DNA from: Rhodocyclaceae bacterium
GTDB taxonomy: Bacteria; Pseudomonadota; Gammaproteobacteria; Burkholderiales; Rhodocyclaceae
Length of the DNA stretch: 34,155 bases
Direction of reading: 5' to 3'
Assembly (NCBI GenBank): GCA_030652245.1
Contig: JAUSBB010000019.1
Span: 1 to 34,155, forward strand
Positions 1 through 34,155 of this stretch are shown one piece after another. Position numbers and translations under genes: made by a program. Below the pieces are notes generated by a model that saw nothing but the letters and a program-made list of their open reading frames with translations, was not told the DNA's origin and did no database searches. Each line of letters starts with the position of its first letter. Position 1 is the stretch's first letter.

Positions 1-405
1 CGTTCCTGCCGCCATGAAAGAGGTGGCGCCATACTCAGTACCCATGCCGCCTTGCGAGTACATGCCGACACCGTAAGTCAGCTTCCCTTCTTTACGCACA
101 TAGCCAATGGCTGGCATGTAGTAGGCATCACCTCCAGAACCTATTGAACCCGCCATTGGGTGCGTGACCCCAACGTCCGGGCCAAGAAAGCCCAACGCAA
201 CACCGATGCCACTACCTTGCGCCATAAGGCCTAGAGTCGCCGGATTACCCATCATGGCACCTGGACCGTTGTCGTAGGCCATCGAAGCGCCGCCCATGCC
301 GGTGGCGATTGGGCCGTAGCCTTCCATGTTCATGCCATTGGTGGCGAAGGCCGAAGTGGATAGTCCGGCGATGGCGAGCAGTGCGGCGATTTTATTGAGT
401 TTCAT
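1..405 (-). CDS. Outer membrane protein transport protein, OmpP1/FadL-like (C-terminus truncated by window edge)
   Basis: Reverse-strand reading from the ATG at 405: MKLNKIAALLAIAGLSTSAFATNGMNMEGYGPIATGMGGASMAYDNGPGAMMGNPATLGLM...; signal peptide followed by a FadL-like N-terminus (NGMNxxGYGP...GMGGA..A). Open to the window edge. Confidence 0.75.
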   Translation of the reverse strand, partial: MKLNKIAALLAIAGLSTSAFATNGMNMEGYGPIATGMGGASMAYDNGPGAMMGNPATLGLMAQGSGIGVALGFLGPDVGVTHPMAGSIGSGGDAYYMPAIGYVRKEGKLTYGVGMYSQGGMGTEYGATSFMAAGT

Positions 406-564
406 GTTTCCCCCTTTTGGGTTTAATTCAAGCAGTTAGCGATATTTGCTGACAAACGACAACAAGTCGACAACACTCTAGACTTTCCTGCGGTGGGTGA
501 CAACGGTTTGCCTGTTTTCACCCATCATCTCAAACCCTCCGCGTTGCGGAGATACGACAACTTC

Positions 565-1170
565 TCAAATAAACAGCGTCACATCGGCCACCTGGGCGAC
601 CGGCAGGAAGGAGGCGGCGCCGACGTATTCCATGCCTTCGACGAAGTCGTTGTGGTCGAAGCCAAACAGTTCGACGGTCATCTGGCAGACGGAGAACTTG
701 ACGCCGGCTTCTTGCGAGAGTTCGCGCAGTTCGGTGAGGCTGGCGACGCCGTTGTTCTTGATGGTTTGTTGCATCAAGGCGGTGGCCAGACTCTCGAAGC
801 CGGGGACGTTACCCTGCACGATGTTGGGAATGTTCCAGTTCATGCTCTTGAACCAGTCGGGGCCGAAGGGCATTTTCATCGGCATGCCGGGGTTGCCGAG
901 CGGGCTGACCTTGAGGTCGGAAAGGTCCTTCTTGACCAGTTGCAGGCCATAGAAGGTGAAGAAGATGGTGACATCCCAGCCCAACGCGGCGGCGGTGGAG
1001 GCGAGAATGAAGGGGGGGTAACCCCAGTCGAGCGTGCCCTTGGTGGCGATGATGGCCAGCGAGGGCGTCTTCGCTTCCTCGCGCGCTTGCAGCAGGGCTT
1101 CGAGCTTTTGCGGCAGCAGTGCTTCGAGGCGCTGGTTGATCAGTTCGTCGATGTTGGTGGTGTCGGTCAT
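565..1170 (-). CDS. dsrE2: DsrE/DsrF/DrsH-like family protein (DsrE2-type)
   Basis: 201 aa; TKGTLDWGYPPFILASTAAALGWDVTIFFTFYGLQLVKKD and a C-terminal Cys motif (KFSVCQMTVELFG) typical of DsrE2; adjacent to tusA. Confidence 0.85.
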   Translation of the reverse strand: MTDTTNIDELINQRLEALLPQKLEALLQAREEAKTPSLAIIATKGTLDWGYPPFILASTAAALGWDVTIFFTFYGLQLVKKDLSDLKVSPLGNPGMPMKMPFGPDWFKSMNWNIPNIVQGNVPGFESLATALMQQTIKNNGVASLTELRELSQEAGVKFSVCQMTVELFGFDHNDFVEGMEYVGAASFLPVAQVADVTLFI

Positions 1171-1248
1171 GGTTTTCTCCTGAATCGCTCGGGGGGTCGC
1201 GGAATTTCAGAAAAGTCTAAAAGACTGAAATACTTATATGCCAGACGC

Positions 1249-1276
1249 AAAAAAGGCGCCGATCAACGGCGCCTTT
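1249..1276 (-). terminator. Intrinsic terminator-like hairpin downstream of tusA
   Basis: AAAAAAGGCGCCGATCAACGGCGCCTTTT: AAAAGGCGCCG / CGGCGCCTTTT arms, 9 bp past the tusA stop. Confidence 0.7.
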
Positions 1277-1284
1277 TCGCGGGC

Positions 1285-1512
1285 TTACTTGCGCTTGATG
1301 TAGAACTCGAATTCCTTGTTGTTCTCTGCGCTGGAGAGCAGCTCGTTACCGGTTTGCTTGGCGAAGGCGACAAAGTCCTTCACGGAGCCAGGGTCGGTGG
1401 CGAGGATACGCAGCACCTGACCGCTGGTCAGTTCGCCCAATGCCTTCTTGGCGCGTAGGATCGGCAGCGGGCAGTTCAGACCACGGGCATCCAGCTCTTT
1501 GTCAAAATTCAT
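1285..1512 (-). CDS. tusA: TusA family sulfurtransferase
   Basis: 75 aa; MNFDKELDARGLNCPLPILRAKKALGEL with the signature CPxPxxxxKKAL motif. Confidence 0.95.
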   Translation of the reverse strand: MNFDKELDARGLNCPLPILRAKKALGELTSGQVLRILATDPGSVKDFVAFAKQTGNELLSSAENNKEFEFYIKRK

Positions 1513-1725
1513 TGTGATTCCTCCGGTAATTAATGGGTGGTTGAAAGGGTGGATTGACGCTTCGGGTGCAGAATCATATGCCTCTTTTACTGCTGCGGCA
1601 ATCGTGAAAACTTATAATGCGGGAGAGCTACCGCAATCTTACGATATTCTTGTGCCCCGGCGCTTTTTATCATGCGGAATTTTGTCCCGCCCAATATCTT
1701 CAGGAACATCTTCAGGAAACCCGTC

Positions 1726-2151
1726 ATGTCCAATTCAATACCCGACTTCACCCTCAGCGAACGTCGTCTCGTCAGCCAGACCTTGCAGGAACGCTATGGC
1801 AAGCCGGTGCCGGTGGAAAACGCCGAGGCCGAGTTGTTGCTCGACCCGCTGGACAGCGCGACCACGACCTGCCCCAGTTTGACCTGGGTCGAGCACGACG
1901 TGAATTTCGTCATTTTCAAGACTGGCGACAAAAACCATAGCCGTTTCCGCTGCCAGTTTTATTACATCGAAGCGGAGCAGTTCGGCACCGGCAAGGAGGA
2001 ATACGACACGCTCGGTGATTGCGTGATTACCTTGTTGCAGGTGCAATCCGACCATGAACGCGAGCATGCGCGCGTACGCTCGGGCATGAACGCGGTCGAT
2101 TTCAGCAAGGCCAACGATGGCGAGGATTATTTCGCGCCCATCATCGTATGA
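1726..2151 (+). CDS. Conserved hypothetical protein
   Basis: ORF 1672..2151; probable start ATG 1726 (MSNSIPDFTLSERRLVSQTLQERYGKPVPVE...). No family recognised by eye. Confidence 0.65.
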   Translation: MSNSIPDFTLSERRLVSQTLQERYGKPVPVENAEAELLLDPLDSATTTCPSLTWVEHDVNFVIFKTGDKNHSRFRCQFYYIEAEQFGTGKEEYDTLGDCVITLLQVQSDHEREHARVRSGMNAVDFSKANDGEDYFAPIIV

Positions 2152-2663
2152 AGATCTGCATCGTTTCGGACAGCCACGATCGCGGCCCGCTCCTGGCAAC
2201 CGCCATCGAGATTGCCAAGGCCGAGGGCGCGGCGGCGGTGATCCACTGCGGCGACCTGATCGGCACCAACACCCTCAAGGCGTCGCTGAAACTCGGCCTG
2301 CCGATTCACGCCGTGCATGGCAACAACCTCGGCGACCCGGTGACCATCGCCCGGCTAGCCTGCCACTCGGAAGGTCTGCTGCACTACCACGGTAACGATG
2401 CCAGCATCGAACTGGGCGGCCGGCGCGTCTTTGTCACCCATTATCCGCACATCGGTCGCGCCTTCGCCTGCACCGGCGATTACGATCTGGTCTGCTGCGG
2501 CCATAGCCATGTGCCGGCGCTGCAGGAGGAACCGAATGTCAAGGGCGGCCGCACCTGGCTCGTCAACCCTGGCACCGTCGCCGGGCTCGGCGCACCGGAA
2601 GCGACGTGGATCATGGGCGACCTGGCCGCCCTGCACTTCGAGATTCGTACTCTGCCGCGCTAA
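2148..2663 (+). CDS. YfcE/MJ0936-type metallophosphoesterase
   Basis: 171 aa; metal-binding motifs DSHD, HCGD, HGNN, THYP, CGHSHVP, NPGT; overlaps the preceding ORF by 4 nt. Confidence 0.9.
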   Translation: MKICIVSDSHDRGPLLATAIEIAKAEGAAAVIHCGDLIGTNTLKASLKLGLPIHAVHGNNLGDPVTIARLACHSEGLLHYHGNDASIELGGRRVFVTHYPHIGRAFACTGDYDLVCCGHSHVPALQEEPNVKGGRTWLVNPGTVAGLGAPEATWIMGDLAALHFEIRTLPR

Positions 2664-2686
2664 AAGTCGGCGCTGGCGGGACGGCG
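2662..2686 (+). repeat. Dispersed element copy 1 (AAAAGTCGGCGCTGGCGGGACGGCG)
   Basis: Exact consensus; overlaps the phosphoesterase TAA stop and lies in the gap to convergent cheA. Confidence 0.9.
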
Positions 2687-2691
2687 CGGCG

Positions 2692-4596
2692 TCAGGCAAC
2701 AGCCCGCGTTTCCGGGATCAGGGCGGAGCGCGGCACGCCGCGGTTTTCGCCCATGTCGGCGAGCAGTTCTTTCATGTCGAGGATCAGCACGATCTGGCCG
2801 TTGGACAGGGTGGTGACGCCGGCCACGCCTTTCGGGCGGAAGTCTTCGAGCGACTTGATGACGGCGTCTTCGCGGCCCATGAAGCCGTCGATGGCGAGGA
2901 TGAAGGCGTGATCGGCGGTTTGCATCAGCACGCCGTATTCGGGCACCTGAACCGGCGTCCAGCCGAGCAGGTTGCAGATCGGGTAGATCGGCATGACTTC
3001 GCCGCGCACCACCATCGTCGCTCGGCCGCCGACTTCCTGCACCTGTTCGATCTGGATGGGCAGAATCTCGCGCACCATCGACAACGGCACGGCAAAGGGT
3101 TGCTCGCCCAGTTGCACCAGCAGCACCGGCAGGATCGCCAGGGTCAGCGGCAGCGAGATGACGAATGAGGTGCCCTTGCCGGGCAGCGACTTGATCTCGA
3201 TGCTGCCATTGAGCTTCTGGATGTTGGTTCTGACCACGTCCATGCCGACGCCCCGGCCGGATACGTCGGAAGCGACTTCCATGGTCGAAAAGCCGGGCAA
3301 AAACACCAGGTTGAAACTCTGGCGCTCGTCCATGCTGTTCGCTTCTTCATCGGTGATGATGCCCTTTTCGAGCGCCTTGGCGCGCAGCCGCTCGGCGTTC
3401 ATGCCCTTGCCATCGTCGGCGACGATCAGCACGATGTGATCGCCCTCCTGACGCGCTTCGAGCCGCACCTGCGACTTCTCCGGCTTGCCGGCGGCAAGCC
3501 GCTCTTGCGGGCCTTCGACGCCGTGATCCACGGCGTTGCGGATCAGGTGAATGATCGGGTCGGACAAATCCTCGATCATGGTCTTGTCAATTTCGGTTTC
3601 TTCGCCGACCAGGAGCAGTTCGACATCCTTGCCGAGGTTGCGGGCTAGGTCGCGGGCAATGCGCGGATATTTCTGGAACAGCCGGCCGATCGGCTGCATG
3701 CGGGTTTTCATCACGGCGTTTTGCAGGTCGGAGACCAGCAAATCAAGCTGGCTCACGGCCTGGTCGAGCGCATGCAGGGTGTCGGTGTCGGAGCGGCCGT
3801 TGAGAATGTCGCTGCGCAGTGCGTTGAGGCGGTTTTTGGTGAGGCCGATTTCGCCCGATAGGTTGAGCACCTGGTCAAGGCGCGAGGTGTCGACGCGAAT
3901 CGAGTTGTCGCGGGCTTTTTCGTTGTCGCGGCGGCCGACCGGTGCGGAAATTGCGCCCGGCTTGTCGGTGGCGCGGCGGCCGACGGCATGCTGGATGATG
4001 ACTTCGGGTGTCTGATCGGCGACCTGGGTGTGCATCCCCGGTTCTGTCGCAAACGTCGGTGCTGCCGAAACGGCGGCGGCGCCGGCAACAGCGCCATGCA
4101 GCTGCTCCCAGTCGAGGCCGGTCGTCAGTGCGGCGGCGGCCGGCGCGGCAACTGGCGCGGCGACCGATGAGGCAACTGCGGCGGGCACTGCTGCCGCAAC
4201 CGGTTCGCCGGCCAGCGCGGCCTTGAGGTTGGCGATCAGACGGGCATCGGCCGGCGGCGGCAGCACGCCGCTGTCCAGATGGCCGAACATGTCGCGTACC
4301 GTGCCGGTGGCGGCCATGATGCTGTCCATGATCTCCTTGGTCAGCAGCAGTTCGCCGGTGCGCAGCTTGTCGAAAAGGTTTTCCGTCAGGTGGCAGAGCG
4401 TCACCAGCTCGGCGGCGTTGAGAAAACCAGCGCCACCCTTGATGGTGTGGAAACCCCGGAATATGTCATTCAGCAGGCGTGCATCCTGCGGATTTTTTTC
4501 GAGGTCGACTAGTTTGTTGTCGACATCCGACAGCAAATCGGTGGCTTCTGTCAGGAAGTCCAGCAGCAGGTCTTCCATTCCGGCAAAATCACTCAT
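2692..4596 (-). CDS. cheA: Chemotaxis histidine kinase CheA
   Basis: 634 aa; Hpt HTIKGGAGFL, kinase HLIRNAVDHGVE, GRGVGMDVVRTNI, C-terminal CheW-like domain. Confidence 0.97.
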   Translation of the reverse strand: MSDFAGMEDLLLDFLTEATDLLSDVDNKLVDLEKNPQDARLLNDIFRGFHTIKGGAGFLNAAELVTLCHLTENLFDKLRTGELLLTKEIMDSIMAATGTVRDMFGHLDSGVLPPPADARLIANLKAALAGEPVAAAVPAAVASSVAAPVAAPAAAALTTGLDWEQLHGAVAGAAAVSAAPTFATEPGMHTQVADQTPEVIIQHAVGRRATDKPGAISAPVGRRDNEKARDNSIRVDTSRLDQVLNLSGEIGLTKNRLNALRSDILNGRSDTDTLHALDQAVSQLDLLVSDLQNAVMKTRMQPIGRLFQKYPRIARDLARNLGKDVELLLVGEETEIDKTMIEDLSDPIIHLIRNAVDHGVEGPQERLAAGKPEKSQVRLEARQEGDHIVLIVADDGKGMNAERLRAKALEKGIITDEEANSMDERQSFNLVFLPGFSTMEVASDVSGRGVGMDVVRTNIQKLNGSIEIKSLPGKGTSFVISLPLTLAILPVLLVQLGEQPFAVPLSMVREILPIQIEQVQEVGGRATMVVRGEVMPIYPICNLLGWTPVQVPEYGVLMQTADHAFILAIDGFMGREDAVIKSLEDFRPKGVAGVTTLSNGQIVLILDMKELLADMGENRGVPRSALIPETRAVA

Positions 4597-4626
4597 AACA
4601 ATCTCCCTTCGGCGTTCGACACCGAA

Positions 4627-5460
4627 TCAGAATCCTAAACTTTCCAGCAAATCATCGACCTGCGCCTGGCTGGTGACCACGTCGGTACGCCCGGCGGCAC
4701 TGATCACCGGGCCATTCATCAGGTTAACAGGGGCCTCGGCCTTCTTCTCTTCCGGCATCACCTCGATCAGCACCTGCAACAACTGCGTTTCGACGCCTTG
4801 CACCAGTTCAACGACCTTCTTGATCACTTGCCCGGTGAGATCCTGAAAGTCCTGCGCCATCATGATTTCTCTGAGCTGGGCGTTGGTGATGTCGATTTTG
4901 CTCGGCGCAACGGCAAAGAAGGTCCGCGTATCGGCGGCCAGCGCCTTGAATTCGTCGACCGACAACTGATTGGCGAACATCTTGTCCCAGCGCGCGCCCA
5001 TCTGCCGGGCATGGTGTTCGAGTTCATTTTGCACCGGCAAGGCAATGTCGGTGGCATTGAGGACGCGGCTCGCCGCCTGTTCGGTCATCTGGGCGATATA
5101 GGCGAGGCGCTCGCGCGCGTCGGGAATCTTGCGCGCCGTCTCTTCCAGTCCCTTGTCATAGCCGAGCTCGCGCATGCTGTCATGCAGCTTGCGCACCATC
5201 TGGCCAAGTCGATTGTAAGTGGCTTCCTGCGTTGGGGCGCCCGTCGCGGCCAGCGCGGGCGCGGCGGCGGCGCCAGCGGACACCTGCTCCGCCACGCTAT
5301 CGAACAATGACTGCAAATCGTCCGAGTCGCCGCCGGGATTGGGCTCGGCCGCGGGCGCCGGCGGCACCGGGGCGGGGCCGCCGGCGATGGTGTCGAACAG
5401 CGCTTGCAGGTCCTGCGAATCGCCGGATTCGTCGAATTTGATCGGTTTAGCCATGTCCAC
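4627..5460 (-). CDS. cheZ: Protein phosphatase CheZ
   Basis: 277 aa; MAQDFQDLTGQVIKKVVELVQGVE and C-terminal CheY-binding tail VDDLLESLGF; GTG 5460 or ATG 5454 start. Confidence 0.93.
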   Translation of the reverse strand: MDMAKPIKFDESGDSQDLQALFDTIAGGPAPVPPAPAAEPNPGGDSDDLQSLFDSVAEQVSAGAAAAPALAATGAPTQEATYNRLGQMVRKLHDSMRELGYDKGLEETARKIPDARERLAYIAQMTEQAASRVLNATDIALPVQNELEHHARQMGARWDKMFANQLSVDEFKALAADTRTFFAVAPSKIDITNAQLREIMMAQDFQDLTGQVIKKVVELVQGVETQLLQVLIEVMPEEKKAEAPVNLMNGPVISAAGRTDVVTSQAQVDDLLESLGF

Positions 5461-5856
5461 CTACCAACCCAGTTTCTCGAAAATCTTCGTCAGTTTCTCG
5501 TTGAGGGTCGCCGCCGTGAAGGGTTTGACGATGTAGCCGGTGGCGCCGGCCTGCGCGGCGGCGATGATGTTTTCTTTCTTCGCCTCGGCGGTGATCATCA
5601 GCACGGGCAGCGTCTTGTAGGTGGCATGGCCACGAATCGTCTGCAGCAGTGTCAGCCCGTCCATGTTGGGCATGTTCCAGTCGGTGATGATGAAATCGAA
5701 AGGGGTGCTCTGGATCTTTTGCCAGGCCACCGCGCCATCTTCGGCTTCGTCGACGTTGGTGAAACCCAGTTCCTTGAGCAAATTGCGCACAATGCGCCGC
5801 ATCGTGGAAAAATCATCCACGACAAGGAATCTGATTTTGCTGGGATCTGCTGGCAT
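5461..5856 (-). CDS. cheY: Chemotaxis response regulator CheY
   Basis: 131 aa; [24 protein letters not shown]...[11 protein letters not shown]...MITAEAK...YIVKPF. Confidence 0.97.
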
Positions 5857-5889
5857 GCAACGTTCTCCGGGAGGCTGTTAAATGGGCGA

Positions 5890-6864
5890 TCAGTCGCGTT
5901 GCGACCTGAGCAGTAGCGGCCGCAGGGCGTCGGACAGCGCCTCGGCATCGAATTTGGCGACATAGGCATCGACGCCGACGCTTTTGCCCATCGCGCGGTT
6001 GGCTTCTGAAGACAACGAGGAGTGCATGACCACCGGGATGCCGTCGAAGCGTTTGTCGGACTTGATGTGCTTGGTCAGCACGTAGCCATCCATCTCGGGC
6101 ATTTCGGCGTCAACGAGGATGATATTCACTTCGTCGCGCAGGTTGCTGCCGGTTTGCTGCGCGTGCGCCGCCATGCCGGACAGGCGCGTCCAGGCTTCCA
6201 TGCCATTCAGCGCATGCTTGTGGCGGACACCCATCTTGTCGAGCACTTCGACGATTTTCTTGCGCGCCACGGCGGAATCGTCGACAAAAAATATCTCGTA
6301 GTCCGCGTCGCCGCCTACCTTGTCGATCTGGCCGACCAGCGCTTCACCGAAGGTGTTGGCCATGATCTGCTCGACATCGACGATCGACACCAGCTTGCCG
6401 TTATCCAGTTCGGTGATGGCGGTGATGTAGGCGTGAGTGCCGCCGGTAACGGCTTCAGGCGCGCGCACCCGATCCCAATCGACGCGAATGATGCGATCGA
6501 CATCGTGCACCAGAAAGCCGAGCGTGCGCTTGCTGTACTCGGTCACCATCATCGAGCCGCCGCGGCCGGGCGGCGCGTCGGCCAGTTGCATGACCTGCGC
6601 CAGCGAGACCACGGGAATCACGTTGCCGCGCAGGCTGATCAGCCCTTCGACGCCATTCGGCATGTGGGGCGATTTGGTGATGCTCGGGGTCTTGCTGACT
6701 TCGCGCACCTTGAAAACGTTGATGCCGAAGGTCTCGTTGGTGCCCAGCGAAAACAGCAGAATCTCCATGCGGTTCGACCCCGCCAGCTTGGTGCGGGCAT
6801 CGACGCTGTCGATCATGGAAGCATGGCTCTGGCCAGTCGTCAGCGCGGTAAATTCACCCATCAT
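5890..6864 (-). CDS. cheV: CheV-type chemotaxis protein (CheW domain + receiver)
   Basis: 324 aa; CheW-like N-half (EILLFSLGTNETFGINVFKVREV) plus receiver (FFVDDSAVARKK...ILVDAEMPEMDG). Confidence 0.92.
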   Translation of the reverse strand: MMGEFTALTTGQSHASMIDSVDARTKLAGSNRMEILLFSLGTNETFGINVFKVREVSKTPSITKSPHMPNGVEGLISLRGNVIPVVSLAQVMQLADAPPGRGGSMMVTEYSKRTLGFLVHDVDRIIRVDWDRVRAPEAVTGGTHAYITAITELDNGKLVSIVDVEQIMANTFGEALVGQIDKVGGDADYEIFFVDDSAVARKKIVEVLDKMGVRHKHALNGMEAWTRLSGMAAHAQQTGSNLRDEVNIILVDAEMPEMDGYVLTKHIKSDKRFDGIPVVMHSSLSSEANRAMGKSVGVDAYVAKFDAEALSDALRPLLLRSQRD

Positions 6865-7859
6865 GGTTCTCCTCGGGCCGCAACGGCCGCTATGGTCGCC
6901 ATCGCCGCCGGTTCATCCTTGAGCAGGAATCGCCCCAGCGTTTCGGCCAGCCGCTGCGCCTCGAATTTCGGCACATAATCATCGACGCCCAGCGAACGGC
7001 CGAGTTGCTGGTTCGACATCGACGACAACGAAGAATGCATGATCACCGGCACGCCGGCAAAACGCGGGTCGGCCTTGATGTTCTTGGTCAGGAGATAACC
7101 ATCCATCTCGGGCATTTCGACGTCGGTGAGCACCAGTTGCACCATCTCCTTGGCCTTGCGGCCGGTGGCGTCGGCGTAGTTGGCGATTTTCAGCAGCTCG
7201 TCCCAGGCCTGGCGGCCATTCACCGCGGCCATCCCCCGCACGCCCATGGCCTTCAGGGTGCGCTCGATCTGGCCGCGCGCCACCGAGGAGTCGTCGGCAT
7301 ACACCACCGTCAGGCCTTCCTTGCCGATCGGCTGAATGGCATTGAACACCATGTCGTCATCGTATTTCGCGGTTTCGGAGAGGATGCGCTCGACATCGAG
7401 CATCATCACCAGCCGGCCATCCTGCAGTTCGGTGACGGCAGTCACCAGCCCGCCCAGATTGGCGGTCAGCATCTCTGGAGGCACGCGCATCTTCGACCAG
7501 TCGAGACGCAAAATGGTGTCGACCGACTGGACCAGAAAGCCCTGCGTATGGCCGTTGTATTCGGTGACGATCATGATCTCGCGCGGCGTCGCGGTCTGCA
7601 TGTCGATGAAATCAGCCAGATCGATCACCGGCACGAGCACGCCGCGCAGGGACACCATGCCCTTGACGGCGGCCGGCATGTCGGGTGCCGAGGTGACGGG
7701 CGGCGTGCGCATCACCTCGCGCACCTTGAATACATTGATGCCAAAGGTTTCTTCCCGGCCGGTGCGCTGATCGACGCCCAGCGAAAACAGCAGAATCTCC
7801 AGCTTGTTGGTGCCAGCCAGACGGGTGCGCGCATCGATATTCTTCAGTAGTTCTGACAT
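6861..7859 (-). CDS. cheV: CheV-type chemotaxis protein (second tandem copy)
   Basis: 332 aa; same architecture as its neighbour (GINVFKVREVMRTPPVTSAPDMP...LVLTDVEMPEMDG); 4-nt overlap with the next gene. Confidence 0.92.
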   Translation of the reverse strand: MSELLKNIDARTRLAGTNKLEILLFSLGVDQRTGREETFGINVFKVREVMRTPPVTSAPDMPAAVKGMVSLRGVLVPVIDLADFIDMQTATPREIMIVTEYNGHTQGFLVQSVDTILRLDWSKMRVPPEMLTANLGGLVTAVTELQDGRLVMMLDVERILSETAKYDDDMVFNAIQPIGKEGLTVVYADDSSVARGQIERTLKAMGVRGMAAVNGRQAWDELLKIANYADATGRKAKEMVQLVLTDVEMPEMDGYLLTKNIKADPRFAGVPVIMHSSLSSMSNQQLGRSLGVDDYVPKFEAQRLAETLGRFLLKDEPAAMATIAAVAARGEP

Positions 7860-7950
7860 TTGACTATCCTGGGCGGAGAAGATTTTTCGGGATTAGCGGC
7901 CCGTTGCCGTGATAACTCAATAAGCTTAGGCGAGAATATTACGCCATTCT

Positions 7951-9171
7951 CTACAGCCTGAAGCGTTGCACGGCGATTTCGAGCTCGCCAGCCAGCGTCT
8001 CGAGTTGTTCTGCACCCTTGACCACATCGCCCACCGTGACGTCGCAACTCGCCGCCTTCGCGATGATGCGTTCGAGATTGGCGGAAATTTCGCTGCTGGC
8101 CTGGGCTTGCAGGCCGACGGCGGCGTTGATGCGCCCCATGCCCGCGGTAGTCTGGCCGACCGACTGGTTGATCTCGCCCAGCGTGACCGCGACGGTTTCG
8201 AGGTGCTCCTGCGAGGTGCCCAGGGACGCCAGGCCGCGCTCCAGCGACGACTCGACCTTGTCGGCCTGCTGCTCAAGGCCGCGGGTCACCTTGTCGATCT
8301 CGCTGGCCGTCTTGGCGGATTTTTCCGCCAATTTCCTCACCTCGTCGGCCACCACGGCAAACCCCCGGCCCTGCTCGCCGGCGCGCGCTGCTTCGATGGC
8401 GGCATTCAGCGCCAGCAAATTGGTCTGGTCGGCGATGTCGCGCACTTCGCGCGTCATGCCGGTGATGGCAGAGGCGCTGGCGACGAATTCACGCGCGATG
8501 CCGCTCATCTCGCGCACCGAACCATCTGCCATGTCGAGCTCGCCGATCATGCGCGACAGGCTTTCGTTGCCATCCTGGATGTGCACCAGGCTGGTGGTTG
8601 CCAACTGGTCAACCTCTGCCGCCTGGGCGGCGATGTTGTCGACCCCCTCGGACAAACGCGTCACCGCGCCGCCAGTCTCCTGCGCCGCCGCGGTCTGCGC
8701 GACCGTGCTCGCCTGCATGCCGGAGGTAATATGCTGAAACGCGGCGGCAGTGCCGTGCAGCTTGACTGAAGCAGCCGTCAGCCCGCCGGCCATGTCGCGC
8801 AGGCTGTTTTGCATGCCGGCAATCGCCGCCAGCAGACTCTTGTTGTCACCGGGCTTGAGTTCGATGCGGGCGGAGAGATCGCCTGACGAAATGCGCTTGA
8901 CCACGTCGGCGGCATACTGCGGATCGCCGCCGAGCAAGGACAGCAAGAGGCGCAGCAGATGAATGAATGCGGCCAGGCCGGCCACGGAGGAGACAAGAAT
9001 GACGGCGATGATCCAGTTGCGGGTGCCGGCGGCCTGCGCCAGGAGTTGAGGGTCGAGCCGTCCGGCCGCGTCGGCCAGGCGCAAATACATGAGGAACGTA
9101 AAGCCATTGGCGACCAGCGCAGTGATCGCCAGAACTCCCAGTACCAGAAACATCCGTTGCCGTAACGTCAT
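7951..9171 (-). CDS. Methyl-accepting chemotaxis protein
   Basis: 406 aa; two TM segments, HAMP-like region, signalling tip [41 protein letters not shown]. Confidence 0.95.
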
Positions 9172-9233
9172 GCTGGATTACTCCTTTGTTCATAGACGGG
9201 AGGCGTCGCCCCCTCCGGCGGCATTTTAGTCGA

Positions 9234-9258
9234 CGCCGCTCCGTCAGCGCCGACTTTT
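9234..9258 (-). repeat. Dispersed element copy 2 (AAAAGTCGGCGCTGACGGAGCGGCG)
   Basis: 22/25 match to consensus; begins directly after the cheB TGA stop (9259-9261). Confidence 0.75.
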
Positions 9259-9837
9259 TCAGGCGCGCAGGCGCGCCAGCACACGCGCCGCGATGGTGTC
9301 GAGGCTGACCACCTCGTCGACCGCGCCGAGCAGTGCCGCTTCGCGCGGCATGCCATAGACCACGCAACTGTCCTGATCCTGCCCGATCGTCCACGCCCCG
9401 GCCCGATGCATCGCCAGCATGCCGGCCGCGCCATCCTTACCCATGCCGGTGAGGATAACGCCGATGGCTTGCCGGCCGACCTCTTTGGCGACGGAATGGA
9501 ACAGCACATCGACGGCCGGGCGATGGCGATTGACGGGGGCAGACTTTGCCAGTTCGGTCACCCAGCCTGCGCCGCTTCTTTTCACCGTCATGTGCGAATG
9601 GCCGGGCGCGAGATAGGCATGACCGGGCTGGATGCGCTCGCCGCCTTGCGCTTCGACAACGCGCACCGCGCCCAGGCCATCGAGCCGCCGGGCGAACGTG
9701 GGAGTGAAGGTTTCGGGCATGTGCTGGACGATGACGATGCCCGGCACCGCGGCGGGCAACCGCACGATGACTTCCTTGATCGCCTCGGTGCCGCCCGTGG
9801 AAGCGCCGATGGCGATGAGCCAGTCAGTCAACGCCAT
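9259..9837 (-). CDS. cheB: CheB-type protein-glutamate methylesterase, catalytic domain only
   Basis: 192 aa; [44 protein letters not shown]; no receiver domain. Confidence 0.9.
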
Positions 9838-10763
9838 TATTTGCGGCGGTCGGCGCGCTCATAGACGGTGCGGCCCAGGGAGCGAAACAGGTCTGTCGCA
9901 TGTAGAAAACTTTCTGAATGCCCCGCATAGAGCAGGCCGTCCGGATGCAGCAGCGGCACGAATTTCTTGAGTATCTGATATTGCGTCGGCTTGTCGAAGT
10001 AGATCATCACGTTGCGGCAGAACAAGGCATCGAACGGCCCCTTGGCCGACGGCCACTGGGCATCGAGCAGGTTGATGCGGCTGTAGGTGATCAGCTTTTG
10101 CAGTTCGGGGCGCACGCGCACCTGGCTGGTCGGCACGCCCGCGCCCCTGACGAAATATTTGCGCTGCCGCTCGGCATCCAGCCGCTCGATGCGGTCGACC
10201 GGATACTCGCCGCGCGCGGCGGTCTTCAGCACATTCGTATCGATGTCGCTGGCGTGAATCTGCACCGGCGGCGTCAGGGTATTGAAGACTTCGCAGGCGG
10301 TAATCGCCAGCGAATAAGGCTCTTCGCCGGTGGAGGCGGCGGAGCACCAGATGCGGATCGGCCGCTGCGCCAGCCGCAGCAGATGCTTTTGCAGCATCTC
10401 GAAGTGATGATTTTCGCGGAAGAAGGAAGTGAGATTGGTCGTCAGGGAGTTGACGAAAGTTTCCCATTCCGCGGCATGGCCCTGTTCGAGATAGGCCAGA
10501 TACTGATCGAAGCTCGTCATGTTGAGCGCCCGCAAGCGTCGCGCCAGGCGCGAATAGACCATGTCCTGCTTGATCGGCGCCAGTGATATGCCGGCATGCT
10601 TGTGGATCAACTGCCGCACCCGCTCGAAGTCCGCCGCGGTGAAATGGAACTCGCGGCCGGCCGCCGACGCGGGCGCCAACACCGGAGCCGTCCCCGTTTT
10701 AAGCGGCGGGTCGGCTGACGCCGTCCCGCCAGCGCCGACTTTCATTCCAATAGGCAGCGGCAT
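9837..10763 (-). CDS. cheR: Chemotaxis protein methyltransferase CheR
   Basis: 308 aa; [16 protein letters not shown]...[11 protein letters not shown]...[17 protein letters not shown]...[13 protein letters not shown]. Confidence 0.96.
10719..10742 (-). repeat. Dispersed element copy 3, in frame near the 5' end of cheR
   Basis: AAAGTCGGCGCTGGCGGGACGGCG followed by TCAGCCGACCCGCCGCTTAAAACGGGGACGGC; translates as KVGAGGTA in CheR. Confidence 0.92.
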
Positions 10764-11713
10764 CAGCGGCTGGCCGCGCCCGCCGGCGGCGGCACGATGC
10801 CGCGCACGGTCAGTTCCTCGGCATCGGTCACTTCGGCCGCCGGGGCTTCCTTGCCGTCGCCGAGAATTGCTTCTTCGGTGCGCTTATTGAGAACGACGAT
10901 GCTGATGCGGCGGTTGATGGCGCTTTGCGGCTGCGCCTTGTCGTAAAGCACCGTTGAGGCGAAGCCGAGCACGCGGATGATTTTCGCGTCGTCCAGGCCG
11001 CCCGTGATCATCTCGCGGCGCGAGGCATTGGCGCGGTTGGTGGAAAGCTCCCAGTTGCCGAAACCGCGGTCGCCGCCCGCGTAGGGCGTCGCGTCGGTGT
11101 GTCCCGAAAGGGAAATGCGGTTGTCCACCTTGTTGAGCAGCGGACCGATCTCGCGCAGAATCTGCTTGGTGTAGGGCTTGAGCTCGGAGCTGGCCAGATC
11201 GAACATCGGCCGGTTCTTTTCATCGACGATCTGGATGCGCAGGCCTTCGCTGGTGATGTCGATCAACAGTTGATTCTTGAACTGCTTGAGCGTCGGGCTG
11301 GCCTCGATCAGCGTTTCGATGTCGACCTTCAGCCCTTGCAGGCGCTCTTTCTCCATGCGCTCGAATTCTTCCTTCATGCGCTTTTCGCTGATCTTGCGCT
11401 CACTCTTCGTTTCGCCGCGCTTGACCTGGCCATGGGCCTGCGAAAGATCCTGCCCGCCGCCCTGAATGATCGAAGAGGCATCGCCGGCGCCCGAACCGCC
11501 GAACATGGCCACCATCAGCGGTGTCTGGAAGTGGTCGGCGATCCCCTTCAGGTCGCCTTTGGATGTCGAGGCAAGCAGCCACATCAAGAGAAAGAAGGCC
11601 ATCATCGCCGTCACGAAGTCGGCATAGGCGATCTTCCAGGCGCCGCCGTGCGCGGCACCGCCGCCCTTCTTGATCTTCTTGACTACGATGGGTTGCTGGC
11701 TGTCATCGCTCAT
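10763..11713 (-). CDS. motB: Flagellar motor protein MotB
   Basis: 316 aa; GAWKIAYADFVTAMMAFFLLMWLL and OmpA-like peptidoglycan-binding region (LSGHTDATPY). Confidence 0.97.
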   Translation of the reverse strand: MSDDSQQPIVVKKIKKGGGAAHGGAWKIAYADFVTAMMAFFLLMWLLASTSKGDLKGIADHFQTPLMVAMFGGSGAGDASSIIQGGGQDLSQAHGQVKRGETKSERKISEKRMKEEFERMEKERLQGLKVDIETLIEASPTLKQFKNQLLIDITSEGLRIQIVDEKNRPMFDLASSELKPYTKQILREIGPLLNKVDNRISLSGHTDATPYAGGDRGFGNWELSTNRANASRREMITGGLDDAKIIRVLGFASTVLYDKAQPQSAINRRISIVVLNKRTEEAILGDGKEAPAAEVTDAEELTVRGIVPPPAGAASR

Positions 11714-11715
11714 GG

Positions 11716-12573
11716 CTATTTACCCTTGCGGCTCTTGATATCCTCTTCGAGTTCGATGAAGGTCGGGCGGTCGGTGGAGAACAGCACCTTGCGACCAAAC
11801 TCGACGGCGACCTGCGGTGCGTAGCCGTTCATGCTGGCCAGGAGCACGGCCTTGATGCATTGATAGATCTTGCCGCCCTCTTCCGCCTTCTGCTCGAGCT
11901 GACTGGCGATCGGCGCGGTGAAGCCGTAGGAGGCCAGAATGCCCAGGAAGGTGCCGACCAGCGCACCGCCGATCATCTTGCCGAGCACGGCGGGCGGCTG
12001 CCCCACCGAGCCCATCACATTCACGACGCCCATCACCGCGACGACAATGCCAAAGGCCGGCAGGGCATCGGATACCTTGGCCATGACATGGGCGGGAACA
12101 TGGGCTTCCTGGTGGTGCGTCTCGATTTCGATATCCATCAGGTTTTCGATCTCGAAGGCGTTCAGGTTGCCGCCGACCATCATGCGCAGATAGTCGGTGA
12201 TGAATTCCATGACGTGGTGATCGTGACTGACCGAGGGATATTTCGAGAAGATTGGGCTGGCCTCGGGGGTTTCGACATCGTTCTCGATCGACATCAGACC
12301 TTCCTTGCGCACTTTCGCCAGGACCTCGAACAGCATGGCCAGAAGGTCCATGTAGAGCGCCTTGTTGAGAGGTGAGCCCTTGAGAACGGAGGGTAGCGCA
12401 CCGAGCGTTGCCTTGACCGCCTTGCTGCCGTTGCTGGCGATAAAACCGCCAATCATCAGGCCAACGATGGCGATATATTCGAGCGGAACCCAGAGGGCGC
12501 CGAGGCTACCGTGCACGGCATAGGTGCCGATGGAGGCGAGCAGAATAATGACGTAGCCGACGAGCAGTGACAT
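11716..12573 (-). CDS. motA: Flagellar motor stator protein MotA
   Basis: 285 aa; MLLVGYVIILLASIGTYAV-like N-terminus (MSLLVGYVIILLASIG), VVAVMGVVNVMGSVGQPPAVLGKMIGGALVGTFLGIL. Confidence 0.97.
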   Translation of the reverse strand: MSLLVGYVIILLASIGTYAVHGSLGALWVPLEYIAIVGLMIGGFIASNGSKAVKATLGALPSVLKGSPLNKALYMDLLAMLFEVLAKVRKEGLMSIENDVETPEASPIFSKYPSVSHDHHVMEFITDYLRMMVGGNLNAFEIENLMDIEIETHHQEAHVPAHVMAKVSDALPAFGIVVAVMGVVNVMGSVGQPPAVLGKMIGGALVGTFLGILASYGFTAPIASQLEQKAEEGGKIYQCIKAVLLASMNGYAPQVAVEFGRKVLFSTDRPTFIELEEDIKSRKGK

Positions 12574-12683
12574 GAATGATCTCGGTTGTTTAACGTCTGG
12601 CGCGGGGCGCGACGCAGACAGGCGAGCGCAATAATAGCGGCAAACCTGGCGCGATGGCGGGGGGAATTTGCCGCAAATTGAAA

Positions 12684-12716
12684 GGGCGCCCCCTCCGGTC
12701 AGGGAGGCGGGCGCCC
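12684..12716 (-). terminator. GC-rich hairpin between flhC and motA
   Basis: GGGCGCCCCCTCCGGTCAGGGAGGCGGGCGCCC; long imperfect stem downstream of flhC; no clear U-tract. Confidence 0.5.
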
Positions 12717-12740
12717 GTCAAAGCGGGAAAACAGGCCGGG

Positions 12741-13286
12741 TCAGGCCGCCACGGCCTCCACCACCGGCGCGGGCCGGCGGGTTTTGCCGGCGCGGGCCGG
12801 CATGTGACACAGGCCGCAAACATAGTCGCGCTTCGGGTCGTGGGCGTGGGCGACGAATTCACCGCCGCAGGTCTTGCAGCGGGTCGTCTGCAACATGCCC
12901 GCGTCAAAGAAGCGCACCATGGTCCAGGCGCGGGTCAGGGACAGGACACTCTCCATGTTCGATCGGCCCACCTGCTCGGTGTAGAGACGAGAGGCCTTGA
13001 TGATGCGTTCGAGGCCGGACAGGCCGGTGTGGCGCCCGAGGACATTGAAGTAGGCCATGAACACCGCCGCATGCACGTTCGGCTGCCAGGTCATGAACCA
13101 GTCGGTCGAGAAAGGCAGCATGCCCTTGGGGGGCGAAACGCCGCGAACTTCTTTATAGAGCTTGAGCAGACGCTCGCGGGACAGCTTGGTTTCGGCCTCA
13201 AGGAGTTGCAGGCGAGCGCCCATTTCGATGAGTTCGATGGCAAGGCGAATATCCCTCGCCTCCGAGATGACTGATTTATTACGCAT
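12741..13286 (-). CDS. flhC: Flagellar transcriptional activator FlhC
   Basis: 181 aa; SPPKGMLPFSTDWFMTWQPNVHAAVF and four-Cys zinc site CKTCGGEF...CGLC. Confidence 0.96.
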   Translation of the reverse strand: MRNKSVISEARDIRLAIELIEMGARLQLLEAETKLSRERLLKLYKEVRGVSPPKGMLPFSTDWFMTWQPNVHAAVFMAYFNVLGRHTGLSGLERIIKASRLYTEQVGRSNMESVLSLTRAWTMVRFFDAGMLQTTRCKTCGGEFVAHAHDPKRDYVCGLCHMPARAGKTRRPAPVVEAVAA

Positions 13287-13328
13287 GCAAACCTCCTGAA
13301 TACTCCTGGATACGCTGGATCGACGGGA

Positions 13329-13646
13329 TCAGGCAACCGACGCTACTGCCCGGCCGGCGGCGAGAATGGCGGCGTGAATGTGACCAACGCCGCGCTCGCG
13401 CTCGTGGTTGGCCAGCAAATCGATCAGCAAGCTATCGTCAAAGCGGAAGCTGCACAGCAACATGTCGGAGCTGGCCATTTTCAGGACCTGTCCCGGTGTC
13501 AGGGTTTCGAGAATGTCGGCAATCTCCTCGCTGATGCCTAAGCGAAACACGGCGGTTTCCCGATCGGAACGCACCATGTTTTGCGCCAGCATCAGGTAGG
13601 CAAGATTGACTTCCTTTATGTCGTTGTAGGTGTCAGTCGGTTTCAT
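13329..13646 (-). CDS. flhD: Flagellar transcriptional activator FlhD
   Basis: ORF to 13721; likely start ATG 13646 (MKPTDTYNDIKEVNLAYLMLAQNMVRSDRETAVFRLGIS) with SD AAGGAG upstream. Confidence 0.95.
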   Translation of the reverse strand: MKPTDTYNDIKEVNLAYLMLAQNMVRSDRETAVFRLGISEEIADILETLTPGQVLKMASSDMLLCSFRFDDSLLIDLLANHERERGVGHIHAAILAAGRAVASVA

Positions 13647-13765
13647 CTTTGCGCTCCTTGCATTGCCGCCATCCCAGGGCGCGGAGACTTTCCGCGCATG
13701 CCCGTTTGGCAGTGATGGCATTCAACGGCATTTTTGACAAGAAGAAAATCAATGGAAAGACCATC

Positions 13766-13816
13766 CTTTTGTAAGAATAGGATAGTCACCTCTTGTAAGA
13801 AAAAACCTTACAAAAG
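13766..13816. promoter_or_regulatory. Inverted/direct repeat cluster upstream of flhD
   Basis: CTTTTGTAAG (13766-13775) and CTTACAAAAG (13807-13816) are perfect inverted arms; a third TCTTGTAAGA lies at 13791-13800. Confidence 0.5.
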
Positions 13817-13861
13817 CGGTCTTATCTCATGTTTTGAATTGATTTTTTGTGATTACCAAAC

Positions 13862-15844
13862 CTACTGAACGGTCGCCACGCAGTTCCGGCCCCGCTGTTT
13901 TGCCTGGTAAGCGCCCTCATCGGCGCGCTTGATCAGGGCGTCGATATCCGGGGTATCCATGCCGCGCGCCGCGACACCGACGCTGATGCTGCATTTCATG
14001 TCCAGCGCGCCCGTCGTCAGCTTGACATCGGCAACGGCTTTTCTCACGCGTTCGCCGCACAGCAGCGCGGCGGCGAGATCGGTTTCCGGGCAGATGACGA
14101 TGAACTCATCCCCGCCGGTGCGGCAAATCACGTCCTCCACGCGCAGCCCGGACTTGATCGCCTGGGCGGTTTGCCTGAGCACCGCATCGCCAACATCGTG
14201 GCCATGCGTGTCATTGATCGCCTTGAAGTTATCGACGTCGATCATCAGGCAAGCCAGCGGCCGCTTGCTGCGGTTGGCGTGCTGCCATTCCTGCTGGAAG
14301 CGTTCGATGGCGTAGCGGCGGTTCGGCAAGCCGGTCAGCACGTCGGTGAGCGCGGCCTCCTGCAAACGGCTATTGGTGACCGCCAGCTCGGCGGCGAAAC
14401 GGCGAATTTCCTCGCGGTCGCGCTCGATTTCCTGTTGCAGCGTCATCACGCGCTGGCCGGCGCGCAGGCGCGCGCCCAGCACCCGGGCCTTCGGCGGCTT
14501 GCTCATGAAATCGTCCGCGCCGGCATCGAACACCTCGATCAGTTTTTCCTCGGTGTCTTGCGCCGTCAGGATGAGAATGTAGATGGCGCGGCCCAGCTTG
14601 GTCTGACGCAGCGCGCGCGTCAGTTCGACGCCATCCATGCCGGGCATGACGCACTCGGCGATCAGGATATGCGGCTGAACTTCGAGCGCCGTGTCGAAAC
14701 CTTTCTGGCCGCTCTCCGCCTCGGACACCAGATAGCCGGCGGCGGCGAGGAGGGTGGCGAGCTGCTCACGAATACTTGGGTCGGCGTCAACCACCAGCAC
14801 GCGCAGATTGCCATCGACGGCCAGGGCGCTCGGCATGCCGGCGGGCGACAGCTCGGGCGCCGTCGGCGCTCCCGACAAATCGTCAAACGGTGGCATGTCG
14901 TTGGCATCAACACTCAATTGTGCGGCCCACTCCCGCCAGTCGCGCACCACGCGGTCGCACAGCTCGGTCAGCGCCTCGCTTTTCAGAGCGAGCTTGCTGC
15001 CCACCAGGAACAGCTTGAGCATCAGGCCGCGCCGCGCCGCCTCGGGGGCCAGGCAAACATCGGCGATCAGTCGCGCCAGGGTCAGCGTCCAGGTCAGGCG
15101 ATAGCTACGCGAATCGGGCGGGAAATTGGCGCCCTCCGGCGCTTCGTGCGCAAACACCGGATCGACAAACATGCGCGGCAGGCCCCAGTCCTGCAAGATC
15201 GCCGCCGTCAATTCGGCATGCGTCATGGCGAAGGCGTTTTGTTCGAGGACGCAAAGCGAAACCGCGTGATCGTCCCTGGCCTGACCGAGCAGACGCGAGT
15301 ATTCCGCGGGGAACACAGTGGCCAACGACAGTTCGCCAATGCGGCAGAGCAGGCCGACGCTGAAGGCTTCCTCGGGCGGCGCGGCGCGCACTTGGGCGGC
15401 GACCGCCTGCGCGGCCACGGCGCAGGCCAGTGAGTGCGACCAGAAACGACCGTAGTTGAAATTGGCGCACAGCCCGCTGCGATGGCCGTTCAGGAGCGAA
15501 AAGCTCAGCGCCAGATAGCGCACCGTCGGCGTGCCCAACAGGATCAGCGCATCCTGCACGGCCGCGACCGGGCGTTCCGCGCCGACCTCGGGCGCATTCG
15601 CCGCCTTGATCAACCGACCGACCAGCGCCGGATCGGTTTGCACCGCGCGCACCAGTTCGGCAATGGAGACATCATCCTTCTGCGTCAGCCGCATGACCGC
15701 CAAAGCCGCCCCCTTGGGCGATGGCAACTCGCCCATCGCCTTGAGTTCCTGCAAACGGTCAAACCGGAAATGCCTGACGTTGTCGGCCAACAACTCGCTC
15801 ATGAGGGTATTTGCCAGCCTTGCAAAAGGTTTCTGCCCGGCCAC
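13862..15844 (-). CDS. HDOD - receiver-like - GGDEF diguanylate cyclase
   Basis: 660 aa; HDOD-like N-terminus (LPSPKGAALAVMRLTQ...ALILLGTPTVRYLALSFSLL), receiver (LRVLVVDADPS...), GGDEF (TDVLTGLPNRR...CRTGGDEFIVICPETD). Confidence 0.92.
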   Translation of the reverse strand: MAGQKPFARLANTLMSELLADNVRHFRFDRLQELKAMGELPSPKGAALAVMRLTQKDDVSIAELVRAVQTDPALVGRLIKAANAPEVGAERPVAAVQDALILLGTPTVRYLALSFSLLNGHRSGLCANFNYGRFWSHSLACAVAAQAVAAQVRAAPPEEAFSVGLLCRIGELSLATVFPAEYSRLLGQARDDHAVSLCVLEQNAFAMTHAELTAAILQDWGLPRMFVDPVFAHEAPEGANFPPDSRSYRLTWTLTLARLIADVCLAPEAARRGLMLKLFLVGSKLALKSEALTELCDRVVRDWREWAAQLSVDANDMPPFDDLSGAPTAPELSPAGMPSALAVDGNLRVLVVDADPSIREQLATLLAAAGYLVSEAESGQKGFDTALEVQPHILIAECVMPGMDGVELTRALRQTKLGRAIYILILTAQDTEEKLIEVFDAGADDFMSKPPKARVLGARLRAGQRVMTLQQEIERDREEIRRFAAELAVTNSRLQEAALTDVLTGLPNRRYAIERFQQEWQHANRSKRPLACLMIDVDNFKAINDTHGHDVGDAVLRQTAQAIKSGLRVEDVICRTGGDEFIVICPETDLAAALLCGERVRKAVADVKLTTGALDMKCSISVGVAARGMDTPDIDALIKRADEGAYQAKQRGRNCVATVQ

Positions 15845-15931
15845 GCTGATCGGTGGCGCCTGCTTCGATAAAGGTTTATACCACCGCCGCGAGGCTTTGT
15901 ATTGCGGACTGGCGCGCTAGAATTTCGCTTC

Positions 15932-16486
15932 ATGGAACCCGCCATCAACTATTGCTGCACCTGCGCCGCACCGGTGAGTTTGCGCGTGCCGCTGGGCGAC
16001 AGCCTGCCCCGCCATGTTTGCGACGCCTGCGGCGCCATCCATTACCGCAACCCGCGCCTGGTGGTGGGTACTTTGCCCATTTGGGAAGAGCGCATTCTGT
16101 TATGCCGCCGCGCCATCGAACCGCGCCACGGCTGCTGGACGCTGCCCGCCGGCTTCATGGAAAACCAGGAAACCATCGCGGAAGCCGCTGCGCGCGAGAC
16201 CCGCGAGGAAGCCTGTGCCCACATCGAACTGGATGACCTGTACACGATGATTTCCGTGCCGCACATCAATCAGGTGCATGTCATTTATCGCGCTCGCTTG
16301 CTCAAGGCCGAGTTCGCGCCGGGCGCGGAAAGTCTTGAAGTGGCCCTGTTCGACGAGGCCAGCATTCCCTGGGATGAGATTGCCTTTCGCACCATCGCCA
16401 TGACCCTGCGGCATTTCTTCGCCGACCGCGCGGCGGGCCGCTTCGGCTTGCATGTCGAGTCCATCGCCGAACCCCGGCCGCGCTGA
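15932..16486 (+). CDS. Nudix hydrolase with N-terminal zinc ribbon
   Basis: Start ATG 15932 (MEPAINYCCTCAAPV...CDACGAIHYRNPR); Nudix box GFMENQETIAEAAARETREEA. Confidence 0.92.
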   Translation: MEPAINYCCTCAAPVSLRVPLGDSLPRHVCDACGAIHYRNPRLVVGTLPIWEERILLCRRAIEPRHGCWTLPAGFMENQETIAEAAARETREEACAHIELDDLYTMISVPHINQVHVIYRARLLKAEFAPGAESLEVALFDEASIPWDEIAFRTIAMTLRHFFADRAAGRFGLHVESIAEPRPR

Positions 16487-17347
16487 TTATTTTTCCGTCT
16501 CGAACACCACCGGCAACAACACCACGAAGTTCCGCCCCTGCAAAGATTCCGGCAGCGCGGCGCGCGTGACCGCCTGACGCAGCATCTCCAGCGCGGCCGC
16601 GTCGAGCACCGCATGACCGCTGGAACGATTCAGATCGACACGGCGGGCCGGCACACCCGTCTCCACCGTGACACGCACTTCGGCCGTGCCAGCCAACCCC
16701 GCCCGCTCCGCCGCGTCCGGATAACGGCGAAAGCGGCGCGCCTCGACCGCCAGCGCCAGGCGAAACTGCCGCAGGCCGGCGGCATGGGCGCCACGTTCAT
16801 TTATCTCCTGCGCCAGGGCTGCCGTGGCCGGGCCCGCCATGTGACGCGGCACGACTTCGCCACCCGCCCCACTGGCTATCGGTGCCTGGGCCTGCTCCGG
16901 CAGGACCGGCATATCAAAAGTCGGCGCTGGCGGGACGGCGTTAGCCGGACCGCCGCGTAAATCGGGGACGGCGTTAGCCGGGAATACCGCTCCCCTCTCC
17001 CCCGGCCCCTCTCCCGCAAGGGGAGAGGGGAGTCGAAGCCCCTCCCCCCGCGCGGGGGAGGGGTTGGGGAGAGGGGGAAATGCGGCAGTCGGCGCACGCT
17101 GCAACACCGGATCGGGCGCGTCGACCGTTGACGGCGCGGGCAGCAACCTGCCCTGCAAAACGCTTGCCGGCGGGACGCTTTGCTCCATTGCACTAAACTG
17201 TGGCAGCAGCCCCAGCAACAGCAGCGCGTGGAACAGCAGCGACAAAACGGCGGGACGGAGCGGAAATCCCCGCAATTCCCAGGCCTGTTCCGGCCGCCGA
17301 GACGAACTTTCCATTGTCACAATACTCTGATAGGTTTTGGGTTCCAT
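16487..17347 (-). CDS. TonB-like energy transducer protein
   Basis: N-terminal TM (LSLLFHALLLLGLLPQF), Pro-rich linker, C-terminal TonB-like domain (YPDAAERAGLAGTAEVRVTVETGVPARRVDLNRSSGHAVLDAAALEMLRQA). ORF track extends to a TTG at 17359; ATG at 17347 or 17314 more likely. Confidence 0.85.
   Translation of the reverse strand: MEPKTYQSIVTMESSSRRPEQAWELRGFPLRPAVLSLLFHALLLLGLLPQFSAMEQSVPPASVLQGRLLPAPSTVDAPDPVLQRAPTAAFPPLPNPSPARGEGLRLPSPLAGEGPGERGAVFPANAVPDLRGGPANAVPPAPTFDMPVLPEQAQAPIASGAGGEVVPRHMAGPATAALAQEINERGAHAAGLRQFRLALAVEARRFRRYPDAAERAGLAGTAEVRVTVETGVPARRVDLNRSSGHAVLDAAALEMLRQAVTRAALPESLQGRNFVVLLPVVFETEK
16916..16981 (+). repeat. Dispersed element copy 4, extended form, inside the tonB-like gene
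   Basis: AAAAGTCGGCGCTGGCGGGACGGCG + TTAGCCGGACCGCCGCGTAAATCGGGGACGGCGTTAGCCGG; antisense to the gene, read as [20 protein letters not shown]. Confidence 0.92.
16992..17077. repeat. C/G-rich nested inverted-repeat element inside the tonB-like gene
   Basis: CCCCTCTCCCCCGGCCCCTCTCCCGCAAGGGGAGAGGGG...CCCCTCCCCCCGCGCGGGGGAGGGGTTGGGGAGAGGGGG; two inner hairpins in an outer stem; translates as PLPNPSPARGEGLRLPSPLAGEGPGERG. Confidence 0.85.
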
Positions 17348-17358
17348 TGTAAAGGCCA

Positions 17359-17934
17359 ATGAACACCTACCCCCTGATCCTCACGCTTGACCCGCATGGC
17401 GTGCCGCACCGCTGGGTGACGTGGCAGCACGCCTGCTGTTATTACGCCAAGGATCTGGTGGCTTGGGCGGCGGGGGATCACAGCTTCACCATTCACGGCG
17501 GTCTCAGCCGGCTGACCGGGCAGCAATCAGAAATCTGCACGAACAGCATCATCGCCATCAAGGGCCGCGCGCTGGCCGGGCGTCAATTCACCCAGGTACC
17601 GCCACTCGACAACTGCGAGCTGTTCCATCGCGACCGCCACATCTGTGCCTATTGCGGCGACAGCCTGACCAGCGCACGCCTGACACGCGATCATGTGGCA
17701 CCGGTTTCGCAAGGCGGGCGCGACACCTGGATGAACGTGGTCACTGCCTGCCGGCCCTGCAACCAGCGGAAAAGCGACCGCACCCCCGAACAGGCCGGCA
17801 TGCAACTCATGTATGCACCCTATGTGCCCAACAAGGCGGAATACCTGATTCTCTGCAACCGCAACATCCTGGCCGACCAGATGGACTTCCTGGCGCGCCA
17901 TGTGCCCAGCGCAAGTCGAATCCGGCAGGCATAA
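17359..17934 (+). CDS. HNH endonuclease family protein
   Basis: 191 aa; CAYCGDSLTSARLTRDHVAPVSQGGRDTWMNVVTACRPCNQRKSDRT = HNH with CxxC pairs. Confidence 0.92.
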   Translation: MNTYPLILTLDPHGVPHRWVTWQHACCYYAKDLVAWAAGDHSFTIHGGLSRLTGQQSEICTNSIIAIKGRALAGRQFTQVPPLDNCELFHRDRHICAYCGDSLTSARLTRDHVAPVSQGGRDTWMNVVTACRPCNQRKSDRTPEQAGMQLMYAPYVPNKAEYLILCNRNILADQMDFLARHVPSASRIRQA

Positions 17935-17964
17935 GAGTCTCTTAATCTTCGGCGCGCAACATGG

Positions 17965-17987
17965 CTCCTGTCGAATACTGACAGGAG
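17965..17987 (+). promoter_or_regulatory. 8-bp perfect hairpin whose 3' arm contains a Shine-Dalgarno sequence
   Basis: CTCCTGTC (17965-17972) / GACAGGAG (17980-17987), 7-nt loop; AGGAG lies 6 nt before ATG 17994. Confidence 0.5.
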
Positions 17988-17993
17988 CCCAAA

Positions 17994-18119
17994 ATGAATT
18001 TCAGGATTTTCGCCGTCGTCGCTCTGGCTACCGCCTGCCACACCGCCGCGGCAAGCGGCAACTATGCGGAACGCGGCCTCAAGCTGCCCGGCGGCTGGCG
18101 TCGCGCCAAGCAGCGCTGA
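17994..18119 (+). CDS. Small 41-aa putative exported peptide
   Basis: ATG 17994, TGA 18117-18119: MNFRIFAVVALATACHTAAASGNYAERGLKLPGGWRRAKQR; signal-peptide-like; SD AGGAG; below the ORF-track length cutoff. Confidence 0.55.
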   Translation: MNFRIFAVVALATACHTAAASGNYAERGLKLPGGWRRAKQR

Positions 18120-18129
18120 AGGAGAGATC

Positions 18130-18870
18130 ATGGACAAGCGCATCCTCGTCTGGGACTTCCCCACCCGCATCTTCCACTGGACGCTGGCGCTGAGCTTTGC
18201 CGGTGCTTACCTGACCGCCGAAGCGGAGCGCTGGCGCGATATCCACGTGATCTGCGGCTATCTCATGCTGGGCATGATCGGCTTCCGCCTCGTCTGGGGC
18301 CTGGTTGGCAGCCGCCACGCGCGGTTTGCCGATTTCGTGCGCGGCCCGGCGGCGGTGCTGCGCTACCTGCGCTCCTTGCTTTCGCGCAGTCCCGAGCGCC
18401 ACGTCGGCCACAACCCCGCCGGCGCCATCGCCGTCGTCCTGCTGCTCGCCCTCGGCCTCGGCTCGGGCATCAGCGGCTGGATGATGTTCAACGAAAGCGG
18501 CGGCGCCCAGTTGGCTGATGTACTGGAAGATCTGCACGAAACTCTGGGTAATGCCATGCTCGCCGTGGTCGCCATCCATGTCCTTGGCGTCATCGTCGCC
18601 AGCCGCCTGCACCGCGAGAATCTGATCGCGGCCATGGTCACCGGTTACAAGAACGGCCCGGAAAACGAAGGCATTCACCATCGTCACGGCATCATCGCGG
18701 TTATCCTGATCGCCGCCCTCGTCGCCTTCGGCTGGAGCCTGACGCAGGGCAAACTACCGGCGCTCTACGACCCGGGCGGGGCGACAATGGAAAAACTGCA
18801 AAAGGAAGCCGGGCACCATGACCACAATGACCGCAGCCGCCGCAAAGGAAAGAATCCGCATGACGACTGA
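18130..18870 (+). CDS. Cytochrome b561/b6-type membrane protein
   Basis: ATG 18130 with SD GGAGAG; MDKRILVWDFPTRIFHWTLALSFAGAYLT...HVICGYLMLGMIGFRLVWGLVGSRHARF typical of the family. Confidence 0.92.
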   Translation: MDKRILVWDFPTRIFHWTLALSFAGAYLTAEAERWRDIHVICGYLMLGMIGFRLVWGLVGSRHARFADFVRGPAAVLRYLRSLLSRSPERHVGHNPAGAIAVVLLLALGLGSGISGWMMFNESGGAQLADVLEDLHETLGNAMLAVVAIHVLGVIVASRLHRENLIAAMVTGYKNGPENEGIHHRHGIIAVILIAALVAFGWSLTQGKLPALYDPGGATMEKLQKEAGHHDHNDRSRRKGKNPHDD

Positions 18871-18873
18871 ATC

Positions 18874-19533
18874 ATGCGCGTCCTGATCGTCGAAGACGAC
18901 CGTCTGCTCGGTGCAGGCATCCTCGCCGGTGCGAAGCAGGCGGGCATTCAGGCCGACTGGGTCGAGGACGGCGCGGCGGCGTTGGCCGCGCTCCGCTCCG
19001 AGCCCTTTTCCGCGGTGGTGCTCGATATCGGCCTGCCGCGCCTGTCGGGACTCGATGTGCTGCGCGAACTGCGTGCGTCCCGCAATGCCATTCCCGTGCT
19101 GATCCTCACCGCCCGCGACACCTCGCGGGACGTGATCGCCGGACTCGACGCGGGGGCGGACGACTATATGGTCAAACCCTTCGACCTCGGCGAGCTCGCG
19201 GCCCGGCTGCGCGCGCTGGTGCGGCGTGCCGCCGGCAGTACCGCGCCACTGCTCGAGCACGGCAACCTGCAGCTTGATCCGGCGGCGCGCCAGATCATCT
19301 GGCAGGGCAAACCGGTCGATCTCGCGCCGCGCGAGTTCGCCCTGCTGCACGAACTGCTGCTCAACGCCGGCCGCGTGCTGACCCGCGCCCAGATCGAGGC
19401 CAAGCTCTACCCCTGGGGCGAGGAAGTCGAGTCGAACGCGCTGGAAGTGCATATCCATCATCTGCGCAAGAAGCTCGCGCCGGAACTGATCCGTACCGTG
19501 CGCGGCGTCGGCTACATGGTGCCGCGTGAATAG
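18874..19533 (+). CDS. OmpR/QseB-family response regulator
   Basis: 219 aa; MRVLIVEDDRLLGAGI...VVLDIGLPRLSG...ILTARD...MVKPFDLGELAARLRALVRR, winged-helix C-terminus. Confidence 0.95.
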   Translation: MRVLIVEDDRLLGAGILAGAKQAGIQADWVEDGAAALAALRSEPFSAVVLDIGLPRLSGLDVLRELRASRNAIPVLILTARDTSRDVIAGLDAGADDYMVKPFDLGELAARLRALVRRAAGSTAPLLEHGNLQLDPAARQIIWQGKPVDLAPREFALLHELLLNAGRVLTRAQIEAKLYPWGEEVESNALEVHIHHLRKKLAPELIRTVRGVGYMVPRE

Positions 19534-20860
19534 CCTCCGGGCGCGGCTGATCGTTGGCGTGGTCGGCCTCGTGACGGTCATCTGGCTCGGCGTGACGCTG
19601 GCCGCATGGATCGAGACCCGCCACGAAACCGAGGAAATTCTCGACGCCCACCTGGCGCAGGCGGCCGCGCTGCTGACCGCCTTCGTTGGTCACGAACCCG
19701 ATGAACTCGACGAGCACCTGCCGACCAACCGCTACCTGCACAAGGTGACCTTCCAGGTCTGGGACGGCGGACGCAGCTTGCTCGTCCATTCCGCCAACGC
19801 GCCCGATCATCGGCTGTCCGCCAGCGACCAGGGCTTCTCCGACGCCAGGTTCGACGGCCACCGCTGGCGCGTTTTCAGCCAGTGGAGCGGCGATGGCCGC
19901 TATCTCGTCCAGGTTGGCGAAACCTTCGATACGCGGGACGACATTTCGCGCGAACTCGCCGGCCACTTGCTGGCGCCGCTCGGCGTCGCCCTGCCGCTGC
20001 TGGCGCTGGCGCTGGCGCTGCTGATCGGCCGCGGACTGCGGCCACTGACTACATTGGCCGAGGACATTGGCCGCCGCGATGCCAACCGTCTCGACCAGGT
20101 CGATACGGCGCGCGCGCCGCGCGAACTCAAGCCCGTGCTCGACCGGCTCAACCAGCTTTTCGCGCGCCTGAGCCGTTCGATCGAGCTGGAACGCCGCTTC
20201 ACCGCCGACGCCGCCCACGAACTGCGCACGCCGTTGGCGGCGATGCGCACCCATGCCCAGGTGGCCCAGGGCGCGACCGCGGCCGACGAACGCGACGCCG
20301 CCCTCGCCCACGTCATCGAGGCGACCGACCGCGCCACCCGCCTCGTCGAACAATTGCTGACACTGGCGCGTCTCGAAGCCCCCTCGGCCAGCCAGGCTTT
20401 TGTCGCCTGCGACCTGCGCCAGATCGCGGTCACTACCCTGGCCGCCGCCGCGCCCGCCGCGCTGGCCAAGCAAATCGAAATCGAGCTCACCGATGGCCCC
20501 AGTGTCTCCGTCCCCGGCGACCCGACGCTACTTGGAGTGCTGTTGCGCAACCTTATCGATAACGCCGTGCGTTACAGCCCGCCGCAAGTCGGCGTTGGCG
20601 TGACGGCAGGCCTTGGCGCGGCCGGCGAACCATTCGTCGCAGTCATCGACCAGGGCCCCGGCATTCCGCCAGCAGAGCGCAGCCGCGTGCTCGATCGCTT
20701 CCACCGCATCGCCGGCAATGCCGAATCCGGCTCGGGCCTCGGTCTGTCCATCGCTGCGCGCATCGTCGAGTTGCACGGCGCGCGCCTCGAGCTCGACAGC
20801 GGCCCCGATGGCAAAGGCCTTTGCGCGCGCGTGGTGTTTTCGCCGCGTGCTTCCAGCTAA
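19526..20860 (+). CDS. QseC-like sensor histidine kinase
   Basis: 444 aa; ELERRFTADAAHELRTPLAAMRTHAQVAQ, DNAVRYSP, DQGPGIPP, GSGLGLSI; overlaps the RR gene. Confidence 0.95.
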   Translation: MNSLRARLIVGVVGLVTVIWLGVTLAAWIETRHETEEILDAHLAQAAALLTAFVGHEPDELDEHLPTNRYLHKVTFQVWDGGRSLLVHSANAPDHRLSASDQGFSDARFDGHRWRVFSQWSGDGRYLVQVGETFDTRDDISRELAGHLLAPLGVALPLLALALALLIGRGLRPLTTLAEDIGRRDANRLDQVDTARAPRELKPVLDRLNQLFARLSRSIELERRFTADAAHELRTPLAAMRTHAQVAQGATAADERDAALAHVIEATDRATRLVEQLLTLARLEAPSASQAFVACDLRQIAVTTLAAAAPAALAKQIEIELTDGPSVSVPGDPTLLGVLLRNLIDNAVRYSPPQVGVGVTAGLGAAGEPFVAVIDQGPGIPPAERSRVLDRFHRIAGNAESGSGLGLSIAARIVELHGARLELDSGPDGKGLCARVVFSPRASS

Positions 20861-20869
20861 GATGCCGGG

Positions 20870-22960
<2,091 letters not shown>

Positions 22961-22962
22961 AA

Positions 22963-22989
22963 GAAAAATGCCCCGCCGGGGCATTTTTC
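22963..22989. terminator. Bidirectional intrinsic terminator between ygiQ and dsrC
   Basis: GAAAAATGCCCCGCCGGGGCATTTTTC: perfect 12-bp stem, A/T flanks, between convergent genes. Confidence 0.92.
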
Positions 22990-23005
22990 ATCAAGCGGTA
23001 AAGGC

Positions 23006-23335
23006 TTAGACGCAACCGGTCGGCTTGGGCATGCCCGCGTAGCGGCAGGCCTGCTTCGCCGGGCCGTAGGGGAACAGGTCGAACAGGTATTTCTTGTCGG
23101 CGTATTCTTCGCCCAGAGCTTCAGGCAGCAGCTTGGTGATCAGGCGCAGGTTGGGCGCCGTGCCGGTTTCGGCGTAGTAATCGCGAATCCAGCTAATGAC
23201 CTGCCAGTGCTTTTCCTGCAGCGCCAACTGATCCTGGCTGGAAAGATAATCCGCAACATCCTCGGACCAGTCATCCAGATTGGCCAGATAGCCTTGCGCG
23301 TCGGTTTCGATGTCTCTGCCATTGACGTTGATCAT
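23006..23335 (-). CDS. dsrC: DsrC-type sulfur carrier protein (two-Cys C-terminal arm)
   Basis: ATG 23335 with SD GGAGAGGA; MINVNGRDIETDAQGYLANLDDWSEDVADYLS...ACRYAGMPKPTGCV. Confidence 0.93.
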   Translation of the reverse strand: MINVNGRDIETDAQGYLANLDDWSEDVADYLSSQDQLALQEKHWQVISWIRDYYAETGTAPNLRLITKLLPEALGEEYADKKYLFDLFPYGPAKQACRYAGMPKPTGCV

Positions 23336-23351
23336 TTTTTGTCCTCTCCGT

Positions 23352-23386
23352 GGGGTTGGGGGGGTTGGGGGTGCTGGGGTCGGGGG
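23352..23386 (+). promoter_or_regulatory. G-quadruplex-capable tract upstream of dsrC
   Basis: GGGGTTGGGGGGGTTGGGGGTGCTGGGGTCGGGGG on the dsrC template strand, 17 nt from its ATG. Confidence 0.55.
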
Positions 23387-23488
23387 TGAATACCTGACTA
23401 ACTTGGTGAGAATTATAACCACACGCCCGGCGGAGGCAAATAGTAATTGTTGATTAAGTTGATAGCCTATTGCTATGAACGGAATTGC

Positions 23489-25549
23489 TCAGGCCGTCAG
23501 CTTGCGGTAAATCTCCGCCACCTTGAGCGGCAGCTTTTTTGCGTCGTCGAGCACCGTGTAGCTGGCCGGGCCCACCATGTGGCGCAGGTAATCCGCGCCG
23601 TGCCGGTCGATGGTGATGCAATAGCCGCGGATGCCCTGCTCGCGCGCCTCCTGCAAGGCGCGCCGCGTGTCCTCGATGCCGTACTGGCCGCGATATTCGT
23701 CGCCAAAATCATCGGGACGGCCGTCGGAGAGCGTCACCAGGAGCTTGTGGCGCGCCGGTTGCTTTGACAGGAGATGGCTCAGGTGGCGGATCGCCACGCC
23801 CATGCGAGTGTAGTCCTTGGCCTCGATGGCGTCGATGCGGCCACGCACGGCGTCGTCGTAACGATCGGCGAAAGACTTGATGCGGTAGATGTCGCAGCGC
23901 GTGCGCGTCCAGCCGCTGAAGCCGTAAATCGCATAGGCGTCGCCGAGCTTTTCGAGCGCCTCGCACAACATCACCAGCGACGCGCGCTCGGCATCATTCA
24001 CCCAACCCTTGGTCGACCCGCTCATGTCGATCATGAACATCGCCGCCAGGGAACGTTCGTTTCGCACCCGCCGGCAGAACAGGCGGGGCGAGGGTTCGGC
24101 GCCGCTCCGGCGGTCATTCACCGCCTCGACTTGCGCATCGAGATCGATTTCCTCGCCCTCCGGCTGGCGCCCGAGAATGCGGTCCTCGCCGCGCACCGCT
24201 TCGAAGCGGCGCTTGATCTGCTGGATGTGCGCCGCGTAGCGGGTCTTCGCGTCGCGCACGAACTGCCCATCACCCGGCGTCACTTCATTCACATAGACGT
24301 GACACCATTGGCGGCGGTAGGCGTTGCGGTGATAGTCCCATTCGTCATAGCGATAATCCGCAGCGCGATTGTCAATCTGTTCGGGCAGGCCGAGGTTCTT
24401 GCCGGTCGGCTGCCACGGACCGTCGCCGGCCGGCGTCAGCACCGCGGGCGGCAACTCGCCCAGATCCTGGACCAGCGATTGCGCCGCGGCCCGGGCATCG
24501 GGCGGCAGCGTCACGGCCTCGCCGTCGAGGCGGATTTCGATCTCGCCGGTTTCCGTTTTCAGTTGCGCGGCAAATTCCGCGGGCGACGCCGGCTTTTTGC
24601 CCGCCGTGCCCTTGAGAGCGCCGAGCGCACGGCGCAGAATTTCCGTCTCGCGGGCGATGCGTTCCCCACGCGCCAGCGCAGCAGCCGCCGGATTGAGGCG
24701 GGCGACAAAAGTCGGCGCTGGCAGGACGGCGCCGTCCGCCATGAATCGGGCAAGCCAGGCCAGCGAAACGCCGACATCGGCCCGCGGCGACTGCAGCTCG
24801 GGCAGCGCGACATGGAGTACCGCCGGCCAGGCGCCGCGCAGGGCGACCAGCATGGCCCCGAGTCCTGGCAAGTCGCGCCGGACACAGGCTTCGAGCCGCA
24901 CGGCTTCCAGCACGGCCAGCCAGTTTCCCGCCGTACTTCGGTCGGGCCAGCGGGCGAGTTCAGCCTCCAGATCGACGTTGAATGTGCCATAGCGCGTCTG
25001 CGCCCACATCTCCACCGCCAGCCCTTTGTAAAGCTGGCGATTGTCCTGGGCTTCGGCGCTGAGCGCGATGCGCTCGGGCAGGAAGATCGTCTCGGTATCC
25101 GTCCAAGGGTAAGCGCCTACTTTCAAGGACAGCGCTCTGCCGGACAAGCCCTGCACAAAACGGCCGAGCCGTTGTTCAACCTCGGCAAAGCAGACAAGGC
25201 GGCGGCCGTCGCGCCGGGCGACAAAGCCATCCAGGTCGCGCAGAGAATCCATCGCCTGACGCAAGCCATCGCGATCATAGGCGTCCAGCGCGCCAATCAC
25301 CCAGGCTTCGAAACCGGCCGTGTCGAGAGATTCCAGCGCCTGGGGCGCCAGCGTGGCCACCATGTGGCCGATTTCGGCATAGGTCTGCGCCGCCACGCCC
25401 GCCATGCGCATGACGAGTTCCTGCTGGGTGCGCGACAGCGCTTCGAGTTGCGCCGCCAGTTTCCCGATCTTGCGATGCGAGGACGAGGCGAACAGCAGCG
25501 CGTCCAGGCGCTCTTCGATTTCATGCTCGAAGAGGCGACGTTCAAGCAC
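23489..25549 (-). CDS. cbbO: CbbO/NorD-type VWA domain protein
   Basis: 686 aa; VWA MIDAS MFMIDMSGSTKGWVND; C-terminal TLSDGRPDDFGDEYRGQYGIEDTRRALQEAR; next to cbbQ/norQ. Confidence 0.85.
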   Translation of the reverse strand: MLERRLFEHEIEERLDALLFASSSHRKIGKLAAQLEALSRTQQELVMRMAGVAAQTYAEIGHMVATLAPQALESLDTAGFEAWVIGALDAYDRDGLRQAMDSLRDLDGFVARRDGRRLVCFAEVEQRLGRFVQGLSGRALSLKVGAYPWTDTETIFLPERIALSAEAQDNRQLYKGLAVEMWAQTRYGTFNVDLEAELARWPDRSTAGNWLAVLEAVRLEACVRRDLPGLGAMLVALRGAWPAVLHVALPELQSPRADVGVSLAWLARFMADGAVLPAPTFVARLNPAAAALARGERIARETEILRRALGALKGTAGKKPASPAEFAAQLKTETGEIEIRLDGEAVTLPPDARAAAQSLVQDLGELPPAVLTPAGDGPWQPTGKNLGLPEQIDNRAADYRYDEWDYHRNAYRRQWCHVYVNEVTPGDGQFVRDAKTRYAAHIQQIKRRFEAVRGEDRILGRQPEGEEIDLDAQVEAVNDRRSGAEPSPRLFCRRVRNERSLAAMFMIDMSGSTKGWVNDAERASLVMLCEALEKLGDAYAIYGFSGWTRTRCDIYRIKSFADRYDDAVRGRIDAIEAKDYTRMGVAIRHLSHLLSKQPARHKLLVTLSDGRPDDFGDEYRGQYGIEDTRRALQEAREQGIRGYCITIDRHGADYLRHMVGPASYTVLDDAKKLPLKVAEIYRKLTA
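24707..24731 (+). repeat. Dispersed element copy 7, antisense inside cbbO
   Basis: AAAAGTCGGCGCTGGCAGGACGGCG (24/25); the gene reads through it as AVLPAPTF. Confidence 0.88.
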
Positions 25550-26364
25550 TAAAACACTGCCCGAACCAGGTCGTCGAGCGTCTGCGTCATGTCCGGGTCA
25601 TCGGTGAGCGCCCGCGCCACGGCGGCGGTGCTGGCCGCCGCCGGCGACATGCCGGCATCGATCAACTGCGCGGCATGGATCAGCAGGCGCGTGCTGGCGC
25701 CTTCGTCGAGTCCGGCACCCTTGAGGTTGCGCGTCAGCTCGCCGAGCTTGACGAGTTTTCTGGCCAGTTCTGGGTCGATGCCGCCTTCGGTGGCGACGAT
25801 GCGCGCCTCGACCTCGGCGCCCGGATAGTCGAATTCCAGCGCGACAAAACGCTGGCGCGTACTCGGCTTGATTTCCTTGAGCACGCTCTGATAGCCGGGA
25901 TTGTAGGAAATCACCAGCATGAACTCGGGTGGCGCGGCCACCAGTTCTCCGCGCTTGTCCACCGCCAGCGCGCGGCGGGTGTCGGCCAGCGGATGAATGA
26001 CCACCGTGGTGTCCTTGCGCGCCTCGACGATCTCATCGAGATAGCAGATGGCCCCGGCGCGCACGGCGGCCGTCAAGGGCCCGTCCAGCCAGACGGTATC
26101 GTCGCCGACGATCAGGTAACGGCCGACCAGGTCGGCGGTGGTCAGGTCGTCATGACAGGCGACGGTGACCAGCGGGCGCTTCAACTTCCACGCCATGTAT
26201 TCGACAAAGCGTGTCTTGCCGCAACCGGTCGGGCCTTTCAGCAGCACCGGCAAGCGCTTGGCCGCCGCCGCGTCGAACACCGCCACCTCATCGCCAACCG
26301 GCTGGTAGTAAGGCTCCTCGCCCAACGCAGCCAGTTGCGGCGTGATCTGTTCGAGTGGTTTCAT
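25549..26364 (-). CDS. cbbQ: CbbQ/NirQ/NorQ family AAA+ ATPase
   Basis: 271 aa; Walker [22 protein letters not shown], Walker [25 protein letters not shown]. Confidence 0.9.
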
Positions 26365-26397
26365 TCCGGAAAAATCAGATCAGCACGGTTTTCAGGT

Positions 26398-27324
26398 TCA
26401 CTCCTTGCCGCAACTCACGCTGCCGCAATCATCGGCATCCGCGTCATCGTAGCCGCCATCCTCGCCACGAGCGAAACGCTCGGCGGCTGCGCGCTCTTCG
26501 GCCATGCGTTTTTCCTGAACCTTCTTCATGCGTTCGGCCGACTGCGCCTCATCGAGCGGAATGGATTGCTCGCCAAACAATACCTGCTTGAGGAAGCGGA
26601 AAGAGAACTGCAGCAATTCGGTGTCGTCGGCGAGAATCCGCGTCTTTTCTTCGGCGGGCAGGGCGAACAGTTGGGCAAACGCATCACTCTCGACAAACAC
26701 CCGAAAGGTATCGATGTCATAGCAGGCCATGAAGAATAGCTGGCGGCTCTTCAGCGATGGCGCGCCAACCGCCGGGCCGGAGGATTTTTTCTTCAGCACC
26801 AGTTGACGCCAGCCGCGCGCCAGTTCGTCGTATTCCGTCAGCCCCTGCTCCTTGCGATAGTCGTCGATGGTGATCGAACGATTGACTTCGTGCCCCTTGC
26901 AGTGGTCTTCCTTGACCAGCGCGTAGGAGTTGCGGTCAACGTATTCGTCCTGCATGCGCATCGACAGCAGGGCAACCGGGTAATAGCGGCAGGCGGTCGG
27001 CCGGTCGGCATACACGCCGCAGCCTTCGGGCTGCATGAAGCGGCAGGCCGTGCCGTTTTCGATCGGGCGCAGCTTGACGCCGGCAATGCCGTCTTTCTCG
27101 AATTCGTAGGGAACGGTGTAGTCCTGCAGAAACTGCGTCGAAGTCATCCCGAGGTGTTTCTTGAGCCGGACAATGTCATAGGGCGTCAACGAAATGTCGA
27201 TGTTGGCGCAGCAGGCGTTCCAGCAACTGATGCCCTTGTGGCAGGAAAACTGGATGACATGGTCGGCATCCAGCATCGTGGGGACGACCGGACTTTGCGG
27301 AAAGGGGACTTCTGGCTTGGACAT
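26398..27324 (-). CDS. YkgJ-like cysteine cluster protein
   Basis: 308 aa; FSCHKGISCWNACCANIDISLTPYDIVRLKKHLG; further Cys in CRFMQPEGCGVYADRPTACRYYP. Confidence 0.85.
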   Translation of the reverse strand: MSKPEVPFPQSPVVPTMLDADHVIQFSCHKGISCWNACCANIDISLTPYDIVRLKKHLGMTSTQFLQDYTVPYEFEKDGIAGVKLRPIENGTACRFMQPEGCGVYADRPTACRYYPVALLSMRMQDEYVDRNSYALVKEDHCKGHEVNRSITIDDYRKEQGLTEYDELARGWRQLVLKKKSSGPAVGAPSLKSRQLFFMACYDIDTFRVFVESDAFAQLFALPAEEKTRILADDTELLQFSFRFLKQVLFGEQSIPLDEAQSAERMKKVQEKRMAEERAAAERFARGEDGGYDDADADDCGSVSCGKE

Positions 27325-27367
27325 AAAAACCTCTTCGGAACAATGGTTTGAGCAACTGCAAATAGAA

Positions 27368-27397
27368 CAGGCCGGGAGCCTTGCGGCTTCCGGCCTG
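27368..27397 (-). terminator. Hairpin downstream of aprA
   Basis: CAGGCCGGGAGCCTTGCGGCTTCCGGCCTG; near-perfect stem, TTCTATTT follows on the minus strand. Confidence 0.6.
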
Positions 27398-27419
27398 CGT
27401 CTTACACAGGTACGGCTAC

Positions 27420-29447
27420 TTAGTGCGGCGCGGCAGCCTTGAACAGCTTCGACTTATCGATCAGATCGATGTGGGCGCGCTTGAAGCAGGTCCACTTCTT
27501 GGACTTCTTGTCGTAGATCGAGTTAACAAAACACTTCCAGTTCTTCTCATCGACGAAGTTCTTGTCGGTGCGATAGTAGAAGCCGGGATAACGGCTCTCT
27601 TCACGGAACTGGATATGCTTCATGTGAGCTTCGGCCGTCAGGATGCGATGGTAGTTCTCCCAGGCGCGCAGCAGTTCGTGCAGGTCCTTCGCACGCATCT
27701 TCTGGGCGTCTTCCTTCAGCATCTCGAGTTTCTCTTCGGCAACCGCCAGCATCTTGTCGTTGGTGGTGTAGTAGGTGGCCACGCCGGCAACATACTCGTC
27801 CATGATTTTCTGCAGACGCATCTGCAGCATCTTGGGCGTGATGTAGTGCGGGTTGACGTCGATCGCGGTCGAATAGTCCTTGTGCTCCAGGAAGGTGCGA
27901 ACCGGCTTCCAGATCGCTTCGGCGATCTCTTCGGCGGTCTCGTCGAACTCGGACTTGAGATCGGCGTTATCCATGCAGTACTTGACCATGGCCTTGGCGG
28001 CCAAACGACCTTCGGCATGCGAACCGGAGGAGAACTTGTGGCCGGATGCGCCCACGCCGTCGCCGGCGGTGAACAGACCCTTGACGGTGGTCATGGAGCG
28101 ATAACCCCAGTTCCAGCCCTTCGGCAGGTGAGCGGGCACGTTAGCCTCGGTCTCGTCGGTGGGGGCACCGACGTCGGTCGGGCCGGACACCCAGATGCCG
28201 CAGCAGCCGGAGTGCGAACCGAGCAGGTAGGGCTCGGTCGGCATCAGCTCGGACATCTTCTTCTCGGGCTCGATGTTCTCGCCAACCCAGACGCCGCACT
28301 GACCGATACACATGTCGAGGAAGTCTTCCCAAGCCTCGGCTTCGAGGTGCTTGACTTCTTTCGGCGACAGGGTCTCGCGCAGTTTGGCCAGCGCCGTGAC
28401 GGTGTCCATCCAGATCGGGCCGCGGCCTTCCTTCATCTCTTTGAGCATCAGGTGGTTGCGCAGGCAGGAAGCGGGAACGGCAGCCTGACCATAAGGCGGG
28501 TAGTCGTTCAGCATGTCCTTGTTCTTGGTCATGTAGTCTTCGCCGTAGGCGTTGGCGGCACGGGCCTTGAACAGCAGGAACCAGGCGCCGACCGGGCCGT
28601 AACCGTCCTTGAAGCGGGCGGGCACGAAACGGTTTTCCATCAGCGTCAGTTCGGCGCCGGCTTCGGCAGCCATCGCGTAGGTCGAACCAGCGTTCCACAC
28701 CGGATACCAGGCGCGGCCTGAAGCCTCACCCACGGAACGCGGACGGAAAATGTTCACGCAACCACCAGCGGCCAGCATGATCGCCTTGGCCTTGTAGATG
28801 TAGATCTTGTTCTCGCGCACGGAGAAACCAGCGGCGCCAGCGATGCGGGAGGGATCGTTCTTGTCGTTGATCAGATGCACGATGAACACGCGCTCTTCGA
28901 TGCGGGCGAGACCGAGGGCCTTCTTGGCGGCTTCGGCAACGATCCACTTGTAGGCTTCGCCGTTGATCATGATCTGCCACTTGCCGGAACGGACCGGCAG
29001 ACCGCCGTCCTTCAGCAGGGGCAAGCCTTCCTTGATGGCGTCAGCGCCGTCATGACGCACACCGGCGGCGTCGGTTTTCCAAATGGGCAGGCCCCACTCT
29101 TCGAACAGGTGCACGGAGTCATCGACGTTACGGCCGCAGTCGTAGGTCAGGTCGTCACGGGTGATACCCATCAGGTCGTTGGAGACCATGCGGGCGTAGT
29201 CGGCGGGGTCCTGCTTGTCGCCAATGTAGGTGTTGATCGCGGACAGACCCATCGCCACGGCGCCGGAGCGGTCCAGGGCGGCCTTGTCGACCAGCTTGAT
29301 CTTCAGGTCTTTGCCGGTTTCGTTCTTGAGAGCCTCGGCCCAGCGCATGATTTCGTATGCCGTACCGCAGCAGGCCATGCCGCCGCCGATCAGCAGAACG
29401 TCCAGCTCTTCCTGGACGACTTCTGGTTTGTCAAATGTTCCAGCCAT
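27420..29447 (-). CDS. aprA: Adenylylsulfate reductase subunit alpha
   Basis: 675 aa; EELDVLLIGGGMACCGTAYEIMRWAEAL, DKAALDRSGAVAMGLSAINTYIG, GDGVGASGHKFSSGSHAEGR. Confidence 0.98.
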   Translation of the reverse strand: MAGTFDKPEVVQEELDVLLIGGGMACCGTAYEIMRWAEALKNETGKDLKIKLVDKAALDRSGAVAMGLSAINTYIGDKQDPADYARMVSNDLMGITRDDLTYDCGRNVDDSVHLFEEWGLPIWKTDAAGVRHDGADAIKEGLPLLKDGGLPVRSGKWQIMINGEAYKWIVAEAAKKALGLARIEERVFIVHLINDKNDPSRIAGAAGFSVRENKIYIYKAKAIMLAAGGCVNIFRPRSVGEASGRAWYPVWNAGSTYAMAAEAGAELTLMENRFVPARFKDGYGPVGAWFLLFKARAANAYGEDYMTKNKDMLNDYPPYGQAAVPASCLRNHLMLKEMKEGRGPIWMDTVTALAKLRETLSPKEVKHLEAEAWEDFLDMCIGQCGVWVGENIEPEKKMSELMPTEPYLLGSHSGCCGIWVSGPTDVGAPTDETEANVPAHLPKGWNWGYRSMTTVKGLFTAGDGVGASGHKFSSGSHAEGRLAAKAMVKYCMDNADLKSEFDETAEEIAEAIWKPVRTFLEHKDYSTAIDVNPHYITPKMLQMRLQKIMDEYVAGVATYYTTNDKMLAVAEEKLEMLKEDAQKMRAKDLHELLRAWENYHRILTAEAHMKHIQFREESRYPGFYYRTDKNFVDEKNWKCFVNSIYDKKSKKWTCFKRAHIDLIDKSKLFKAAAPH

Positions 29448-29467
29448 TTTTCGATTCCTCTAAAAGA

Positions 29468-29941
29468 TTACTTGCGGATCAGTTCGGCGGGGTTGCCAGC
29501 GCGGAAACCGCCCATGACTTCCTTGGTGAACACGCCATCCAGGGCCAGGTCGGCCAGCTTGGGCATCGGCTTGCCACCGAACGGGTCAATCGAACCCTCG
29601 GCGGTGGTGCGGATCGGGAACTTGAAGCGCTTCACCACGCCATTGCGGAACTTGATGGTCCACATGATGGAGTCGGAACCGCGCATCGGCTGCACGGAGC
29701 CGCCCAGCGGGACGACGTCAGCGTAGTGACGGCATTCGATGGCGCCCTGCGGGCAGATCTTGACGCAGGAATAGCACTCCCAGCACTGCTCAGGCTCCTG
29801 GTTGAAGGCCTTCATTGCGTGGCCGGTATCGGAACCATCTCTGTCAAGCTTCATCAGATCGTGCGGGCAGATGTACATGCAGGCGGTCTTGTCCTGACCC
29901 TTGCAGCCGTCGCACTTCTCGGTACGAACAAATGTTGGCAT
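29468..29941 (-). CDS. aprB: Adenylylsulfate reductase subunit beta
   Basis: 157 aa; MPTFVRTEKCDGCKGQDKTACMYICPHDLMKLD...CWECYSCVKICPQGAIECR ferredoxin clusters. Confidence 0.98.
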   Translation of the reverse strand: MPTFVRTEKCDGCKGQDKTACMYICPHDLMKLDRDGSDTGHAMKAFNQEPEQCWECYSCVKICPQGAIECRHYADVVPLGGSVQPMRGSDSIMWTIKFRNGVVKRFKFPIRTTAEGSIDPFGGKPMPKLADLALDGVFTKEVMGGFRAGNPAELIRK

Positions 29942-30321
29942 TACCTCTTCTCCTTGCTAGCTAACAATCCGCTGTTGTTTGTGTACCAGCGGTCCATTTG
30001 ACTTCCGTGCCCTACCTTGGCCGGGGCGTATCGCGAGTCCGCTTCCGGCGGAGCACGGGAGTTCCAAATACCTCATGAAACGAGTGTAGGCTATCACCCT
30101 TAGGCACAGCATGATAATCCCGATTTTTGATTGGGGAATAAGCCACGCCAATTGTTCTTACGGAATGAAGACCGACATCAAACAACCTACTTTTCCGTAC
30201 TTTATCCTTGACATCGCCAATTAGTCATTGACACAGTTGAAAAAGAATATTTGATAGAAACGCCAGGGGGCTTATTGTATTTTGCGGGCTCTAAAACCAA
30301 ACATTAACAGGAGAATCAACA

Positions 30322-31512
30322 GTGATAAAGCCACACGGTTCCGATCAACTCAACCCGCTGTTCGTGTATGACGACGTTCAGCATCGGGCACTGACACATG
30401 AAGCTGCGTCGCTGCCTTCGATGATGCTCTCCTCGGCCGCCGCCGCCAACGCGGTGATGATGGGGTCGGGTTACTTCAACCCGCTGACCGGCTACATGAA
30501 TCTGGCCGATGCCCTCGGCGCCGCGGAACACATGAAGACCGCCAGCGGCCTCTTCTTTCCGGTGCCGGTCTTGAATCTCACCAGCGACATCAGCGCCATC
30601 AAAGGCCACAAGCGGATTGCGCTGCGCGACCCCAATGTCGAGGGGAACCCGGTCCTGGCCGTCATGGACGTACAAGCGATCGAGGAAGTCAGCGAGGACC
30701 AGATGCGCCTCATGACCGAGAAGGTCTACCGCACGACGGATCCCGTGCATCCCGGCGTGGCGGCATTCAACTCCGCCGGTCGCTACGCTGTTTCCGGCCC
30801 GATCAAGGTGTTGAGCTTCAGCTATTTCCTGAGCGAATTCCCGGATACCTTCCGCACCGCGGTCGAGATCCGCAACGAAATCGCCGAGCGCGGATGGAAC
30901 AAGGTGGTCGCGTTCCAAACCAGAAACCCGATGCACCGCGCGCACGAAGAACTCTGCCACATGGCAATGGATCGTTTGGGTGCCGATGGCCTGGTCATCC
31001 ACATGTTGCTCGGCAAGCTGAAGGAAGGGGATATCCCCGCGCCGGTGCGCGATGCCTGCATCCGCAAGATGGTCGAGCTGTACTTCAAACCCAACAGCGC
31101 GATGGTCACCGGTTATGGCTTCGACATGCTCTATGCCGGCCCGCGCGAGGCGGTTCTGCACGCCCTCTTCCGCCAGAACATGGGCGCCACGCACTTCATC
31201 ATTGGCCGCGACCATGCGGGCGTGGGCGACTATTACGGCCCCTTCGACGCTCAATCCATATTCGACGAGGTACCCAAGGGCGCGCTATTGATCGAAATGT
31301 TCATGGCAGACAATACCGCCTGGTCAAAGAAACTCGGCAAGGTGGTGATGATGCGCGAGGCGCCCAACCACACCAAGGAAGACTTCATCACGCTATCTGG
31401 CACCAAGGTACGCGAGATGCTCAGCCGTGGCGAAGCGCCTCCGCCCGAGTTTTCCCGCCCGGAGGTTGCAAAAATTCTCTCGGGGTACTACCAGAGCATA
31501 AGCAAGGCGTAA
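30322..31512 (+). CDS. sat: Sulfate adenylyltransferase (ATP sulfurylase)
   Basis: 396 aa; GTG start with SD AGGAGA; QTRNPMHRAHEELCHMA, IIGRDHAGVGDYYGPFDAQ. Confidence 0.97.
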   Translation: MIKPHGSDQLNPLFVYDDVQHRALTHEAASLPSMMLSSAAAANAVMMGSGYFNPLTGYMNLADALGAAEHMKTASGLFFPVPVLNLTSDISAIKGHKRIALRDPNVEGNPVLAVMDVQAIEEVSEDQMRLMTEKVYRTTDPVHPGVAAFNSAGRYAVSGPIKVLSFSYFLSEFPDTFRTAVEIRNEIAERGWNKVVAFQTRNPMHRAHEELCHMAMDRLGADGLVIHMLLGKLKEGDIPAPVRDACIRKMVELYFKPNSAMVTGYGFDMLYAGPREAVLHALFRQNMGATHFIIGRDHAGVGDYYGPFDAQSIFDEVPKGALLIEMFMADNTAWSKKLGKVVMMREAPNHTKEDFITLSGTKVREMLSRGEAPPPEFSRPEVAKILSGYYQSISKA

Positions 31513-31518
31513 GAAAAC

Positions 31519-31590
31519 GCCCGCCCCCCCTTCGCCCCCCTCGCGGGGGGTTCTTAACGGCGCGCTGACGCTCGCTTGTTGGGGGGCGGT
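31519..31590. repeat. GC-rich nested inverted repeat downstream of sat
   Basis: CCGCCCCCC...CCCCCCTCGCGGGGGG...GGGGGGCGG: inner 6-bp hairpin within an outer stem; between convergent genes, possibly also a terminator. Confidence 0.6.
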
Positions 31591-31698
31591 TCGTTTTGAT
31601 GTAGGTGCGGTTGCGCCTTGCGGCGCGCGCCGTTTCGCCTTGGGGCGGCCCGGCGGCGAGACTGCGGGGGGGGTTACTCCCCTCGCCCCTCGCCTAAC

Positions 31699-33144
31699 TT
31701 ACCGGCGGCGCAGTTCTCGCAATTCTTCCAGCTTGCGCTGCCGCAGTTCGCGCAGGCGTGCATCCACTTCCGATTGCTCGTAGAAATCGGCGTCGCCCGC
31801 CTGCCGGGCTATATCCAGTTGCATGATCGCGGCGTCGAGTTGGCCTTGGGCCAGATAGGCTTCGGCCTGGGCGCGATGCTGTTGCAAGCGCTTACCTAGC
31901 GCTGCAAAAGCCTTTGCCTGCAACGAGTGCAATCGGGGATCGCCGGGGGTGAGTTGCAGTTCCTTCTGGGTGAGCGTCAGCGCGACCGGCGCTTCCCCCC
32001 CGCCGATCTGCGCTTCGATCAGGGCATAAACCAACGCCCGGGCGTGCGGGTAGCGCTCCACCGCCGCTCGCAGCGTCCGCAGGGCGCCGGCATGATCCCT
32101 GCGCTTCAGTTGTATCTGTGCCGTCAGGCTTTCGAGCAGGGGCGATTCGAGTTTCAACCGCCGCACCGTCGCGAGCTCCTGCTCTGCGGCGGTGACTTTG
32201 TTGTCACGCAGCAGTGCATGGGCATAGCCGAAGCGCGCATCGGTTTCGCGGGCATATTTTCCCGCCTTCAACTGCGTGGCGAAATCGGCCACGGCCTCGC
32301 CCGGCGTGCCGTCCTGGGCCTTCAGCTTGGCGCGCACCAGACCAAATTCCACGCTGTCGGGCACCTGTTTGTACGGCCGCAGGGCGATGCGATTTTCCAT
32401 GTCGGTGATGCGCTCGGTGGTCAGCGGGTGGGTGCGCAGATAACCCGGCGCATTATTTTCGTAAAGCCGGCCGAACTGCAGCATGCGCTCGAAAAAGCTC
32501 GCCATGCCCCGCGTGTCGTAACCCGCCTGCTCCAACATGCTCAGGCCGAGCCGATCAGCCTCGCGCTCGAAATCGCGCGAGAAATTCAATTGCTGCTGGA
32601 TGCCCGCCGCCTGGCCGGACAGCGCCGCGCCAATCGCCACGTCCGGATTGCTGCGCGCCGCCAGAATCGCCACGGCCATCGACAGCAAAACGGCCATCTG
32701 CGCCTGACTCTGCTTGCCGAACAGCCGCGCCAGATGACTTTGCGTGACGTGGGAGATTTCGTGCGCCAGCACGCCGGCCAATTCGGATTCGGCGCGCGCC
32801 GCCAGGATCAGTCCGGTATGCACGCCGATGTACCCGCCCGGCAGGGCAAAGGCATTCAGCATCGAATCCTTGACCACAAAAAACTCGAAGGACGGACGCA
32901 CGCCTTCGGCATGGCTCGCCAGCCGCTGCCCCAGCTGGCTGACGTAACCGGCAACTTCCGGATCGTCGAGATAGGCCGGATCGCGGCGAATCTCCTGCAT
33001 GATCTGCTCGCCCAGCCGCCGCTCGGCCTGCGGCGACAGACCCGCGCGATCGGACTCGCCCAGATCGGGCAGGCCGTCGGCACGCAGCAGCGCGCCCGGC
33101 AACAGGAGAAAACCCGCCAGAATCAGCCACAAGAATGATTTCAT
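31699..33144 (-). CDS. M48 family metalloprotease with C-terminal repeats (BepA-like)
   Basis: Start ATG 33144 (MKSFLWLILAGFLLLPGALLRADGLPDLG); VLAHEISHVTQSHLARL zinc motif. Confidence 0.92.
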   Translation of the reverse strand: MKSFLWLILAGFLLLPGALLRADGLPDLGESDRAGLSPQAERRLGEQIMQEIRRDPAYLDDPEVAGYVSQLGQRLASHAEGVRPSFEFFVVKDSMLNAFALPGGYIGVHTGLILAARAESELAGVLAHEISHVTQSHLARLFGKQSQAQMAVLLSMAVAILAARSNPDVAIGAALSGQAAGIQQQLNFSRDFEREADRLGLSMLEQAGYDTRGMASFFERMLQFGRLYENNAPGYLRTHPLTTERITDMENRIALRPYKQVPDSVEFGLVRAKLKAQDGTPGEAVADFATQLKAGKYARETDARFGYAHALLRDNKVTAAEQELATVRRLKLESPLLESLTAQIQLKRRDHAGALRTLRAAVERYPHARALVYALIEAQIGGGEAPVALTLTQKELQLTPGDPRLHSLQAKAFAALGKRLQQHRAQAEAYLAQGQLDAAIMQLDIARQAGDADFYEQSEVDARLRELRQRKLEELRELRRR

Positions 33145-33193
33145 GCGGCTATGATACCGGCTCGATCGAACAGTTCCGTCAGGTGCTTGCAAG

Positions 33194-33670
33194 ATGTCAC
33201 AGTTAACCCACTTCGATGCCGCCGGCCAGGCCCACATGGTCGATGTCGGCGCCAAGGCCGAAACCGCGCGGCTGGCGCGCGCCCGTGGCCGCATCCGCAT
33301 GCAACCAGCCACCTTCGAGCTGATCCGCTCCGGCTCGGCGAAAAAGGGCGATGTGCTCGGCATTGCGCGCATCGCCGCCATCCAGGCGGCCAAGCGCACC
33401 GGCGACCTGATTCCGCTGTGTCATCCGATTGCGCTCACCAGCGTCGCCGCCGATTTCGCGCTCGACGAGGCGAATTGCAGCGTGACCTGCACCGTCACCG
33501 CCGAAACCTTCGGCCGCACCGGCGTCGAAATGGAAGCGCTGACCGCCTGCGCGGCCGGCCTCTTGACCATCTACGACATGTGCAAGGCCGTCGATCGCGG
33601 CATGATGATCGAGGAAATTCGCCTGCTGGAAAAGGCTGGCGGAAAATCAGGGCACTGGACGGCAACCTAG
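33194..33670 (+). CDS. moaC: Cyclic pyranopterin monophosphate synthase MoaC
   Basis: 158 aa; [70 protein letters not shown]. Confidence 0.97.
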
Positions 33671-33687
33671 CGCCGTCCCCATGCTGG

Positions 33688-33712
33688 CGCCGTCCCGCCA
33701 GCGCCGACTTTT
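33688..33712 (-). repeat. Dispersed element copy 8, between convergent moaC and the epimerase gene
   Basis: Exact AAAAGTCGGCGCTGGCGGGACGGCG followed by CCAGCATGGGGACGGCGCTAG; overlaps the epimerase TAA stop. Confidence 0.92.
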
Positions 33713-34155
33713 ACGCAGACGCCCGCGCGCAATGCACCCAGTCGACGATCGCGTCATCCGGCCGGTAGCCTGAGACCACCTCTTCGAGAAGTCGCCGGAT
33801 GGCCGGCACATCGTTCGCCTCCAGCGCGCCCGCCAGCACCGCCAACTGCTGTTCCAGCGCCGACATGGGCAAGAAGTCATCGTGCGCCTTCATGATGCGC
33901 GGATGGGCGGTCGGTTGCGGGTTCTCGCCAATCAGCAGTTCCTCGTAGAGCTTCTCGCCGGGGCGCAAACCGGTCACCTGAATCTCGATATCGCCTTCCG
34001 GGTTTTCCTCGTCGCGCACGGCAAGGCCGGACAATTCGACCATGCGCCGCGCCAGGTCGCCGATCCTGACCGATTCGCCCATGTTCAGCACGAACACATC
34101 GCCCCCATGCGACATGGCGGCAGCCTGGATCACCAGTTGCGCGGCCTCGGGAATC
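33711..34155 (-). CDS. CapD/WbpM-like nucleotide-sugar epimerase/dehydratase, C-terminal part (5' end outside window)
   Basis: [43 protein letters not shown]...[30 protein letters not shown]. Confidence 0.9.

Follow-up and report, generated by a model that had tools for sequence, protein, structure and literature searches.

The window, as we call the whole stretch of 34,155 nt of Rhodocyclaceae DNA that was analysed, carries on its minus strand (16487..17314) the gene of a TonB-like energy-transducing protein, 276 codons long including the stop. The start, MESSS, is conserved among the orthologues, and residues 201-276 matched the Pfam profile TonB_C with an E-value of 4.5e-10, a profile match to the C-terminus of a TonB-like protein. 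The layout of the TonB family is present: a hydrophobic N-terminal segment, PLRPAVLSLLFHALLLLGLL, and a Pro-rich linker in the middle of the protein, both read from the sequence, precede the TonB_C domain. Translation of 16487-17314 confirmed the coordinates and the peptide that the initial annotation had given for the linker repeats, as well as its view of a linker filled by two different repeat families, both in frame. The first, element A, has its core AAAAGTCGGCGCTGGCGGGACGGCG at 16916..16940 (plus strand). This core is free of mismatches, was recognized by 19-mer matches in the genome, by the consensus and by the frame, and encodes AVPPAPTF on the gene's strand. Direct repeats at a spacing of 33 bp define behind it a tail unit of 33 bp, TTAGCCGGACCGCCGCGTAAATCGGGGACGGCG (16941..16973, plus strand; 11 codons, a PANAVPDLRGG-type repeat), and a truncated second unit of 8 bp, TTAGCCGG (16974..16981, plus strand). 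The second family, element B, is a C/G-rich nested palindrome at about 16990..17080, assigned to neither strand and translated into PPLPNPSPARGEGLRLPSPLAGEGPGERG on the gene's strand; it was identified by inverted repeats, its predicted fold, other copies and a six-frame check. The edges of B in the TonB-like gene are approximate; the linkers of the nearest orthologues fail to align there. Eight bp adjoining B, GTCGGCGC (17088..17095, plus strand), equal the start of the A core, a length insufficient for a call.

The initial annotation had proposed a comparison of the linker among orthologues, and this comparison revealed no conservation of the region at the protein level. Element A, at up to three mismatches, was present in 16 of 18 TonB orthologues from this genus and the A-rich genera and in none of ten from A-poor genera (Fisher P 5e-6, kinship ignored). 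It always ran in the sense that yields AVPPAPTF, in one frame, while its position in the linker varied, and nearly all congeners share an identical 20-mer in this frame. Since the orthologues hold A at varying linker positions, A is no landing event peculiar to 16487-17314. The proposal that the GTCGGCGC block had landed here as an element found no support, and an insertion of A into TonB was rejected: the motif is found genus-wide in one frame, it has arisen by substitution elsewhere, as seen in the NorD-like gene, and it changes in concert at orthologous sites (see below). That the linker is permissive held as far as it tolerates the A motif; a transposition target for A it is not. B was detected in no TonB orthologue examined and is, unlike A, peculiar to the window's copy of the gene.

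Sequence, abundance and distribution of element A

A is a motif of 24 bp, (A/G)AAAGTCGGCGCTGGCGGGACGGC(G/A), of which the left half, AAAGTCGGCGCTGG, is stricter. As the initial annotation had expected for both families, it recurs in the genome: a 19-mer query gave 431 matches at up to two mismatches in the window's own genome (G000, a 2.27-Mb assembly, 85 % complete) and five with the reversed control. The strands share these copies as 215 and 216. Neither A nor B recurs by chance; of the A core, nine matches were found in the window against 0.12 expected. The commonest 12-mers, AAAGTCGGCGCTGG prominent among them, all derive from A, in 1.24 Mb of the complete congener G017 as in 0.42 Mb of the own genome. 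In 204 copies of G017 (1.24 Mb read), positions -3 to +21 around GTCGGCGCTGGCGGGACGG have a high information content and those beyond have next to none, and the own genome presents the same edges. The flanks in G017 are random and a target-site signature is absent. With a density of about one per 5-6 kb, the copies are spaced more evenly than random in G017 (CV 0.81 and 0.72; P 0.0065 and 0.0025); neighbours less than 200 bp apart and inverted close pairs were not seen in this genome, and counts per 100 kb were unrelated to GC skew. According to our own simple gene calls, 45 % of the perfect copies in G017 and 54 % in the own genome are intergenic, compared with 8-10 % of intergenic DNA. Genic copies use all six frames, in each of which the core is open, and two readings dominate, KVGAGGTA and AVPPAPTF. 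Unrelated proteins share AVPPAPTF or KVGAGGTA patches because of the A motif; such patches are otherwise open to misreading as protein motifs. The predicted fold of the core (-6.6 kcal/mol, z -0.15) contains no palindromic hairpin.

Further cores lie in the window on both sides of the TonB-like gene. Motif matches without mismatch are intergenic, at 2662..2686 (plus strand) with convergent genes on either side and at 33688..33712 (minus strand) after a moaC-like gene, where genome G009 has a copy with two mismatches at the same place. On the minus strand, a core with three mismatches follows a cheB-like gene (9234..9258, motif match), and one with a single mismatch (10719..10743, motif match and ORF list) is located at the start of a cheR-like ORF in the KVGAGGTA frame. 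A ygiQ-like gene holds two plus-strand cores that were studied by orthologue comparison. The site at 21616..21640 (one mismatch) is occupied in G009, G010, G012 and G015, degenerate in G008 and absent in G017, and the site at 22878..22902 (three mismatches), in the C-terminal part of the gene, has a copy with zero to one mismatch at the orthologous place of G017. Alignment and translation placed a core with one mismatch (24707..24731, plus strand), read as AVLPAPTF, inside a minus-strand gene for a NorD-like VWA protein, the key site for substitution and not insertion. The junction of motA- and motB-like genes at 11713-11717 is nearly gapless in the window; the same spacer in G008 and G017 comprises about 100 bp with an A core, and that of G009 is of similar length.

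In the own genome, a minority of A cores bears variable tandem tails of 32-33 bp, and the tails seen in TonB recur behind other cores. At L017, L020, L026, L029 and L012, the core bears one to three tandem units of 32-33 bp in which its GGGGACGGC end recurs. The tails have stops in three frames and none in the frame used in TonB. Tail units were absent in G017 with its hundreds of cores. Their number differs between orthologues, e.g., between the own and the G015 TonB or in ygiQ of G010, and the units are a possible VNTR typing marker.

High numbers of A were found in this genus and in g2, g9, g62 and g70, with lower abundance in g88; most of the remaining genera of the family have next to none. 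The named records that contain exact copies belong for the most part to Rhodocyclaceae, Sulfuritalea, Sulfurisoma, Azonexus and Propionivibrio among them. Several JAHJEO01 contigs (L209, L232, L254, L286), a record titled Gammaproteobacteria bacterium, have exact cores that may originate from misbinning, mislabelling or transfer. Exact cores, mostly one each, were also found in 38 IMG/VR viral contigs (L320-L357), which may derive from the flanks of prophages or from phages adapted to the host. Of the transformation machinery, the Competence domain of ComEC/Rec2 was found in the own genome; with its presence in 79 of 80 family genomes, A-poor ones included, it does not discriminate. Literature searches retrieved no paper containing the A core sequence and none on an uptake sequence or interspersed repeat in Rhodocyclaceae or on natural transformation in Sulfuritalea.

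Origin of the A copies and their interpretation

In the gene of the NorD-like VWA protein (23489-25549, minus strand) the A core lies at a codon shared by the congeners, which read AV(L/P)PAPTF. A-poor relatives align through this site with other residues, mostly without a change in length. The A-rich genomes G026, G019 and G079 have (A/G)V(P/S)PAPT(F/L) shifted by a few residues, and the length differs by one residue at most. Third positions in five species were identical in 80 of 80 comparisons inside A and in 57 % in the flanks, for pairs that are non-independent and a site picked for holding A. An ungapped-alignment test against insertion has been published for the USS of Pasteurellaceae (PMC1626085). 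Applied to A-coded parts and 400 kb of the A-poor genome G028, it yielded ungapped alignments for six of eight segments at an identity of at least 50 %; in alignments of all qualities the A-coded segment had a gap in nine of 19, gaps being common in the weaker ones. At A sites in variable linkers and spacers, species differ in length by about 33-75 bp. Where its origin is visible, as in the NorD-like protein, A arises by substitution and not by insertion; the alignments are less clear in variable linkers, and at some linker or spacer sites an insertion may have taken place.

At orthologous sites A shows concerted species dialects. The base after the core, which lay outside the searched 19-mer, was an A at 13 of 13 orthologous sites in G017 and a G at 12 of the 13 in the own genome. 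Congeners differ likewise in the exact counts for the two forms, 208 vs 19 in G000, 1 vs 93 in G017, 254 vs 28 in G010 and 1 vs 115 in G004. Had separate copies transposed, this one base would not have been rewritten at corresponding places. Biased replacement through uptake and recombination would do so, as would selection exerted by one binding protein.

In the latter case A would be a site bound by a chromosomal protein, be it a nucleoid organiser, a regulator, or a repair or segregation factor; selection would keep the sites and a changed specificity would lead to dialects. Concerted change and the constraint at the DNA level are accounted for equally well by such a site, and the even spacing without close pairs could suit chromosome organisation. 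We consider it unlikely, however, as roughly one in two perfect copies is genic, unlike regulator sites, and hundreds of near-perfect 24-bp sites hold information beyond the need of a dispersed binding site. Strand neutrality and the independence from GC skew argue against a polar site like KOPS or Chi, and A is patchily absent, from most genera of the family. Still less probable is a mobile short repeat of the REP, MITE or SDR type, inserting into linkers and gaps. The very high copy number, the patchy distribution, the modular tails with their variable unit number and the length differences of about 33-75 bp in linkers and spacers would be in line with mobility, but the substitution origin in the NorD-like protein with the out-of-register A of other genera, the dialect switching at the same sites, the core without hairpin (z -0.15) and the flanks without target-site signature oppose it. 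Y1_Tnp (RAYT) genes were found neither in the own genome (85 % complete) nor in the complete genome of G017, both with hundreds of A copies, and a RAYT-mobilised REP was rejected on this observation together with the missing hairpin of the core. Selection of the AVPPAPTF peptide itself in TonB and NorD linkers, with the DNA repeat as a by-product, would explain why this reading is among the two favoured frames, and Pro-rich linkers suit TonB. This we regard as extremely improbable in view of the use of all six frames and of third positions that are fixed inside A next to flanks of 57 % identity; the intergenic copies, about half of the perfect ones, already disfavour it.

A top-abundance oligomer that is strand-neutral, evenly spaced, derived by substitution, differentiated into single-base dialects and situated in permissive places is, in our assessment, probably a motif that resembles the DNA uptake sequences (DUS/USS). 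DUS and USS have in common with A the rank as top oligonucleotide, the strand balance, the substitution origin and the concerted dialects. USS are not insertions (PMC1626085); they occur in genes and between them, evenly spaced, and originate by point mutation (PMC1939737). DUS form dialects in Neisseriaceae, of which some genera lack DUS (PMC3630211); ComP is the DUS receptor in this family. A paper of 2025 still names uptake sequences for Neisseriaceae and Pasteurellaceae only (PMC12616744). Whether A would be a true DNA uptake sequence, with dialects across several genera of Rhodocyclaceae and without precedent beyond these two families, seems to us evenly balanced. We propose it as a candidate for an uptake sequence of Rhodocyclaceae-like bacteria, the third and independent of the other two, and infer uptake as the putative driving process behind A, together with a receptor, from the sequence data.

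In the proposed uptake mechanism, a receptor of the competence machinery would prefer motif-bearing DNA, and conspecific fragments with the motif would be taken up and recombined over homologous sites. Point substitution and biased replacement would let A build up wherever DNA or protein tolerates it, i.e., in intergenic spaces and in flexible linkers such as that of TonB, where the AVPPAPTF frame suits the Pro-rich sequence. The bias in uptake and recombination would cause a concerted change of A and lead to species dialects. In the clade of the own species the A core has also gained the tandem tails of 32-33 bp, and B, in frame beside A in one species only, is a separate, unrelated repeat. 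If the uptake-sequence reading is true, free-living betaproteobacteria of the sulfur cycle would perform sequence-selective natural transformation with a motif-specific receptor. With a third case that is independent and comes from environmental bacteria, it would become testable whether uptake sequences owe their evolution to receptor bias and molecular drive or to a host-associated life. The dialects, the related genera lacking A and the complete congener genomes would allow a direct mapping of the co-evolution of receptor and motif.

Element B, a dispersed palindrome

The nested inverted repeat of B is formed by the arms 16990-17002/17020-17032 and 17040-17053/17050-17063. The element is open in all six frames, and its predicted fold of -84.8/-86.6 kcal/mol (z -7.1) is a dispersed strong hairpin as known for REP and REPIN. 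The initial annotation had suggested a genome search for the palindrome; a 100-base query gave 30 matches in the own genome, several of which are one site on both strands. At least 12 matches were obtained in seven of 41 genomes. Genomes rich in B are the own genome, G008, G009, G010, G015, G019 and, from another family, G050; most other congeners have no B or almost none. The window's copy has its best match, at 93 % identity, in G008. Long copies have the ends CCCCTCTCC...GGGAGAGGGG in common. For the CCCCTCTCCC block of B, a literature search found no bacterial paper.

In the own genome, three copies are nested within an A core, each at almost the same position, AAAAGTCGGC^..GGCGGGACGG. These copies are L126:3511-3626, L124:1380-1493 and L123:1530-1641 (G000:C209, C123, C15), and L385 (G010:C27) is a further copy of B in A. 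For three of about nine full copies, the latter an approximate number, the probability is about 1e-5 if the target is random; the pattern looks like a preference of B for A as its target. A nesting of B inside A was considered for the window as well and rejected: it is true of the three other own copies, whereas the B of the window is next to the A tail.

B is best described as a palindromic, dispersed, mobile-type repeat of the REP/MITE type, separate from A, and we infer that it moved by transposition. The initial annotation had taken the C/G-rich block for a mobile-type palindrome in a length-tolerant linker and was right in kind, with a linker unconserved as protein and orthologues free of B. 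It is doubtful that B is a REPIN-like element moved by a Y1_Tnp (RAYT) transposase that relatives encode. Y1_Tnp genes are present in the B-rich genomes G008, G009, G010, G019 and G050, and most B-free congeners are without. RAYT genes are, however, normally flanked by their own REPs, and around 12 Y1_Tnp-containing loci of relatives, in stretches of generally a few kb on each side, no B copy was located. In the own genome and in G015, both incomplete, B was present and Y1_Tnp was not found. A RAYT-linked REPIN was rejected: the presence of Y1_Tnp correlates with B, yet none of these Y1_Tnp loci has B nearby.

Comparison with known systems

Like the DUS of Neisseriaceae, A is a short motif with hundreds of nearly identical copies distributed over both strands, in and between genes, with single-base species dialects and with genera of the family that lack the motif (PMC3630211). 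Its sequence as a whole is unrelated to DUS, and about 24 bp exceed the 10-12 of Neisseriaceae DUS and the 9-12 nt of DUS and USS cores. The density of A is lower than that of Neisseria DUS, and inverted close pairs, as in Neisseria terminators, are missing in G017. The A core is stop-free in every frame, whereas most DUS dialects contain UGA. With the USS of Pasteurellaceae A shares an A-run followed by a strict core, the substitution origin (PMC1626085) and a proportion of about half or more genic copies. It differs from USS as a G+C-rich single block without downstream AT-rich tracts, in a different family. No known uptake sequence resembles the tandem tails that A has in some species. A fixed head module and a variable number of internal units are found in pneumococcal BOX and comparable modular repeats. 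The tails of A resemble BOX in the fixed head followed by a variable unit number; unlike BOX, the A core evolves in place by substitution, and the tails are missing in a species with hundreds of cores.

As short, dispersed, palindromic DNA with tens of copies and a strong hairpin, B resembles REP, BIME and REPIN. It departs from them in an own genome without RAYT and in RAYT genes of relatives without adjoining B, as well as in its location, in a coding linker here and inside A in several copies. Rickettsia palindromic elements (RPE) are repeat DNA inserted in protein genes and translated in frame in a tolerant region. Although sequence and host are unrelated and a single genic B copy was studied, B is, like RPE, repeat DNA in frame inside a tolerant protein region.
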